From positions 372,001-436,000 of the forward strand of contig JAHBVS010000001.1 in assembly GCA_019637445.1 (NCBI GenBank): a stretch of 64,000 bases of DNA, in the 5' to 3' direction. The notes under the pieces were generated by a model. That model worked only from the letters and a program-made list of their open reading frames with translations, did not search any database and was not told the DNA's origin. The translations under genes were made by a program, and so were the position numbers. Below, piece by piece: positions 1-64,000 of this stretch. The DNA comes from Gemmatimonadaceae bacterium (GTDB lineage Bacteria; Gemmatimonadota; Gemmatimonadetes; Gemmatimonadales; Gemmatimonadaceae). How positions within the stretch are numbered: the stretch's first letter is position 1; each line of letters opens with the position of its first letter.

Positions 1-64
1 GCTGACCGTGCGGGTGCCGAAGGCGGAGCTGCCCAAGCCCAAGAAGATCGAGATCAAGGTCTGA
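1..64 (+). CDS. Small heat-shock protein (Hsp20 family), C-terminal tail only
   Basis: Only the last 20 codons are in the window (frame from base 2, TGA at 62-64). The peptide ends in a beta-strand of the type LTVRVPKAE followed by a Lys/Pro-rich stretch and KIEIKV. This matches the end of the alpha-crystallin domain plus the I-x-I/V anchor of Hsp20 chaperones, which cap the hydrophobic groove of a neighbouring subunit in the oligomer. The rest of the gene lies to the left, so neither length nor start can be assessed. It is convergent with the peroxiredoxin at 207-683. The 142-base gap between them holds only very GC-rich sequence with short, weak hairpins. Confidence 0.6.
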   Translation, partial: LTVRVPKAELPKPKKIEIKV

Positions 65-206
65 GCGACGCGCAGGGACGCGTGGGTCCGGGGGCCGGCG
101 GCCGGGGGGTCCGCCGCGCGCTCGGATCCGCGTGTGCGGCGTGAAGAATCGTGGCGGGCTGGCAGCTGTGCCCTGCCACCGCCTGCGCCGCTCGATCTGC
201 GACGAC

Positions 207-683
207 CTAGAGCTTCGCGATCTCCGCGAGGATCTCCGCGTTCTCGCGCCGGTGCCCTGGCGTCGCCTCGACGTGGGACCAGCGCACGACGCCTTGCTTG
301 TCGATTAGGAAGTAGGCGCGGTTCGAGAAGAACGTGTGCTCCAGCAGGGTGCCGTAGGCCCGCGAGACCTGGCGCCGGAAATCCGAGGCCAGCTCGACCG
401 CCAACTTGTACTGTGCCTTGTAGGCCTTGAGCGACGGCACGGCATCCACGCTGATGGGAATGACGACGACGTCCTGCCGCTCGAACTCCGCGTACTCGTC
501 CGTGAACGCGCACATCTCGGCCGTGCAGGTCGAGGTGAAGGCCAGCGGAAAGAACGCCAGCAGCACGTTCGACTTGCCGCGGAAGCTGGAGAGCGTGACC
601 TGCGCCCCACTGGTGGTGTCGACCGTGAAGTCGGGGGCGACGGAGCCGACCGCGGGGACGGCGGACACTTGAGTGGAAGTCAT
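207..683 (-). CDS. Peroxiredoxin, PrxQ/Bcp-like (AhpC/TSA fold)
   Basis: A 158-aa cytosolic thiol peroxidase that would reduce H2O2 and organic hydroperoxides. The thioredoxin-fold signature is clear: the APDF entry strand at about residue 16, then FPLAFTSTC with the peroxidatic Cys53, and a second Cys58 five residues later. That C-x4-C spacing is the atypical 2-Cys PrxQ arrangement, in which an intramolecular disulfide is reduced by thioredoxin; a thioredoxin gene (trxC) lies about 270 bp away, divergently. The later Arg-containing strands and the RWSHVE segment fit the family. The ATG at 683 has no obvious Shine-Dalgarno sequence. AhpE-like 1-Cys chemistry is the alternative, but Cys58 argues against it. 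Confidence 0.88.
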   Translation of the reverse strand: MTSTQVSAVPAVGSVAPDFTVDTTSGAQVTLSSFRGKSNVLLAFFPLAFTSTCTAEMCAFTDEYAEFERQDVVVIPISVDAVPSLKAYKAQYKLAVELASDFRRQVSRAYGTLLEHTFFSNRAYFLIDKQGVVRWSHVEATPGHRRENAEILAEIAKL

Positions 684-770
684 CGGAGTGCTGTGCGAAA
701 GGGTGGCGACACGGGCAGGTGCACAACGGGCCGCCGCGGCGACGCAGCGCCGCGACGACCCGAGGTGGAA

Positions 771-843
771 TGGAGCGTGCCGGGATCGAACCGGCGACCC
801 CCTGCTTGCAAAGCAGGTGCTCTCCCAGCTGAGCTAACGCCCC
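771..843 (-). tRNA. tRNA-Ala (anticodon UGC)
   Basis: A 73-nt cloverleaf on the minus strand. The acceptor stem GGGGCGU pairs with ACGCUCC and includes the G3:U70 wobble that identifies alanine tRNAs; the discriminator is A73. The D-arm is GCUC/GAGC, the anticodon stem CCUGC/GCAGG encloses loop UUUGCAA (anticodon UGC), and the T-arm is GCCGG/CCGGC with loop UUCGAUC. CCA is not encoded. On the same strand, AAGATA at 852-857 reads as a possible -10 box (TATCTT) about 8 nt before the first base, with no clear -35. Confidence 0.97.
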
Positions 844-956
844 GCACCCGTAAGATAATGCCCCACGCCGGTGAGGGCAGTCCGCCGATAGGCGAACTCC
901 GCGACGGCGTCTAGGATTTCTTAGGCAGCAGACCGAACCCTCGACCCGCCCGCTCC

Positions 957-1409
957 ATGCACGAGACCACTGCCGAGCCCCTCTCGCAGCACTACACGCT
1001 GCCCTGCCCCTTCTGCGCGCGCTGGAACCGCGTGTCCGCCGAGCGCGCCGCGGACCGCCCCAAGTGCGGGGACTGCGGCAAGCCCATCCTGCTCGACCGC
1101 CCCTTTATGCTCCACGCCGACAGCTTCCATCGCGTGGTCAGCGAGAGCAGCGTGCCCGTCTTGGTGGACTACTACGCCGACTGGTGCGGCCCCTGCAAGA
1201 TGATGGCGCCGGTGTTCGACGAGTTCGCCGCCAAGCACATCGGGAAGTTCCTCGTCGCCAAGCTCGACACCGACCGCGCCCAGGCGATCGCCCAGTTGCA
1301 CAACATCCGCGGCATCCCGACGCTGATTCTCTACGAGGGCGGCAAGGAACTGCGCCGGGTGTCGGGGGCGATGGGCTTGGGAGATATGGAGAGGTTTGCG
1401 TTGGGCTGA
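957..1409 (+). CDS. trxC: Thioredoxin 2 (zinc-ribbon thioredoxin)
   Basis: A 150-aa cytosolic protein-disulfide reductase. It has an N-terminal zinc ribbon (Cys17-x2-Cys20 and Cys37-x2-Cys40) followed by a standard thioredoxin domain with the redox motif WCGPCK (Cys77, Cys80) and the cis-proline GIPTL near residue 123. That two-part layout and length are typical of TrxC, which is usually linked to oxidative-stress defence and whose zinc finger tunes redox potential. The ATG at 957 is preceded by TAGGAT at 912-917 as a possible -10, with no clear -35. The nearby peroxiredoxin is a plausible client. The gene is convergent with actF across a long palindrome. Confidence 0.93.
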   Translation: MHETTAEPLSQHYTLPCPFCARWNRVSAERAADRPKCGDCGKPILLDRPFMLHADSFHRVVSESSVPVLVDYYADWCGPCKMMAPVFDEFAAKHIGKFLVAKLDTDRAQAIAQLHNIRGIPTLILYEGGKELRRVSGAMGLGDMERFALG

Positions 1410-1410
1410 G

Positions 1411-1518
1411 AGACGGAGGACGGAGGACAGCAGCGAACGACAAGACAATGCGGGGATCGGCGCCAAGCCGACCCCCGCATTGCTGTTTGCCTCCGTCCTA
1501 CTACCTCCGTCCTTCGTC
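1411..1518. repeat. Long imperfect palindrome between trxC and actF
   Basis: The whole gap between two convergent genes reads as two related inverted arms of about 50 nt. The outer parts carry purine-rich GACGGAGGAC/GACGAAGGACGGAGG units on opposite strands, and the core is the perfect hairpin listed separately. The 13-mer GACGAAGGACGGA (minus strand, 1506-1518) recurs at 37596-37608, which suggests a dispersed element rather than a one-off terminator. Confidence 0.6.
1446..1482. terminator. Bidirectional hairpin between trxC and actF
   Basis: CAATGCGGGG (1446-1455) pairs with CCCCGCATTG (1473-1482), and TCGGC (1457-1461) pairs with GCCGA (1467-1471), with one mismatch between the blocks and a 5-nt loop. 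No strong U-tract follows on either strand, so termination is inferred from stem strength and the convergent position. Confidence 0.6.
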
Positions 1519-2862
1519 TTACTCGTGCGCCGGCAACGGCTCCATCGTCTTCGGATCCACCGGCACCTGCACCTCGTCGCGATACGGCGACGTCATCTTG
1601 AAGACCTGCGCCTTCGGGAAGGCGTCCATGAACTGCGCGTAGGCCCAGGCAAAGAGGCCGGCGAAGCCGGCGAAGATGCCGACCTCCCAGAGGCCCAGCG
1701 GCGCGTGCTCGGCGTGGGCGCCGAATACTGACGGATAGATCTCCGTGTAGCGCGAGAACCAGAGGCCCACAAACGAGCAGGCCGCGAAGAAGATCATCGT
1801 CGGCGAGAAGGTCTTGGCCTTGACCGAGAGCAGGCCGAAGAACGGCAGCACGAAGGTCAGCACCGCCGCCGCCATCGTCGTCGTGCCCCAGGTGTGGTTG
1901 AGGCGCACGGTGAAGAAGTGCGTCTCCTCCGCCAGGTTGCCGTACCAGATGATCAGGAACTGCGAGAAGGTCAGGTAGCCCCAGAACGCGGTGAACGCGA
2001 AGCCGAGCTTGCCGAGGTCGTGATAGTGCTTGTCCGTCACGAGCTCCGGCAGTTCCGGGAACTGGCCCTTCCACCAACGCACCAGCACGGCCAGCATCAT
2101 CAGCGACACCAGCCAGCCGCCCATGAAGACCTGCCAGCCGTACATCGTGCTGAAGAAGTGGTAGTCCAGCGACATCGAGTGGTCCCAGGCGAGCACGCAC
2201 CAGCCGAAGCCGAAGACCATCGCCATGATGACGGCGAGCTTGCCCTGCAGCGAGTGGGTGCTGTGCAGCTCACGCCGCTCCTCGCCGAAGCCCTGGCGCA
2301 TCTTGGCGCGCAGGCCGGCCGCCCAAGAGGCGCCGTATTCCGGCGTGATGCCCACGTCGAGGCGCACCGAGGTCCAGACGTACCAGACCTGCAGCAGCAG
2401 CAGGGCGCCGAAGACCACCAGCGAGCGCAGGTAGAAGAAGCCGTGGTTGAAGTACGCCTCCTTCTCCGCGATCAGCCGTCCGGTGCCGACCTCGTTCCAC
2501 CACGGGTAGATGTGGTCCTTGCCGCCGAAGATGATGATCAGCAGGCCGACGGCCGCGAACGGCAGGAAGGCGACAAACCCCTCCATGAACCGCACGATGC
2601 CGCGCGACCAGCGCGCGGTGGTGATGCGCTGCACGGCGACGAACATCACGCCGGCGGAGGCAATCGTCGTGAAGAACAGCCAGTTGACGAGGAATGCCGT
2701 CCAGGCGCGCTGCTCGCCGGTGAAGGCGCCGAACGCGAAGAGGGCAAAGCCCAGCGCGGCGAACGCCAGCGAGACCGTCTTGAGCCGCGCCGGCATCGTC
2801 TTGCCGCGCAGGACCTCGATGAACTGGTCGCGTGGGGGCGAGTAATGGTGCTGGTGGCTCAT
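1519..2862 (-). CDS. actF: Alternative complex III, membrane subunit ActF
   Basis: A 447-aa polytopic inner-membrane protein and the last gene of the act operon. ActF belongs to the NrfD/PsrC-like group and forms, with ActC, the membrane core of the quinol:electron-acceptor oxidoreductase. About ten hydrophobic segments are visible, beginning with LAFAALGFALFAFGAF near residue 30. His-rich segments such as WDHSMSLDYHFFSTMYGW near residue 230 and the TWGTTTMAAAV loop are typical. The ATG at 2862 begins one base after the actE stop. No cytochrome oxidase, SCO or assembly gene follows; the operon runs into the palindrome and trxC instead. Confidence 0.88.
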   Translation of the reverse strand: MSHQHHYSPPRDQFIEVLRGKTMPARLKTVSLAFAALGFALFAFGAFTGEQRAWTAFLVNWLFFTTIASAGVMFVAVQRITTARWSRGIVRFMEGFVAFLPFAAVGLLIIIFGGKDHIYPWWNEVGTGRLIAEKEAYFNHGFFYLRSLVVFGALLLLQVWYVWTSVRLDVGITPEYGASWAAGLRAKMRQGFGEERRELHSTHSLQGKLAVIMAMVFGFGWCVLAWDHSMSLDYHFFSTMYGWQVFMGGWLVSLMMLAVLVRWWKGQFPELPELVTDKHYHDLGKLGFAFTAFWGYLTFSQFLIIWYGNLAEETHFFTVRLNHTWGTTTMAAAVLTFVLPFFGLLSVKAKTFSPTMIFFAACSFVGLWFSRYTEIYPSVFGAHAEHAPLGLWEVGIFAGFAGLFAWAYAQFMDAFPKAQVFKMTSPYRDEVQVPVDPKTMEPLPAHE

Positions 2863-2863
2863 C

Positions 2864-3595
2864 TTAGTGGTCTCCCCCGTGCTCGCCCTCGGCGGCCGCC
2901 TTCTCCGGCTTGGCCACCGTGCCCTCGGTGCTCGGCTTCACGGCCGCGGCCGGCATCGTCGGCGCAACCGCGCTCATCGCGCTGAACGAGGACGCCTGCC
3001 CCGGGAACAGTGTGCGGTTCGTCGGCACCTGGTAGCGGCCCTGCAGGCCGCGGATGTAGTTGACGACGTCCCAGCGCTCGCGCTCCGGGATGCGGTTGAA
3101 CGAGGCCATCAGGCCACGCCCGTTACGGAGCATGCCGAAGATGTAGCCATCGCTGCGGGCGGCGGTCGCGGCGCCGTTGATCGGCGGCACGAAGGCAATG
3201 CCCGACACCTCGGCGACCTTGCCACGACCATCGCCAAGATCGCCGTGGCAGACGGCGCAGTTCACCTGATAGAGGCGATGCCCGTTGGCGATCGAGCGCG
3301 GGTCGGCCGCCACCGGGTTCTCCAGGCGCGACATCGAGTCCACGGCTGCGAAGGACGGCGTGTACGACACCTCCCACTCGGCCAGCGCGACACCCGTGGT
3401 CGGCACCGAGCCCTGGGGCATGCCGCGGAAGGCGATGGAATCGCCCTTGGCGGCGTCCATCGAGAACTTCTGCCAGGTGCCCACCGACGGCTGCTGCTGG
3501 AAGTCGGTGATCCAGTCCTTGGGGTCGCAGGCCGTCAGGGCCAGCGGCAGGAGCAGCGCCGTAGCGGCGCTGCGAAACGTCAGCTTAGCGCTCAC
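2864..3595 (-). CDS. actE: Alternative complex III, monohaem cytochrome c subunit ActE
   Basis: A 243-aa periplasmic lipoprotein cytochrome. The signal peptide ends in lipobox LTAC (Cys23), and a single c-haem site CAVCH lies at 113-117. Downstream, GLMASFN offers a likely axial Met. Ala/Pro/Glu-rich sequence forms the last 50 residues, ending in a His-containing tail. In known complexes ActE passes electrons out of the pentahaem ActA. The start is GTG at 3595, inside the last codons of actD (11-base overlap), so translational coupling is likely. Confidence 0.9.
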   Translation of the reverse strand: MSAKLTFRSAATALLLPLALTACDPKDWITDFQQQPSVGTWQKFSMDAAKGDSIAFRGMPQGSVPTTGVALAEWEVSYTPSFAAVDSMSRLENPVAADPRSIANGHRLYQVNCAVCHGDLGDGRGKVAEVSGIAFVPPINGAATAARSDGYIFGMLRNGRGLMASFNRIPERERWDVVNYIRGLQGRYQVPTNRTLFPGQASSFSAMSAVAPTMPAAAVKPSTEGTVAKPEKAAAEGEHGGDH

Positions 3596-4088
3596 CGCGC
3601 ACCTCCACCGCGCCGTGCCGGCGCATCACCTGTTCCACCTCGGCCAGCTTGTCGGGCGCGCACTCGCACCAGACGCCGTAGTGGCCCGCGCTGAAGCGCG
3701 GATCATAGCCAACGGTATCGACAAGGCGGGGGATGCCCGCCAGGAAGAACATGCCAAACACGGTCGACAGCGCGCCGACCATCACCATCACCTCGAAGCC
3801 GAACACCGTGTACGGCAGCCAGGTGGAGATGGCCTTGCCGCCCACGACCAGCGGCCAGTACTCCGAGCCCCAGATGGCGATCCAGTAGCCGAAGCAGACG
3901 CCCGAGAGCGCGCCGATGAGCGTGAACTTACGCACGCCGCTCTGCGGCGGGTCGATGGCGTGCTCCAGCTCGTGGCGGGGCGTCGGCGAGTATGCCGTCA
4001 GCTTGCCCAGCCCCTTGTGCTTGAGCTCCTCGATGGCCTCGACGGTCGAGTCCAGCTCGTGGAAGACCCCGATCATGCCGATATGCAT
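3585..4088 (-). CDS. actD: Alternative complex III, subunit ActD (DUF3341)
   Basis: A 167-aa protein of the DUF3341 family. A soluble N-terminal part (GVFHELDSTVEAIEELK, typical of the family) leads to two transmembrane helices, roughly 55-75 and 95-120, followed by a short cytosolic tail. ActD is a structural subunit of alternative complex III without known cofactors. The ATG at 4088 lies one base after the actC stop, and the 3' end overlaps the actE GTG start. Its place between actC and actE is the canonical order. Confidence 0.9.
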   Translation of the reverse strand: MHIGMIGVFHELDSTVEAIEELKHKGLGKLTAYSPTPRHELEHAIDPPQSGVRKFTLIGALSGVCFGYWIAIWGSEYWPLVVGGKAISTWLPYTVFGFEVMVMVGALSTVFGMFFLAGIPRLVDTVGYDPRFSAGHYGVWCECAPDKLAEVEQVMRRHGAVEVRGER

Positions 4089-4089
4089 C

Positions 4090-5493
4090 TCAGTGCCCTC
4101 CCTGCGACGAGTGCGCCTTCTTCATCCGCGGCGGCACGATCTCCTTGATCTCCGCCAGCGCCATGATCGGCAGCTGCTTCACGAACAGCAGGAACCACAT
4201 GAAGAACCAGCCGAAGGAGCCAATGAGCAGGCCCATGTCCACCCAGGTGGGCACGTAGCTCGACCACTGCCAGGGCTCGACGTCGTGCGACAGCGAGGGC
4301 ACGACGATCACGAAGCGCTCGAACCACATGCCGAGGTTGATGAAGATCGAGAGCACCCAGAGCCAGATCGGGTTGCGGCGCAGCTTCTGCGAGAACAGCG
4401 ACAGCGGCAGGATCATGTTGCAGGTCAGCATGATCCAGGCGGCCCACCACCACTGGCCGAACACGCGGTTCCAGAAGTAGTCCTGCTCGTACTTCACGCC
4501 GCCGTACCAGGCGATGAAGAACTCGACGAGGTAGGCGCAGCCCACCACCAGCGACGTGAACAGCACCATCTTCGCCGAGGCGTCGAGGTGGTTCAGCGTG
4601 ATGTAGTGCTTGAGGTTGAACCAGCGGCGCATCGGGATGACGATGGTCCACACCATCGCGAAGCCCGAGAAGATGGCGCCGGCGACGAAGTAGGGCGGGA
4701 AGATCGTCGTGTGCCAGCCCGGCACGATGCCCATCGCGAAGTCGAAGGACACCACCGAGTGCACGGAGAGCACCAGCGGCGTCGAGAACGCGGCGAGGAA
4801 CAGGTAGGCGCGGGCGAAGTGGCGCCACTCGCGCTCGCTGTTGCGCCACCCGAACGAGAGCACCGACAGGATCTGCTTGCGGATCGGGTTCTTCTCCCGG
4901 TCACGCAGCACCGCGATGTCGGGGATGAGGCCGACGAAGAGGAAGGTGGTCGAGATCGTCAGGTACGTCGTGATCGCGAACACGTCCCAGACCAGCGGCG
5001 ACTTGAAGTTCGGCCAGAGCAGGCGCCAGTTCGGATACGGGATCAGCCAGAAGAACTTCCAGGGCCGGCCGATGTGGATGATCGGGAACAGGCCCGCCGT
5101 CATCACCGCGAACACCGTCATCGCCTCGGCGGCGCGGTAGATCGTGGTGCGGAAGCCGGCGCGGAAGAGATAGAGGATCGCCGAGATCAGCGTGCCGGCG
5201 TGGCCGATACCGACCCAGAACACGAAGGTGATGATGTAGACGCCCCACATCACCGGCGGGTTGTAGCCCGCGACGCCGAGTCCCTGGTGGATCTGGTAGC
5301 CCCAGGAGAAGATGCCGAGTCCGAGGCAGCCGACGGCCGTGAGGAGGCCGACCAACCAGGCCCCCGTCGGCTTCAGGACCGACAGGATCTCGGTATCGAC
5401 CTGCTCGTAGTCCTTGACTGCGGGCAGCTGGATATCGGCGGACGCGATGTTCGGCCGACGCGGTTCGTCGACGGGCTGCGCGAGTGTTGCCAT
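4090..5493 (-). CDS. actC: Alternative complex III, membrane subunit ActC (NrfD/PsrC-like)
   Basis: A 467-aa polytopic membrane protein of the NrfD family that forms a quinol-binding subunit next to the Fe-S protein ActB. About ten transmembrane segments are visible; family landmarks include the histidine-bearing GIGHAGTLISA near residue 85 and IHIGRPWKFFWLIPYPN near residue 135. An open frame extends to 5622 inside actB, but the ATG at 5493 is preferred: a G-rich Shine-Dalgarno sequence (AGGGGGG) precedes it, it lies 14 nt after the actB stop, and the N-terminus it gives matches ActC-type proteins. Confidence 0.93.
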   Translation of the reverse strand: MATLAQPVDEPRRPNIASADIQLPAVKDYEQVDTEILSVLKPTGAWLVGLLTAVGCLGLGIFSWGYQIHQGLGVAGYNPPVMWGVYIITFVFWVGIGHAGTLISAILYLFRAGFRTTIYRAAEAMTVFAVMTAGLFPIIHIGRPWKFFWLIPYPNWRLLWPNFKSPLVWDVFAITTYLTISTTFLFVGLIPDIAVLRDREKNPIRKQILSVLSFGWRNSEREWRHFARAYLFLAAFSTPLVLSVHSVVSFDFAMGIVPGWHTTIFPPYFVAGAIFSGFAMVWTIVIPMRRWFNLKHYITLNHLDASAKMVLFTSLVVGCAYLVEFFIAWYGGVKYEQDYFWNRVFGQWWWAAWIMLTCNMILPLSLFSQKLRRNPIWLWVLSIFINLGMWFERFVIVVPSLSHDVEPWQWSSYVPTWVDMGLLIGSFGWFFMWFLLFVKQLPIMALAEIKEIVPPRMKKAHSSQGGH

Positions 5494-5507
5494 GGTCGCC
5501 GCCCCCC

Positions 5508-8570
<3,063 letters not shown>

Positions 8571-8577
8571 CGCGATC

Positions 8578-9300
8578 CTAGTAGTGGCAGGTGGCGCAGT
8601 CGTACGACGCCTTCTTGCGCGGCAGCGCGAGCGTGGCGGAGTCGGGTTCCTGACCCGCGGCGCGCATGCCCTCGGCGGGCGAGTACCCGTTCACGTGGCA
8701 CTGCACGCACCAGCCCATGTTGAGCGACTGGGCCTGGAAGACCTGCTGCATGTTGTTCACCTGCCCGTGGCAGGTCTGGCAGGTCACGCCGGCGTTCACG
8801 TGGCGCATGTGCGGGAAGTGCACGTACTCCGGCACCTTGTGCACGCGCACCCAGGGCACGGGCTGACGGGCGTTCCAATAGGCCTGCAGCTTCTGGATCT
8901 CGGGGCGATCGCCACCGACCAGCGTGTGGCAGGCCATGCAGGTGCCGACCGCCGGGAGACCCGGGTCGGGCGACTGTCCCGCGGCGTTGTGGCAGAACGC
9001 GCAGTTCATCTGCAGCGAGTTCACGTGCACCGGGTGCGGGAACTTCACCGGCTGCTCGGGCGAGCGGCCCATGCCGCCACCTACATAGAAGGTGTAGCCC
9101 GAGGCGCCGCTGTAGGCCCAGGGACCTGGCTTGGCCTTGCCGGCCGCTTCACGATTCGCCGCCTGCGTCGCCGTCTCCTGCGCTGCGGGCTGGGCCGCGT
9201 CGGCCGCCGTCTGGGAGCCCGCATAGGCGGAGAGCATCGTCACGACTACCGCGATGGTCGCGATGCCGGGAATCAGAACCCACTTGCTACGACCAGTCAT
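8578..9300 (-). CDS. actA: Alternative complex III, pentahaem cytochrome c ActA
   Basis: A 240-aa membrane-anchored cytochrome and the first gene of the operon. An uncleaved-looking hydrophobic segment (residues 7-25) anchors it. Five CxxCH haem sites lie at 100-104, 121-125, 174-178, 198-202 and 235-239, the last at the extreme C-terminus. Extra histidines between them (for example HVHKV- and HFPHMRH-type segments at 154-167) are candidate axial ligands. The pentahaem count is diagnostic for ActA. The ATG at 9300 is preceded by a roughly 140-bp region that contains a CRP/FNR-like palindrome. Confidence 0.95.
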   Translation of the reverse strand: MTGRSKWVLIPGIATIAVVVTMLSAYAGSQTAADAAQPAAQETATQAANREAAGKAKPGPWAYSGASGYTFYVGGGMGRSPEQPVKFPHPVHVNSLQMNCAFCHNAAGQSPDPGLPAVGTCMACHTLVGGDRPEIQKLQAYWNARQPVPWVRVHKVPEYVHFPHMRHVNAGVTCQTCHGQVNNMQQVFQAQSLNMGWCVQCHVNGYSPAEGMRAAGQEPDSATLALPRKKASYDCATCHY

Positions 9301-9346
9301 CAGCCAGAGAGTCGGAGTGAGGGAAATCCGAATGGTCTACTCGGCT

Positions 9347-9362
9347 TGTGAAGGATTTCACA
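9347..9362. promoter_or_regulatory. CRP/FNR-type palindrome upstream of actA
   Basis: TGTGA-N6-TCACA sits inside a larger perfect inverted repeat (GCTTGTGAA, 4-nt spacer, TTCACAAGC; 9344-9365), centred about 54 nt upstream of the actA start. The half-sites match the classical CRP consensus. A second short hairpin, GCGTT-TTGG-AACGC, abuts it at 9364-9377. No regulator gene of this family is in the window, so the assignment rests on the site alone. Confidence 0.5.
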
Positions 9363-9441
9363 AGCGTTTTGGAACGCCGAAAAATGGACTGCACGCAGGG
9401 GACTCGCAAGTGCGCGTAACGACGGGAGATGGACCGCGAAC

Positions 9442-10194
9442 TCACTCGGGCTCAAGCCCCCGCTTCACGCGGTCGATGGTACGGAGGACTTCGATTCCCA
9501 TCGCTCGGACGAGCGTCAGCTCCCGGCTGTCCGGCGCGGCACGATTCAGCAGGGAGCGCACGCTGCGCATGATGTGCTCGGGATTGCGGGTCCGGTAGAA
9601 CGAAATCGCCGCGAGCGAGCGGTCGATGTCGCCCAGCGCGCGTTCCCACTCCGCCTGCGTCGGCAGTGGCGCGGCGTGCTTGTGTCGGGCCACGCGGCGC
9701 GTGGCGTCGCCGGCGGCGAGGTGCAGTTCGTAGGCCGCGACCAACACCGCCTGTGCGACGTTGAGTGATGCGTGCTCCGTCGTGGGAATGCGCACCAGGA
9801 CCTGGCCCCGATCGATGGCCTCGTTAGGCAGGCCGTGGTCCTCCTGCCCGAAGAGCAGCGCGACCGGTCCCGCCTCGGCGCGTTCGAGCACGACGGGCGC
9901 CAACGCACGCGGCTCGATGACCGGCCATCGGTGTGCGCGGCGCTTGGCGCCAAAGGCCGCGACGAACACACAGTCCTCGAGCGCGGCGTCCAGTGAATCG
10001 AAGTGGCGGATCTTCTCGACCAGGTCGCGCGTGCCGTGCGCCACGCCTTCAATGCGCCAAGGATCGTAGGGCACCGGCTCGACCAGCCGCAGGTCGTCGA
10101 AGCCGAAGTTCTTCATCACGCGGACGACCGCGGCGATGTTGACGGGATCCTGCGGCTTGTTGAGGATGATCGCGACGCGCGAGAGCTGGGACAT
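9442..10194 (-). CDS. SpoU-class RNA 2'-O-methyltransferase, TrmJ-like
   Basis: A 250-aa SPOUT (knotted) methyltransferase. Family motifs are clear: N-terminal VAIILNKPQDPVNIAAVVR with the conserved Asn/Arg of motif 1, LLFGQEDHGLPNEAI (motif 2) near residue 113, and IPTTEHASLNVAQAV (motif 3) near residue 135. The TrmJ group methylates position 32 of tRNA with S-adenosylmethionine. The C-terminal helical extension after residue 180 fits TrmJ better than short TrmL. The frame runs to 10248, but the ATG at 10194 is chosen because TACCTT lies exactly 7 nt upstream as a leaderless -10 and the motif-1 strand starts immediately after. Confidence 0.85.
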   Translation of the reverse strand: MSQLSRVAIILNKPQDPVNIAAVVRVMKNFGFDDLRLVEPVPYDPWRIEGVAHGTRDLVEKIRHFDSLDAALEDCVFVAAFGAKRRAHRWPVIEPRALAPVVLERAEAGPVALLFGQEDHGLPNEAIDRGQVLVRIPTTEHASLNVAQAVLVAAYELHLAAGDATRRVARHKHAAPLPTQAEWERALGDIDRSLAAISFYRTRNPEHIMRSVRSLLNRAAPDSRELTLVRAMGIEVLRTIDRVKRGLEPE

Positions 10195-10201
10195 GCGCGG
10201 A

Positions 10202-10207
10202 AAGGTA
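10202..10207 (-). promoter_or_regulatory. -10 box of leaderless trmJ-like gene
   Basis: TACCTT on the minus strand, 7 nt before the ATG at 10194. There is no Shine-Dalgarno sequence and no good -35; GCGACC at the expected distance shares only GAC with consensus. Confidence 0.4.
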
Positions 10208-10282
10208 GTGGCGACCCGCGCCCCCGGTCGCACAGCCAAGGGCTTCACCGCGGGCCCGTGTGGAAACCGTCCGGCCCCCCGC

Positions 10283-10288
10283 TAGCTT
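10283..10288 (+). promoter_or_regulatory. -10 box of leaderless dedA gene
   Basis: TAGCTT ends 6 nt before the ATG at 10295. The 6-nt spacer AGGGTC offers only a weak Shine-Dalgarno match, so transcription probably starts at or next to the A of the start codon. Confidence 0.4.
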
Positions 10289-10294
10289 AGGGTC

Positions 10295-10963
10295 ATGGAA
10301 TTCCTGACCGACCTGCTGGCGCAGCTGCGCGACCTCGAGTCGCTGGTCGCAACCGCTGGCTATGTGGGCGTGACCGCGATCATCTTCATCGAGACGGGCC
10401 TGCTCTTCCCGTTCCTGCCCGGCGATTCGTTGTTGGTGACCGCGGGCCTCGTGGCCGCCGCGCACGACCCGCTGGTGAACCTCAACGTCTGGACGCTCGG
10501 CGCGCTCTGCAGTGGCGCCGCCATCATCGGCGACCAGATCGCGTATGCCATCGGTCGGCGCTCCGGCGCGGCGCTGTTCACGCGGCCGGACTCGCGCTGG
10601 TTCAAGCAGGAACATTTGCGCGCCGCGCATGATTTCTACGAGCGTCACGGCGGCAAGACGATCATCCTCGCGCGCTTCATGCCCTTCGCGCGAACGTTCG
10701 CCCCCGTGGTGGCCGGGGCCGCCAAGATGCACTATCCCACGTTCGTGTTCTACAACGTGATCGGCGGCCTGCTCTGGATCTGGTCGATGTTGTTGACCGG
10801 ATACTACGTGGTGAAGTTGGTCCCAGGCCTCGAGCACCACGTCGAGAAGTTGATCATCGGCATCATCCTGCTGTCCATCACGCCCGGCATCTACGGCTGG
10901 TGGAAGTCGCGGTCCAACCGCGGCAAGGCGATGCCTTCACCTGATTCCCCGAGGACGTCCTGA
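10295..10963 (+). CDS. DedA-family membrane protein
   Basis: A 222-aa inner-membrane protein of the DedA/Tvp38 superfamily, some members of which flip undecaprenyl phosphate or phosphatidylethanolamine. The family signatures are present: [21 protein letters not shown] (about residues 32-52) with the Glu and Pro-Gly-Asp residues of the re-entrant loop, and the [20 protein letters not shown] motif (about 128-147) with essential Arg residues. Two further helices follow. The stop overlaps the start of the superoxide dismutase gene by one base (TGATG), so the two are almost certainly cotranscribed and coupled. Substrate cannot be read from sequence. Confidence 0.9.
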
Positions 10964-11571
10964 TGGCACACACGCTTCCTGCCCTGCCCTACGCCGCCAA
11001 CGCGCTCGAGCCGCACATCGACGCGCAGACGATGGAGATCCATCACGGCAAGCATCACCAGGCCTACGTCAACAACCTGAACGCGGCGATCGAGAAGGCG
11101 CCGGAGATTGCGGGTTGGTCGCTGGACCAGATCTGCGCCGACATCGCGAACGTGCCGGAGGCGGTGCGCACGGCGGTGCGCAACAACGGCGGCGGCCACT
11201 GGAACCACTCGCTGTTCTGGGCGACGATGGCCCCCAAGGCGGGCGGCGAGCCCGGCGGCGACCTCGGCGGCGCGATCAAGTCGGCGTTTGGCGACTTCGC
11301 CAAGTTCCGCGACGCCTTCAAGGCGCAGGCGACGGGTCGCTTCGGCTCGGGCTGGGCCTGGCTCGTGGCGGCCAAGGATGGCAGCGTGACGGTCGAGAGC
11401 ACGCCGAACCAGAACAATCCCCTGATGGAAGGCAAGCACGCGCTGCTCGGCCTCGATGTCTGGGAGCACGCCTACTATCTCAAGTACCAGAACCGCCGGC
11501 CGGACTACATCGACGCCTGGTGGAACGTGGTGGACTGGTCGGCGGTGGCCAAGCGGTACGCGTCGCGCTGA
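10963..11571 (+). CDS. sodA: Superoxide dismutase, Mn-type
   Basis: A 202-aa Fe/Mn superoxide dismutase converting superoxide to O2 and H2O2 in the cytosol. Metal ligands by alignment to the E. coli enzyme are His27 (in [11 protein letters not shown]), His82 (GHWNHSLFW), Asp165 and His169 (DVWEHAYY). Gln150 in [10 protein letters not shown] is the outer-sphere glutamine position of Mn-type enzymes, which favours manganese over iron. Length is normal. The ATG overlaps the dedA stop by one base. It is convergent with the antiporter at 11718-13016 across an inverted-repeat element. Confidence 0.95.
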
Positions 11572-11617
11572 GTTCGCGCGGCACCGATGCGTTCGGTGCT
11601 GGGACGGACAGAACTGA

Positions 11618-11692
11618 TTGCCACAGAGGCACAGAGACACAGAGGGCGTCTGCGCGAGCCGACACCTCTGTGTCTCTGTGCCTCTGTGGCAA
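11618..11692. repeat. CACAGAG-type inverted-repeat element, copy 1
   Basis: Two perfectly complementary 28-nt arms (11618-11645 and 11665-11692) flank a 19-nt loop. Each arm is built from tandem CACAGAG/CACAGAGG units and begins TTGCC. The element occupies most of the gap between convergent sod and antiporter genes. It can fold into a very stable hairpin from either strand, so it may act as a bidirectional terminator. A second, longer copy lies at 16179-16322. Confidence 0.9.
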
Positions 11693-11717
11693 ACAACTCA
11701 GCGCACGAAACCCGACG

Positions 11718-13016
11718 CTAGTGCGACGGCGGCATCGGCGGCGGAGGCGTCTTGGACTGCCGGCGATGGCTGCCGACGACGAGGTCGTCGATGCCGCTCT
11801 GGTCCGCCGCGTCGAGCACGTTCGGCTCACGACGGGCCGCGATGGCGCCGAGGATAGGCGGCGTCAGGAAGGTGGTGACCACGACCATCAGCATCAGGGC
11901 GCCGAAGCGCGCGTTCGTCAGTACGCCGGCCATGAGGCCAAGCTTGGCGAAGATCAGGCCCACCTCACCGCGCGGCACCAGGGCCACGCCCACCAGCAGC
12001 TTGTTGCCCTTGAACCACCAGGGCGCGTAGCCAGCGACCACCTTGCCCACCACGCCGACGATGATCAGCAGGCTGCCGATGACCATCGCCTCCTGCGTGA
12101 ACAACGCCCCGAGATCCACCGAGGCACCGACGGACGCGAAGAACAGGGGCACGAAGAAGAAGCCGAACTGCGTCGCGCTCTTTTCGATGTCCTTGCGCTG
12201 CGGCGTCGGGTGCAGGATGAGACCCGCGGCAAACGCGCCGATGATCATCGCCGAACCCGACTGCGCCGCCAGCCAGGCCAGCAGCAGCGCGAAGCCGAGG
12301 GCGATCGTGCCCAGCGCGCCCGTGACCTGGATGCGCTCCACCAGCTTGAACAGCGGCGGAATGGCCACGCTGCCGGCGGCAATCGCCACCACGACGAACC
12401 CGATGGCCACGGCCGAGGTCGTCACGATGCTGCCAAGTGTCACGCCGTCACCGGCCACCATGCTGGCGACGATCGAGAGGATGATCAGTCCGATCACGTC
12501 GTCAAAGACCGCGGCGCCGAGCACCACTTGGCCCTCGGGCGTCCGGAGCTGACCCAGGTCCGACAGCACGCGTGCCGAGATGCCGATGGATGTGGCCGTG
12601 AGCGCCGCCCCGATCACGATGCTGGGCATCAGGTCCACGCCCATCGCCTGCGACACGAACACGCCACCCATGAAGGGCAGGATCACGCCGACGAGTCCGG
12701 CGAACAGCGCCGTGGAACCCACCTTGGCCAGCGAGCGCAGGTCGGTGTGCAGGCCGATCTGGAAGAGCAGGATGAGCACACCCAGTTCACCCAGGGAGTG
12801 CAGCACCGCATCGTCGGGGTTGAACAACCCGAGCACACTGCCGCCAAGCACAACGCCGGCGATGAGCTCGCCGAGCACGGCCGGCTGGCCAATGCGCTGC
12901 GCGATCTCGCCGAACAGCTTTGTCGCAGCGATCGTCGCGACGAGCACGAGCAGCAGGTGCTCGAAGCCAGCAGCCTCGCCAGTCGCGGCGAGGAGGAACG
13001 GCACAGAAGGAATCAC
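11718..13016 (-). CDS. Cation:proton antiporter, CPA2 (NapA/KefB-like) family
   Basis: A 432-aa inner-membrane Na+(K+)/H+ exchanger. About twelve to thirteen hydrophobic helices are visible. The core motif AAVFDDVIGL near residue 165 carries the paired Asp of electrogenic CPA2 exchangers; GELIAGVVLGGSVLG near residue 48 and LTATSIGISARVL near residue 140 are also family landmarks. There is no TrkA-N (RCK) domain, so it is the short NapA-like form rather than full-length Kef. The last 30 residues are polar and Pro-rich. The start is taken as GTG at 13016 because no in-frame ATG precedes the first helix; a Shine-Dalgarno sequence is not obvious. Confidence 0.88.
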   Translation of the reverse strand: MIPSVPFLLAATGEAAGFEHLLLVLVATIAATKLFGEIAQRIGQPAVLGELIAGVVLGGSVLGLFNPDDAVLHSLGELGVLILLFQIGLHTDLRSLAKVGSTALFAGLVGVILPFMGGVFVSQAMGVDLMPSIVIGAALTATSIGISARVLSDLGQLRTPEGQVVLGAAVFDDVIGLIILSIVASMVAGDGVTLGSIVTTSAVAIGFVVVAIAAGSVAIPPLFKLVERIQVTGALGTIALGFALLLAWLAAQSGSAMIIGAFAAGLILHPTPQRKDIEKSATQFGFFFVPLFFASVGASVDLGALFTQEAMVIGSLLIIVGVVGKVVAGYAPWWFKGNKLLVGVALVPRGEVGLIFAKLGLMAGVLTNARFGALMLMVVVTTFLTPPILGAIAARREPNVLDAADQSGIDDLVVGSHRRQSKTPPPPMPPSH

Positions 13017-13118
13017 CGGTGACGTCGGTTGAAAGGAACGATCACGGCGCGCCGCGGATGATCGCGCGCGCAGTCACCACTGGTTTACCCGTGAAGGGGT
13101 GCAAACGTTGAGGCGACC

Positions 13119-15101
13119 CTATCGCGCCGCCTCACCCTCGAGATACGTGTAGCCCTCCAACCCCGCCACGTACTCGGCGATGAACAGGTTGGCTTCGTCG
13201 CGCGAGAGGCCGCGCGCCGACTGCACCTTGCGCCGGAACGTCGCCAAGAGGTCGGACGCACGGAACTGCACGTAGTTCAACACTTCTGTCACGGTATCAC
13301 CGTGCACGAGGTGTGTCACCTCGTAGGCGTCGCCTCGCAGACGGATGTGCACGGCATTCGTGTCCCCGAACAGATTGTGCAAGTCGCCGAGAATCTCCTG
13401 GTAGGCGCCCGTGAGGAAGATGCCGAGGATGTAGGCCTCGCCGTCGCGGAAGACGTGCAGTGGCAGGGAGGGCTGGCCATCGCGCCCGCCGATGAAGCGG
13501 TCGATCTTGCCGTCGGAGTCGCAGGTGACGTCCTGGATCGTGCCCCGCCGCGTCGGCTCCTCGTGCAACCGGTGGATGGGCATGATGGGGAACAGCTGGT
13601 CGATGGCCCAATTGTCGGGCAGCGACTGGAACAGCGAGAAGTTGGCGAAGTAGCGGTCCACCAGGGCGGCATCGAGGTCGCGGATGATGTCGTCGAAGGA
13701 CTCCCGCTTGCCGTTCACGACCTTGGCGACCGCATTCAGCGTGCAGAGGTAGTACTGCTCGGCCAGGGCCCGCTCGCGCAACGAGAGCACGCCCGAGGCA
13801 AAGAGCTGCTGCGCCTTCTCCTTGTCGAAGACGGCGTCGTGGTAGATCTCGCGGATGCGCCGCATCGAGACGTTCTTGCGCGAGACCGTCTTCAGGTCCT
13901 CGCTCATCTCGTGCAACAGCGCGTGGTCGTCGTCGGTGAGCGTGGGCGGCGAGGGATCGTTGGCCGACTCCACGTCGATCACGCTGAGCAGCATCAGCGC
14001 GTGGTGGGCCGTCAGGGCACGCCCGGACTCCGAGATGATGTCCGGGAACGGCAGCGACTCCTCGCGACAAGTCTCGGCCAAGGTATACACGATGTCATTC
14101 GCGTACTCCTGCGCCGAGTAGTTCATCGAGGCCTGCGAGGTGGACTGCGTGCCGTCGTAGTCCACACCCAGTCCGCCGCCGACGTCCACCCACTTGATGT
14201 CCAGCCCAAGTCGCCGCAGCTCCACATAGAAGCGACTCACTTCCTGCAGGCCGCGCTTGATGAACCGGATGTCGGTGATCTGCGAGCCCAAGTGGAAGTG
14301 GATCAGCTTGAGCCAGGACTCGTTGCCCGTGGCCTTCAGCCGGTCGATGACCTGCATCAGCTGCGCCGAGGTAAGCCCGAACTTGGATTTCTCGCCGCCG
14401 GACTGCGCCCAGCGGCCCGAGCCCTCGCTGGAGAGCTTGATGCGCACGCCGATGGTGGGCGTGATCTTGAGCTCCTCGGCGACTGGCAGCAGCACCTCGA
14501 GCTCACTGACCTGCTCGATGACGATGATGACCGTGTGCCCCAGCCGCTGGCCCATCAAGGCGAGGCGCATGAACTCCTCGTCCTTGTAGCCGTTGCAGAT
14601 GATCAAGTGGTCGGTGCGGTCGCTGAGCGCGAGCACCGCCTGCAGCTCTGGCTTGGAGCCGCACTCGAGGCCGACGCCGGTCGCGGTACCGAACTCGACG
14701 ATCTCCTCCACCACGTGGCGCTGCTGGTTGACCTTGATCGGATAGACCGTGGTGTAGCGCCCCTCGTACTGGAACTCCTCGATGGCGCGCGCGAAGCGGT
14801 CGTGCAGCATCTCGATGCGCGCCTTGAGGATCTCGCTGAAGCGCAAGAGCACCGGCAGGCCGACGCCCTGGGCCTCGAGGTCGTGGGCAAGCTCGAACAG
14901 GTCGAGCGTGCGCTCGGGCTGGCTGCGGTCTGGACGCACGACGACGCGGCCCTTGGCGTTGACGTCAAAGAATCCGTCGCCCCAGCCCTCGATGTTATAG
15001 AGGGCCTTGGCCTGCTCGATCGACCAGGCCCGCGATTCCTCGGGGGCTGGCGCGGCCTTGGCCGGCGCGGCGGCTTGGTCGGGTCGAGAGGTGGACGTCA
15101 T
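13119..15101 (-). CDS. speA: Biosynthetic arginine decarboxylase
   Basis: A 660-aa PLP enzyme of the fold-III (alanine racemase-like) decarboxylases, converting arginine to agmatine for polyamine synthesis. The PLP lysine is Lys123 in TVYPIKVNQ. Other marks are the ECGSKPEL segment, the HFHLGSQ motif, the WVDVGGGLGVDYDGT glycine loop and SESGRALTAHHA. Length agrees with SpeA. The open frame continues upstream to 16346 through the cytochrome gene and a repeat, but the ATG at 15101 is correct: family homology begins just inside it and TATTCT lies 7 nt upstream. It is divergent from the cytochrome at 15240. Confidence 0.94.
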   Translation of the reverse strand: MTSTSRPDQAAAPAKAAPAPEESRAWSIEQAKALYNIEGWGDGFFDVNAKGRVVVRPDRSQPERTLDLFELAHDLEAQGVGLPVLLRFSEILKARIEMLHDRFARAIEEFQYEGRYTTVYPIKVNQQRHVVEEIVEFGTATGVGLECGSKPELQAVLALSDRTDHLIICNGYKDEEFMRLALMGQRLGHTVIIVIEQVSELEVLLPVAEELKITPTIGVRIKLSSEGSGRWAQSGGEKSKFGLTSAQLMQVIDRLKATGNESWLKLIHFHLGSQITDIRFIKRGLQEVSRFYVELRRLGLDIKWVDVGGGLGVDYDGTQSTSQASMNYSAQEYANDIVYTLAETCREESLPFPDIISESGRALTAHHALMLLSVIDVESANDPSPPTLTDDDHALLHEMSEDLKTVSRKNVSMRRIREIYHDAVFDKEKAQQLFASGVLSLRERALAEQYYLCTLNAVAKVVNGKRESFDDIIRDLDAALVDRYFANFSLFQSLPDNWAIDQLFPIMPIHRLHEEPTRRGTIQDVTCDSDGKIDRFIGGRDGQPSLPLHVFRDGEAYILGIFLTGAYQEILGDLHNLFGDTNAVHIRLRGDAYEVTHLVHGDTVTEVLNYVQFRASDLLATFRRKVQSARGLSRDEANLFIAEYVAGLEGYTYLEGEAAR

Positions 15102-15108
15102 GGCGGGA

Positions 15109-15114
15109 AGAATA
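15109..15114 (-). promoter_or_regulatory. -10 box of leaderless speA
   Basis: TATTCT on the minus strand, 7 nt before the ATG at 15101, with no Shine-Dalgarno sequence between. No convincing -35 at 16-18 bp. Confidence 0.45.
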
Positions 15115-15239
15115 CGGGATTCGGCGCGGCAAGGGTACTCGGCGCGTTCCTTCCCTCCCTTGCCGCAACTTCCGGGAAGCGGCACCGTAGTGCACCGCGC
15201 TACCCCCCTCAACCCACAACGTTGGAGCACGGTTTCCCT

Positions 15240-16139
15240 ATGCGTTTCCTGCGCATCATCGGCTTTGCCCTCAGCGGGCTGCTGTTGCTGGTGGCTGTCG
15301 CGGTGGCTGGTCTGTACGTCTGGACGAACAAGGAACTCAAGGCCACGGTCCCGGACCGGACCCACGCGTTCACGGCCCCAACCGGTGACTCGGCGGTCGC
15401 CCGCGGCGAGCACGTCACCAAGGCCCTCGCCAAGTGCGCGGACTGCCACGGCCAGGACTACGGCGGCCTGGTGATGGTGGCGGACCCTGCCATCGGCACG
15501 ATCGCCGCGCCGAACCTCACGTCGGGCCGCGGCAGCCGCGTCACGGGCTTCACCGACGCGGACTTCGAACGGGCGATCCGGCACGGCACGACGAAGACCG
15601 GCCGGCGCCTGCTGATCATGCCGTCGAACGAGTACGCGCTGTTGTCGGACGATGACGTGGGCGTGATCATCGCCTACATCAAGACTCTCCCCCCGGTGGA
15701 CCGCGACGAGGTCCCGATCCAACCCGGCCCCCTGGCTCGGGCCCTGTACGCGGCGGGACAGATGCCGTGGTTCCCGGCGGACAAGGTCACACACACGACG
15801 GACGTGGTCCCGGCGGTCGCGGTGGACTCGACGGTCGAGTACGGTCGTTACCTCGCGATGGGTGGCTGCTCGGGCTGCCACGGCCCGAACTTCAGCGGTG
15901 GCAAGATTCAGGGTGCACCGCCCGACTGGCCGCCGTCGGCAAACCTGACGCCGACCGGCCTGTCGAAGTACGACTATGCGGCCTTTTCCAAGGCACTCAC
16001 CGACGGCGTGCGCCCCGACGGATCCGCCATCAATCCGATGATGCCGGTGCAGGCCACGAAGCTGATGACGCCCGTGGAAATGACAGCTGTATGGAAGTAC
16101 TTGCAGTCGCTGCCGCCGGCCGAGTTCGGCGTGCGCTGA
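15240..16139 (+). CDS. Membrane-anchored dihaem cytochrome c
   Basis: A 299-aa protein with an N-terminal transmembrane anchor (residues 3-28) and two class-I-like cytochrome c domains. Haem sites are CADCH near residue 66 and CSGCH near residue 217. Each domain ends in a helix of the type found before the C-terminus of mono-haem cytochromes (DVGVIIAYIKTLPP and MTAVWKYLQSLPP), and Met residues such as LLIMPSN and INPMMP are candidate ligands. Such proteins pass electrons between periplasmic dehydrogenases and oxidases. The true partner is unknown; alternative complex III encoded nearby is one possibility. The ATG at 15240 follows a distant GGAG. It is convergent with the S9 peptidase across repeat copy 2. 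Confidence 0.88.
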   Translation: MRFLRIIGFALSGLLLLVAVAVAGLYVWTNKELKATVPDRTHAFTAPTGDSAVARGEHVTKALAKCADCHGQDYGGLVMVADPAIGTIAAPNLTSGRGSRVTGFTDADFERAIRHGTTKTGRRLLIMPSNEYALLSDDDVGVIIAYIKTLPPVDRDEVPIQPGPLARALYAAGQMPWFPADKVTHTTDVVPAVAVDSTVEYGRYLAMGGCSGCHGPNFSGGKIQGAPPDWPPSANLTPTGLSKYDYAAFSKALTDGVRPDGSAINPMMPVQATKLMTPVEMTAVWKYLQSLPPAEFGVR

Positions 16140-16178
16140 AGTGTCGGAGCGGTCCTGACGGTTCTGTGCGCTGAGGTT

Positions 16179-16322
16179 TTGCCACAGAGACACAGAGACA
16201 CAGAGACACGGAGCACGACAAACTGAAGGGGGAGTGACGGACAGATTCGTCCGCCACTCCCCCTTCAGTTTTTCGTTGTCGTTGCAGTAGCAGTCCTCTC
16301 TGTCTCTGTGCCTCTGTGGCAA
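16179..16322. repeat. CACAGAG-type inverted-repeat element, copy 2, with nested hairpin
   Basis: The outer arms (about 16179-16210 and 16295-16322) are the same tandem CACAGAG sequence as copy 1, here imperfectly paired. Nested inside is a second palindrome: a 17-nt perfect stem (16220-16236 with 16255-16271; AAACTGAAGGGGGAGTG and its complement), topped by CGGAC/GTCCG (16238-16242, 16249-16253). The element fills the gap between a convergent cytochrome and peptidase gene, the same context as copy 1. Confidence 0.88.
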
Positions 16323-16379
16323 ACCACACCAAGCTGTCCGAACCACTGCGCCCGAACCGCCACACGAATCCCAGCAAGA

Positions 16380-19283
16380 CTACCGGTTCAACTGATCCCG
16401 CCCCCGCTCGAGGAACGGGATGCCCGACTTCATCCAGTCGGGCGCCGGCGCGCCGAGCAACTTGTTGGCGAAGAACTCCTGCATGCGCCGGTCGATGTCC
16501 TTCTGGTTGGCGTACTTCCGCGGGTTGTGTTCGTCGCCGATGTAGTTGACCATGTACGCCTCCTTGCCCAGACGGCGCATCGCGACCCAGTACTCAATGC
16601 CCTGGTACCACGGCACCGCGCCGTCGTTGTCGTTGGCCATGAAGAGCACCGGCGTCGTCTGGCGGTCCAGGAAGAACAGCGGCGAGTTCTCGATGTAGCG
16701 CTCCGGGTATTCCCACAGCGACCCACCGATGCGGCTCTGGCCGCGCTCGTAGTTCACGATCGCGCGCTCCACGCCCGAACCCCAGCGGATGCCGCCGTAG
16801 GCCGAGGTCATGTTGATCACCGTGGCGTTCGGCACCGCGGCGGCAAAGAGGTTCGTCTGCGTGATGATGTAGGCGGTCTGGTAGCCGCCCCAGCTCTGGC
16901 CGCCGATGCCAATGCGCTTCGGGTCCACGAAGCCCTTGGCGATGAGGCTCTGCACACCCGGGACGATGCTCTTGACCGAGCTCGGGCCCGGGTAGCCCTC
17001 GGTGTAGTGGATGTTCGGCATGAACACCACGTAGCCCAGCGAGGTGTAGACCGTCGGGTTGATGATGTTGCGGCCGGCGGGCCGCGTGTAGTTGTGCAGG
17101 TTGTCCGACAGTTGCTCGTAGAAGTAGACGAGCATCGGATACTGCTTCGTGCGGTCGAAGCCCTCCGGCGTGTACAGCAGGCCCTCCATCGGCACGCCAT
17201 CGCTGTTGAGCCAGTACGTCAGCTCCACGTTGCCCCAGAGGTACTGCGACTGCTCGGGCATCGCGTTGGAGATCTTCGTGAGCTGCGTGAAGCTCGGGCC
17301 GGTCCAGAGATCCGGATATTCGCGATGGTCCGCCCGTGTGGCGAGGTACTGCTCCGCATTGCGCGCCTTGCGCAGCACCGGCCAGGACTTCGGCGCCATC
17401 ATCACGCGCTCGGGCTGCGAGGCCGCCGCCACCCGGTCGCGGTACACGCCAGCTTCCTTCGTGCGGTTGTTGAACGTGCGCAGCGTCAGCGGCTTGGACG
17501 CGTCGTAGGCGCGCTCCTCGGGCTCGAGGTCGATCAACCGGAAGGTGAGGTTCTCGCGCCGCCCCACGCCGTCGGTCAGGTTGCGTGCCACGCGCGTGCC
17601 GGCCGGATCGATCTCCCACACGTCATAGCGATCGTAGATCAGCACGTGCTGGTCGTTGCCCGTCCAGCCGCCGATGCCCCAGGGCGTCGGCTCGGAGGGC
17701 GTGTCGTGCGTCTCGCGCTCGAACTTCACGTCGGGGATGCCTGCCGTCACCGTGCGCGTGCGGTTGCCCGCGATGTCGTGCACCTGCCACTGCCCGTTTT
17801 CCCACCAAGCCACGTAGCGGCCACCCGGCGAGAGCTGGCCACCGCCGCGAATGCGCGTCGCGACCTTTCGCGCCTCGCCGGTCGTGGTGTTGATCACATA
17901 GACATCGTTGCCGCCCTCGCCGTACGCGGCTTCCAGTGCGTAGGGCACGTTCGTCGTCGCCACCGCGCTGCGCCCGTCATCCGACAGCGTGACGTTCGGC
18001 ATATCCTCATTGGCCAGCGGCCGGAAGCGCTTGCTCGCCACGTGGTAGACCGCCGTGTACTGGCGATTGCGATCCTGCCCGGCCTGCAGGCGCTGCATCG
18101 GCTGCGGACGCGTGTCCTGCCAGTGCCAGAGGTCCACGAGGGCCTTGTCGGTCAACGAGTCCTGCGGGATCGAATCGGGCAGGACCTTCGAGATGCCGAG
18201 CTGCAGCACGCCGCCGTCCTTCACGAACGCCACGCGTGCGCGCTCGGCGAGTTGCATGCCGTCGGGGACATCGCTGGCCGCGACGATGCGCGAAGCGGCC
18301 TGCGGACCGCCGCGCCCACGCGGGCCAGTCAGTGCGGCGTGGTACGCCGCGAAGCGCACCGTCTCCTGCCCCCACTGGTCGGCATCCGTGATGAACGCGA
18401 GCTGCGTGCCGGCCTCGTCGAACGCGAGACTGCGATAGTTGCCCGTACCTTCCTTGAGTGCCGTCACGGTGCCCGTCGAGAGCTCACGGACGTAGGCGCC
18501 GTCCTTTACGGTGCTGTCGTTCGAGACCACGGTGTAGGCCAGCCAGCGCTCGGAGTCGTGCAGCTCGTAGTTGCTCACGTGCTCCACGCGTGTCTCGGCG
18601 CCGCTGGCCAGGTCGCGAATGACCAGCGTGCTGCCGCTGTCCTTGCGCCGGGCGGGCGGACGCGCGGAATCGCCGGCTGCGGCAGCGCCACGCCCTGCCC
18701 CACGGGCCGCGCCGCCTGCTCCGGCCGCTCCACCACCTGCTCCACCTGCCGCCGAATCGGCCTCGACCTGATACGCGACAAAGCGTCCACCATCGCGCGC
18801 GACCTGGAAGCCCCGCACGCGCTCAATGCGCGTCACGTCGCCGTCAGCCAGCGAGAGGATGGCAAGGCCGTTCCGCGGCTGGTCGGCCGCGCGTGCACGG
18901 CGCGCGCGGGCTGAGTCCAACGCAGCCTGCGCGGGATACTGCAGGAAGAGCACGTGGCGTGAATCGCCCGTCACCTGCGCGGCCTGCGGCGAGAACGCGG
19001 ATCCGGCAACCGACTGCAGCGGCCGCCCCGTGGAGCCGCGGGGCACGCGGTACTCCGTGCTGCCGGACGTGGAACGCGCAATCAGTTCGCCATCGCCCAC
19101 TGTCGGCGACAGCGTGTACACGGCCCAGCGCCCATCAGCGGAGAGCGTCGGCTGCAGGATCGTGCGCCAGAGATCGTAAGTGTCCTGCGTCAGCGGCTTG
19201 CGCGCCTGCGCCGAGAGCGCGATCGGCGCGACGAGCAGCAGCAACGCGAGGCGGCGGGCGAGGCGAGGGATTCGCACGGGCAT
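16380..19283 (-). CDS. Secreted S9 (prolyl-oligopeptidase family) peptidase
   Basis: A 967-aa exported serine peptidase. A signal peptide (residues 1-25, ending ALSAQA) precedes a long beta-propeller with repeated SxDGRxxxY-type strands. Between about residues 210 and 245 lies a low-complexity Ala/Gly insert. The C-terminal alpha/beta-hydrolase domain carries the catalytic Ser797 in GGQSWGG, the Asp in NDNDGAVPW and the His in GDEHNPR. The S9 family cleaves short peptides; this architecture resembles the acyl-aminoacyl/dipeptidyl group common in Bacteroidota and Gemmatimonadota. The ATG at 19283 has no strong Shine-Dalgarno sequence. Divergent from the DUF502 gene. Confidence 0.9.
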   Translation of the reverse strand: MPVRIPRLARRLALLLLVAPIALSAQARKPLTQDTYDLWRTILQPTLSADGRWAVYTLSPTVGDGELIARSTSGSTEYRVPRGSTGRPLQSVAGSAFSPQAAQVTGDSRHVLFLQYPAQAALDSARARRARAADQPRNGLAILSLADGDVTRIERVRGFQVARDGGRFVAYQVEADSAAGGAGGGAAGAGGAARGAGRGAAAAGDSARPPARRKDSGSTLVIRDLASGAETRVEHVSNYELHDSERWLAYTVVSNDSTVKDGAYVRELSTGTVTALKEGTGNYRSLAFDEAGTQLAFITDADQWGQETVRFAAYHAALTGPRGRGGPQAASRIVAASDVPDGMQLAERARVAFVKDGGVLQLGISKVLPDSIPQDSLTDKALVDLWHWQDTRPQPMQRLQAGQDRNRQYTAVYHVASKRFRPLANEDMPNVTLSDDGRSAVATTNVPYALEAAYGEGGNDVYVINTTTGEARKVATRIRGGGQLSPGGRYVAWWENGQWQVHDIAGNRTRTVTAGIPDVKFERETHDTPSEPTPWGIGGWTGNDQHVLIYDRYDVWEIDPAGTRVARNLTDGVGRRENLTFRLIDLEPEERAYDASKPLTLRTFNNRTKEAGVYRDRVAAASQPERVMMAPKSWPVLRKARNAEQYLATRADHREYPDLWTGPSFTQLTKISNAMPEQSQYLWGNVELTYWLNSDGVPMEGLLYTPEGFDRTKQYPMLVYFYEQLSDNLHNYTRPAGRNIINPTVYTSLGYVVFMPNIHYTEGYPGPSSVKSIVPGVQSLIAKGFVDPKRIGIGGQSWGGYQTAYIITQTNLFAAAVPNATVINMTSAYGGIRWGSGVERAIVNYERGQSRIGGSLWEYPERYIENSPLFFLDRQTTPVLFMANDNDGAVPWYQGIEYWVAMRRLGKEAYMVNYIGDEHNPRKYANQKDIDRRMQEFFANKLLGAPAPDWMKSGIPFLERGRDQLNR

Positions 19284-19363
19284 CGGGACGTCGGGTTCAG
19301 GGTTATCTTCTGCGGAACGTCTCAGAAGGTACGCTCGTCCCCCCGCAGCCGTTGCCGACCCCT

Positions 19364-19924
19364 ATGAGCCGACTCGCGACTTATTTCCTGCGCGGACTTG
19401 TCCTGACCGTCCCGCTCGCCGTCACCGTGGCGGTCTGCCTGGTCATCCTCCGCACGATCGACGGGTGGCTCGGCCTGCCCCTGCCGGGCGCCGGCTTGGT
19501 GCTCACGCTCGCTGCCATCACACTGGTTGGGTTCCTAGGCTCGACGCTGATCTGGAACTCGTTGATCGAGCAGTTGGAGCGCTGGGTGGACCGCCTGCCC
19601 TTCGTGCGCATCCTCTACAACTCGACGAAGGACCTGCTCGACGCCTTCGTGGGCGAGAAGCGCCGCTTCGACAGTCCCGTGTTGGTGCAGCTCTCGGCGG
19701 ACGGCGCGGTGCGCTCGTTTGGCTTCATCACGCAGCAGACGCTCGCGCGTCTCGGCCTGGAGCAGGACGTCGCCGTGTACTTCCCGCAGTCGTACAACTT
19801 CGCGGGACAGTTGGTGGTGGTACCGGCCAGTCGGGTCACGCGGCTGGACGCGGTGAGCTCGGACGTGCTGGCGTTCATCGTGTCCGGCGGGGTCACGGAC
19901 GTGCCGGCGGCCAAGCAGGCGTGA
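19364..19924 (+). CDS. DUF502 membrane protein
   Basis: A 186-aa protein with two N-terminal transmembrane helices (about residues 8-28 and 42-62) followed by a soluble domain. The segments LPFVRILYNSTKDLLDAF and RVTRLDAVSSDVLAFIVSGGVT are typical of the DUF502 family, a widespread bacterial membrane family of unknown function. The open frame extends upstream into the peptidase promoter region, but the ATG at 19364 begins exactly where the positively charged cap of the first helix starts. Function cannot be inferred from its neighbours. Confidence 0.82.
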   Translation: MSRLATYFLRGLVLTVPLAVTVAVCLVILRTIDGWLGLPLPGAGLVLTLAAITLVGFLGSTLIWNSLIEQLERWVDRLPFVRILYNSTKDLLDAFVGEKRRFDSPVLVQLSADGAVRSFGFITQQTLARLGLEQDVAVYFPQSYNFAGQLVVVPASRVTRLDAVSSDVLAFIVSGGVTDVPAAKQA

Positions 19925-19992
19925 GGCACAGGGGCCGGTCGCACCCAAGGCGGCCGGACCGGCAGATCCGAGCCATCCGACCCAGCATTTAC

Positions 19993-20020
19993 TTGACTTG
20001 ACGCCGCTGCCCTCTAGGAT
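19993..20020 (+). promoter_or_regulatory. Promoter of the NSS transporter
   Basis: TTGACT (19993-19998), 16-bp spacer, TAGGAT (20015-20020). A second overlapping TTGACG follows at 19998-20003. It predicts a leader of about 95 nt before the ATG at 20122, in contrast to the leaderless genes of the window. Confidence 0.5.
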
Positions 20021-20121
20021 ACGCGGGTCGCGCGTGCGCATCGGGTCCGCCGCGTGATGACGGTCGCGCCGCGCGCGACTGCCCCCCTTCTCGACCCTGT
20101 GCGACGGATCGCGCCCTCCCA

Positions 20122-21492
20122 ATGAGCGTTTCCAGCACCCGTGGCAACTGGGGCTCTCGCCTCGGCTTCATCCTCGCCGCCGCCGGTTCGGCGGTCGGCC
20201 TCGGCAACATCTGGGGCTTCCCGATGCAGGTCGGCCGCGGTGGCGGCGCGATCTTCGTGCTGCTCTACCTGGCCTGCGTGTTCCTGATCTGCTTTCCGAT
20301 CATGATCGCCGAGCTGGCGCTGGGCCGCTCCTCGGGCAAGTCGCCGATCGAGGCCTTCGCGGTCACGAAGCCCAAGACGCCGTGGTGGATCGTCGGGTCG
20401 CTGGGCGTGCTGGCCGGCGTCGGCATCCTGTCGTTCTATGCCGTGATTGCCGGCTGGACGATCTCCTACATCTATTTCTCCGCGACCGGCGCGGTCGGTG
20501 TGTCGCCGGGCGAGATCGGTCAGTTCTTCGGCTCCTACGTCGCACGCGGCGGCATCAACGTGACGATGTCGCTGGCGGTGCTGGTGCTCACAGCGGTGGT
20601 GCTGCTGGGCGGCGTGCAGAAGGGCATCGAGCGCGCCTCCAAGGTGATGATGCCGGCGCTGCTCGGTCTGCTGGTGCTGCTGGCCATCCGGGCGTTCATG
20701 CTGCCGGGCGCCGAGGCGGGCATCGCGTACTACCTCAAGCCGGACCTCTCGCAGCTCGGCAACATCCAAATGATCAACGGGGCGCTGGGCCAGGCCTTCT
20801 TCTCGTTGTCGCTGGGTATGGGCTGCATGATCACCTACGGCAGCTACCTCGCGAAGACGGAGAACGCGGTGACTTCCGCGGCGTGGGTGGCGAGCCTCGA
20901 TACGCTCGTCGCGCTGCTTGCCGGCTTCATCATCTTCCCGGCCGGCTTCTCGATCGTCGGCTTTGATCCCTCCGCCAGCGGCCCCGGCCTGATCTTCGCC
21001 GTGCTGCCGCAGCTGTTTGCCACGATGCCGGGTGGCCACCTCTTCGGTGCGGCCTTCTTCCTGCTGTTGGGGCTCGCCGCGCTCACGAGCACGATCTCGC
21101 TGCTCGAGGTGCCGACGGCGGCGCTGGTGGACCGCGGCTGGGACCGCAAGAAGGCCGTGGGCGGCCTGACGCTGCTCATCACGCTGCTGGCGGTGCCCTC
21201 CGTGCTCTCGCAGGGTGCGGTGCCTGCACTCGGCTCGCTGCCGGTGGTGGAGATGGATTTCCTCACCTTGATGGCGACCGTCTGGAACAACTGGGCGCTG
21301 CCGATCGGGGGCCTGCTGATCTCGATCTTCGTCGGCTGGGTCTGGGGCGCCGACAAAGCGCTGGCGGAGCTGACCTCGAACGGCGCCAAGTTCCCCGGCG
21401 CGGCTGCCTGGGTATTCCTCATCAAGTATGTGTCGCCCCTCGCGATCTTGTTCGTCATTGTGATGACGGCGCGCGGGATGTTCGCCGGCTGA
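20122..21492 (+). CDS. Sodium-dependent transporter, NSS/SNF family
   Basis: A 456-aa sodium-coupled symporter of the LeuT/MhsT type. The first helix holds the sodium- and substrate-binding signature WGSRLGFILAAAGSAVGLGN and then IWGFP (residues about 10-35). Eleven to twelve membrane segments follow, and the unwound helix-6 region LSLGMGCMITYGSY near residue 232 is recognisable. Substrates in this family are amino acids such as Trp, Leu, Tyr or Ala. The next gene, 46 bp downstream on the same strand, is another Na+/amino-acid symporter, so they probably form a two-gene uptake operon. The specific substrate is unknown. Confidence 0.9.
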   Translation: MSVSSTRGNWGSRLGFILAAAGSAVGLGNIWGFPMQVGRGGGAIFVLLYLACVFLICFPIMIAELALGRSSGKSPIEAFAVTKPKTPWWIVGSLGVLAGVGILSFYAVIAGWTISYIYFSATGAVGVSPGEIGQFFGSYVARGGINVTMSLAVLVLTAVVLLGGVQKGIERASKVMMPALLGLLVLLAIRAFMLPGAEAGIAYYLKPDLSQLGNIQMINGALGQAFFSLSLGMGCMITYGSYLAKTENAVTSAAWVASLDTLVALLAGFIIFPAGFSIVGFDPSASGPGLIFAVLPQLFATMPGGHLFGAAFFLLLGLAALTSTISLLEVPTAALVDRGWDRKKAVGGLTLLITLLAVPSVLSQGAVPALGSLPVVEMDFLTLMATVWNNWALPIGGLLISIFVGWVWGADKALAELTSNGAKFPGAAAWVFLIKYVSPLAILFVIVMTARGMFAG

Positions 21493-21538
21493 TCGTTCCG
21501 TCGTATCGCTTCCTCCCCTTCCCCCGGACCGCACCCCA

Positions 21539-22945
21539 ATGGAACAACTGACCAACCAGATCACGGCGATTGACGCGTGGGTCTGGCAACCGCTGGCGAT
21601 GCCCGTCGTGCTGCTGATCGTGGGCGGCTGGCTGACGTACAAGACCGGCTTCGTGCAGATCGCCCGCTTCGGAACGGCGGTGCGGATGTCGCTGGCCGGC
21701 CTGTTCGGCAAGGCGGAGGGCAAGGAGGGCACCATCACGCCCTTCCAGGCGCTGGCGACGGCGCTCGCGGCAACGGTCGGCAACGGCAACATCGGCGGCG
21801 TGGCCACGGCCATCCTGATCGGTGGCCCGGGCGCGATCTTCTGGATGTGGATGTGCGCCACGGTGGGCATGGCGACGAAGTACGCCGAGGCGGTGCTGGG
21901 CGTGCACTTCCGGGTGCGGACGGCCACGGGCGAGTTGGCCTCGGGCCCGATGTACTACATCCAGCGTGGCGTCTCGAACCCCGGGCTCGGCAAGGCGCTG
22001 GCGATGATGTTCGCCTTCTTCGGCATGTGCGCCGCGCTGTTCGGCACCGGCAACATGGCGCAGTCGAACACGGTGGCCCGCACCTTCGTGAGCGCGATGG
22101 ATACCATCGTCGGGCTCAGCGTGCCGCAGTGGGTACCGGGCGTGATCATCACGGTGGCCGTCGGCCTCGTGCTGCTGGGCGGCATCAAGCGCATCGCCGC
22201 GACGACGGAGAAGCTGGTGCCGGCGATGATCGTGCTGTACCTCGCCGCCGCGCTGGGCTTCGTGCTGCTCAACATCACGGCCCTGCCGGGCGTGCTGATG
22301 ATGATCGTGCAGGATGCGTTCAATCCCACGGCGGCGGTCGGCGGCTTCGCCGGTGCGACGGTGGCGCAGGGCATCCAGGCCGGCGTGAGCCGCGGCGTGC
22401 TCTCCAACGAGGCCGGTCTCGGCTCGGCGCCGATCGCGCACGGCGTGGCCAACGTGAAGCACCCGGTGGAACAGGGCACGGTGGGCGTGTTCGAGGTCTT
22501 CATCGACACGATCCTCGTCTGCACGATGACGGCCTTCGTGATCCTCGAGTCGGGCCTGTGGACAGACCCGGCCTACCAGGCCGCCTCGGGCGACCTCACG
22601 GCCGCGGCGCTGGGCACGCACATCCCGTTTGCCTCTGGCATCGTGGCGCTGTCGAGCTTCCTCTTCGGCTTCTCGACGCTGATCGGCTGGTGCTACTACG
22701 GCGAGAAGTGCTTCGAGTTCATGTTCGGCTCGTCGCTGATCAAGCTGTACCGCGGCATCTTCGTCGCGCTGATAATGGTGGGCTCGGTGATCTCCGTACC
22801 GCTGGTGTGGGCGGTGGGCACGCTGCTCAACGGCTTCATGGCGCTGCCGAACCTGATTGGCCTGGCGTTCCTGTCTGGCACGGTCACCAAGCTCACGGTG
22901 GACTATTTCTCCGGACGGAAGGAGATGGTGGTCAAGGACGTGTAG
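21539..22945 (+). CDS. Sodium:alanine symporter, AGCS family
   Basis: A 468-aa transporter with about eleven transmembrane helices that couples Na+ entry to alanine or glycine uptake. The AGCS signature TITPFQALATALAATVGNGN followed by IGGVATAI lies near residues 63-92. Other conserved stretches are SGPMYYIQRG near residue 138 and SRGVLSNEAGLGSAPIAHG near residue 285. It lies directly behind the NSS transporter. A strong hairpin at 23007-23049 ends the transcript. Alanine is the usual substrate, but glycine or D-amino acids cannot be excluded. Confidence 0.92.
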   Translation: MEQLTNQITAIDAWVWQPLAMPVVLLIVGGWLTYKTGFVQIARFGTAVRMSLAGLFGKAEGKEGTITPFQALATALAATVGNGNIGGVATAILIGGPGAIFWMWMCATVGMATKYAEAVLGVHFRVRTATGELASGPMYYIQRGVSNPGLGKALAMMFAFFGMCAALFGTGNMAQSNTVARTFVSAMDTIVGLSVPQWVPGVIITVAVGLVLLGGIKRIAATTEKLVPAMIVLYLAAALGFVLLNITALPGVLMMIVQDAFNPTAAVGGFAGATVAQGIQAGVSRGVLSNEAGLGSAPIAHGVANVKHPVEQGTVGVFEVFIDTILVCTMTAFVILESGLWTDPAYQAASGDLTAAALGTHIPFASGIVALSSFLFGFSTLIGWCYYGEKCFEFMFGSSLIKLYRGIFVALIMVGSVISVPLVWAVGTLLNGFMALPNLIGLAFLSGTVTKLTVDYFSGRKEMVVKDV

Positions 22946-23006
22946 TTACTGGCGGTCTCGCCCGCGCCGATTGGCGCGAGGTGACTGCAGACGCGGGACG
23001 TGACAC

Positions 23007-23049
23007 AAGCAAGGCGGGGCCCGGAGTTCTCCGGGCCCCGCCTTTGCTT
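23007..23049. terminator. Bidirectional terminator hairpin
   Basis: The stem of 19 bp (left arm 23007-23025; right arm 23030-23049) has one bulged T and a GTTC loop. It lies between the convergent AGCS symporter and S9 peptidase genes. It is symmetrical, so it can serve both strands. Confidence 0.8.
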
Positions 23050-23063
23050 GGTCTCTCGGCGTC

Positions 23064-25202
23064 TTACCGCTTGTCCTGCAACCAGTAGCCGAACCAGTCG
23101 CGCAGCCGTCCGAGCCGGTCCACGAGCAGCCAGGGCTCGCCCGTGCGCGAGAGGTCGTGCGTACTGCGCGGGTAGCGCACGAACTCAGCAGGCGTTCCCT
23201 GCTTCTTGAGCGCCATGAACCACTGCTCGGCGTCCGTCATCGGCGTGCGGTGGTCCTCCTCGCTCTGCAGGATGAACGTCGGCGTGGTCACCTTGCGCAC
23301 TTCGCGGATCGGCGAGAGCGAGTCATACATCGCCGGGTTGTCCCAGGGCCGGCCGAAGAACTCGAACTCGGTCAGACCCTGGACGTCGGAGGTCCCGTAC
23401 CAAGACCACCAATTGGAGATCATGCGATCTGCCTGTGCGGCCTTGAAACGGTTCGTCTTCACCGTGACCCAGGCGGTCATCACGCCGCCGTAGGAACCAC
23501 CGGTGACGCCCATCTTGGTGGAATCCACGTCGGCGCGGCGCGCCACGAGATCCACCCCGCGCATCAGGTCCTCGTAGTCCTCGGCGAACCAGCGACCGCG
23601 CGTGCTATACGTGAAGTCGGCGCCGTACCCGCTTGAGCCGCGCGGATTCGTGTACAGCACCATGAAGCCGGCGGCGGCGAGATTCTGCGTCTCGTCGAAC
23701 CACTGCTCGCCGTACTGGCTGTGCGGACCGCCGTGGATGTAGAGCACCAGCGGGTACTTCCTGCCGGCCTCGTAGCCGAAGGGCTTCATCAGCCAGCCCT
23801 CGATCTCCAGTCCGCCCACCGACGGATACACGATGCGCTCGGCGTCGCTCCACGCGACCTCGCGGTTCACCTGCTCGTTGAACTTGGTCAGCACGCGCTC
23901 GCCGCGGCCGTCCGCGCCGGCGATGTGCAGTTCGGTCGGCTTGTTCACGCTGGTGGAGATGAACGCCACCTGCCGGCCCTGGGCGTCGAAGCTGAAGTTG
24001 CGCACCTTGCGGCGCCCGTCGATCACCGCCCGCATCTGGCGCGAACGCGGATTCACCAGGTACATCGCGCTGCTGCCGCCGATGTCCGCCCACATCGCGA
24101 GCTCGCCGCCCGGCAGCCATTCGATGCCCTGCGGCTCGTAGCGCCAGTCGGGTGTGAGCGTGGTCGGCGTGCCGCCCGACACATTGATCACGGCGAGCCG
24201 CGCCTGCGAGGTGCGTGCTTCCCGATGGATGAACGCCAGCTGCCGGCCGTCCGGCGACCAGGCGAGATCGCCCTCCGTGCCCATCAGCGTCGCGACCTTG
24301 CGCGGCGTCCCACCGGCCACGGGGATCACATAGATGTCGGCGTCGTTGCGCGGCGCCTCGTCCCGCGCGGCGTCATACGGCAGCAGCGCCAGGGAATCGT
24401 TGAGGGCGGCCACCACGCTGTCCGCACGCAGGTCCGCGTCCGCGACGAAGGCGATGAATCGCCCGTCCGGCGACACAACGGGACTACGGTGCGAGTAGGC
24501 GGTGTTGGTCACCTGCACGCGCTTGGCGCCCGGCGCCTGGGTGTAGAGCTGTCCCGGCCGCGACCGCGGTTCCGCGCGCGGGCTTGGGATGAAGCCAATC
24601 CCGTTGCCCTTGTAGCGCATCGCGGTGATATGCCGGCCATCGAAGCGCGCGGGATCGACCGGCTTCGTGATGGCGTCGAAGGGTGGGCGCGCCATCGACT
24701 CCATCCGGGCGTAGGGATCGGCCGCGCGGTCACCGCGCGCCGGTGCGGCGGCCGTGTCCGCCGCGCCCACGGCGACGAAGACCGCGAACTTGCCGTCGCG
24801 TGTCCACGACCCGTTGGGCCAATCCGCCACCTGCGTCGCCTCGCCCGAGGGCGCGTCCATCCGGATGGCCCAGGTGTTGCCGCTGCCGCCCGGCCGCTGC
24901 GAGGAGAAGAAGAGATACTTGCCGTCCGGCGAAAAGCGCGGGTTGCTGCTCTCGAACGCCGGCGCGGTGTAGCGCACGGGATCACCGCCGGCCGTTGCCA
25001 CCACCCAGATCTCCGAGTGACGTTTGTTCTCGCGCTCGTTCACCGTCGTCACGGTCATCGCGACGTGGCGTCCATCGGGGGACATCGCCGGCTGCGACAC
25101 CGTCGTGACGCGGTGCCAGTCGTTGGGCTGCATGGCGCGCTGGGCGGGGAGCAGCGCCGGCGCGACGAAGAGAAGGGCGATCAGGGCGCGGCAGGAACGC
25201 AT
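23064..25202 (-). CDS. Secreted S9 peptidase (dipeptidyl/acylaminoacyl type)
   Basis: A 712-aa exported peptidase. It has a signal peptide (residues 1-20, LLPAQ cleavage region) and a TolB/WD-like propeller with repeated SPDGRxxAF strands up to about residue 440. The hydrolase domain carries catalytic Ser570 (TGGSYGG), Asp in EEDHRTP and His in RSTHDLSR. A 40-residue Ala/Arg-rich insert near residues 150-175 interrupts the propeller. It is only about 35% of a region away from a second S9 gene (16380-19283), but the two differ in length and catalytic context, so they are not a recent duplication. It is presumably periplasmic, feeding amino acids to the adjacent symporters. Confidence 0.9.
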   Translation of the reverse strand: MRSCRALIALLFVAPALLPAQRAMQPNDWHRVTTVSQPAMSPDGRHVAMTVTTVNERENKRHSEIWVVATAGGDPVRYTAPAFESSNPRFSPDGKYLFFSSQRPGGSGNTWAIRMDAPSGEATQVADWPNGSWTRDGKFAVFVAVGAADTAAAPARGDRAADPYARMESMARPPFDAITKPVDPARFDGRHITAMRYKGNGIGFIPSPRAEPRSRPGQLYTQAPGAKRVQVTNTAYSHRSPVVSPDGRFIAFVADADLRADSVVAALNDSLALLPYDAARDEAPRNDADIYVIPVAGGTPRKVATLMGTEGDLAWSPDGRQLAFIHREARTSQARLAVINVSGGTPTTLTPDWRYEPQGIEWLPGGELAMWADIGGSSAMYLVNPRSRQMRAVIDGRRKVRNFSFDAQGRQVAFISTSVNKPTELHIAGADGRGERVLTKFNEQVNREVAWSDAERIVYPSVGGLEIEGWLMKPFGYEAGRKYPLVLYIHGGPHSQYGEQWFDETQNLAAAGFMVLYTNPRGSSGYGADFTYSTRGRWFAEDYEDLMRGVDLVARRADVDSTKMGVTGGSYGGVMTAWVTVKTNRFKAAQADRMISNWWSWYGTSDVQGLTEFEFFGRPWDNPAMYDSLSPIREVRKVTTPTFILQSEEDHRTPMTDAEQWFMALKKQGTPAEFVRYPRSTHDLSRTGEPWLLVDRLGRLRDWFGYWLQDKR

Positions 25203-25255
25203 CGGAGTTCAGGGCTGGAGTTCAGGACGCTGGGCACGAAAACCCGCTCAGCACG

Positions 25256-25290
25256 AAAAAGGCCGGCGCCACCTCGCGGCGGCACCGGCC
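25256..25290 (-). terminator. Rho-independent terminator of the aminotransferase gene
   Basis: On the minus strand GGCCGGTGCC pairs with GGCGCCGGCC (one G-U pair, 10-nt loop) and is followed at once by TTTTT (25256-25260). It lies 32 bp after the aminotransferase stop. Confidence 0.75.
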
Positions 25291-25321
25291 AAACTACGCG
25301 TTTCGGATTCCGCTCGCTGGC

Positions 25322-26503
25322 TCAGCCTGAAGACTGGAAGCCACGCAGCACGCGGCCCGCACGCACCGCCGCCTCCGCGATGCGCGCGGGACTGGTGATG
25401 AACGACACGCGGAAGAACCCCTCCCCGCCCGCGCCAAGCGACGAGCCGGCAAGCACGATCACGCCCTCCGATTCCATCAGCCGCTCGTGGAAGGCCAGCG
25501 ACGGAATTCCGCCGGGCAGCGGTGCCCAGAGGTACATCGACGCCTTTGGGCTCTCCGCGATCGGGAACCCATTGGCGCGGAAAGCCTCGACCGCGGCATC
25601 GCGACGCTCACGGAAGACCTCGATGTTGCCCGGCACCCAGTCTGCGTGCGACTCCAGCGCGGCCACGCCCGCGGCCTGCACCGCCATGAACTGGCCCGTG
25701 TCGAGGAAGCTCTTGGTCTTGGCCAGGGCGCCGACCAACGTGGGATTGCCGCAGGCCCAGCCGCAGCGCCAGCCGGTCATGTTGTAGGTCTTCGACAGCG
25801 AATGGAACTCGATCGCGACCTCGCGCGCGCCCGGCACATCGAAGATGCTTGGCGCCACGTAGCCGTCGAAGGTCATCTCCGAGTAGGCGTTGTCGTAGAC
25901 CAGCGTGATGCCGAGCTCGCGGCAGCGCTGCACCGTGCGCGTCAGGTACTCCATCGGCGCGATGGCGGCCGTGGGATTGTTCGGATAGTTCAGGAAGAGC
26001 AGCTTCGTGCGCTTGAGCACGTCGGCCGGCACGTCGTCGAGCTCCACGAGGAAGTTCGTGCGCGGCGTGATCGGATAGAGATACGGCTCGGCCTCGCTGA
26101 GCAGCGTGCCGCCCAGATAGGCCAGGTAACCGGGATCGGGGATGATGGCGACATCGCCCTTCTGCAGCGTCGCGAGGCAGAAGTGGGCGATGCCTTCCTT
26201 GGACCCGATGAGCGGCACGACCTCCTTCAGCGGGTCGAACGTGTGGCCGAAGCGCTTCTCCATCCACGCGCTGATGGCCTCGCGATAACGCAGAAGGCCA
26301 AGCCCAAAGCCATAGCGCCCCATCGCCGGGTCCTGCACGGCCTTCACCAGAGCGTCCACGGCGGCGGGCGGGGCCGGCAGGTCGGCATCGCCGGCGCCAA
26401 GGTCGATGACATCCACGCCGCGCGCGATCAGGTCGCGCTTCTTCTGCGGGATCGTGGCGAGGAGATAGACGGGGAGGCTGTCGAAGCGGGCGGTGGTGCG
26501 CAC
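25322..26503 (-). CDS. Class I/II aminotransferase, LL-diaminopimelate aminotransferase-like
   Basis: A 393-aa fold-I PLP aminotransferase. It begins with DSLPVYLLATIPQKKRDLIARG and IDLGAGDADLP, the substrate-binding N-terminal arm typical of DapL-type enzymes. Other marks are GSKEGIAHF, FLNYPNNPTAA, and the PLP lysine Lys238 in SLSKTYNMTGWRCGW, with the phosphate-binding Arg following. FFRVSF near the C-terminus holds the carboxylate-binding Arg. DapL converts tetrahydrodipicolinate to LL-diaminopimelate in lysine and cell-wall synthesis; related enzymes are Ala/Asp-type transaminases, so the substrate is not certain. The GTG at 26503 is the only reasonable start. A rho-independent terminator follows. 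Confidence 0.82.
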   Translation of the reverse strand: MRTTARFDSLPVYLLATIPQKKRDLIARGVDVIDLGAGDADLPAPPAAVDALVKAVQDPAMGRYGFGLGLLRYREAISAWMEKRFGHTFDPLKEVVPLIGSKEGIAHFCLATLQKGDVAIIPDPGYLAYLGGTLLSEAEPYLYPITPRTNFLVELDDVPADVLKRTKLLFLNYPNNPTAAIAPMEYLTRTVQRCRELGITLVYDNAYSEMTFDGYVAPSIFDVPGAREVAIEFHSLSKTYNMTGWRCGWACGNPTLVGALAKTKSFLDTGQFMAVQAAGVAALESHADWVPGNIEVFRERRDAAVEAFRANGFPIAESPKASMYLWAPLPGGIPSLAFHERLMESEGVIVLAGSSLGAGGEGFFRVSFITSPARIAEAAVRAGRVLRGFQSSG

Positions 26504-26581
26504 GTGTCTCGGGCGGAGGAAGGGGCAAGCAGCGAGTCCCCTGAAGCTACACGGCCGAGCGTTCTGACGCGGCGCGCAGCC

Positions 26582-27097
26582 CTACTCGCCCACGGGCCGC
26601 AGCCTCACCTCGAACGCGTTCGACCAGATGACCAGCCCGTCGGCGTAGTAGGCCAACCGCATCCAGCCCTCGAGGTTGCCCAGCGGATCGCCGGTGGAGG
26701 AGTCGAAGGTGCGCGGCCCGATCAGCTCGATGCGGTCCACGCGGCTCTCCCCCACCGCCAGCGGCAGGTGCGAGGGATTCTCGCAGCCGGAGATGTTCTC
26801 GTAGGCTGACGCCCAGTCGTTGGCGATGGCGGCCATTGAGACCGCGAGGCGCGGCGTGTTGCCCACGTCGGCGCAGCTCTGCAGTTCGATCGGGCGCCCG
26901 GTGTCGTTCGTCACGCCGACGACCATCTCGATGACATACTGCTGGGACCCGCCGATGATCTCGCCGGGCTCGGCGTGGTAGTCCGGGGAGTTCGTCTCAA
27001 GCCGCACGCGTCCGGGCACGCCGACGGCCGCATCCGCGCAGGCGACGGACGCCACGACCAGCGGAAGCAGCAAACGGGACGCGGGACGGATGGGCAC
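26582..27097 (-). CDS. Putative lipoprotein of unknown function
   Basis: A 171-aa exported protein with a lipoprotein signal: hydrophobic core LLLPLVVAS and lipobox SVAC (Cys20). The mature part is beta-rich and acidic, with three further cysteines, about at 80, 106 and in the ELQSCADVG segment, that could form a disulfide. I recognise no named domain; the overall look is an immunoglobulin-like or intracellular-proteinase-inhibitor-like beta-sandwich. The start is GTG at 27097, supported by TAGCTT 6 nt upstream. It stands alone between the aminotransferase and the BNR protein, on the same strand as both. Confidence 0.65.
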   Translation of the reverse strand: MPIRPASRLLLPLVVASVACADAAVGVPGRVRLETNSPDYHAEPGEIIGGSQQYVIEMVVGVTNDTGRPIELQSCADVGNTPRLAVSMAAIANDWASAYENISGCENPSHLPLAVGESRVDRIELIGPRTFDSSTGDPLGNLEGWMRLAYYADGLVIWSNAFEVRLRPVGE

Positions 27098-27103
27098 TGT
27101 TCC

Positions 27104-27109
27104 AAGCTA
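27104..27109 (-). promoter_or_regulatory. -10 box of leaderless lipoprotein gene
   Basis: TAGCTT on the minus strand, 6 nt before the GTG at 27097; the same hexamer and spacing as dedA. Confidence 0.4.
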
Positions 27110-27148
27110 CCCGCCGTCCCGCGCCACCGTCACGAGCCCACGCCGATG

Positions 27149-30100
27149 TCAGGGATTCAACGTGAGCCCTTGCCCGCGCAGTCCGCGCCCCGCCCGCACG
27201 GCGCGGTCCAACAACCCGTTGGCATCGCGCAGCGCGCGGTCCAAGGCCCGCTCGGCGGCGCGCAGCTGGGCCACCGTAGCAGCGCTGGGCGTCTCCCAAA
27301 GATTCACGACGCCGGACTTGAGCCCGGTGAACCGCGCGTAGACGTTCGCGGGATTGCCAAACCCACCACCGAAGCCTCCGCCGCCTCCGCCTCCACCACC
27401 GCCACCGCCACCTGCGGCGACACCGGGAATCGGGAGTCCGAAGCTCGCGCGCAGCGACTCGTAGTCCTGCTTCACAGCGTCATAGCGCTGGCGGTCACCG
27501 CGCGAGACGCCCGTGACACTGTCGATCTTGGCATCCACCTGCGCGATCTGCATCCGTAGGGTGTTGAGGCGAGCCACCACGGCAGCGGCCGCCACGTGCT
27601 TCTCGTGCAGGTCCGACGCCAGGCGGTCGTACGCCTGCCGCTCCTTGCCGGTGAGTCGCACCTCGGGATCCATCACGATCACGAGTGGCTTGCTGTCGAT
27701 CACCTTGCCCTTGGAGACCAGCGCGACGGTGTAGGTCCCCGGTGCGACGTAGGGGCCAGCGTTCGCCCCGCCGCCGAACCCACCTCCGCCGCCACCGCCC
27801 CCCTGCGTCGCACAGATGTTGCGGGCCATGTAGCCCGGGTCGGGAATCGGTGCGCGTACGCCGTCAATGGGGCGCGCGGCGTTTTGTCCGCCTCCGAAGC
27901 CACCGCCGAACCCTCCACCGCCGCCACCACCGGCGACCGGCGCGAGTCGCATGTCCCAGCATACGGTCTGAATGCCCGCACGACGCTTGGACGCGGGCAC
28001 GCTCAGCTCACGGACGACTCGCCGGCCCTGCAGAATGCGCAGGCTGAGCGAGTCGATGTCGGCACCCAGATGGTACTGCAGCACCGCATCCGCCGGCGGA
28101 TTCTCACCGGAGAACCACTGGTGGCCCCAGAACTCATCGTTGCGGTCGTCCTTGTACTTCCACTCCAGCGCCGGCGCCGGCGTGAACAGCGTGGCGACGG
28201 TCGTCGCGGCCTGCGCCGCGGCAAACTCCTGGATCGGTGCCAGATCGTCGAGAACCCAGATGGCGCGGCCGTGCGAAGCCACCAGCATCGCATTGTCGCG
28301 CGGGTGCACGGCAATCTCGTCCACCCGGACCGTGGGCAGGTTCTTGCCCAGCCGCTTCCACTGCTTGCCGCGGTCGAGTGAGACGAAGAGCCCAGTCTCC
28401 GTCCCGAGGTACAGCACGTCCGGGTTCTTGGGGTCCTCGGTCAGCGTGCGCAGCACCTGGCCGCTCAATCCCTCCTGCAGGCGCGTGAAAGTCGCGCCGA
28501 AGTCCTCGGTCACCCACAGGTATGGGCGGTAGTCGTTCTGCCGGTAGTTCGGCACGACCACATAGGCCCGGCCGGCCGCCGCAGCCGAGGGCACCACATC
28601 ACCGATGTAGGCCATCGCCGGCAAGCCGGGAATGTTGCCCGTGACGTTCGTCCAGGTCTTTCCGCCATCGCGCGTGACCTGCACGAGGCCGTCATCGCTG
28701 CCGGTCCAGAGGACGCCTGCCTGCGCCGGCGACTCGCCCAGCGTCACGATGGCCGGCCACATCGACACGCCGTCGTGCCGGGCGATCTCGATGTCCTTGC
28801 CGAGCACTCCCATGGTGCGGATGCTGTCGCGGCTCGCATTCGTCGTCAGGTCGGGCGAGATCATCGCCCAGGAGTCGCCGCGGTCGCGTGAGGTGAACAC
28901 GCGGTTGGCCGCCACAATCAACAGCCCAGGGTCGTGCGACGAGAGCATCATCGGCGCATCCCACTGGAAGCGGAAGGACTCGCCCGAATCCGGGGCCGGC
29001 GTCACGTTGAGCGGCGTCGGCCGGATGCTCTTCGACTCACCGGTCACGACGTTGCGCCGGATCATGTTGCCGTTCTGCGACTCGGTGTACACGATCCGCG
29101 CGTCGCTGCGGTCGGGAATGGCGTGGAAGCCGTCGCCGCCGAGGATCTGGAACCAGTCGTGGTTCTGGATGCCGCGGGTGAAGCGCGAGCGCGAGGGGCC
29201 GCACCAGTTGTAGTTGTCCTGCATGCCGCCGCAGACGTTGAACGGCACGCTCATGTCGAAGCTGACGTGGTAGAACAGGCCGACGGGCAGGTTGGGGATG
29301 AACTGCCAACTGCGTGCCTGGTCGTAGGAGGCGGCAAGGCCGCCATCGTTGCCGATGATCACGTGCCGCGGATTCGACGGGTTCACCCACAGCGCGTGGA
29401 TGTCGTCGTGCGTGGCCAGTGCGGCGTCGGTCTCCACCGACTTGCCACCATCCACGGTCATGTGCAGGCCGACGCCGCCGTAGTAGACCGTCTCCGGCGT
29501 CGTCGGATCCACGAGCACCTTGGAGAAGTACATCGGACGTGGGTTGACGCCGTTGACCTTGGTCCAGGTCGCGCCAGCGTCGTTCGAGCGCCAGAGGCCC
29601 TGCGGTCCACGCGCCGCGCCCTGCATCTCGCGCTCCTCGCCCTCCTCCGCCGCCTGCGCGGCCTGCGCCCCAGCCTGCCCGGGCCCCTGTGCCACCGTGG
29701 GCCCCTCGACCAACGAGTACACGACGTTGCCGTCGCTGCGCGAGACGTCCACTGCGATGCGGCCGAGCAGACCCGTCGGGTAGCCACCGCCGACCTTGGT
29801 CCAGGTGAGGCCGCGATCCGCCGACTTGTAGAGCGCGCTGCCTTCGCCGCCTCCGTTCATGCAGCAGGCCGAGCGCCGACGCTGGTACAGCGACGCGAAC
29901 AGCACATCGGGATTCTGTTGCGACTGCACGATGTCGTTCGCACCCGTGTCCTCATCGCCAGCGAGCACGCGCGACCAGGTCGCGCCACCGTCGGTCGTGC
30001 GGTAGACACCGCGCTCGCCGCCCGGCCCGAAGAGCGCACCGGTGGCCGCCACGTGCACGACATTGTTGTCCCGCGGATCGATGACGATGCGATGGATATG

Positions 30101-30529
30101 CCGCGAATCCCGCAGGCCCATATGCGTCCACGTCGCACCGCCGTCGGTGGACTTCCACACGCCGCCGCCCCAGCTCGTGGATTGCCGGTTGTTTGACTCG
30201 CCGCCGCCCGCCCAGACGAGGTTTGGATCCTGCTGCGAGACCGTCACATCGCCGAAGGACAGTAGGCCTTCGTGCTGCAGCATCGGCGTCCAGGTCACGC
30301 CATTCGAGGTCGTCTTCCACACGCCGCCGTGAGCCGTGGCGACAAACCAGATGGCCGGGTCCTTCTCATAGACCGCAACGTCGGCGATGCGGCCGGACAT
30401 CGTGGCAGGGCCGATGGAGCGGAAGTGCAACGCATCGAAGGGATCGGCGGGCGCCGCGCGTCCCTGCGCCAGCGCGCCGGGCGCGACGAGGGCCAGGACA
30501 AGGGCGCCACCAAGGGCGGTGCGAATCAC
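27149..30529 (-). CDS. Large secreted BNR/sortilin-type beta-propeller protein with Gly-rich linkers
   Basis: A 1126-aa exported protein. A signal peptide (about residues 1-21, ending GALAQ) precedes an N-terminal region of roughly 800 residues full of BNR/Asp-box repeats (KSTDGGATWT, RTTDGGATWS, KSADRGLTWT, VTRDGGKTW and others). This matches the VPS10/sortilin-like glycosyl-hydrolase-related propellers that occur in many copies in Gemmatimonadota and Bacteroidota. The C-terminal part contains three poly-Gly/Phe stretches (about residues 860-880, 908-922 and 1037-1057) between beta-rich segments. The start is GTG at 30529 with GGAG 8 nt upstream. Function is unknown; surface protein or polymer binding is a guess. 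Confidence 0.8.
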   Translation of the reverse strand: MIRTALGGALVLALVAPGALAQGRAAPADPFDALHFRSIGPATMSGRIADVAVYEKDPAIWFVATAHGGVWKTTSNGVTWTPMLQHEGLLSFGDVTVSQQDPNLVWAGGGESNNRQSTSWGGGVWKSTDGGATWTHMGLRDSRHIHRIVIDPRDNNVVHVAATGALFGPGGERGVYRTTDGGATWSRVLAGDEDTGANDIVQSQQNPDVLFASLYQRRRSACCMNGGGEGSALYKSADRGLTWTKVGGGYPTGLLGRIAVDVSRSDGNVVYSLVEGPTVAQGPGQAGAQAAQAAEEGEEREMQGAARGPQGLWRSNDAGATWTKVNGVNPRPMYFSKVLVDPTTPETVYYGGVGLHMTVDGGKSVETDAALATHDDIHALWVNPSNPRHVIIGNDGGLAASYDQARSWQFIPNLPVGLFYHVSFDMSVPFNVCGGMQDNYNWCGPSRSRFTRGIQNHDWFQILGGDGFHAIPDRSDARIVYTESQNGNMIRRNVVTGESKSIRPTPLNVTPAPDSGESFRFQWDAPMMLSSHDPGLLIVAANRVFTSRDRGDSWAMISPDLTTNASRDSIRTMGVLGKDIEIARHDGVSMWPAIVTLGESPAQAGVLWTGSDDGLVQVTRDGGKTWTNVTGNIPGLPAMAYIGDVVPSAAAAGRAYVVVPNYRQNDYRPYLWVTEDFGATFTRLQEGLSGQVLRTLTEDPKNPDVLYLGTETGLFVSLDRGKQWKRLGKNLPTVRVDEIAVHPRDNAMLVASHGRAIWVLDDLAPIQEFAAAQAATTVATLFTPAPALEWKYKDDRNDEFWGHQWFSGENPPADAVLQYHLGADIDSLSLRILQGRRVVRELSVPASKRRAGIQTVCWDMRLAPVAGGGGGGGFGGGFGGGQNAARPIDGVRAPIPDPGYMARNICATQGGGGGGGGFGGGANAGPYVAPGTYTVALVSKGKVIDSKPLVIVMDPEVRLTGKERQAYDRLASDLHEKHVAAAAVVARLNTLRMQIAQVDAKIDSVTGVSRGDRQRYDAVKQDYESLRASFGLPIPGVAAGGGGGGGGGGGGGFGGGFGNPANVYARFTGLKSGVVNLWETPSAATVAQLRAAERALDRALRDANGLLDRAVRAGRGLRGQGLTLNP

Positions 30530-30644
30530 GGCGGGTTCTCCAGCCTAAGGGGTGAGCCAAGCGGTGTCGGGCGCCAAATGTACGCGCGACGGGCGTCAGC
30601 CGCTGTGTGCTCCGCGCGGGACGGTCAGCGCCGCCAGCGCTTCT

Positions 30645-31673
30645 TCATCGCGTCGCTGGGGGAGCGCTCGCGTCTCGCAGGCCGCCGAGCCAGCGCTCGA
30701 TCGCCGCGAGCACCGGTTCGGCGATCGGCGCCGTCCCTTGCCGACGCCGCGCGTCCGCCGGGTCCGCGAAGTCGTGGCTGAGCCCCGGGAACAGCTGCAG
30801 CGTCACCGCCGCGTTCCCCGCACCACGCATCGCCTCCGCGAGTTCGTACGACTGCTCGAAGAGCACGGCGTCGTCGCGCTCGCCCTGCAGCAGCAACACG
30901 GGCACGCGGATCTCGCGGAACGACGGCAGCGGATCGTAGTCGAGGAAGAACGGATACCAGGCCTCGTGCTCGAGCCGGTCCCGCAGGTCGCGCAGCATCC
31001 GCGCCTCGATCAGGTCCGCGCTCGTGTACGAGACGGCCTGTCGTTCACGCTCGGCGGCAAGGCGCACCTGGTAGCCCATGATGCGTCGGCCGTTCCATGC
31101 GGGCGCGGCCAGGGCAATAACCCCGGCCACGCGCGGTTCGGTCGCCGCCACCCGGGCGGCGATGGCCCCGCCTTCGCTGTGTCCGAGCAGGATGACTGGA
31201 CGCGCGGCAAAGTCTGGGAGCGCGGCAATCGACGCCACAATTGCCGCGACGTCAGTCGCCAAGCTGGCGGTGGTGGCTTGCACGGCATAGTCACCCGTGG
31301 AGCGACCGGTGCCGACTTCGTCGAAGCGCGCGACCGCAAAGCCGGACGCGGTGAGCCGCGCGACGATGTCTCGAAACGCGTGGTTGTCTCCGCCCGGCCC
31401 GCGCGCCGTGTAGCCGTCGCGATCGTTCGGTCCGGCGCCAGCGATGAGCACGACGACCGCTGCTGGGGTGATGTGCGCCGGACGCTCGACGACGACGGCG
31501 AGTTGGTGGCCGAGCGGGGAGGCCACACGGAAGTCGGCCGCCACCGCACGGCCCTGCGCGACGACAGGCTGCGCGACGGTCGCGCACGATGCTGCCACGA
31601 GGAGGGCCTCGGAAACCGCGGCGCGGGGCCCGCGAAGGACCCGGCGCAGGTAGCCGCGACCTGTCAGTCGCAA
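30645..31673 (-). CDS. Exported alpha/beta hydrolase
   Basis: A hydrolase of about 342 aa with the fold's full triad: nucleophile Ser in LLGHSEGGAIA, Asp in LQGERDDAVLF and His in GLSHDFAD. The GAGPNDRDGY oxyanion loop and the dienelactone-hydrolase-like RFDEVGTGRSTG segment suggest an esterase or peptidase-like acyl hydrolase. The start is uncertain. The frame is open to 31772, but that would overlap the upstream gene by 109 bases. A TTG at 31673 overlaps the upstream stop by 10 bases, follows a weak AGG, and gives a plausible export signal (AVSEALLVAASCATVAQP). No in-frame ATG precedes the fold. Confidence 0.75.
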   Translation of the reverse strand: MRLTGRGYLRRVLRGPRAAVSEALLVAASCATVAQPVVAQGRAVAADFRVASPLGHQLAVVVERPAHITPAAVVVLIAGAGPNDRDGYTARGPGGDNHAFRDIVARLTASGFAVARFDEVGTGRSTGDYAVQATTASLATDVAAIVASIAALPDFAARPVILLGHSEGGAIAARVAATEPRVAGVIALAAPAWNGRRIMGYQVRLAAERERQAVSYTSADLIEARMLRDLRDRLEHEAWYPFFLDYDPLPSFREIRVPVLLLQGERDDAVLFEQSYELAEAMRGAGNAAVTLQLFPGLSHDFADPADARRRQGTAPIAEPVLAAIERWLGGLRDASAPPATR

Positions 31674-32065
31674 CCGACCTGGCCCCGAAGGGTCGCGGGT
31701 GCGACGGGATCGAGGCCCACATAGATGGCGCAGCGACGCGTGGTTCCGGCGTGTGTGGCGACGGCGCTCCACGTGCTATCTCCCGCGTCGCCCAGCGTCA
31801 GGGTGACACCGGCGGAACCGCGGAAGGCAGCTCCGAGATCTGCCAACGATGCCGCGAACATCGGCGGATCCTGATCCGACTGATACGCCGTCTGAGCGGT
31901 GACGAGGTTCCGCAGGTCGCCGCGCATCGTTACGACGTAGGCGCGCTCCTTGGAGCCTGCGAATTTGGAGATCGCGATTGCCGCCAACACGCCAAGAACG
32001 ATGATGACCACCAACAGTTCGACCATCGTGAATCCTGCACTGCGACGCGATTCGCGCTCCTGCAC
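31664..32065 (-). other. Possible internal start: stand-alone prepilin inside the TPR fusion
   Basis: GTG at 32065 is in frame with the fusion and has GGAG 6 nt upstream. Translation from it gives a 133-aa prepilin with an 11-residue basic leader ending in Gly, cleavage before Phe, Glu at +5 and a hydrophobic alpha-1 helix, the normal size for a minor pilin or pseudopilin. The C-terminal Cys pair (Cys617 and Cys638 in fusion numbering) could form the usual pilin disulfide loop. Confidence 0.5.
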
Positions 32066-33583
32066 GTGGGTCTCCGAGGTTTGGGATGCGGGCCGGTCCG
32101 AGGGTTCGGGAGCCGAAACGCTCGGCTCCCAATCTGCACCGTAGAGCTCGGGACCGCAGGTGGAGCAGATGGCGTGGCTGAAGACCGCCTCCGTGTGGCT
32201 CGAGATGTAGTGTTCGACGGCGTTCCAATAGCCTTGGTCGTCCCGCACCCGCTTGCAGTGCGCGCAGATCGGGATGAACCCCGACAGCGTACGCACCTCG
32301 GCCATCGCCGCCGTAAGGTCCTGGTTCGCCTGCCGCAATTCGCCGTTCGTCGCGGCCAGCAGGCGCTCGCGCTCCACGCCCTGTCGATTGAACCGCCACA
32401 GCACCAGGGCGAGCACGCCACCGAGCAACACCAGGGCGGCCGCGAGCACCACAATGATGCGCTGTCGCGCGATGACCGCGCGCTGCGTGCGGTCCTGTTC
32501 AACCAGTGCCCCGTACTCGCGGCGCTGGCGCTCCGCCTGCGCCTCCAGTTCCATCCCCGCGATGCGCTGCGCAATGCGGCGGTCGAAGATCGAATCGCGC
32601 AGCGCATTGTGCTCCCGCAGCGTGCGCAGCGCGGCGCGGGCGTCACCGGAGGCCTCATACGACTGTGCGAGTCCGGCGAGGGCCTCCACGGTGAGTGGCC
32701 GCTGATTGATGTCGCGACCGAGGCGCGCGGCGGCCGTGAAGGCGCTGCGTGCCTCTGCCACGCGGCCTGCGGCCAGGTAGGCCGCGCCCAGCCCAAGCTG
32801 CGCCTCGATCCGGCCGCGGAAGGTACCACCGCGTTCGGCCGCCGTGAGCACGGCGCGGAGACGCGTGAGCGCGGCTTCGGTGTTGCCCTGCCGCACATCC
32901 AGACGCGCCAGCGGCAGTGAGACGAAGGACCACGCGCTGGAGGAGTCAGCGGGCGTCAGGCGCGGTTGGTGCGACAGATACGCCTGCCACGAACGCTGAA
33001 GCAGTGCGCGTGCGCTGTCCGCACTTCCCATATCCAGATAGACGACCCCGAGCGCGTGCAGACCGTAGCCGCGCACGATGCCATCATCGGTGCGCTCCGC
33101 GGCCGCGACTGCCTCACGCAACACGGACAGGGCACGCTCATACTGCCCCCAGTCGTGGTACGTCTTGCCGATGTTGGTGAGGTTCACGGCCTCGCCGCGC
33201 CGGTCGCCGATCGCTCGGCGGATGCTCAGCGACCGCAGGAAGTTGGCGAGCGCCGGTTCGTAGTTGCCGGCCTGGTAGTGGGTGGCACCGAGTGTGTTGT
33301 AGATACGGCCGAGCTGCACCGTGTCCCGCCGCGCCTCCTGGATGGACTCTGCCTGCAGCAGGTGGACCAGAGCGCTGTCGTAGCGGTCGTCCTGCCAATG
33401 CACGAGGGCCAGCGCGCGGTGCGCATCGGCCAGCCGCGCCGAGTCGCGAGCCTGAGTCGCCGTGGCGACCAGCCGACGATACGTCTCCAGCGAGTCAAGG
33501 GACGGCGACTGGGCAGCAAGGCCCGAGGCGCAGGCCAGCGCCGCGGCAATGCCGACGCGCGCGAAGGCGGCGATGCCCGTCAC
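31664..33583 (-). CDS. TPR sensor-like protein fused in frame to a type IV pilin-like domain
   Basis: A 639-aa composite. Residues 1-25 are a signal peptide. Residues about 30-350 are tetratricopeptide repeats (Leu/Ala-rich 34-residue units such as GRIYNTLGATHYQAGNYEPA). 350-425 is coiled-coil-like around one transmembrane helix (376-396). Residues 436-481 hold a paired CxxC module (Cys440/443, Cys473/476, with GYWNAVEHYI), known at the ends of bacterial TPR/PAS signalling proteins. After a Ser/Pro-rich linker comes a complete prepilin motif: RRSAG then FTMVELL (Phe518, Glu522) with a hydrophobic helix and a globular tail to 639. No stop separates the two halves. The start is GTG at 33583. 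Whether it is one polypeptide or two products is open. Confidence 0.8.
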   Translation of the reverse strand: MTGIAAFARVGIAAALACASGLAAQSPSLDSLETYRRLVATATQARDSARLADAHRALALVHWQDDRYDSALVHLLQAESIQEARRDTVQLGRIYNTLGATHYQAGNYEPALANFLRSLSIRRAIGDRRGEAVNLTNIGKTYHDWGQYERALSVLREAVAAAERTDDGIVRGYGLHALGVVYLDMGSADSARALLQRSWQAYLSHQPRLTPADSSSAWSFVSLPLARLDVRQGNTEAALTRLRAVLTAAERGGTFRGRIEAQLGLGAAYLAAGRVAEARSAFTAAARLGRDINQRPLTVEALAGLAQSYEASGDARAALRTLREHNALRDSIFDRRIAQRIAGMELEAQAERQRREYGALVEQDRTQRAVIARQRIIVVLAAALVLLGGVLALVLWRFNRQGVERERLLAATNGELRQANQDLTAAMAEVRTLSGFIPICAHCKRVRDDQGYWNAVEHYISSHTEAVFSHAICSTCGPELYGADWEPSVSAPEPSDRPASQTSETHVQERESRRSAGFTMVELLVVIIVLGVLAAIAISKFAGSKERAYVVTMRGDLRNLVTAQTAYQSDQDPPMFAASLADLGAAFRGSAGVTLTLGDAGDSTWSAVATHAGTTRRCAIYVGLDPVAPATLRGQVGCD

Positions 33584-33601
33584 CGACCCTCCGCGACGCG
33601 C

Positions 33602-33982
33602 CTAGCGCCGCACCCGCTGGCCGGTGAGCTGCGCGCTGCCCATCCCACCAAAGTCGACGATGCCGTTCAGGCTGTCCGGCGTGACGATGCGGGCGATGTA
33701 CGTCAGCACCACGCCTTCCCCGCCCATCGAGGACGAAAGGACGAAGCGCAGGGTATCGCGCTCCACCGTCCCGCGCAGCGTCCGGCTGCCCATCGCATTC
33801 GAGGTGTAGGTGCCGTGCACCGAGTCGCCCGTCTGTGTGAGGTCCACCGTCGGGTAGCCGGTACCATTCTCGGTGACCACAGCGAGGGTCCAGCGGCCCG
33901 TGAGATCATGCGTGGCGACGCCGGCGGCAACGGCCGCGATGGAAAATGCGGCAAGGACGGCGATCGAGCGGAAACGCGACAT
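33602..33982 (-). CDS. Small secreted protein of unknown function
   Basis: A 126-aa exported protein: signal peptide over residues 1-24 (ending VAAGVA), then a single beta-rich domain with GRWTLAVVTENGTGYPTV, DSVHGTYTSNAMGSRTLRGTVERDTLRF and a C-terminal LNGIVDFGGMGSAQLTGQR. Alternating strands ending in G-T/R turns resemble the lipocalin-like or calycin-like sheets annotated in secreted hypothetical proteins. I do not recognise a named family. The ATG at 33982 has GGAG 8 nt upstream. It sits 13 bases after the flavin reductase stop on the same strand, so cotranscription is likely. Confidence 0.7.
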   Translation of the reverse strand: MSRFRSIAVLAAFSIAAVAAGVATHDLTGRWTLAVVTENGTGYPTVDLTQTGDSVHGTYTSNAMGSRTLRGTVERDTLRFVLSSSMGGEGVVLTYIARIVTPDSLNGIVDFGGMGSAQLTGQRVRR

Positions 33983-33995
33983 GTCGAAAGCTCCG

Positions 33996-34619
33996 TTAGC
34001 GCTCGAGCGTGGGCCGCACGAGACGGAAAATGGAATCGGACGTGACGGACGACCACTCATCGCGGCCCAGGCGAGCCGCAGGCTCGATGCGCGCGGTGTC
34101 GGGGCGCCCGTCTTCCGCGAGATACTCGTCACGGATATGCACGAATAATACCTCGGCGATCACCCAAGTGCCGTGGAGGGGGCCGCTGCCCTGCGGCACC
34201 AGCTGCACGACCCGGCACTCCAGCGCGGCGGGTGCCTCGGCTACCCGCGGTGGCCGCACCCGCGTCGAGGGCAGGCGCGTGAAGCCCGTGATGTCGAATT
34301 CATCGACATCCGGCGGATACGGTGCCGAGGCCTGGTTCACCCGCTCGGCCATCTCGCGCGACACGATGTTGACGACGAACTCCCCGTGCTCCCGCAGGTT
34401 GCGCAGCGTGTCCTTGGGGTTTCCGTCGCGGTCTGCCGTCGGGCAGAAGGCCAGGCCCTGCGGGTTCTGCCCCCCCATCGCGAAGAAGCTGAATGGCGCG
34501 AGGTTGCCCTGGCCGGCCGCGCTGAGCGTGCTGACGAAGGCGATCGGGCGCGGCGCAATCAGCGGCGTGAGCAGCGCGTGCCGTTCGTGCGGCTTGAGGT
34601 CTGCGAGGTCGCGGTGCAT
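33996..34619 (-). CDS. Flavin reductase-like FMN-binding protein
   Basis: A 207-aa protein of the flavin reductase/DIM6-NTAB family (split beta-barrel). The family's N-terminal run is clear: LTPLIAPRPIAFVSTLSAAG, then NLAPFSFFAMGGQNPQ (residues about 16-52), which binds FMN, followed by KDTLRNLREHGEFVVNIV. Members reduce free flavin with NAD(P)H or act as flavin-dependent oxidoreductases; the substrate is not evident. The ATG at 34619 is fixed by TAGTCT 7 nt upstream, although the frame remains open to 34937 into the divergent barrel gene. A 126-aa secreted protein follows on the same strand. Confidence 0.85.
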   Translation of the reverse strand: MHRDLADLKPHERHALLTPLIAPRPIAFVSTLSAAGQGNLAPFSFFAMGGQNPQGLAFCPTADRDGNPKDTLRNLREHGEFVVNIVSREMAERVNQASAPYPPDVDEFDITGFTRLPSTRVRPPRVAEAPAALECRVVQLVPQGSGPLHGTWVIAEVLFVHIRDEYLAEDGRPDTARIEPAARLGRDEWSSVTSDSIFRLVRPTLER

Positions 34620-34626
34620 AGTGCCA

Positions 34627-34632
34627 AGACTA
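34627..34632 (-). promoter_or_regulatory. -10 box of leaderless flavin reductase gene
   Basis: TAGTCT on the minus strand, 7 nt before the ATG at 34619; no Shine-Dalgarno sequence. Confidence 0.4.
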
Positions 34633-34677
34633 ACGCGCGGCACGAGGCGGCGCGTCGCACCCACCAACCCGAGGTGG

Positions 34678-35253
34678 ATGATGCAGCGTCGATGGCTGCG
34701 TACGACAATGGTTCTCCTGGCGGCGGCGCTCCTGCCGACGGCCGCAGCGGCCCAGACCGAGATGACGGCGGAAGGCCACGGCATGCTGCTGTACACGCAT
34801 GCGCTGACGCTCGAGTACGACGGCAACAGCCAGACCGGCGGCGCGTTCTCGGTCGCGGGCGACATCGCCCTGCGCGGTCGCTTCGTGGGACGCGCGCAGT
34901 TGGACATCCTGAACCCGGGTTCCCTCTCCGGCGACAACGCCGAGAACGTGCAGAGCGGGCTCGCGTTCGTGGGCTCGCTCGGCTATCGCTGGCAGCCTGC
35001 GGGGCCGTCGCGCTACAGCGTCGATATCCTCGGGCACGCCGGCTACTCCCAGGTGACCTACGCCACCACCGGCACCACCGAGTTCACCGATGCCAGCCCG
35101 CAGTTCGGCTTTGGTGTCGCCCCGCACGTGAACTTCACCGATCGGCTGGCGGTCAGCTTTCAGTTCCGCTTCCTGCGGGGCGCCGATGTCGGCGAGGGTA
35201 CGGCCATCAACCGCACCGACATCGGCTTTGGCGGACGCCTGACGCTGTTCTAG
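34678..35253 (+). CDS. Small outer-membrane beta-barrel protein
   Basis: A 191-aa exported protein. The signal peptide (residues 1-26, AAAAQT cleavage region) is followed by alternating strands typical of an 8-stranded OmpA/OmpW-like barrel: MLLYTHALTLEYDG, GAFSVAGDIALRGRF, LAFVGSLGYRWQ, FGFGVAPHVNF and LAVSFQFRFLRG. It ends in Phe (TLF), the C-terminal signature recognised by the BAM assembly machinery. Two ATGs (34678 and 34681) follow a GAGGTGG ribosome site. It ends 10 bases before the convergent hmgA stop. Specific role unknown. Confidence 0.75.
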   Translation: MMQRRWLRTTMVLLAAALLPTAAAAQTEMTAEGHGMLLYTHALTLEYDGNSQTGGAFSVAGDIALRGRFVGRAQLDILNPGSLSGDNAENVQSGLAFVGSLGYRWQPAGPSRYSVDILGHAGYSQVTYATTGTTEFTDASPQFGFGVAPHVNFTDRLAVSFQFRFLRGADVGEGTAINRTDIGFGGRLTLF

Positions 35254-35263
35254 GCGAGGCGGC

Positions 35264-36448
35264 TTACGAGGTCGGTGGGGAGAACCCTTCGCCGCCGGTC
35301 TCCAGCCAGCTGTACTGGTACTTCGGATCCTCGTAGGGCAGGATTGCCTTCGCCACGCGCAGCGGGCGGAAGGAATCCATCATCACCGCGAGCTCGTTCG
35401 TGTGCGTCTGCCCGATGCTGGCCTCGTAACGCCCCGGATGCGGCCCGTGGGGAATGCCGTCCGGATGGTGCGTGATGCTCCCGTACTCGATGCCCTTGCG
35501 GCTCATGAACTCGCTCGAGGCATAGAAGAGCACCTCGTCCGAATCCACGTTGCTGTGGTTGTACGGCGCGGGGATGGCTTCCGGGTGGAAGTCATACGGC
35601 CGCGGACAGAACGAGCAGATCACGAAGCCGTCGCCCTGGAAGGTCTGGTGCACCGGCGGCGGCTGGTGGACCTTGCCGACGATGGGCTCGAAGTCGTGGA
35701 TGTTGAATGCCCAGGGATAGAACTGGCCATCCCAGCCGATCACATCCAACGGATGGTGGTCGAGCACGAATTCATTGAGCCCGTCGTACTGCTTGATGAT
35801 GAGCTTGAAGTCGCCCTTTTCATCGTGCGTCTTGAGCTCGCGCGGCACGCGGATGTCGCGCTCGCTGTAGGGCGCGCCCTCGACGTGCTGCCCCACCGCG
35901 TTGAGATAGCGCGACGGCGGCCGGATATGGCCGCGGCTCTCCATCACCAGCAGCTTGGCCGGCTTGGTGAAGCGGTAGCGATGCAGGATGTGGCGATGGA
36001 TGACGAGGTAGTCACCAGGCTTGATCGGCAGGTCGCCGTACTGCGTCTCCAGCGTGCCTTCGCCTTCGGCGACGTACACCACCTCGTCGCCCTGCGCGTT
36101 GCGATAGAAATGTTCGTCCTGCTGGTCGGGCGCCGCGTACAGCATCGCGATGTCCGCGTTGAACAGGATCGGCGTGCGGTCCAGCGTCGGGCTGCCGCCG
36201 CGGGCGATCGGCGCCGTCTTGAAGTGCCGATGCCGTAGCGTCTTGTCCTCGTCCGCCACGTACGGCGTCTCGCGGAGGCGCCGCACCGCCTTCACCGTGG
36301 TCGGCGGATACAGGTGGTAGAGCAGCGCCGCAGGCCCGGTGAAGCCCTCGATGCCCACGAGCTGCTCGTTGTAGAGCCCACCGTCCGGCTTGCGGAACGC
36401 GATATGCCGCTTGCGCGGGATCTCGCCCAGCGTGTGGTAGAAGGGCAT
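35264..36448 (-). CDS. hmgA: Homogentisate 1,2-dioxygenase
   Basis: A 394-aa non-haem iron dioxygenase that opens the aromatic ring of homogentisate to maleylacetoacetate in tyrosine breakdown. The cupin-like C-terminal half carries the expected iron ligands: a His in APYNHSNVDSDEVLFY with the nearby Glu, and a His in the HHPDGIPHGPHPG block. GWDGQFYPWAFNIHDFEP and EFMSRKGIEYGSITHHP are further family segments. It is slightly shorter than the human enzyme, as is usual for this bacterial type. Its ATG overlaps the hpd stop by one base (TAATG), so hpd and hmgA are coupled. Confidence 0.93.
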   Translation of the reverse strand: MPFYHTLGEIPRKRHIAFRKPDGGLYNEQLVGIEGFTGPAALLYHLYPPTTVKAVRRLRETPYVADEDKTLRHRHFKTAPIARGGSPTLDRTPILFNADIAMLYAAPDQQDEHFYRNAQGDEVVYVAEGEGTLETQYGDLPIKPGDYLVIHRHILHRYRFTKPAKLLVMESRGHIRPPSRYLNAVGQHVEGAPYSERDIRVPRELKTHDEKGDFKLIIKQYDGLNEFVLDHHPLDVIGWDGQFYPWAFNIHDFEPIVGKVHQPPPVHQTFQGDGFVICSFCPRPYDFHPEAIPAPYNHSNVDSDEVLFYASSEFMSRKGIEYGSITHHPDGIPHGPHPGRYEASIGQTHTNELAVMMDSFRPLRVAKAILPYEDPKYQYSWLETGGEGFSPPTS

Positions 36449-37572
36449 TACAGGTTGCCCCGGCGTTCCTGTTCGCGCTCGATGCTCTCGAACAACGCCT
36501 TGAAGTTCCCTGCCCCGAAGCTCTTGGCGCCCTTCCGCTGGATGATCTCGAAGAACAGCGTCGGGCGGTCCTGCACCGGCTTCGTGAAGATCTGCAGCAG
36601 GTAGCCTTCGTCGTCGCGGTCCACGAGGATGCCCAGCTCGGCCAGCGGCGCGATGTCCTCGTCGATCTTGCCGACGCGGTCGAGCACCGTCTCGTAGTAG
36701 GTGCGCGGGATCGACAGGAACTCGACGCCACGGGACTTGAGTGCGCGCACGGTCTTGATGATGTCGTCCGTCGCCACAGCGATGTGCTGCACGCCGGGCC
36801 CTCGGTAGAAGTCCAGGTACTCCTCGATCTGCGACTTCTTCTTGCCCTGCGCCGGCTCGTTGATGGGGAACTTGATGCGGCCGTTCCCGTTGGACATCAC
36901 CTTCGACATCAGGGCCGAGTACTCGGTGCTGATGGTCTTGTCATCGAAGGAGAGCAGGTTGTAGAAGCCGAGCACGTCGGAGTAGAACTGCACCCAGTGG
37001 TTCATCTTGCCGAGCTCGACGTTGCCGACGCAGTGGTCCACGTACTTGAGTCCGACTGACTCCGGCTGGAACGGCGACTCCGCGGCGACGAAGCCGGGCA
37101 TGAACAGGCCCTTGTAGTTCCGCCGCTCGACGATGCTGTGGATGGTGTCGCCGTAGGTGCGGATGCCGGCGATGACAATCTCGCCGTGCTCGTCCTTGAG
37201 CACCGTCGGCTCCTGTGCGCTCTTGGCGCCGCGCTCGAGGGCCTTGGCGTAGGCGTCGCGGCAGTCGTCCACCCAGAAGGCCAGGTCGCGCACGCCGTCA
37301 CCGTGCTTGGCGATGTGTGCGGCAATCTCGCCCTCGGGACCCATCGGCGTCGTGAGGATGAGCCGGATCTTATCCTGCTCGAGCAGGTAACTGGCGCGGT
37401 CACGCACGCCCGTCTCGGGGCCGCGGTAGGCCACCAGCTTGAAGCCGAAGGCGGCGCGGTAGAAGAGCTGCGACTGCTTGGCGTTGCCGACCCAGAACTC
37501 GATGTAATCGGTGCCGTTGATCGGGAAGGTGTCGTGGGCGGCGCTGGGGGCCGGCTTTGTGGCGGTGGTCAT
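36448..37572 (-). CDS. hpd: 4-hydroxyphenylpyruvate dioxygenase
   Basis: A 374-aa Fe(II) enzyme converting 4-hydroxyphenylpyruvate to homogentisate. Two vicinal-oxygen-chelate domains are visible. Iron ligands are His in [13 protein letters not shown], His in [11 protein letters not shown] and Glu in [11 protein letters not shown]; the C-terminal [17 protein letters not shown] helix is diagnostic. The frame is open to a GTG at 37659, but the ATG at 37572 is preferred because homology starts soon after it and the upstream part is Arg/Ala-rich sequence of intergenic type. It is the first gene of the tyrosine pair. Confidence 0.94.
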
Positions 37573-37580
37573 GGTCGTCA

Positions 37581-37610
37581 GGACGAAGGTGGAAGGACGA
37601 AGGACGGAAG
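37581..37610. repeat. Solo purine-rich arm (GGACGAAGG units) upstream of hpd
   Basis: GGACGAAGG occurs twice and GGACGGAAG once in 30 bp, 9 nt upstream of the hpd ATG (so on the template side of the leader). The 13-mer GACGAAGGACGGA at 37596-37608 is identical to one in the palindrome at 1506-1518 (opposite strand). No complementary arm is present here. Confidence 0.45.
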
Positions 37611-37738
37611 TGAGGCTGCCTTCGTCGGCATCACGCGCCGCGCGCGCCCGTGCGGGCACTGGTCCACCAACGGCCCCACGCGCTGCTCGATTCCCAGGTA
37701 CACAGTGCCATCACGGCCTCCGGTTGCCGGTCTCCTAC

Positions 37739-37744
37739 AATATA
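37739..37744 (-). promoter_or_regulatory. Candidate -10 box for the hpd-hmgA operon
   Basis: TATATT on the minus strand in an otherwise GC-rich 208-bp gap, about 165 nt before the hpd start. No -35 resembling TTGACA lies 16-18 bp upstream. Confidence 0.3.
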
Positions 37745-37780
37745 GAAGGGTCGCGCCAAGCGTCGCGAAGCCGCCCCGCC

Positions 37781-39835
37781 CTACGACAGCCGCAGTGCGG
37801 GCAGGTCGCGATACAGGTCCAAGGCCGCCGGGTTCGCCAGCGCGTCCGTGTTCTTCACGGGCCGCCCGTGGATCACGTGCCGCACGGCGATCTCGCTGAT
37901 CTTCCCACTGACCGTGCGGGGGATATCAGCCACCTGCACCACGACCTTCGGCACGTGGTGCGGGCTGGTCCGCGCGCGGATGGCGTGTTTGATCCGATCG
38001 CGCAGCGTGTCGTCGAGCGTCAAGCCCTCGCGCAGGCGGACGAAGAGCACGATACGTACGTCCTTGTCGCCATCGGTCGTGATGTCCTGCCCCACCACTA
38101 CGCTCTCGAGCACCTCGGGCAGCTGCTCCACCTCGCGGTAGATCTCCGCCGTGCCGATGCGCACGCCCCCGGGATTCAGCGTCGCATCGCTACGGCCGTG
38201 GATCACCAGGCCGTCGTGCGCCGTCATCTCGGCCCAATCGCCGTGTCGCCACACGTTCGGGAAATGCTCGAAGTACGCCGCGCGATACTTGCTGCCATCG
38301 GCGTCGTTCCAGAACGACACCGGCATGCTCGGGAACGGCCGTGTGCACACCAGCTCGCCCGCCGCGCCGCGCAGCGGCTGTCCGTCCTCGTCCCACACAT
38401 CGACGGCCATCCCCAGCCCAAAACACTGCAGCTCGCCGCGGTACACGGGCAGCATCGGATTGCCGAGCGCGAAGCAGGAGATCAGGTCCGTGCCGCCCGA
38501 AATGCTCGCGAGGTGCAGGTCCCGCTTCACCTCGCCGTACACGAAGTCATAGCTGTGTTCGGCCAGCGGGCTGCCCGTCGACAGCACGGCGCGCAGCGAG
38601 TCGAGATCGTGGGTGCGCGCAGGGGCGTGCCCTGCCTTCTGCGACATCGCCAGGAACTTGGCGCTGGTCCCGAAGTGCGTGACACGTTCGGCCGCGACCA
38701 GGTCCCAGAGCGCGTCGTCGTCGTCTTTCGGCATCGGCGCGCCGTCATAGAGGACGATCGTGACCTCGCTGGCCAGCGCTGAGACGAGCCAGTTCCACAT
38801 CATCCACCCGCAGGTCGTGAAGTAGAACAGGCGGTCGCCCGGCTGCAGGTCGCAATGCAGCCGGTGCTCCTTGAGGTGCTGCAGCAGCGTACCGCCCTGC
38901 CCGTGCACCATGCACTTGGGCAGGCCCGTTGTGCCCGAGCTGTACATCACGTAGAGCGGATGGTCGAAGGGCAGGCGCAGGAACGCGGGCGCCCCGGCTC
39001 CGCCGCGTTCCAGGAACGACTCCCAGGCAACCGTCTCGCCACGCCCAGGCGGCAGCAGCTGCGCCAGATCCTCGTCGTCCAACTCCTCGTTGCGGAACGG
39101 CACGACGACCACTGCGCGGATGGAGGGAATTGCCTCCGCGATGGCCCGCGTACGCTCAAGACAGTCCAGTGACTTGCCCGCGTAGTGATATCCGTCAGCG
39201 GCGACCAACACCGTGGGTTCGATCTGCCCGAAGCGATCCAGCACGCCCTGCGCCCCGAAGTCCGGAGAGCACGACGACCACACGGCGCCGATGCTATTGG
39301 CGGCCAGCGCGGCGATGACGGCCTCAGGAATGTTCGGTAGGAACCCAGCCACGCGGTCGCCCGGCTCGACGCCAAGCGCACTCAAGGCACGTGAGGCGCG
39401 CGCCACCGCGTCGTCGAGGGCGTCCCACGAGAGTTCGCGCCGACGCCCACGCTCGTCACGGGCAATGATCGCGGGTCCATCGCCGCGGGTGCGCAGCAGG
39501 TGCTCGGCGAAGTTGAGGCGCGCGCCCGTGAACCAATGCGGCCCGTCCTCCCCTTGCGGTGGGCGCATCGTCGCGCCGTCGCGCAGCACCTCGCGCCAGG
39601 GATGCGTCGCGCCTGGCAGGTGCGGATCGGCGACAATCCCACAGTGGCGCCACCACGCCTCCCAGAACGCGGGCGCCTCCCGTACGCTCCACGCCTGCCA
39701 CGCGGCGTAGCTCGCGTCCGCTGCCGGCGTGCCGGGAAGCGCCGCGGCAAACTCCGCGAACACGCGCGACATCGCAGTGTCGCGGGCGCGTTCAGGGGGC
39801 GGAACCCACAGCGGCGCGTTGTCAAGGGCGGTCAT
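37781..39835 (-). CDS. Acetoacetyl-CoA synthetase (acetoacetate--CoA ligase)
   Basis: A 684-aa ANL-superfamily ligase. The N-terminal cap (WREVLRDGATMRPPQ... GARLNFAEHLLR) and phosphate loop MYSSGTTGLPKCMVHG are those of acetoacetyl-CoA synthetases. The C-terminal domain has the catalytic Lys in PRTVSGKISEIAVRHVIHG and the diagnostic KNTDALANPAAL. It activates acetoacetate, the end product of the tyrosine/homogentisate route, to acetoacetyl-CoA. It sits directly upstream of hpd-hmgA on the same strand. The ATG at 39835 is chosen over a longer frame that would overlap dinB; TACATT lies 9 nt upstream. Confidence 0.9.
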   Translation of the reverse strand: MTALDNAPLWVPPPERARDTAMSRVFAEFAAALPGTPAADASYAAWQAWSVREAPAFWEAWWRHCGIVADPHLPGATHPWREVLRDGATMRPPQGEDGPHWFTGARLNFAEHLLRTRGDGPAIIARDERGRRRELSWDALDDAVARASRALSALGVEPGDRVAGFLPNIPEAVIAALAANSIGAVWSSCSPDFGAQGVLDRFGQIEPTVLVAADGYHYAGKSLDCLERTRAIAEAIPSIRAVVVVPFRNEELDDEDLAQLLPPGRGETVAWESFLERGGAGAPAFLRLPFDHPLYVMYSSGTTGLPKCMVHGQGGTLLQHLKEHRLHCDLQPGDRLFYFTTCGWMMWNWLVSALASEVTIVLYDGAPMPKDDDDALWDLVAAERVTHFGTSAKFLAMSQKAGHAPARTHDLDSLRAVLSTGSPLAEHSYDFVYGEVKRDLHLASISGGTDLISCFALGNPMLPVYRGELQCFGLGMAVDVWDEDGQPLRGAAGELVCTRPFPSMPVSFWNDADGSKYRAAYFEHFPNVWRHGDWAEMTAHDGLVIHGRSDATLNPGGVRIGTAEIYREVEQLPEVLESVVVGQDITTDGDKDVRIVLFVRLREGLTLDDTLRDRIKHAIRARTSPHHVPKVVVQVADIPRTVSGKISEIAVRHVIHGRPVKNTDALANPAALDLYRDLPALRLS

Positions 39836-39844
39836 CGCGGGGGG

Positions 39845-39877
39845 AATGTAGCCGCGCCCGTCGTTTCGTTCTATGCT
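39845..39877. promoter_or_regulatory. Back-to-back -10 boxes of aacS-like ligase and dinB
   Basis: TACATT on the minus strand (39845-39850) lies 9 nt before the ligase ATG, and TATGCT on the plus strand (39872-39877) lies 7 nt before the dinB ATG at 39885. In 33 bp the two promoters must overlap in their upstream halves. Confidence 0.45.
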
Positions 39878-39884
39878 TTGCAGC

Positions 39885-41114
39885 ATGTCGTCGCCCCGCC
39901 GGATCCTGCACGCCGATGCCGATGCCTTCTTCGTGGCAGTCGCGCGGGCCGCAGATCCCGATGGCGCCGGACGGGCGCCGCTGCTGATTGTCGGCGGCCG
40001 ACCGGGCGGGCGCGGCGTCGTCTGCTCCGCCTCCTACGAGACGCGCGCCTTCGGCGTGCGCTCGGCAATGCCAATCAGCCAGGCCCTGCGGCTCTGTCCG
40101 GATGCGCTCTGCGTGCCCGTGCCCCGCGCCGCCTGCGGGACCACTTCCAAGGCGATTTCCGCGGTGCTCGATCGCTTCACGCCGCTGGTCGAGCGCGCCA
40201 GCATCGATGAGTGGTACCTGGACCTCACCGGAACCGAGGCCCTGCACGCGCACGAAACGCTGGAGGAAACGGCAGCGCGCATCCGTCAGACTGTGCACCG
40301 CGAAACGGGGATGTGGCTCTCCATCGGCGGCGGCAGTTCCAAGCTGATCGCCAAGCTCGCCGCCGAGCGCGCCAAACCGCGCCAGAAGACCGACGCCACG
40401 GGCGTGAAGGTCGTCCCGGCGGGCGACGAGGGCGCGTTCATGTGCACGCTCGCGCTGGCGGAGATCCCGGGCATCGGGCCCAAGCTGCAGGCCAAGCTCG
40501 CCAGCGTCGGGCTGATGCGCGTGGAGGACGTGTTGCCGCACGACCGCGCGACGCTCGCGCGCTGGCTGGGGCGCCGCCCCGCCGAGTGGCTGTGGGCGCG
40601 GGTGCGCGGCATCCACACGACGCCGGTCGAACCCAGGGGTGCCAATCGCCAGATCAGCCGCGAGAGCACCTTTGCCCGTGATCTGTCGGATGACGTGCAG
40701 TTGGTGGCGCACCTCCGCGCGCTGGCAACCAAGGCCGCGAGCGAGCTCCGCGCGGAGCGGCTGGCTGCGCGTACCGTCACCGTGAAGCTGCGCGATGCCG
40801 ACTTCACCACGCGGCTCGCCAGTCGCACGCTGCCCGAACCGCTGGAGAGCGACCGCGCGATTGGTGATGTCGCCGCCACGCTGCTGTCCCGCCTTCGCCG
40901 CGCCCGGCGTTTCCCCTCGCGCCTGGTTGGCGTGGCGCTCGGTGGACTCGGCCCCGCCCGCGACGCTGAGCAGCTGGGTCTGTTCGCGCCGGCCGCCGGC
41001 ACGATCGAGCGCGTCGAGGACCGTGCGCTTGCCCGCGCGGTCGACAAGGTGCGCGAACGCTTCGGCGATGCCGCCATTCGCGCGGCCTCGACGCCGATGC
41101 GGCGCGCGCCGTAA
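39885..41114 (+). CDS. dinB: DNA polymerase IV (Y-family translesion polymerase)
   Basis: A 409-aa error-prone polymerase. The catalytic carboxylates are Asp11 (ILHADADAFF, with Phe16 as steric gate) and Asp108/Glu109 in SIDEWYLDL. The nucleotide-contacting SASYETRAFGVRSAMP and the helix-hairpin-helix IPGIGPKLQAKL are present. QLGLF (363-367) near the C-terminus is a beta-clamp-binding motif, which implies processivity through the sliding clamp. An ATG at 39873 is in frame, but it lies inside TATGCT, the likely -10 box, so the ATG at 39885 is chosen. No LexA-like box was recognised. Confidence 0.93.
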   Translation: MSSPRRILHADADAFFVAVARAADPDGAGRAPLLIVGGRPGGRGVVCSASYETRAFGVRSAMPISQALRLCPDALCVPVPRAACGTTSKAISAVLDRFTPLVERASIDEWYLDLTGTEALHAHETLEETAARIRQTVHRETGMWLSIGGGSSKLIAKLAAERAKPRQKTDATGVKVVPAGDEGAFMCTLALAEIPGIGPKLQAKLASVGLMRVEDVLPHDRATLARWLGRRPAEWLWARVRGIHTTPVEPRGANRQISRESTFARDLSDDVQLVAHLRALATKAASELRAERLAARTVTVKLRDADFTTRLASRTLPEPLESDRAIGDVAATLLSRLRRARRFPSRLVGVALGGLGPARDAEQLGLFAPAAGTIERVEDRALARAVDKVRERFGDAAIRAASTPMRRAP

Positions 41115-41159
41115 GTTCTGCTTCCTACACCCCCGCCATCACCCACACCCCTGAGACCG

Positions 41160-43736
41160 ATGCGACACACTCGACCGATGCTGCTCTCGGCCGCGCTCGC
41201 GTTCGGCGTTGCGTCCTGTACCACCGCTGGCGCAACCCCAACGACGACGCCGACCCCAACGCCGACGCGACCGGCCGGCGCCACGCCCGCACAGGGCGGC
41301 GCACCGCAAGGCGGCGCACCTGGTGGCCAGGGCGGCCAGCAGAACGGCGACCCGCGGCCCTATGCGCAAGTCGTGCGCGGAGACGTCACGACCAAGAGCG
41401 GCCTGTTCAAGACGCACATGATTGGCGCGAACCGCCTGCTGTTCGAGATTCCCGCCTCCGAGTTCGACAAGGACCTGCTGCTCGTCACGCAGATCGCCCG
41501 CACCAACGAAGGCGACGGGTACGGTGGCCAGGCGCTGGATCGGCGCGTCGTACGCTGGGAACGCCGCGGCAACCGCGTCCTGCTGCGCAGCATCAGCTAT
41601 GACGTCATCGCCGATCCCGACTCGCCGATCGCTGACGCCGTGTCGCGCTCCAACAACTCGGCAATCCTGCAGAGCTTCAACGTCGAGGCCTACGGCCCCG
41701 ACTCGGCGGCAGTGATCGACGTGTCGCGGCTCTACACGAGCCCGCCGAACGAGATCAGCGTGATTCGGCGTTATCGCGGCCAGGTGGACGCCTCGCGCAG
41801 CTTCCTCGAGCGCGTGATGACCTTCCCCGAGAACGTGAACGTCGAAGCGACGCTCACGGTCAACGCGACGCCGACGCCCAGCTCGCCGTTCCCGGGCTTC
41901 CCCGCGTCGAACCCGCCGCCGGGCACGCCCACGAGCACCAAGAGCTTCGTGCTGCACTGGTCGATGGTGAAGCTCCCTGACGTACCGATGCGGCCGCGCC
42001 TGCGCGACTCGCGCGTCGGCTACTTCCACTACACGACGATCGACTACTCGCGGCCGGAGCAGCGCGCGCAGGAGCGCGCCTTCATCGCCCGCTGGCGCCT
42101 GGAGAAGAAGGATCCCTCCGCTGCCGTCTCGGAGCCCGTGAAGCCGATCGTGATGTACATCGACCCGGCGACGCCGGACTGGCTCAAGCCCTGGGTCAAG
42201 CGTGGTGTCGAGGACTGGCGGCCGGCCTTCGAGAGCGCGGGCTTCCGTCGCGCCATCATTGCGATGGATGCTCCCACGAAGGAGCAGGATCCCGACTGGG
42301 CGCCGGAGGACGCGCGCTACTCCGTGATCCGCTGGCTGCCGTCCACGATCGAGAACGCCTCGGGCCCGCACATCGCGGATCCCCGTTCGGGCGAGATCCT
42401 CGAGACGGACATCCAGATGTACCACAACATCATGACGCTGCAGACCTGGTGGTATTGGACGCAGGTCGGGCCGCTGGATCCGCGCGCTGCACGCCTGCCG
42501 TTGCCGGACTCGCTGCAGGGCCGACTGGTGCAGTTCGTCGTGGCACACGAAGTCGGCCACACGCTCGGCCTGCCGCACAACCAGCTGGCCTCGGGGATGT
42601 ACCCGGCCGACTCCGTGCGCTCGCGCACCTGGGTCGCGCGGATGGGACACTCGCCGACCATCATGGACTACGCCCGCTTCAACTATGTGGCGCAGCCGGA
42701 GGACAACCTCCCGCTGGCCTCGCTGATTCCCGGCATTGGACCCTACGACCACTTCTCCATCAAGTGGGGCTACATGCAGGTCAACGGCACGACCAGTGCC
42801 GATGACGAGCGTCCCGCGCTTGATGCATTGGCTCGCACGCAGGATTCCATCCCCTGGCACCGCTACGGCGTGCCGGACGACTTCGGCGCCGTGCCCTACA
42901 GCGCCTACTCCGAGGCCGTCGGTGATGCCGATGCCGTGAAGAGCTCGGGCCTCGGCCTGCGCAATCTCAAGCGGCTCGTCCCGATGCTCGTCCCCGCGAC
43001 GACGCATCAGCTCGACGACGTACAGGAGACCAAGGAAGGCTACGACCGCATCATCGGCCAGTACTTGAATGAGATGCGCCACGTGGCCGCCATCGTCGGT
43101 GGAGCGGACGGCCAGGAGAAGTACGGCTCGCAGCCAGGCCCGCGCTTCACGCCGATTCCGCGCGAGCGGCAGCGCGCGGCGGTGCAGTTCCTTCAGGAGA
43201 ACGTCTTTGCGACGCCGACCTGGCTGTTGGACCCGGCCATCCTGCGGCGCCTCGAGCCGGAAGGTGCGGTGTCGCGCATCAACCGCGCACAGCGCAGCAT
43301 CCTCGGCTACGTGATGAACGACGACCGCATGGCGCGGCTCGTCGAGTACGAGGCCCTACCGGGCACCGTGCGGCCCTACGCGCTCTCGGAGTTCCTCGCC
43401 GATATGCGTAGCGGCATCTGGACCGAGCTCGGTGCCGGGTCGGTGCGCGTGGATGCGTACCGTCGCGGCCTGCAACGCATCTACCTCGAGGCGGTGGCGG
43501 CGAAGCTGGCGGCCAACCCCTCGAATGCCCCCCGCATCTCGTTCACGGCGTCCAACGGTCAGGCGTTCGTGGCACCGGCCCGGCCGTCCACGGATGTGAA
43601 GGGCCTGCTACGACTTGAGATGCGGACGCTCGACGCCGCGCTGGCGGCGGCGGAGCGCAAAGCCGCCGACACCGCCACGCGCGCGCATCTCGCCGACGCC
43701 CGCTGGCAGATCCAGCAGATGCTAGATCCGAAGTAG
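41160..43736 (+). CDS. Zinc-dependent metalloprotease lipoprotein (DUF5117/DUF5118 type)
   Basis: An 858-aa exported protein. A signal peptide with lipobox VASC (Cys20) is followed by a Thr/Pro- and Gly/Gln-rich linker (residues 20-65). An N-terminal beta domain (about 65-300) matches the DUF5118/DUF5117 region. The peptidase domain has HEVGHTLGLPHN (His463, Glu464, His467, His473), fitting the metzincin pattern HExxHxxGxxH, with the downstream Met-turn TIMDYARF. The C-terminal 250 residues are helical. These large lipoproteins are common in Bacteroidota and Gemmatimonadota, with unknown substrate. Its last 15 bases overlap the end of the convergent beta-lactamase-fold gene. Confidence 0.88.
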   Translation: MRHTRPMLLSAALAFGVASCTTAGATPTTTPTPTPTRPAGATPAQGGAPQGGAPGGQGGQQNGDPRPYAQVVRGDVTTKSGLFKTHMIGANRLLFEIPASEFDKDLLLVTQIARTNEGDGYGGQALDRRVVRWERRGNRVLLRSISYDVIADPDSPIADAVSRSNNSAILQSFNVEAYGPDSAAVIDVSRLYTSPPNEISVIRRYRGQVDASRSFLERVMTFPENVNVEATLTVNATPTPSSPFPGFPASNPPPGTPTSTKSFVLHWSMVKLPDVPMRPRLRDSRVGYFHYTTIDYSRPEQRAQERAFIARWRLEKKDPSAAVSEPVKPIVMYIDPATPDWLKPWVKRGVEDWRPAFESAGFRRAIIAMDAPTKEQDPDWAPEDARYSVIRWLPSTIENASGPHIADPRSGEILETDIQMYHNIMTLQTWWYWTQVGPLDPRAARLPLPDSLQGRLVQFVVAHEVGHTLGLPHNQLASGMYPADSVRSRTWVARMGHSPTIMDYARFNYVAQPEDNLPLASLIPGIGPYDHFSIKWGYMQVNGTTSADDERPALDALARTQDSIPWHRYGVPDDFGAVPYSAYSEAVGDADAVKSSGLGLRNLKRLVPMLVPATTHQLDDVQETKEGYDRIIGQYLNEMRHVAAIVGGADGQEKYGSQPGPRFTPIPRERQRAAVQFLQENVFATPTWLLDPAILRRLEPEGAVSRINRAQRSILGYVMNDDRMARLVEYEALPGTVRPYALSEFLADMRSGIWTELGAGSVRVDAYRRGLQRIYLEAVAAKLAANPSNAPRISFTASNGQAFVAPARPSTDVKGLLRLEMRTLDAALAAAERKAADTATRAHLADARWQIQQMLDPK

Positions 43737-44972
43737 CCGGACGAAACGCAGGGGACGGGGCGGGGCGACGGTGTCGCGCCGCCCCGTTCTGCGTTCGCGC
43801 TCCCGCGAACGCTCCAGTCGCTCGGCGCGCACCGGGCGTCCGAGCGATTCCGCGAGCGAGTCCACCCAGAGTCCGAGGCTCGGACGCGGACGCACGACGG
43901 AGCTGTTGATCAACAAGGCCACGGTCAGCCCCAACTCCGGATAGTGACGCAGTTCCGCCTGGTAGCCGGGGAAGAAGCCCGAGTGGAAGCGCACAGGCCC
44001 GGCGACCGAACTGTCGCGCAGGATCATTCCTAGGCCGTAGCGCGTGCCCGGTCCGAGCTGTCTCGCCGCAACGCCCGTGGTTGCCGCGCGCAGCGACGAC
44101 TCGCCGAGGTAGCTGCCGGAGAAGTAGGCGGCACCCCAGCGCGCGGCGTCCGCTGCGGTGGCCGCGTAGCCGCCGCCGGCGCCCTCGAACTGCGGATTGA
44201 GGACCATCGAACCGTTGCGCAGCATCACGTCGCTGCCGCCGAAGGGATTGTCGGGCCCCGCGTAGCCCTGCACGACGCCCGCGAGCCGCGGACTGTCGGA
44301 GGGCATCGTCTCGCGCAGTCGCAGTGGCCGCAGCACGCGCCGTTGGATCGTCACGTCGATCGGCTCGCCGGTGATCCGCTCGACGGCCAGCGCAACTAGG
44401 AGATAGTTCGAGTCGGAGTAGTCCCATCCCGCCCCCGCCGCGAAGGGCGCGGCGCGTCCGTGCAGGAAGCGTAGTTGGTCGCGGGGATCCCATACACGCA
44501 TTGGGTCGCCGGTGAGCGCGGCGAGGAAGGTCGGCTGGAACTCGTAACGCACGAGTCCCGAGCTGTGCGACATCACCTGGCGTAGCGTCATCGTGGACGC
44601 ATTGGGCAGCGAGTCGAACCAACCCTCGCCGCCGAGCAGGCTGGCGACGCGTGCGTCGAGGTCGAGGCGACCATCACGCACGAGTTGCAGCGCCACCGCA
44701 GCCACATATGTCTTGCCGACGCTGCCCATCAGCAGCCGGTCACGCGAACGCATCGCACGCCTCGCCGTGGTGTCCGCGAACCCCGCGGTCACCGACGTGA
44801 CACGCCCCTCGCGGTCCACGATGGCGAGTGACGCGCCAGGGATCTGCGAGTGCTCCACGTAGGCCCGGAGCCTCGAGGCGACGCTCTCGCGGTCAATGCG
44901 TTGCGCCGCGAGTGGCGCCGCTGCGATGCCGCACGCCAGCGCGACCGCCGCCAGGACAATCGCTCGACTCAC
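43722..44972 (-). CDS. Secreted serine hydrolase, beta-lactamase (class C/PBP4*) fold
   Basis: A 416-aa exported hydrolase. It has a signal peptide (residues 1-24, APLAAQ), then the active-site triad of the family: SVGK (Ser-x-x-Lys) near residue 82, YSDSNY (Tyr-x-Asn-like) near residue 170 and HSGFFPG near residue 320. These proteins include esterases and DD-peptidases as well as beta-lactamases, so antibiotic resistance should not be assumed. The last 30 residues are a highly charged Arg/Glu tail lying beyond the fold, encoded over a hairpin. The GTG start at 44972 overlaps the rhodanese stop by 4 bases (GTGA), indicating coupling. Confidence 0.87.
   Translation of the reverse strand: MSRAIVLAAVALACGIAAAPLAAQRIDRESVASRLRAYVEHSQIPGASLAIVDREGRVTSVTAGFADTTARRAMRSRDRLLMGSVGKTYVAAVALQLVRDGRLDLDARVASLLGGEGWFDSLPNASTMTLRQVMSHSSGLVRYEFQPTFLAALTGDPMRVWDPRDQLRFLHGRAAPFAAGAGWDYSDSNYLLVALAVERITGEPIDVTIQRRVLRPLRLRETMPSDSPRLAGVVQGYAGPDNPFGGSDVMLRNGSMVLNPQFEGAGGGYAATAADAARWGAAYFSGSYLGESSLRAATTGVAARQLGPGTRYGLGMILRDSSVAGPVRFHSGFFPGYQAELRHYPELGLTVALLINSSVVRPRPSLGLWVDSLAESLGRPVRAERLERSRERERRTGRRDTVAPPRPLRFVRLLRI
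43745..43795. terminator. Strong hairpin within the 3' end of the beta-lactamase-fold gene
   Basis: Three stacked perfect stems: AACGCAG/CTGCGTT (outer), ACGGGGCGG/CCGCCCCGT (43755-43763 with 43779-43787) and GCGAC/GTCGC around a 3-nt loop. It starts 9 bases after the metalloprotease stop and lies wholly inside the convergent gene's charged tail. It probably terminates the metalloprotease transcript although no U-tract follows. Confidence 0.6.
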
Positions 44973-45901
44973 GGCACGCTCCGCAGCGCCACAGGGTCCT
45001 TGGTCATCGGCAGGCCTCGCTTCTGCCACTCTTCATCCGAGCCATCATACATCCGCACCGGGTAGCCGAGGGCGCGCGAGATTGCATACGTCACGCTGGC
45101 TCGCATCCCCACCCAACAGTAGGCAATCACGGTGTCGCCTGGCGCCATCCGCTCGGCCCACATCCGTTCGAGCGTCGCGCGGTCCTTGAGGTGGAACTCC
45201 CGTGGGTTCGCCATCGTCTCCTGCCATTCCAGGCGACGCGCGCCCGGCAGGTGCCCGAAGCTCGGCGAACCGCGGCGATCCGCGGTGCCGTCGTACTCGC
45301 CCTGTGACCGAGTGTCGAAGAGTGCGATTCCCTTGCGCCCAAGCAGCGAACGCAGCTCGTCGGCCTCGATGTGAACATCGTGGCGCACGCGCAGTGTGAC
45401 GCCACCGCGTGCGACGGTCGTCGGCGCCTCGGTGCCCACTGCCCTGCCCTCGGCGCGCCATTTGGTGAGTCCGCCGTCCAGCATCGAGACTCGCGGCAGC
45501 CCGACATACTCCAGCGTGTAGAACACGCGCGCCGCCATCATCGCCGATCCCGTGACCACGACGTGGCTGCGATCGGTCACGCCGAGGCGTTCCAATGCGG
45601 CCTCCACGACCTCCAGCGATGGCACCTCTGCCGACAGCGACAGCGGCCCGGACTCCTCGACCACGAAGTCCTCATAGCGCGCGGAACGCGAGCCGGCGAT
45701 GTGGCCGCGGCGGTACTCCTCCTCCGCGTGCACGACTGTGAGCACCACGATGTTCGGATCGGTGATGTGTGCTGCCAACCAGTCCGTTCCCACAACGGCG
45801 GGGACGGACGGTTGCACAGCCGCAGGCAGCGGCGCAGGCGGCCGCGTCGCCGAGGTAGCGCTGCCGAGCGCTGCGAACACGGCAAAGAGAGGAATGAGCA
45901 T
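44969..45901 (-). CDS. Secreted tandem-rhodanese sulfurtransferase (SseA-like)
   Basis: A 310-aa protein with a signal peptide (residues 1-17, AVFAALGSA) and two rhodanese domains. The first (about 35-150) lacks a catalytic Cys. The second carries Cys262 in AYCWVGMRAS, the CxxGxR active loop of thiosulfate/3-mercaptopyruvate sulfurtransferases, and ends in GYPVRMYDGSDEEWQKRG. Most SseA proteins are cytosolic, so the signal peptide is notable and suggests a periplasmic sulfur-transfer or thiosulfate role. The ATG at 45901 is the first in frame with a signal sequence. The gene is the first of a coupled pair with the beta-lactamase-fold hydrolase. Confidence 0.88.
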   Translation of the reverse strand: MLIPLFAVFAALGSATSATRPPAPLPAAVQPSVPAVVGTDWLAAHITDPNIVVLTVVHAEEEYRRGHIAGSRSARYEDFVVEESGPLSLSAEVPSLEVVEAALERLGVTDRSHVVVTGSAMMAARVFYTLEYVGLPRVSMLDGGLTKWRAEGRAVGTEAPTTVARGGVTLRVRHDVHIEADELRSLLGRKGIALFDTRSQGEYDGTADRRGSPSFGHLPGARRLEWQETMANPREFHLKDRATLERMWAERMAPGDTVIAYCWVGMRASVTYAISRALGYPVRMYDGSDEEWQKRGLPMTKDPVALRSVP

Positions 45902-46074
45902 CCGCACAAGCGGCTCCGCGTTGGGGTTCGTGTGGCCTTCACGGATGCTACGGACCCACGACACGTGGTCTTCGCTGGTTGGTGGCCGGCGTCCGGAGTG
46001 GTGCCGCGTTCGCAGCCGCCTCCCCAGGCGCGCAGCACTGCCCCGCACGCGCGCCACAGTCGCGGAAGTGATCC

Positions 46075-47394
46075 CTACGGCCGGATCCGCGCAACGCGCG
46101 CCGAGAGCGTACCGGGCGACGCCCCGTAGGCCGCCCAGACCTCGCCCGTCGCGCTGTCCACGTCGAGGTGTCGGACCAGTGCACCGCGCGATGGCAGCGG
46201 AATCGTCGCAAACACACCGCTGGCGATGTCGAGCCGATAGAGGGCGTCGCTGGCAGCGGTGCCAACCCACACGGCGTTGCGCGCGTCATCCACCCGGGCC
46301 ACGTACGGCAAGGCGTCTCGATCAGGCAGCGGGTAGCGCGCGATGTTCCCTGACGCGGGGTCCAGCGCGATGAGCTCACCAACCGTGTACAGTGGAATCC
46401 ACACCCGGCCGTCTGCCGCGACGTCGAGGCGACGCGGCCCAGCGTGCGACACGGGCATCGCGTAGGCCCGCGATTCCCCAGTGGCCGGGTCAGTCACCAG
46501 CACGCGATTGCCGTGGAGTTCGCTCATCCAGATCCGGCCGTCAGGCGCGGTGCGCAGCTCGTACGGAATCGGCGACACGCCCTCGGCCGTTGCACTCGGC
46601 ACTTCCACGCGCCGGATCGCGGCGGTCGCGGCATCCACGTGCGCCAGGAGCGACGGGTGGCCCGTAAAGTGCCCGTTCACCCACACGCCGCTGCGGTCGC
46701 GCGCGATGCTGTGGGCGTACATCCCGACGTTGTGCGTGGTCCAGGTGCCGATGGGCGAGCGGTACGCGAGCATCCCGGGGCCGCCGAGCAGCACCCACCA
46801 GCCACCATCGGGATCGATGTGCAACGCGCGCGGGTTCGCGTTGGGGACGGGAATGGCTTCCGTCTCCACCGATCCATCGCGCGGATCAAGCAGATACATC
46901 TGCGCCGTGAACATGCCGGTGATGACGATGCGTCCGTCCGCGTCGCGCATCAGGTCGTGCGGCAGGTCTCCGGCCACGGGGAGTTCGTACTCTCGGACGC
47001 GCGAATCCACGACCGGTTCGGCGACGGGCCGCGCTGGCTGGCGCAGCGCCGACGCCAGCCAGCGCGCGAGCGCCTTCGGCTCCGCAGGATCCGCGATGAT
47101 GGGAAATCCCGAGCCCCGCCCGAATCGTGCGTGCATCGACCCAATCCGCTCCTCCCAGGACTCGATGCTCCGGGGCGCGCCGCCGGGAAACGCGATGCGG
47201 GCATCGAAGACGTGGCAGCCCGTGCAGTCGCGGATGAACCCGCGCTTTGTCTCGCCATCCGGCAGGAGGGCGAGATACGCGCGCGATGGCGGGTCGGTCG
47301 CGCGCTGCTGCCCGGCCGCCGCGGCGAGCAGTGACGCCACAACGACGATTCCGGCGCCGACGCGCCAGCGGATGGCTCTACGATGACGATGCAT
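46075..47394 (-). CDS. Exported haem-bearing Vgb/SMP-30-like beta-propeller protein
   Basis: A 439-aa protein. Signal/anchor over residues 10-28; a single CTGCH c-haem site (57-61) in a short N-terminal cytochrome-like region with DARIAFPGGAP after it. From about residue 130 to the end is a propeller of repeated DPDGGWWVLL, DRSGVWVNGHF, APDGRIWMSELHGNRV, AADGRVWIPLYTVGELIALD strands, matching the virginiamycin B lyase (Vgb)-like NHL/SMP-30 group. Haem attached to a Vgb-type propeller suggests a redox enzyme, but the reaction is unknown. ATG at 47394, with TAGCCT 6 nt upstream, supports a leaderless start. The 173-bp gap to the rhodanese gene holds no clear element. Confidence 0.8.
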   Translation of the reverse strand: MHRHRRAIRWRVGAGIVVVASLLAAAAGQQRATDPPSRAYLALLPDGETKRGFIRDCTGCHVFDARIAFPGGAPRSIESWEERIGSMHARFGRGSGFPIIADPAEPKALARWLASALRQPARPVAEPVVDSRVREYELPVAGDLPHDLMRDADGRIVITGMFTAQMYLLDPRDGSVETEAIPVPNANPRALHIDPDGGWWVLLGGPGMLAYRSPIGTWTTHNVGMYAHSIARDRSGVWVNGHFTGHPSLLAHVDAATAAIRRVEVPSATAEGVSPIPYELRTAPDGRIWMSELHGNRVLVTDPATGESRAYAMPVSHAGPRRLDVAADGRVWIPLYTVGELIALDPASGNIARYPLPDRDALPYVARVDDARNAVWVGTAASDALYRLDIASGVFATIPLPSRGALVRHLDVDSATGEVWAAYGASPGTLSARVARIRP

Positions 47395-47400
47395 GCGTAG

Positions 47401-47406
47401 AGGCTA
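47401..47406 (-). promoter_or_regulatory. -10 box of leaderless haem-propeller gene
   Basis: TAGCCT on the minus strand, 6 nt before the ATG at 47394. Confidence 0.4.
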
Positions 47407-47539
47407 CACGCCGGCGCCCGCCCGTCGCGAGTGGCCTACCGCCGGGCAGTCGGAGTGGACCGCCTCCGGCCGTCCGGCGGTCCGACCGGCCCGCTCCTCA
47501 CGGGACAAGTGGACCGGGCGCGATCGCGGCGCCGCGTGA

Positions 47540-47986
47540 CTATTCGTGAGCGCGCGGGAGCGGCCCCACCGCATCGTGGTCCCGATACCACGCAACGGAC
47601 AGGATCACCCAGCGCCCGCGCTGGCGGCACAACTGGATGGCATTCACGCCGCGCACGAGGTCCTCCCCACCGGGCCTGCGACGGCCGGCGTACCACGAAT
47701 ACACGAGCGCCAACGGACCCTGGAGATGCGTCTCCCGACGAAACTCGGTCTCGTGAAAATCCGTCGAGTCAAAGAAGGGCGATCGCGTGCGTCGGTAGTC
47801 GTCAAGCGTCATCGCAGCACCGTCGTAGCCGTCGACCCCCGCATCGAGGCAGAGCAGTCTGGCTGAGGGATGAAAGAGCGACGCCAGCGCCGTCCAATCC
47901 CTGGCCGCGCCGGCGGGGCCGGAGACGGCGCCGTAGAGGGTCGCCAGGACCGCGTCGAGTTCGCGCTCGGCGACGCTGGATTCCAT
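47540..47986 (-). CDS. SnoaL/NTF2-like protein
   Basis: A 148-aa protein predicted to adopt the cone-shaped alpha+beta NTF2/SnoaL fold. It begins with helix ERELDAVLATLYGAV, then WTALASLFHPSARL, a beta region with DDYRRTRSPFFD, HETEFRRETHLQGPLALVYSWYAG and a final strand GRWVILSVAWYRD. Members include isomerases, dehydratases and many ligand-binding proteins; no catalytic residues can be assigned. The ATG at 47986 starts just before the first helix. It is divergent from the MocR regulator, 131 bp away, so it could be a target of that regulator, though no operator was recognised. Confidence 0.75.
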   Translation of the reverse strand: MESSVAERELDAVLATLYGAVSGPAGAARDWTALASLFHPSARLLCLDAGVDGYDGAAMTLDDYRRTRSPFFDSTDFHETEFRRETHLQGPLALVYSWYAGRRRPGGEDLVRGVNAIQLCRQRGRWVILSVAWYRDHDAVGPLPRAHE

Positions 47987-48117
47987 TGAAGTGTGCACAG
48001 GAGGCTGGGGTGGGAGTGAAAGACCGCAAGCAGATCGATCGATCCACGGCGACACCGGGGAATGTCGCAGCCCGCGAGGACGGGCCAAGGACCACAACCC
48101 GCGCGGCGGACCGCCCG

Positions 48118-49614
48118 ATGCCGCTGCGGCGCGTGCACGGCGAGCGCATTCTCGCACTGCCGCTCGACCCAGCCAGCGACACCCCGATGTATCGGCAGGT
48201 CTACCTCGGCGTGCGAAAGGCCATTCGCGATGGCGTGGTGCAACCCGGCACGCGGCTCCCGTCCACCCGCGCCCTCGCCTCGGACCTGCGCATCTCGCGC
48301 AACACCGTGGTGATGGCCTACGAACAGCTGCGAGCGGAGGGCTACACCGTCGGTCGCGGCGGCAGCGATACGCGCGTCGCCACGACCCTGCCCGACCACG
48401 TGATGCAACCGGCGGCATTGCCACCGCGCACGATGCGCAGCACAGCGCGCGCCTCCACGCTCGCGCGCAACGTGGCCGGCATCTGGGACAGCGTCACGCC
48501 GCGGCTGGAACAGCCGCCTCGCGCCTTCCGCGCTGGCGTTCCCGCCACCGACCTCTTCCCCTACGCGCTCTGGGGACGCCTGCTCTCGCGACGCTGGCAG
48601 CGCATCACCGCGCGCGACCTGGGCTATGCGAACCCGCAGGGCTACCTCCCGCTGCGGGAGGCCGTCGCCAGCTACCTCGCGGCCTCGCGCGGCGTGCGCT
48701 GCACCGCCGACCAGGTCTTCATCGTCGGCGGCGCACAGGCAGGCCTGTCGATTGCGGCACGCCTAGCCCTGGACCCTGGCGATCGGGCCTGGATCGAGAA
48801 CCCCGGCTATCACGGGGCGCGAGGCGCCCTCCTCGCCACGGGCGCGCGGCCCGTGCCCATCGCCGTGGACGCCGAAGGCATGCGTGTGGAAGACGGCCTG
48901 CGCGATGCCGCCGACGCACGCGCTGCGTTCGTCACCCCCTCCCGGCAGCTGCCGCTTGGCGTGACGATGTCCGCCGCGCGCCGCGAGGCATTGCTGGCCT
49001 GGGCCGCGCGCGCCAAAGCCTGGATCGTCGAGGACGACTACGACGCCGACCTGCGCTTCGCCACACGGCCGCTGCCCGCCATCCAAGGCAGCGACACGCA
49101 CGGCTGCGTCCTGCACATCGGCACCTTCAGCAAGGTGCTGTTCCCGTCGCTGCGGCTCGGCTACCTCGTGGTCCCACCGGATCTCGTGCCCGCGGCGCTG
49201 GCGATGCGCCACATGCACGACGTCCATTCGCCCACGCTCGAACAGATGGTGCTGACGGACTTCATCACCGAGGGACACTTCGAGCGCCACGTGCGCCGCC
49301 TGCGCCACGTGTACCTCGAGCGCCAGCAGGCGCTGCGCGACGGCGTCCAGCGACACCTGCGCGGGATGCTTGAGCTCACGCCCGGCGAGGCGGGGCTGTT
49401 TGTCGTCGGCTGGCTGCCGGCGGGCGTGTCGGACGAGAAGGCGGCCGCGCTCGCGGCCGCCGAGGGGGTCGACGTGATGCCACTCAGCCGGATGGGCGAG
49501 GGTCCCATCCACCCCGGCCTCGTCCTCGGCTACGCCGGCCTCAACGTGGCCGACATCGCCGAGGGCGTGCAGCGGCTTACGCGGGCCCTGGCCCCGCTGC
49601 GCGGGTTGCGCTGA
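48118..49614 (+). CDS. MocR/PdxR-family transcriptional regulator
   Basis: A 498-aa regulator joining a GntR winged-helix DNA-binding domain (residues about 15-85: YRQVYLGVRKAIRDGVVQPG, LPSTRALASDLRISRNTVVMAYEQL) to a fold-I aminotransferase-like domain (about 125-490). The latter keeps the PLP lysine (Lys339, GTFSKVLFPSLRLG), DDYDADLRF and the GGAQAGLSIAARL helix. Most members sense PLP or an amino acid and act on adjacent genes; the divergent SnoaL-like gene is the natural candidate. The frame is open farther upstream, but homology begins at the ATG at 48118. Its last 38 bases overlap the end of the convergent DUF885 gene. Confidence 0.87.
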   Translation: MPLRRVHGERILALPLDPASDTPMYRQVYLGVRKAIRDGVVQPGTRLPSTRALASDLRISRNTVVMAYEQLRAEGYTVGRGGSDTRVATTLPDHVMQPAALPPRTMRSTARASTLARNVAGIWDSVTPRLEQPPRAFRAGVPATDLFPYALWGRLLSRRWQRITARDLGYANPQGYLPLREAVASYLAASRGVRCTADQVFIVGGAQAGLSIAARLALDPGDRAWIENPGYHGARGALLATGARPVPIAVDAEGMRVEDGLRDAADARAAFVTPSRQLPLGVTMSAARREALLAWAARAKAWIVEDDYDADLRFATRPLPAIQGSDTHGCVLHIGTFSKVLFPSLRLGYLVVPPDLVPAALAMRHMHDVHSPTLEQMVLTDFITEGHFERHVRRLRHVYLERQQALRDGVQRHLRGMLELTPGEAGLFVVGWLPAGVSDEKAAALAAAEGVDVMPLSRMGEGPIHPGLVLGYAGLNVADIAEGVQRLTRALAPLRGLR

Positions 49615-51085
49615 TCCAGGCACGCACCCGCTCCTGCACGGTGGACAACGGCAGCGGACCCGCCTCGAGCACGCGCTCGTGGAAGTCGCGCACATCGAAG
49701 CGCGAGCCGAGCTCACGCTCGGCCTCGTCGCGCATGCTGCGAATCGCGTTGTAACCCGTCATGTAGCTGGCCAACTGGCCGGGGGCCGCCGTGTGCCGAT
49801 CGGCGTAGAGCGCTGCCACGGTGCGCGACTTTCCGGTGACGTGCATTGTCTGGGCAATGACCTCCTCGCGCGTCCAGCCATCCAGATGGATGCGCGCGTC
49901 CAGCTCCAACGCGTTCCACGCGTCCAGGAAGTGCAGGAGGAAGCCCGCGCGTGACAGGTCGTCCTCCAACGCGCCCGATTCGCGCGCTGCGATCTCCTCC
50001 GCGTACATCCCCCAGCCCTCGATGTACGCGCCGATACCGCGGCTGCGCGCCGAGGCCGGCAGCTCGACCGAGCGCGGATAGGTCCGCTCGAAGTGATGCC
50101 CCGGCGCGCCCTCGTGCGAGACCGCGACCGGTAGGTTCCACCGCGGCTGCGAGTCCGGCTGCCAGGTGTTGAGGTAGAACGTGCCAGGTTCACCGGGGCC
50201 GCGGGGGGCACCGTAGCGCGCCGGCGGATCGGAGCGTTCGCGCACCGCCGGCGTGGGCTCGATGAGCAACGGCGCCGACGGCGGGTTGTGGAAGAGGCGC
50301 GCCACGGCCGGCGTCAACGCACGCTCGAGCGCCCGTGCCGACTCCAGCATCTCCTCCCGGCTCGTGAAGAGAAACTGTGGGTCGCGACGCAGCACGCGCT
50401 TCGCATCGGCCAGCGGCATTGGCCCGACCAGTCGCGCCGCCACCGGGGCCAACTCTGCGTCGAGCGCGGCAACCTTGCGCGCGGCCAGTGCCGCCAGCGA
50501 CTCCGGCGGGGTGTCCAAGCCGGAGATCTGCAACACCCGCTCGCGGTAGCAGGTGGCACCGCCGGGCAACGACGCCAAGCCTCCGTTCTCCCGCGCGCTG
50601 CCGATGTACGTCTCGCGCAGGTACGCCGCGTACTCCCGGAGCGCCGTGCGCACTTCGCCCCGCACCGATTGCCGCAGCGAGTCCCCGACCGGCCCTTCGA
50701 CTGACGTCAGCGGCGCAGGCGTCGCGGACGGGTCGAGCTCCGCATCCAGCACCTCGAGCTGATCCAGGACGCGCAGCACATTGTCTCGTGACGCGGTGAA
50801 GCCGTCAACGCGTCCCACCTCAAGACGCGCGCGGTGCGCCGCAAGTCGCTGTGGCACGCCGCGCATGCTCTGTAGACTCCGGGCCGCCGCGGCCGCGTCC
50901 GATGGCGTGGCCCCCAACTGTCCCGCAATCTGGAGATGCGGCCCACTCAGTGGACTCACGTGCCACTCGTCGTCGCGGCAGCTTGCCTGTCCGGACAGCA
51001 CCTGCGTGGCAAGCGCCAGCGTGGCGAGTGACGGTGCGACAGCGCGCGTCAGGAGACGCACGCGACGGACAGCGCGATCGGTCAT
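49577..51085 (-). CDS. DUF885-family exported metallopeptidase-like protein
   Basis: A 502-aa protein with an N-terminal signal peptide (about residues 9-33, LATLALATQVLSGQ). The mature part is mostly helical and ends in the DUF885 peptidase motifs: SHEGAPGHHFERTYP near residue 335 and IEGWGMYAEEI about 25 residues later. These form the HEGxPGHH/EGW signature, a gluzincin-like zinc site with His-Glu-x-x-x-x-His and a distal Glu. Substrates of the family are unknown, presumably short peptides. GAGG precedes the ATG at 51085. Its end overlaps the convergent MocR gene by 38 bases. Confidence 0.85.
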   Translation of the reverse strand: MTDRAVRRVRLLTRAVAPSLATLALATQVLSGQASCRDDEWHVSPLSGPHLQIAGQLGATPSDAAAAARSLQSMRGVPQRLAAHRARLEVGRVDGFTASRDNVLRVLDQLEVLDAELDPSATPAPLTSVEGPVGDSLRQSVRGEVRTALREYAAYLRETYIGSARENGGLASLPGGATCYRERVLQISGLDTPPESLAALAARKVAALDAELAPVAARLVGPMPLADAKRVLRRDPQFLFTSREEMLESARALERALTPAVARLFHNPPSAPLLIEPTPAVRERSDPPARYGAPRGPGEPGTFYLNTWQPDSQPRWNLPVAVSHEGAPGHHFERTYPRSVELPASARSRGIGAYIEGWGMYAEEIAARESGALEDDLSRAGFLLHFLDAWNALELDARIHLDGWTREEVIAQTMHVTGKSRTVAALYADRHTAAPGQLASYMTGYNAIRSMRDEAERELGSRFDVRDFHERVLEAGPLPLSTVQERVRAWISATRAAGPGPA

Positions 51086-51215
51086 TGGGGCCTCGAAGGT
51101 GCGGCGGGCTCGGCGCTGCGAAAGTGCAGCGCGCTCCACGTACTACGCAGCGGCCGCACGTTCATCCGTACCAGTTCACCCGCGGTCGCTGGTCCGCTTC
51201 AAACTCCACCGCCCA

Positions 51216-53315
51216 CTACCGCTCCCGCACGAACTCCAACGGCACGCCCGTCGGGCCGAACTTGAGGATTCGGTGCTGGCCCGACGATTCAATCCAGTAC
51301 GTGCCGGGCGCCTCGCCCCCTTCGTACGACACACGGAACGCGGCAAACGCGCCAAGGGGCGTCGTGACCACTTCCTCGCCCAACACCCGGAACGTCCGTC
51401 GTTCCACCGTTCCCTTCCCGGTCGCGAGCACACTCACGCTGATGGACGCATCCGGCTGCCAGGGCACGAAGGGCAACAGGGCGACGAGCAGGTTGTCGTC
51501 CACCGTCCCCGGCGGCACGGCCACATCGCGATACTGCACCGACTGCATCTGCCCGGCGCCGGGCGTCACGCCTTCGCCACTGGCGCGACCGTCCGTGTAG
51601 CGCACCTCAAGGAAGAGGTCGTTGCCCTGGAACCGGCCCTCCTGCCGTGTGGACGTCATCGTCAGTGCGGCATCAAAGCGCACCGTGGTGCGCTGCTGGA
51701 TCACCGGCCCCAATGACGACTGCTCGCGGAACTCCCAACCGTCCGCGGTACGCTGCAGCTCACTCACTTGGAAGCCGAACGGCTGTCCCTGCACGAAGAC
51801 CGTGAACGAGTCGCTGCGCGCCTCCAGACGACTCGCATCGAACTGCAAGGTCGTGGACGCCGCGGCCACGGCCTCGGTCGACAACGCGCGCCCGTCGACG
51901 TCCACCATCGTGACCGGCGCGATGGCCTCGAGGCGCGCGCGTAACTCCGTTCCGTCCCCGACCACGACGACAAGCGCGGCGTCCGCGCGCATCCCGGCGC
52001 GCGCCGTCGCCATCAACTGCTCGCGCGTCACCGCGGCGAGCCGCTGCCGGTAGGTCTGCACGTAGTCCGTGGCCAGCCCCAACAGCCGCGCCGTCGCGAC
52101 CTGCCCCGCCACCTGCGCCGCGGTCTCGACCTCGAGCGGGAACTGCCCGACCAGCGTCTCCAGGTGCCGCGAGAACTCTTCCGGTGGCACCGGCTCGTTC
52201 CCCATCCGTCGCAGATGGGCGAGCATCTCCACCACGGCGGAGTCCGTCACCTCGGTGCGCACCTCGGCCGTCGCGGTGAACGTCCCGATGCCGCGCGCGC
52301 GGGCCACCGAGGAATACGCGCCGTAGGTCCAGCCACGCACCTCACGCAGGTCCTGGAACAACCGCGAGTCGGCAGCCGCACCAAGCACCTGGTTGGCGAC
52401 GGTGAGTGCGTAGCCGCGGATGTCCGTCGGCATCCACGTCGTGTTGCCGATGATGATGTTCGACTGCACCGACCCCGGCCGATGCACCAGCACGATCTCT
52501 GTGCGCGCCCGCTGCGGCGCCGGCCGCGCCGGCGGCGGCGACGGACCACGCCCACTCCAGGCACCGAAGGCCCGCTCGGCGAGCCGATGCGCCTCCGTCG
52601 AGTCGATCGCACCCGCCATCACCAGCAGCGCCTGCGTGGGGCGCGCGCGCTGCCGGTGGAACTCGAGGAGGTCGTCGCGGGTGATGGCGCGCACGCTCGC
52701 CGCGTCCGCGCGCCGTCCGTAGGGATGATCCCCATACACGGCCTGCGCAAAGATGCGGCCGGCGATGGCACCCGGCTGCGAACGGGCAAACTCGAGCGCC
52801 GAGAGCGTCTGTGTGCGCAACAGCTCGATCTCCGACGTCGGGAAGGTCGGCCGCAACAGGGCCTCGGACACGAGGTCGAACGCCAGCTCCCGGTCCGCCG
52901 CCAACACCGCGGCGTTCACCGACAGGAAATCCGGGCCCGCCGACGCGCTGATGCTCCCGCCCACGCGCTCGATCGCCTCGGCGAACTGCTCGGCGTTCCG
53001 CGCAACCGTCCCCTTCGTGAGCAAGCCGGCCACGAGGTCCGCCGCGCCCGACTTGCCGGCTGGATCGTACAGCGACCCGCCGAGCACGGAGATGCGGAAC
53101 GACAGCACCGGCTGCTTCTCACTCGGCACGAGGACGACGCGCAGGCCGTTGCCCAGCTCGAACTCCACGAAGGGAGGGAACGGCGCAGCCTCGAGCGGCA
53201 ACGCCGCCGGCGGACGCGTCGGAAACTGCTGTGCGGCCAGCGACGCCTGTGGCGGCAACGCCAGCTGCGCCAGCAGCGCCACGACGAGTGGTGTCCCTCG
53301 CATCAACGGGCGCAC
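51216..53315 (-). CDS. M16 peptidase family protein, non-catalytic partner
   Basis: A 699-aa exported M16 homologue with a signal peptide (residues 1-28, ASLAAQQ). The N-terminal M16 fold is clear (NGLRVVLVPSEKQPVLSFR, SEIELLRTQTLSALEFA, RGWTYGAYSSV), but the zinc motif HxxEH is absent: the equivalent segment reads SGAADLVAGLLTKGT. This is the pattern of the inactive subunit of two-subunit M16B peptidases. About 250 extra C-terminal residues form a separate beta-rich domain not seen in the usual subunit. The GTG at 53315 is preferred over the ATG at 53303 because GGAGGG stands 8 nt before it. It lies one base after the active subunit's stop. Confidence 0.87.
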   Translation of the reverse strand: MRPLMRGTPLVVALLAQLALPPQASLAAQQFPTRPPAALPLEAAPFPPFVEFELGNGLRVVLVPSEKQPVLSFRISVLGGSLYDPAGKSGAADLVAGLLTKGTVARNAEQFAEAIERVGGSISASAGPDFLSVNAAVLAADRELAFDLVSEALLRPTFPTSEIELLRTQTLSALEFARSQPGAIAGRIFAQAVYGDHPYGRRADAASVRAITRDDLLEFHRQRARPTQALLVMAGAIDSTEAHRLAERAFGAWSGRGPSPPPARPAPQRARTEIVLVHRPGSVQSNIIIGNTTWMPTDIRGYALTVANQVLGAAADSRLFQDLREVRGWTYGAYSSVARARGIGTFTATAEVRTEVTDSAVVEMLAHLRRMGNEPVPPEEFSRHLETLVGQFPLEVETAAQVAGQVATARLLGLATDYVQTYRQRLAAVTREQLMATARAGMRADAALVVVVGDGTELRARLEAIAPVTMVDVDGRALSTEAVAAASTTLQFDASRLEARSDSFTVFVQGQPFGFQVSELQRTADGWEFREQSSLGPVIQQRTTVRFDAALTMTSTRQEGRFQGNDLFLEVRYTDGRASGEGVTPGAGQMQSVQYRDVAVPPGTVDDNLLVALLPFVPWQPDASISVSVLATGKGTVERRTFRVLGEEVVTTPLGAFAAFRVSYEGGEAPGTYWIESSGQHRILKFGPTGVPLEFVRER

Positions 53316-53316
53316 G

Positions 53317-54678
53317 TCAGTTGCCCTCCGGTTCGAGCAGCAGGGTCAGCGAGTTGCCTGGTCGCATATAGGCGCGCGCCACGCGACGGAGATCCGCCAC
53401 GGTGACGGCACTCACCCGCGCCGCCTCGGCGTTCACCGCCATCGGGCTGCCGAGGAACATCGCCGCGTGCTGCACGGCCTCGGTCACGGCCAGGGCCTGC
53501 TGGCGCGCGAAGATCGTGCGCGCCCGCCAGGCGTTCTTGGCCTTCTCCAGTTCGTCCGTCGTGATGCCGTCCGCGGCGGCGAACAGTGCGCGCTCAAGGC
53601 CCCGCTGCACGGAATCGGCGGACACGCCGACGTTGGCGACCGCGAATGCCGCGAAGACCCCCGCGTCGCGCATGGCACCGAAGGGATCATGCAGCACCTG
53701 CACCTGGGCCGCGACCTTCGCGTCCCGCACCAGACTGCGATTCAGCCGGCTGCTTTCGCCCTCGCCGAGGATCGTGGACAGCAGCCCAAGCGCCGGATGA
53801 TCGGGATGGCTGGGTGGCACGGTGCGGTAGGCCACGAGGACCGCCGCCAGCGTGGCGTTGGGATCCGTGATCCGCTTCGTCACCGCCCCTGCGCCGGACG
53901 ACTCGCGGCAGCGGACTGGCGCGCGGGGCGGCCCGGCGGGGATGTCCCCGAAGTACTCCTGCACCAGCTGCCGCACCTGCGCGGGACGCACGTCACCCGC
54001 CACGACAATCGTGGCATTGTTGGGGGCATAGTGCGTCCGAAAGAACTCGCGGACGTCCATCACGGTCGCCGCGTTGAGGTCATCCATCGACCCGACGATC
54101 GAATGCCCATAGGCAAAGCAACCGTCGCGGTCGAACATCGACGGCAGGGAGTCGATGATGAACCCGTTGTACGGCTGGTTGTCGAAGCGCAGTCGACGCT
54201 CCTCCTTCACCGCCTCGCGTTGGTTCGCGAGATTCTCGGCCGACACCGCCAGCGAACGCATGCGGTCCGCTTCCAGCCACAGCGCCAGGTTCACACGGTT
54301 GGACGGCACCACGCTCCAGTAGTCGGTGCGATCCGGCTGCGTCGAGCCGTTCACGCTGCCTCCGGCGCGTTCGATGAGCTGGAAATGCTCGGCCTTCGCC
54401 ACGTGCTCCGACCCCTGGAACATCATGTGCTCGAACAGGTGCGCGAAGCCGGTGCGGCCGGGGCGCTCGTCCCGCGAGCCGACATCGTACCAGAGGTTCA
54501 CGGCCGCGACCTGCGACGTGTGATCCTCCACGACGAACAGGCGCAGCCCATTGGTGAGGACGTAGGTCTCGACGCGGATGGGCGCCGGTTCCTGCGCCGG
54601 CACCACGGTCGCGCCGAGGAGCAGCGCAGACGTCGCGGCCACCAGGGCGCGACGCAACGGGGAAGGTCTTCGGGTCAT
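53317..54678 (-). CDS. M16 zinc peptidase, catalytic subunit
   Basis: A 453-aa exported M16B peptidase. The signal peptide (residues 1-29) is followed by the inverted zinc motif HLFEH (His80, Glu83, His84) in TGFAHLFEHMMFQG, with the distal Glu in NQREAVKEERRLR about 75 residues later. The R/Y-containing C-terminal half corresponds to the second M16 repeat. With the inactive partner encoded next to it, it would form a clamshell heterodimer degrading short peptides. The ATG at 54678 overlaps the dut stop by 4 bases (ATGA), so the peptidase pair is translated in the dut transcript. Confidence 0.92.
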   Translation of the reverse strand: MTRRPSPLRRALVAATSALLLGATVVPAQEPAPIRVETYVLTNGLRLFVVEDHTSQVAAVNLWYDVGSRDERPGRTGFAHLFEHMMFQGSEHVAKAEHFQLIERAGGSVNGSTQPDRTDYWSVVPSNRVNLALWLEADRMRSLAVSAENLANQREAVKEERRLRFDNQPYNGFIIDSLPSMFDRDGCFAYGHSIVGSMDDLNAATVMDVREFFRTHYAPNNATIVVAGDVRPAQVRQLVQEYFGDIPAGPPRAPVRCRESSGAGAVTKRITDPNATLAAVLVAYRTVPPSHPDHPALGLLSTILGEGESSRLNRSLVRDAKVAAQVQVLHDPFGAMRDAGVFAAFAVANVGVSADSVQRGLERALFAAADGITTDELEKAKNAWRARTIFARQQALAVTEAVQHAAMFLGSPMAVNAEAARVSAVTVADLRRVARAYMRPGNSLTLLLEPEGN

Positions 54679-55178
54679 TGTCCTGTGGATCCAAAGCCAC
54701 CGACGCGGTCGGTACTCGCCGCCACCGCGCCGTTCACGAAGTCCAAGGTCTCGAAGCGCGCCAGCACCATCTGCGCAATGCGCTCGCCGTGCCGTACGCG
54801 CAGCGCCATCAGGCCGCCGTTCTTCACGGGCACCATCCACTCGTCGGGGAAGTCGGCATCGATGGTGCCCGGACTGTTCACGATGACCAAGTCGGTCTTG
54901 AGCGAGGTCCCCGAGCGCGGACGCACCTGGGCCTCATAACCCTCCGGCAACTGCGCGCGAAATCCAAGGGGAATCAGCGCCTTCTCCATCGGCTCCAACT
55001 CCACGAAGCGCCCCTCGGCATCCGTCGCGACGGCCCGAAGCTCGGGCCGGCCATCCCGAAACACGCGCACGGTATCCGCCGCGAGGCAGGCCGCGAGATC
55101 GTGGCCTGCACTGGCGGCCGTCGCGCGCCGCGGCGGCTCGACCCCGGCCTGCAGGGCCTCGAAGGTGATGATGGACAT
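54675..55178 (-). CDS. dut: dUTP diphosphatase (dUTPase)
   Basis: A 167-aa trimeric-type dUTPase converting dUTP to dUMP and pyrophosphate, protecting DNA from uracil. Conserved motifs are visible in order: AGHDLAA (motif 1), RPRSGTSLKTDLVIVNSPG (motifs 2 and 3, with the catalytic Asp in GTIDADF), RVRHGERIAQMVLARFE (motif 4) and the flexible C-terminal RVGGFGSTG P-loop-like arm (motif 5). The ATG at 55178 with TACCTT 6 nt upstream is chosen over a TTG at 55193. It is the first gene of an unusual coupled operon with two M16 peptidase genes. Confidence 0.95.
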   Translation of the reverse strand: MSIITFEALQAGVEPPRRATAASAGHDLAACLAADTVRVFRDGRPELRAVATDAEGRFVELEPMEKALIPLGFRAQLPEGYEAQVRPRSGTSLKTDLVIVNSPGTIDADFPDEWMVPVKNGGLMALRVRHGERIAQMVLARFETLDFVNGAVAASTDRVGGFGSTGQ

Positions 55179-55184
55179 CTGCGG

Positions 55185-55218
55185 AAGGTACAACCCCGAG
55201 CGGACCTTCGGGTATCAT
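55185..55218. promoter_or_regulatory. Back-to-back -10 boxes of dut and the divergent secreted-protein gene
   Basis: TACCTT on the minus strand (55185-55190) lies 6 nt before the dut ATG. TATCAT on the plus strand (55213-55218) lies 6 nt before a GTG at 55225. In 34 bp each promoter's upstream half overlaps the other's -10. Neither has a recognisable -35. Confidence 0.45.
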
Positions 55219-55224
55219 TCGACC

Positions 55225-56982
55225 GTGTCGACCCACCGTCGCTTCGCCACGCCACTGTTGCTGCTCGCCCTTGCGGTCTTCGTGCCCGGCGCGGCCGGCG
55301 CACAGGCTCACGCCACTGACAGCAGCGCCGCCCCGCCGCTCGATCCCCGCAGCTTCGGCGTCCGCGAGCAGGCCCGCTTCGAGTCGTTTCGCCGCGCCCA
55401 CCTACCGTTCAGTCGAGGCGCCAGCGGCAGCCGCTGCGAGGAGGTGGTGGGCCGCTTCTGCTACTGGTATGACGAGACCGCCGCGCCCGTGCCGGAGCCT
55501 GCCCAGACGGCGGAGGCGCGCGGGCGCCTGCTCGTTGTGCTCGACTCGCTGGTCGCGCTGAATCCGACCGACACCTGGCTCACCGGCCAGCTCGTGCGGT
55601 ACCTCGACGAGGACGGCAAGGGCGAACGGGCACTGGACGCGGCACGTGCCTGCAAGGCGTTCGGCTGGTGGTGCGACGCCCTTCAGGGCTTCGCCCTGCA
55701 TCGGTTGGGCCGATACCGCGACGCCGAACATGCCTTCGACCGCCTGCTCGAGGCCCTCCCGGTCGGAGAGCGCTGTCGCTGGACCGACATCTCCCTGTAC
55801 CTCGACGAGGACTCGCGCCGGCAATACCAGCGAAGCAGCTGCGGCAGCGAGCAACGCGAGGCCTTCGAACGCCGCACCTGGTGGCTCTCGCGTGTGCGCT
55901 ACGGCATCCAGGGCAACGACTCCCGCACGGAGCACTTCGCGCGGCTCACATACGTGGAGTTCCTGCGCGGCGCTGTGTCGGCGTATCCCTTCGGCTTTGA
56001 CGAGGACGAACGCGAGCTCGTGCTGCGATTTGGCTGGCCCGACAGTTGGTCCCGCGGGCCCGACGCCCCGATGGGGCTCGGCGGACCGGCACAGCTGAAC
56101 GTGGTCGGCAGCGAGCCCACGCCGGCCTACCGCTACATCCCGCCGCACCACGTCCTCACCTCGCCCATCGTCTCCGACTCGATCGACTGGGCCGTGCAGC
56201 TGCCGCCCGTGGTGGCGCGCTACCACCCGCCCTACGCCAAGCAGTTGGTGATGCTGGAGCACCAGCAGGCGCTGTTCCGACGCGGGGACACCGCACTGGT
56301 GGTGCTCGCCTACGACGTCGGCGACTTGACCGCATTCACCGGCACCGCGCTCGAGGGATCACTCACATTGTCGCCGGGCGGCGAGCCGCGGGAATTCGAG
56401 ACGGTTGCGCGCGATGTGCCGGCAACCGGACGCCTCACGGCGCGCGCGCCCTGGGGGCCCTTGTTGATGAGCGCGGAGATTGCCGCACCCGCGCGTTCGG
56501 CCCTCGCCCGCGCCCGCTACGGCGTGCGGCCACCGTATGCCGTCGGTACCCGCGTCGCGCTCTCTGACTTGCTGTTCTACAAGCCGTACGGGGAACTGCC
56601 GTCGAGCGTCGAGCAAGCCATTCCCCACGCACTCAGCACACAGCGGGTGCCGCCCGACGGCAAGCTGGGCGTGTACTGGGAGGTCTACAACACGAACCCG
56701 TCCGGTGAGCGCCTGAGCGTCTCATTGACGATCGTCCCGGAGACCGAGGAAGCGGGCTTCTTCCGTCGTGGGCTGCAGGCCCTTCGCCTGGCCAAGGAGT
56801 CGGCGCCCGTGAGCCTGTCGGTGGAGGATGTCTCCACCCGCGGCGCTCCGTTCACGGCGCGAGCGCTCGAGCTCGACATCTCGACGCTCCGCCCGGGAGA
56901 CTACCTCGTGCAGCTGGAGATCGGCGTCGAAGGCCAGTTCGTGTTGCGCACCGACCGCCGACTCGTCGTCGTAGCACCCTGA
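55225..56982 (+). CDS. Large secreted protein with TPR-like and GWxTD-like regions
   Basis: A 585-aa exported protein: signal peptide (residues 1-26, ending GAAGAQA), a helical region with TPR-like repeats (about 85-190, e.g. LDAARACKAFGWWCDALQGF then LHRLGRYRDAEHAF), a middle segment with the FGWPDSW motif and a C-terminal beta-rich half. FGxPD followed by a beta domain recalls GWxTD-type periplasmic proteins of Bacteroidota and Gemmatimonadota, but the GWxTD pentapeptide itself is absent. Function unknown. GTG at 55225 is favoured over an upstream ATG-rich stretch because it starts the signal peptide and has TATCAT 6 nt upstream. Confidence 0.68.
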   Translation: MSTHRRFATPLLLLALAVFVPGAAGAQAHATDSSAAPPLDPRSFGVREQARFESFRRAHLPFSRGASGSRCEEVVGRFCYWYDETAAPVPEPAQTAEARGRLLVVLDSLVALNPTDTWLTGQLVRYLDEDGKGERALDAARACKAFGWWCDALQGFALHRLGRYRDAEHAFDRLLEALPVGERCRWTDISLYLDEDSRRQYQRSSCGSEQREAFERRTWWLSRVRYGIQGNDSRTEHFARLTYVEFLRGAVSAYPFGFDEDERELVLRFGWPDSWSRGPDAPMGLGGPAQLNVVGSEPTPAYRYIPPHHVLTSPIVSDSIDWAVQLPPVVARYHPPYAKQLVMLEHQQALFRRGDTALVVLAYDVGDLTAFTGTALEGSLTLSPGGEPREFETVARDVPATGRLTARAPWGPLLMSAEIAAPARSALARARYGVRPPYAVGTRVALSDLLFYKPYGELPSSVEQAIPHALSTQRVPPDGKLGVYWEVYNTNPSGERLSVSLTIVPETEEAGFFRRGLQALRLAKESAPVSLSVEDVSTRGAPFTARALELDISTLRPGDYLVQLEIGVEGQFVLRTDRRLVVVAP

Positions 56983-57025
56983 GTCCGTCGGGCCGCCTCG
57001 CGCCCCTCGTTAGATTCCCGTCGCA

Positions 57026-57994
57026 ATGCCGTACCGCCATCTCCTTCCTGCCCTCGTCGTCGTCGCTGCGTTGGCCGGCGTGACCGCCGCTTCGAATGTC
57101 ACTTCGAATGCTGCCGTCTCGCCCGCTGAGTCGCCCGCGCCGGCGCTCGTCCAGGCCTCCCCGGACTCCCTGCGCGGACGGCCAAAGTCTGCAGGCACGA
57201 GCGCGCGCGCACTTCCCGGCGCGATCCTGCCGCACAAGCGCATCATCGCGTTCTACGGCAACCCGCTCTCGCGCCGGATGGGCGTGCTGGGCGAGTACCC
57301 AACCGACCAGATGCTGGCGATGCTGGACGCCGAAGTCGCGGCCTGGGAGGCCGCCGATCCCGACACGCCGGTGCAGCCCGCGCTGCAGATCATCACGGTC
57401 GTCGCCCGCGAACTGCCAGGTCCCGACAGCATGTATCGCGGCCGGATGGCCGACACGCTGGTTGAGCGCGTGCTCAAGTGGGCCGAGACGCGCGGGGCCA
57501 TCGTGTTCCTCGACTTCCAGGTCGGATACTCCAGCGTTGGCCAGGAACTGCCGCGCTACGAGCGATTCTTCCGTCTGCCGCACGTGCACGCCGCCATCGA
57601 CCCCGAGTTCTCGATGAAGAACGGCGGCATCCCCGGCAAGCGCATGGGCACGATGGACGCCAGCGACGTGAACGTCGCCATCCGCTACCTCGCCGACCTC
57701 GCCAAGCGACACGACCTGCCACCCAAGGTCCTCATCGTGCACCGCTTCACGCGACGCGGCGTCACCAACGCCGGCGACATCCGGCTCGACCCGCACGTGC
57801 AGGTCGTGATGCATATGGACGGCTTCGGGTCGCCAACGCTCAAGATGAACACCTGGCGGAACCACATCGTCCCCGAGCCCGTGCAGTTCGTGGGCTGGAA
57901 GCAGTTCTACAAGGAGCGCAACGACAATCCGCGCACGACGATCGAGCAGATCCTCGCGCTGCGCCCCAAGGTGCTGTACGTGCAGTACCAGTAG
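57026..57994 (+). CDS. Secreted conserved protein of unknown function
   Basis: A 322-aa exported protein. A signal peptide (residues 1-22) and Ala/Ser/Pro-rich linker to about residue 65 lead to a single globular domain starting KRIIAFYGNPLSRRMGVLGEYP. Alternating strands and helices follow (LQIITVVAREL, GAIVFLDFQVGYSS, AAIDPEFSM, KVLIVHRF, VQVVMHMDGFG), as in a TIM-barrel, with acidic and aromatic residues at strand ends. This resembles hypothetical proteins seen in actinobacteria and other groups; a glycoside-hydrolase-like or lyase activity is a guess only. ATG at 57026; TAGATT lies 9 nt upstream. It ends 9 bases before a convergent gene. Confidence 0.65.
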   Translation: MPYRHLLPALVVVAALAGVTAASNVTSNAAVSPAESPAPALVQASPDSLRGRPKSAGTSARALPGAILPHKRIIAFYGNPLSRRMGVLGEYPTDQMLAMLDAEVAAWEAADPDTPVQPALQIITVVARELPGPDSMYRGRMADTLVERVLKWAETRGAIVFLDFQVGYSSVGQELPRYERFFRLPHVHAAIDPEFSMKNGGIPGKRMGTMDASDVNVAIRYLADLAKRHDLPPKVLIVHRFTRRGVTNAGDIRLDPHVQVVMHMDGFGSPTLKMNTWRNHIVPEPVQFVGWKQFYKERNDNPRTTIEQILALRPKVLYVQYQ

Positions 57995-58003
57995 CGCCAG
58001 GCG

Positions 58004-58606
58004 CTACGGCAGCATGATCAGGCCGCGCGTCGCATCGGACTGCGCAAAGAGCTTCCCGTTGGGATTGTAGAAGAAGATCCGGCGCTGCCGTCCTTCGACA
58101 ATCGCATCCGCCGCGGCGAACTGCCGGGCCAGTGCCAGCTGGCCGTCCTCACGGATGGGGAACGTGGCGGCGGGATAGCTCACAAACACTTCGTCCTGCT
58201 GCACGTCCACCAGCGCGGTCGAGCGGGTCATCCGGATGACCGCCTCCGCTTCCTGCCGCTGCATCGGGGTCGCTTCGATCGGTGCGCCGCCGGTGCCCGT
58301 CCCGACCAGTTCCCCCTCGTCCGGGGAGGTGGCGATCCACAGCACCACGACGAGAATGATGCCCGCCGAGGAGAACTTGACGATGGGCGACTGGCGGCCG
58401 ATGAACCCGAGAAGCCGCCCGACCAGCCCGGGCGGGGCCACGGCCTGCACGCTCGAAGGCGTCGGCACGCTCGAAATCCCGCTTACCCCAGTCGTGCGGC
58501 GCGTCGGGCGCTTGCCAGGCCCGGCCTCCGCCTGCGGATACGGGGTGAAGCAGTACGGGCAGACCCGCTGGTTATTGCTCTCGCGTTCGCAGTTGGCGCA
58601 CAGCAT
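58004..58606 (-). CDS. Zinc-ribbon membrane protein of unknown function
   Basis: A 200-aa protein. The N-terminus has a CANC...CPYC zinc ribbon (Cys3, Cys6, Cys16, Cys19) of the type found in many small bacterial regulators and membrane proteins, then a Thr/Pro-rich linker, one transmembrane helix (about residues 78-95, SSAGIILVVVLWIA) and a soluble C-terminal domain of about 95 residues with a beta-rich look (ALVDVQQDEVFVSYPAATFPIRED). Cytosolic ribbon with an outer C-terminal domain is the likely topology. No named family recognised. ATG at 58606. Confidence 0.65.
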   Translation of the reverse strand: MLCANCERESNNQRVCPYCFTPYPQAEAGPGKRPTRRTTGVSGISSVPTPSSVQAVAPPGLVGRLLGFIGRQSPIVKFSSAGIILVVVLWIATSPDEGELVGTGTGGAPIEATPMQRQEAEAVIRMTRSTALVDVQQDEVFVSYPAATFPIREDGQLALARQFAAADAIVEGRQRRIFFYNPNGKLFAQSDATRGLIMLP

Positions 58607-58700
58607 TGCTACGTAATGAATCGTGCGGGCGTCGGCGCGGCAATGGTGCCGTCCCAGGCCCGCACCATCCTTCGCCCGCGCCGCGTGGCCGCCGCTTGAA

Positions 58701-58985
58701 TCAGGCGTTCTGGTACTGGGCCCTGGCCTGGTTCAAGCCACCGCCGTCGACGACGTTGCTGAACCCGGCGGCCTTGAGCGCCGCCGCGGCCGCCGCCGAG
58801 CGCGCGCCACTCGCGCAGTACACGAGAATTCGGCTGCCACGTCCGATCTCGGTCCGATCCACAAGCGCCTGCGGCAGCCGGTCGACCGGGATGTTCTCGG
58901 CGCCGTCGAGGCGGCCGAGCATGAACTCGAGGCGACTGCGCACATCGAGGACGACGTCAACGGAACGGTTCTGGAACTTGGGCAT
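58701..58985 (-). CDS. Single-domain rhodanese
   Basis: A 94-aa cytosolic rhodanese-like sulfurtransferase covering one complete domain: VDVVLDVRSRLEFMLGRL (entry, with the DVR motif), ENIPVDRLPQAL, then the catalytic loop YCASGARSAAAA with active Cys57 and the closing helix ALKAAGFSNVVDGGG. Such proteins carry persulfide sulfur from thiosulfate, glutathione persulfide or other donors. A TTGACG-17-TAAAAT promoter lies just upstream, at the end of the DUF423 gene. It follows GMC and DUF423 on the same strand but with its own promoter, so it may be a separate transcript. Confidence 0.88.
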   Translation of the reverse strand: MPKFQNRSVDVVLDVRSRLEFMLGRLDGAENIPVDRLPQALVDRTEIGRGSRILVYCASGARSAAAAAALKAAGFSNVVDGGGLNQARAQYQNA

Positions 58986-59027
58986 GCAGACCTGTCGATT
59001 GAAAGTGACTATATAACTATTCCGTTG

Positions 59028-59056
59028 ATTTTAGACGCGCTGGGACCTTCCGTCAA
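59028..59056 (-). promoter_or_regulatory. Sigma-70-like promoter of the rhodanese gene
   Basis: On the minus strand TTGACG (59051-59056), 17-bp spacer, TAAAAT (59028-59033). The predicted leader of about 35 nt contains an AT-rich stretch TTATATAGT, unusual in this GC-rich region and a possible operator, overlapping the DUF423 stop codon. Confidence 0.55.
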
Positions 59057-59442
59057 GCCCTTCCCGCCGCGACCGCGAAGGCAACCCAACCCGCAAGCAA
59101 GCAGGCCCCTCCGAGCGGCGTGACCGGACCCAGCCAACGCGCCCCGCTCAGGGCCAGGGCATACAGCGATCCGCTGAATAGCAGCGTGCCTGCTACGAAC
59201 AACCAGCCGGCAACTCGTATTGGACCGCCGGCGCCGCTGGTCGTCGCGGCAACTGACCGTCCGACAAACAACGCCACGGCAATGATCGCCAACGCGTGGT
59301 ACATCTGATAGCGCACCGCCGTCTCAAAGGTCTCCAGCGACCGCGGATCAAGTCGCTCCTTGAGCGCGTGGGCACCGAAGGCGCCAGCCGCCACGGCCAT
59401 TGCCGCCGAAAGACTGCCGATCACGAGAAAGAGGCGCTGCAT
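59053..59442 (-). CDS. DUF423 membrane protein
   Basis: A 129-aa protein with four transmembrane helices. Family hallmarks are the N-terminal GSLSAAMAVAAGAFGAHALKERL and the TAVRYQMYHALAIIAVAL motif near residues 43-60, followed by FVAGTLLFSGSLYALAL and the closing PLGGACLLAGWVAFAV. DUF423 proteins are small inner-membrane proteins of unknown function found across bacteria. The ATG at 59442 overlaps the GMC oxidoreductase stop by one base (TGATG), so the two are translated together. Confidence 0.88.
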   Translation of the reverse strand: MQRLFLVIGSLSAAMAVAAGAFGAHALKERLDPRSLETFETAVRYQMYHALAIIAVALFVGRSVAATTSGAGGPIRVAGWLFVAGTLLFSGSLYALALSGARWLGPVTPLGGACLLAGWVAFAVAAGRA

Positions 59443-61073
59443 CAAGTCTCCGCTGCTGCGTTGGGGGGAACGGTCCGGGGCGCCGCGGACCGCGACGCCG
59501 GCGGCAGCTGCGACATCGCGTGCTCCGCCAGCGCCGTAATCGTGAGTGACGGGTTCACGCCGGGATTGGCCGGCATGGCCGACCCGTCACAGATAATGAA
59601 GTTCTCGTAGCCGAAGGCGCGCAGCTGGTGGTCCACCACACCGCGCGAAGCGTCGGCGCCAATCACGGCACCGCCCAGCAGGTGCGCCGTTGTGGGAATG
59701 TTCGCCGCCGCCTCGAACACGCTGCTGTGGGCGAAGCCGCCGGTCCGTTGCGCCAGCCACTCCGCCGCCGCGTTCGCCACCGGGATGAACGTTGGGTTCG
59801 GGCGTTCGCGATGCTGCGACGTCCGCAGTCCCCAGCCGCCGAGCAAGCCGCGACGCAGCCGCAGGGCTATGGCGTTGTCGTTCGTCTGCATCACCAACAC
59901 GACCAGGGTGCGCTTGCTCCAGCCGACGGGGATTCGCGAGCGCAGGAAACGGAGGGGATGCCGGGCAATGGCCGCCAGCAGCATCAACGGCCGCGTCAGT
60001 CGCGTGCCCTTTCCCGTGAGCGGCGCGAGCAACGTCATCAGGAAGTCCCCGTGACGCCCATACGTACACAGCTCGATGTGCGTGTCCTCGTCGGGATGTA
60101 CACTGCCACTGATGGCCACGTCCTGCCAGGGCTTTGTGGCGTCGTCCGGCAAGGTCACGGCGAGGATGCTCTCGCTGTTCGTGCGGACCAGCTCACCGAC
60201 ACGGTCGGACAGGCGCGGCAGCGTTCCCGCCTGCTTGTTCCGCAGCAGCAGCCGATTCGTGCCCAGCGCCCCTGCCGCGACGACCACGCCGCGCGTCGTG
60301 AGCGTTCGGCGCCCGGCGCCAAACCAGGCACCCGGACGGCACAGTGTCACACGATAGCCGTCGCTGCCGTCGGCAGCGCCAATCGGCTCAATGAACTCCA
60401 CTTCGGATTCCGCGAGCACCGAAGCGCCACGACGCTCGGCGAACCACAAGTAGTTCTTCAGCAGCGTGTTCTTGGCACCGACGCGACAGCCCACCATACA
60501 GGCGCCGCAGCGCGTGCAGCCCGTGCGCCGCGGACCCTCACCGCCGAAGTATGGATCGTCCGTCGTCCGCCCTGGTTCGCCGAAGTACACGCCAACCGGC
60601 GTGCGCGTGAATGTCTCCGGGACCTCAAGGTGCTCCCCCAACTCCCGCAGCAGCGACTGCGCCGTACTCTCGAACGGCACCTCAGTGACCCCCAGCATCC
60701 GCTCGGCCGTGACGAAGTGCGGCGCGAGCGCCCGCTCCCAGTCGCCCAAGCCAGCCCACTGCGCATTTCTATAGAAGGCGGACTTGGCGCGGTAGAGCGT
60801 GTTGGCGTAGACCGTGCTCCCGCCGCCGACGGCCGCGCCTGCGGCGATGAAGACATCCTTGAGCGGGAGCAGCCGCGTAATGCCCCGAAGGCCGAGCGCA
60901 GGCCACCACAGGAAGCGCCGCAGATCCCAACTGGACTTCGCGTAGTCCTGGTCAGCGTAGCGCCGGCCAGCCTCGAGCACCGCTACGCGATAGCCCTTCT
61001 CGGCGAGCCGAAGCGCGGCCACGCTACCGCCGAATCCAGAGCCGACAATCAGCCAATCGTAGTCGTGGGCCAC
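59442..61073 (-). CDS. GMC-type FAD-dependent oxidoreductase with Cys cluster
   Basis: A 543-aa flavoprotein of the GMC/cholesterol-oxidase-like group. The FAD Rossmann motif GSGFGGSVAA (11-20) leads to VLEAG, and the GMC signature GGGSTVYANTLY lies at 83-94. The C-terminal NPGVNPSLTITALAEHAMSQL is the family's closing FAD-binding helix. Between 186 and 196 it carries C-x2-C-x2-C-x3-C (GCTRCGACMVGC), a ferredoxin-like cluster seen in some members of this bacterial subgroup, which suggests an iron-sulfur centre. Alcohol or sterol oxidation is possible but unproven. The GTG at 61073 is 78 bp from divergent arsR. Confidence 0.85.
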   Translation of the reverse strand: MAHDYDWLIVGSGFGGSVAALRLAEKGYRVAVLEAGRRYADQDYAKSSWDLRRFLWWPALGLRGITRLLPLKDVFIAAGAAVGGGSTVYANTLYRAKSAFYRNAQWAGLGDWERALAPHFVTAERMLGVTEVPFESTAQSLLRELGEHLEVPETFTRTPVGVYFGEPGRTTDDPYFGGEGPRRTGCTRCGACMVGCRVGAKNTLLKNYLWFAERRGASVLAESEVEFIEPIGAADGSDGYRVTLCRPGAWFGAGRRTLTTRGVVVAAGALGTNRLLLRNKQAGTLPRLSDRVGELVRTNSESILAVTLPDDATKPWQDVAISGSVHPDEDTHIELCTYGRHGDFLMTLLAPLTGKGTRLTRPLMLLAAIARHPLRFLRSRIPVGWSKRTLVVLVMQTNDNAIALRLRRGLLGGWGLRTSQHRERPNPTFIPVANAAAEWLAQRTGGFAHSSVFEAAANIPTTAHLLGGAVIGADASRGVVDHQLRAFGYENFIICDGSAMPANPGVNPSLTITALAEHAMSQLPPASRSAAPRTVPPNAAAET

Positions 61074-61116
61074 CGGAGGAATGTGCGCGCTGGACGAGAG
61101 GAAGCGAAGTGAGCAC

Positions 61117-61144
61117 TTGACACATCAAAAATGGTTGATATAAT
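61117..61144 (+). promoter_or_regulatory. arsR promoter with embedded ATCAA-N6-TTGAT operator
   Basis: TTGACA (61117-61122), 16-bp spacer, TATAAT (61139-61144): both hexamers match the sigma-70 consensus exactly. The spacer holds ATCAA-AAATGG-TTGAT (61124-61139), an inverted repeat of the ArsR/SmtB type whose right arm overlaps the -10. The -10 ends 6 nt before the arsR ATG, so the mRNA should be leaderless. Confidence 0.8.
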
Positions 61145-61150
61145 TGGCCT

Positions 61151-61483
61151 ATGCCCGTTGCAGCCATCAACCTCGCCCGCGCCCGTCAGCTGTTCCACGC
61201 GCTGTCGGACGAAACCCGACTCGGCATCGTCGAGATGCTGCGCGACGGCGAACGCTGCGTCTGTGACCTGCAGGCCGAACTCGACGCGGCGCAGTCGCGC
61301 CTCTCGTTTCACCTCAAGGTGCTGAAGGATGCCGGGATCGTGACCGACCGGCGCGAGGGGCGGTGGGCCTACTACACGTTGGCGTCGGATACTCTCGGCG
61401 AGGCCCACGACGTCCTGCGCGTGCTGGCCACCGAGCGCCCCGCAGGCCGTCAACTCCGCGTCTTCGGCCGCTGCTGCGGCTGA
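61151..61483 (+). CDS. arsR: ArsR-family arsenite-responsive repressor
   Basis: A 110-aa winged-helix repressor. It has the ELCVCDL-like sensor motif ERCVCDLQ (Cys36, Cys38), followed by the recognition helix [17 protein letters not shown]. The C-terminus ends in a vicinal cysteine pair (RCCG; Cys108, Cys109) that could supply a third As(III) ligand, as in some ArsR types. Binding of arsenite or antimonite would release it from the operators at 61124-61139 and 61503-61518. The ATG at 61151 lies 6 nt after a consensus -10, with no Shine-Dalgarno sequence. Terminal codons form a hairpin followed by a T-tract. Confidence 0.93.
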
Positions 61484-61493
61484 TCTTTTTTTT
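61466..61493 (+). terminator. Terminator-like hairpin overlapping the arsR stop
   Basis: GCCGC (61467-61471), TGCT loop, GCGGC (61476-61480), then TGATC and eight Ts (61486-61493). The stem is made by the Gly-Arg-Cys-Cys-Gly codons. The 5-bp stem with 5 nt before the T-tract makes partial termination more likely than complete. Confidence 0.55.
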
Positions 61494-61518
61494 GACTTTC
61501 TCATCAACATTTCTTGAT
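61492..61518 (+). promoter_or_regulatory. Second ArsR operator and possible promoter upstream of arsM
   Basis: ATCAA-CATTTC-TTGAT (61503-61518) repeats the inverted repeat and 6-bp spacing of the arsR operator. TTGACT (61492-61497) could serve as -35 with TTGATA (61514-61519) as a weak -10, 16 bp apart. Immediately downstream is AGGAG before the arsM GTG. Confidence 0.65.
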
Positions 61519-61530
61519 AGGAGTTTTGCC

Positions 61531-62415
61531 GTGGCTACCGAACAACGAAGCGCCGAGAACGTCACCCAGATCGTGCGGCAGAAGTACGGCGAGGCCGCGC
61601 GCCGCGTGCTCGACGCGGGTGAGCAGGCCTCCTGCTGTGGCCCGGTGAACTCCTGCTGTGGCGGCGCGGCCTTCAACGGCAGCACCGACCCCATCACCTC
61701 GAACCTGTACGTCTCGGGTGAGACGCAGGAACTGCCGAGTGCTGCGGTGCTCGCCTCGCTCGGCTGTGGAAACCCGACGGCGTTGGCGGCGCTGAACCCC
61801 GGCGAGGTTGTGCTGGACCTTGGCTCCGGCGGCGGCATCGACGTGCTGCTCTCCGCGCGGCGCGTGGGAGCGACGGGCAAGGCCTTCGGCCTCGACATGA
61901 CCGATGAGATGCTCGAACTGGCGCGCCGCAACGCCGACGAGGCCGGCGTGTCCAACGTCGAGTTCATGAAGGGCAACATTGAAGCCATCCCGCTGCCGGA
62001 CGCGTCGGTGGACGTGATCATCTCCAACTGCGTGATCAACCTCTCGGCCGACAAGCCCACCGTGCTACGTGAGGCCTTCCGCGTGCTCAAGCCCGGCGGC
62101 CGCTTCGCGGTGAGCGACGTGATTGTGCGCGGTGAGGTCCCGGCGGCGGTGCGGCGGTCGATGGAGCTCTGGGTGGGCTGCGTGGCCGGTGCGCTCGAGG
62201 AGAGCGAGTTCAAGGCGCTGTTGCGCGACGTCGGATTCGAGGACGTGGACATCGAGCCCACGCGTGTCTACAAGAGCGAGGACGCGCGGGTGTTTCTCGA
62301 GGAAGCGGGACTCGACGTGGACGCGAGCATCGCGGACATCGACGGACGCTTCATGTCCGGCTTCGTGCGCGCCACCAAGCCGCGCAACGCTGTCGGCGCC
62401 GCAGCGACGGCATGA
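61531..62415 (+). CDS. arsM: Arsenite S-adenosylmethionine methyltransferase
   Basis: A 294-aa enzyme methylating As(III) to mono-, di- and trimethyl forms. The SAM motif [12 protein letters not shown] (94-105) and [10 protein letters not shown] are present. Arsenic-binding cysteines by family alignment are Cys79 (LGCGNP), Cys167 (ISNCVINLS) and Cys217 (WVGCVAGAL); extra Cys pairs CCGPVNSCC (35, 36, 42, 43) sit near the N-terminus. The start is GTG at 61531 with AGGAG 8 nt upstream, unlike the leaderless arsR. Its stop overlaps the arsC ATG (ATGA). Methylation plus efflux gives two detoxification routes. Confidence 0.94.
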
Positions 62416-62939
62416 TGCAGCTGCCGCAGGTACCAGGTGCCTTCCGGGTGCTGGTGCTCTGCACTGGCAACTCGGCGCGCAGCCAGATCGCCGAGGCGCT
62501 GCTGGCGACCCGGGGAGCATCACGGGTCGCCGGCCGCGTGGAGGCCGACAGCGCCGGCTCGCGACCCGCGGCGCGCGTGAATCCATTTGCCCTCGAGGAG
62601 CTGGCGCGACAGGGAATCAGGTGGGCGGGCCGCGTGCCGAAGTCGATCGACGACGTCGCCGATCAGCGCTTTGGGCTCGTCATCACCGTCTGCGACAACG
62701 CGCGTGAGGCCTGTCCGTACTTCCCCGGTGCATTTGCGCAGGTGCACTGGGGACTCCCCGATCCCGCGGACCACACGGAGCCCACTGCGGCGCGGCGCGC
62801 CTTCGCCGCCACGTTCGACGCGCTCGCGGAGCGTGTGGACGCGCTGCTGGCCCTGCCACTGCAGGAGCTGGATGACGCCGCCCTGACACAGGCAGCGCAG
62901 GCGATTCACGACGCGCGGCAGCAGCCAAGCTTCGAATGA
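62412..62939 (+). CDS. arsC: Arsenate reductase, thioredoxin-coupled (LMW-phosphatase fold)
   Basis: A 175-aa arsenate reductase converting As(V) to As(III) for export or methylation. The P-loop LCTGNSARSQIAEA carries nucleophile Cys17, and the relay cysteines Cys94 and Cys101 (VCDNAREACPYFPG) keep the 7-residue spacing of the S. aureus pI258 enzyme. This implies recycling by thioredoxin, for which trxC at 957-1409 is one source. DPADH near residue 117 supplies the general acid Asp. It is about 40 residues longer than pI258 ArsC, with a helical C-terminal tail. ATG overlaps the arsM stop by 4 bases. Confidence 0.94.
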   Translation: MMQLPQVPGAFRVLVLCTGNSARSQIAEALLATRGASRVAGRVEADSAGSRPAARVNPFALEELARQGIRWAGRVPKSIDDVADQRFGLVITVCDNAREACPYFPGAFAQVHWGLPDPADHTEPTAARRAFAATFDALAERVDALLALPLQELDDAALTQAAQAIHDARQQPSFE

Positions 62940-62955
62940 CCCCCACCCCCGCACC

Positions 62956-64000
62956 GTGACCGCTGACACCGCTGGCTCGCCCGACACCGCTACCGCGCCG
63001 GTGCTCCGACGCCTTTCCACGCTCGACCGCTGGTTGCCCGCCTGGATTTTTCTCGCGATGGCTGCCGGCGTGCTGCTCGGCCGTCTGTTCCCGAACCTCG
63101 GTCAGGCGCTCGATCGGGTCCAGGTCGCCGGCGTTTCCGTTCCGATCGCAATTGGGCTGCTGTGGATGATGTATCCCGTGCTGGCCAAGGTGAAATACGA
63201 GACGATTGGCGCGCGCATCGGCGACACCAAGGTGCTGGGCACCTCGCTGCTGTTGAACTGGGTGATCGGCCCGCTGCTGATGGCCGGCCTCGCGTGGGTC
63301 TTCCTCGCCGATCTGCCGGAGTACCGCAACGGACTGATCCTCATCGGGCTCGCACGCTGTATCGCGATGGTGCTCGTCTGGAACACGCTGGCCTGCGGGT
63401 CGGCGGAACTGGCTGCGGTCCTGGTCGCGCTCAACTCGGTGTTCCAAATCCTGACCTATAGCGTGCTGGGTTGGCTCTTCCTTACGGTAATGCCGGGTTG
63501 GATGGGCGCCGAGTCCACGGCGATCGATGTCTCGATGTGGGAGATCGCCAAGAGCGTGCTGATCTTCCTTGGCATTCCGTTGCTTGCGGGCTACGTGACG
63601 CGGCGGACGCTCGTCGCGCGCCGGGGGCGGGAGTGGTACGACGACGAGTTCGCGCCGCGCTTCGGTTCGACCGCGCTGCTGGGCCTGCTCTACACCATCG
63701 TGCTGATGTTCGCGATGCAGGGGAACCGCATTGTGGAGTTGCCGCTCGACGTGCTGCGGATCAGCCTGCCGCTGATGGCGTACTTTGGCCTGATGTTCGG
63801 CGCGGCGTTCTGGCTCGCCCTGCGTCTCGGCTTTGACTACGAGACGACGATATCGCTGAGCTTCACGGCGGCGGGCAACAACTTCGAGCTCGCCATCGCG
63901 GTGGCCGTGGCGACATTCGGCATCGGCTCGGGCGAGGCCCTCGCGGCGGTGGTGGGTCCGTTGATCGAGGTGCCGGCGCTGGTGGGTCTCGTGTACGTGT
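62956..64000 (+). CDS. acr3: Arsenite efflux permease, ACR3 family (3' end cut)
   Basis: 348 codons are in the window, beginning at GTG 62956 and open to the last base, so only a few C-terminal residues are missing. The protein is a ten-helix carrier of the bile/arsenite/riboflavin transporter superfamily. Family marks are VPIAIGLLWMMYPVLAKVKYE near residue 62, the essential Cys135 in GLARCIAMVLVWNTLACG, SFTAAGNNFELAIAVAVATF and GPLIEVPALVGLVYV at the end. It exports As(III) with proton exchange. Seventeen bases separate it from arsC; no Shine-Dalgarno sequence is clear, but the frame and family homology leave no doubt. Confidence 0.95.
   Translation, partial: MTADTAGSPDTATAPVLRRLSTLDRWLPAWIFLAMAAGVLLGRLFPNLGQALDRVQVAGVSVPIAIGLLWMMYPVLAKVKYETIGARIGDTKVLGTSLLLNWVIGPLLMAGLAWVFLADLPEYRNGLILIGLARCIAMVLVWNTLACGSAELAAVLVALNSVFQILTYSVLGWLFLTVMPGWMGAESTAIDVSMWEIAKSVLIFLGIPLLAGYVTRRTLVARRGREWYDDEFAPRFGSTALLGLLYTIVLMFAMQGNRIVELPLDVLRISLPLMAYFGLMFGAAFWLALRLGFDYETTISLSFTAAGNNFELAIAVAVATFGIGSGEALAAVVGPLIEVPALVGLVYV

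Follow-up and report, generated by a model that had tools for sequence, protein, structure and literature searches.

A single open reading frame in the genome of a member of the Gemmatimonadaceae raises the question of how a complete type IV prepilin came to be fused in frame to a sensor-like membrane protein, and whether the gene yields one polyprotein, two nested products, or is simply the trace of a rearranged gene order. In the window, by which we mean the whole stretch of 64,000 nucleotides that was analysed, this frame runs through 639 codons on the minus strand (33583-31664) without a stop. Its parts, and the two genes that precede it, are as follows.

31664..33583, minus strand: fusion open reading frame with signal peptide, TPR, transmembrane (TM) segment, CxxC domain, linker and prepilin (open frame, Pfam, hydropathy, AlphaFold2)
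32066..33583, minus strand: TPR/TM/CxxC moiety plus linker, residues 1-506 (homologues extracted and aligned)
32066..32137, minus strand: linker, residues 483-506, predicted to be disordered (tail lengths, pLDDT)
32063..32075, minus strand: GGAG ribosome-binding-like motif, 6-nt spacer and internal GTG (32065)
31664..32065, minus strand: prepilin, 133 amino acids counted from the GTG
33602..33982, minus strand: small secreted protein gene (Sec), 18 nt upstream of the fusion
33996..34619, minus strand: flavin-reductase-like gene (FlavRed)

The TPR moiety starts at GTG 33583, with GGAGG a few bases upstream. Pfam searches place TPR_12 at residues 92-163 (E 2.9e-28) and, in the same frame, N_methyl (PF07963) at residues 513-538 with 27.6 bits (cutoff 21.2 bits); the pilin part also scores 23.4 bits with TIGR02532 (cutoff 16.3 bits). 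Hydropathy peaks are found at residues 1-22, corresponding to the signal peptide, at 376-394 and at 520-538. The open frame and the Pfam domains bear out the proposal of the earlier note that a complete prepilin stands in frame behind a signal peptide-TPR-TM-CxxC protein. The CxxC domain (residues 440-476, with C440/C443 and C473/C476) had no Pfam model match in region 430-485; the same domain is encoded at two further places in the genome, L004 (G000:C1 2246779) and L005 (C4 25173). AlphaFold2 models the whole fusion with a mean pLDDT of 81.6 and predicts a confident TPR superhelix and a long helix through the membrane segment; residues 455-513, with a pLDDT <50, are read as disordered. A scan of 31500-34100 for promoters and terminators found none.

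The pilin part carries a class III signal with its hydrophilic leader, Gly-Phe cleavage site (between G517 and F518), hydrophobic stretch and Glu at +5 (E522). AlphaFold2 predicts the lollipop fold of a pilin, with a helix of 63 residues (508-570) and a three-strand head with a pLDDT of about 95, and the closest solved structures by sequence are the Geobacter geopilin 7tgg and PilA 6xxd and 8tj2. In our alignment both C-terminal cysteines and all invariant pilin positions are kept, and the 133 codons are free of stops and frameshifts. Mature position 22 is a Ser, in contrast to the Pro of 62 of 64 comparable pilins, a count that leaves out eight other matches without Pro that are minor-pilin-like; the fused protein may therefore be a minor or a decaying pilin. 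The genome encodes two other intact PilA-like pilins, which fall into clades separate from that of the fused pilin in our tree. At L003 1-1905 (G000:C1 about 1565640-1567541) of this genome, polA (DNA polymerase I) is closely followed by a PilA-like pilin gene, a conserved linkage that recurs in at least 11 further genomes from the order (L016, L018, L029, L030, L031, L032, L033, L035, L105, L106, L112). Two long frames upstream of pilin genes in other genomes were considered as fusions and rejected: that of G089 (1009 aa) runs over polA in the wrong frame, and in that of G285 (1084 aa) an in-frame TGA separates polA from the pilin.

Where the pilin begins is of central importance for the interpretation of this locus. 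Codon 507, the GTG at 32065, is preceded by GGAG with a 6-nt spacer, and a comparable SD-like motif accompanies 13 of the 231 internal in-frame starts (5.6%) in six window genes. Counted from this GTG, the leader has 11 residues (MQERESRRSAG, followed by FTMVE) and, if translation starts here, would occupy the N-terminal position, which it lacks in the long product. The separate pilin gene of the congener G005 reads AGGAGG-cacg-ATG-CAG at its start, and it shares with the window pilin the MQ start and a PP insertion, which occur together in none of the other 25 aligned pilins. DNA upstream of the two pilin starts has no significant similarity (shuffle p 0.12-0.49), and the case for a conserved start is built on position, leader and MQ instead. 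To judge from these features, GTG 32065 is most likely the pilin's own start, and the normal leader together with the well-spaced GGAG makes a pilin-only product likely. The nested arrangement suggested by the earlier note, in which this GTG gives the pilin alone, gains support from that leader and from the match to the G005 pilin start.

The TPR/CxxC protein itself occurs within the genus as well as in several others of the family, with the nearest homologues in G010 (52% identity) and G005 (49%). Its four cysteines, C440, C443, C473 and C476, are invariant in 19 aligned homologues, in which the CxxC domain forms the normal C-terminus; in the window protein it is not C-terminal. All 24 homologous loci that we extracted, five of which belong to the same genus, have a stop after the CxxC domain, and the tail beyond its LYG motif measures 9-27 residues in 23 of 23 measured homologues (22 in G010 as well as in G005). 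The window protein has 24 residues between LYG and the pilin GTG, and 157 residues follow G482 in total. The linker is consequently about as long as a free C-terminal tail, and by the tail lengths of the relatives the missing stop would be expected where the ribosome-binding site of the pilin now lies. The same fusion in relatives, for which the earlier note had proposed a search, did not turn up: a query spanning CxxC and pilin had no other spanning match among 288 genomes of the order, the 23 measured homologues stop before any pilin, and a scan of the genome's own contigs gave only distant CxxC or TPR matches. Separate genes in the relatives, named in that note as the outcome that would speak against it, are what we observed, and G005 has the pilin orthologue as a gene of its own at another place in the same gene block. 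As far as the sequences compared here can tell, the fusion is private to this genome and lineage-specific, and not a conserved sensor-pilin system.

The gene order of G005 provides a view into the possible origin of the fused pilin. The block HPPD-HGD-FlavRed-...-VPS10-aminotransferase (AT) is common to the window and G005. Inside it, G005 has the order FlavRed-PIL-Sec-TPR-VPS10-AT, so that its pilin gene directly follows the FlavRed orthologue, two genes upstream of the TPR gene with Sec in between; the window has the order FlavRed-Sec-TPR:PIL-HYD-VPS10-AT. In G010, G002 and G016 the FlavRed, Sec and TPR genes are present, and no pilin match was found at the locus. The G005 pilin is the best family-wide match of the window pilin (53%) and its sister in our trees, with support values of 81/86 (68 rows) and 97/91 (26 rows). 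Removing either pilin leaves the other in the same position, which makes it unlikely that long-branch attraction alone accounts for the pairing. Immediately downstream of the fusion, the window carries a gene for an alpha/beta-hydrolase-like secreted protein (30645-31673) that starts at or just before the pilin stop; TTG at 31673 as its start would overlap that stop. We did not find it in G005 in the interval from TPR to VPS10.

Collectively, these data lend themselves, with moderate confidence on our part, to a model in which local gene shuffling created a lineage-specific fusion and the pilin continues to be translated from a start of its own. The pilin gene would have left its place ahead of Sec and settled behind the TPR gene, possibly through a tandem duplication of PIL-Sec-TPR with subsequent loss of the outer copies, and the stop codon of the TPR gene would have been lost; we infer the direction of this move with G005 as the sole relative that has a pilin at the locus. 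Translation from GTG 32065 would then furnish an ordinary short-leader prepilin, and every ribosome that completes translation of the TPR gene would inevitably make the long fusion product. From hydropathy, the long product is predicted to adopt a periplasm-TM-cytosol-TM-periplasm topology in which the Gly-Phe bond faces the cytosol; the suggestion of the earlier note that the linker and the prepilin site lie on the cytosolic side holds as a prediction of this kind. Prepilin peptidases act at the cytosolic face (PMC10191384), and the genome encodes one Peptidase_A24 and several T2SSE ATPases. The peptidase could hence trim the long product to a TPR/CxxC protein with a short tail and a normal mature pilin, and the fusion could then be tolerated. 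The data give no sign that the sensor-like part and the pilin are functionally connected, and the fusion is probably a recent, incidental accident of gene order and not a new machine.

Could the fusion be an artefact of sequencing or assembly? Beyond codon 470, the first stops in the other two frames occur about 80 and 131 codons on, within the pilin, so that correcting a missed indel would not yield two ordinary genes, and an error of this kind cannot account for the fusion. Of the missed frameshift or stop that the earlier note had considered, the former is thereby eliminated; a stop misread through a base substitution between two separate genes is still conceivable, with 8 of the 24 codons before GTG507 one substitution away from a stop, a fusion seen in one genome only, and one genome of the species covered. 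Base-substitution errors are rare in finished bacterial assemblies, however, this genome is rated 100% complete in 7 contigs, and the neighbouring long genes are intact in comparison with their orthologues, so that we regard an error of this type as quite improbable. A different explanation would be that the pilin has been decaying since its move and is produced solely as a functionless extension of the TPR protein. The divergence of the fused pilin (branch length 0.64-0.79), its Ser22 and the presence of the two intact PilA-like pilins would fit such a fate. Yet its invariant residues, cysteine pair and intact reading frame are retained, its head is predicted confidently, and the separate G005 orthologue has diverged as well (0.51-0.63); decay is thus a rather unlikely explanation in our view.

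The uninterrupted frame could also be taken at face value. In this reading, the TPR/CxxC protein and the pilin would always be synthesised as one chain, from which the peptidase would free both in a fixed ratio or which, left uncut, would tether the sensor to the pilus base. The cytosolic placement of the G517-F518 bond, the peptidase gene and the tolerance of longer leaders in Geobacter PilA (PMC6201914) are compatible with a functional polyprotein. We nevertheless judge it unlikely, as the arrangement is conserved in none of the relatives searched, a good internal start is available, the linker is only as long as ordinary free tails, and a 517-residue leader lies far above the roughly 6-30 residues that have been described. 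The more specific version of this idea, a natural sensor-pilin polyprotein that is jointly inserted, cut at an internal class III signal and puts either the supply of pilin or the pilus base under the influence of the sensor, appears unlikely to us as well.

If a long product is made from the locus, it would represent a natural test of whether a class III signal that follows an entire membrane protein is still a substrate for the peptidase, given that the leaders described for prepilins are at most tens of residues long. The locus also documents a probable gene movement that led to a fusion, with the unfused orthologue kept in the same block of a congener. Should the fusion be no more than incidental, it would count as a common accident of evolution. 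In the literature that we searched, we found no precedent for fused or internal prepilins beyond the long leaders of Geobacter and the modular pilins discussed below.

Compared with the TPR-TM-CxxC proteins of the family, the window protein has 39-52% identity over the TPR/TM/CxxC part and keeps all CxxC residues, whereas the relatives end 9-27 residues past this domain and none carries a pilin. With type IVa major and minor pilins it shares the Gly-Phe site, Glu+5, the hydrophobic helix, the small head with its C-terminal Cys pair and, from the GTG, the 11-residue leader; it differs in having Ser22 in place of Pro22 and in standing in frame behind a membrane protein of 506 residues. PilA of Geobacter sulfurreducens is produced with leaders of 10 and 29 residues, both reported to be cut by PilD, and there too a single frame encodes a short and a long prepilin (PMC6201914). 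The long leader of that pilin, however, comprises 29 residues, whereas in the window it would be a whole membrane protein and the two products are only predicted; by analogy, Geobacter PilA attests to a flexible leader length, but not to an extent of 517 residues. The modular pilins PilB and PilC of Streptococcus sanguinis likewise combine a pilin with an extra domain (PMC10191384), but there the additional domain is adhesive and sits on the side of the pilin head, whereas that of the window protein is N-terminal to the leader and partly cytosolic.
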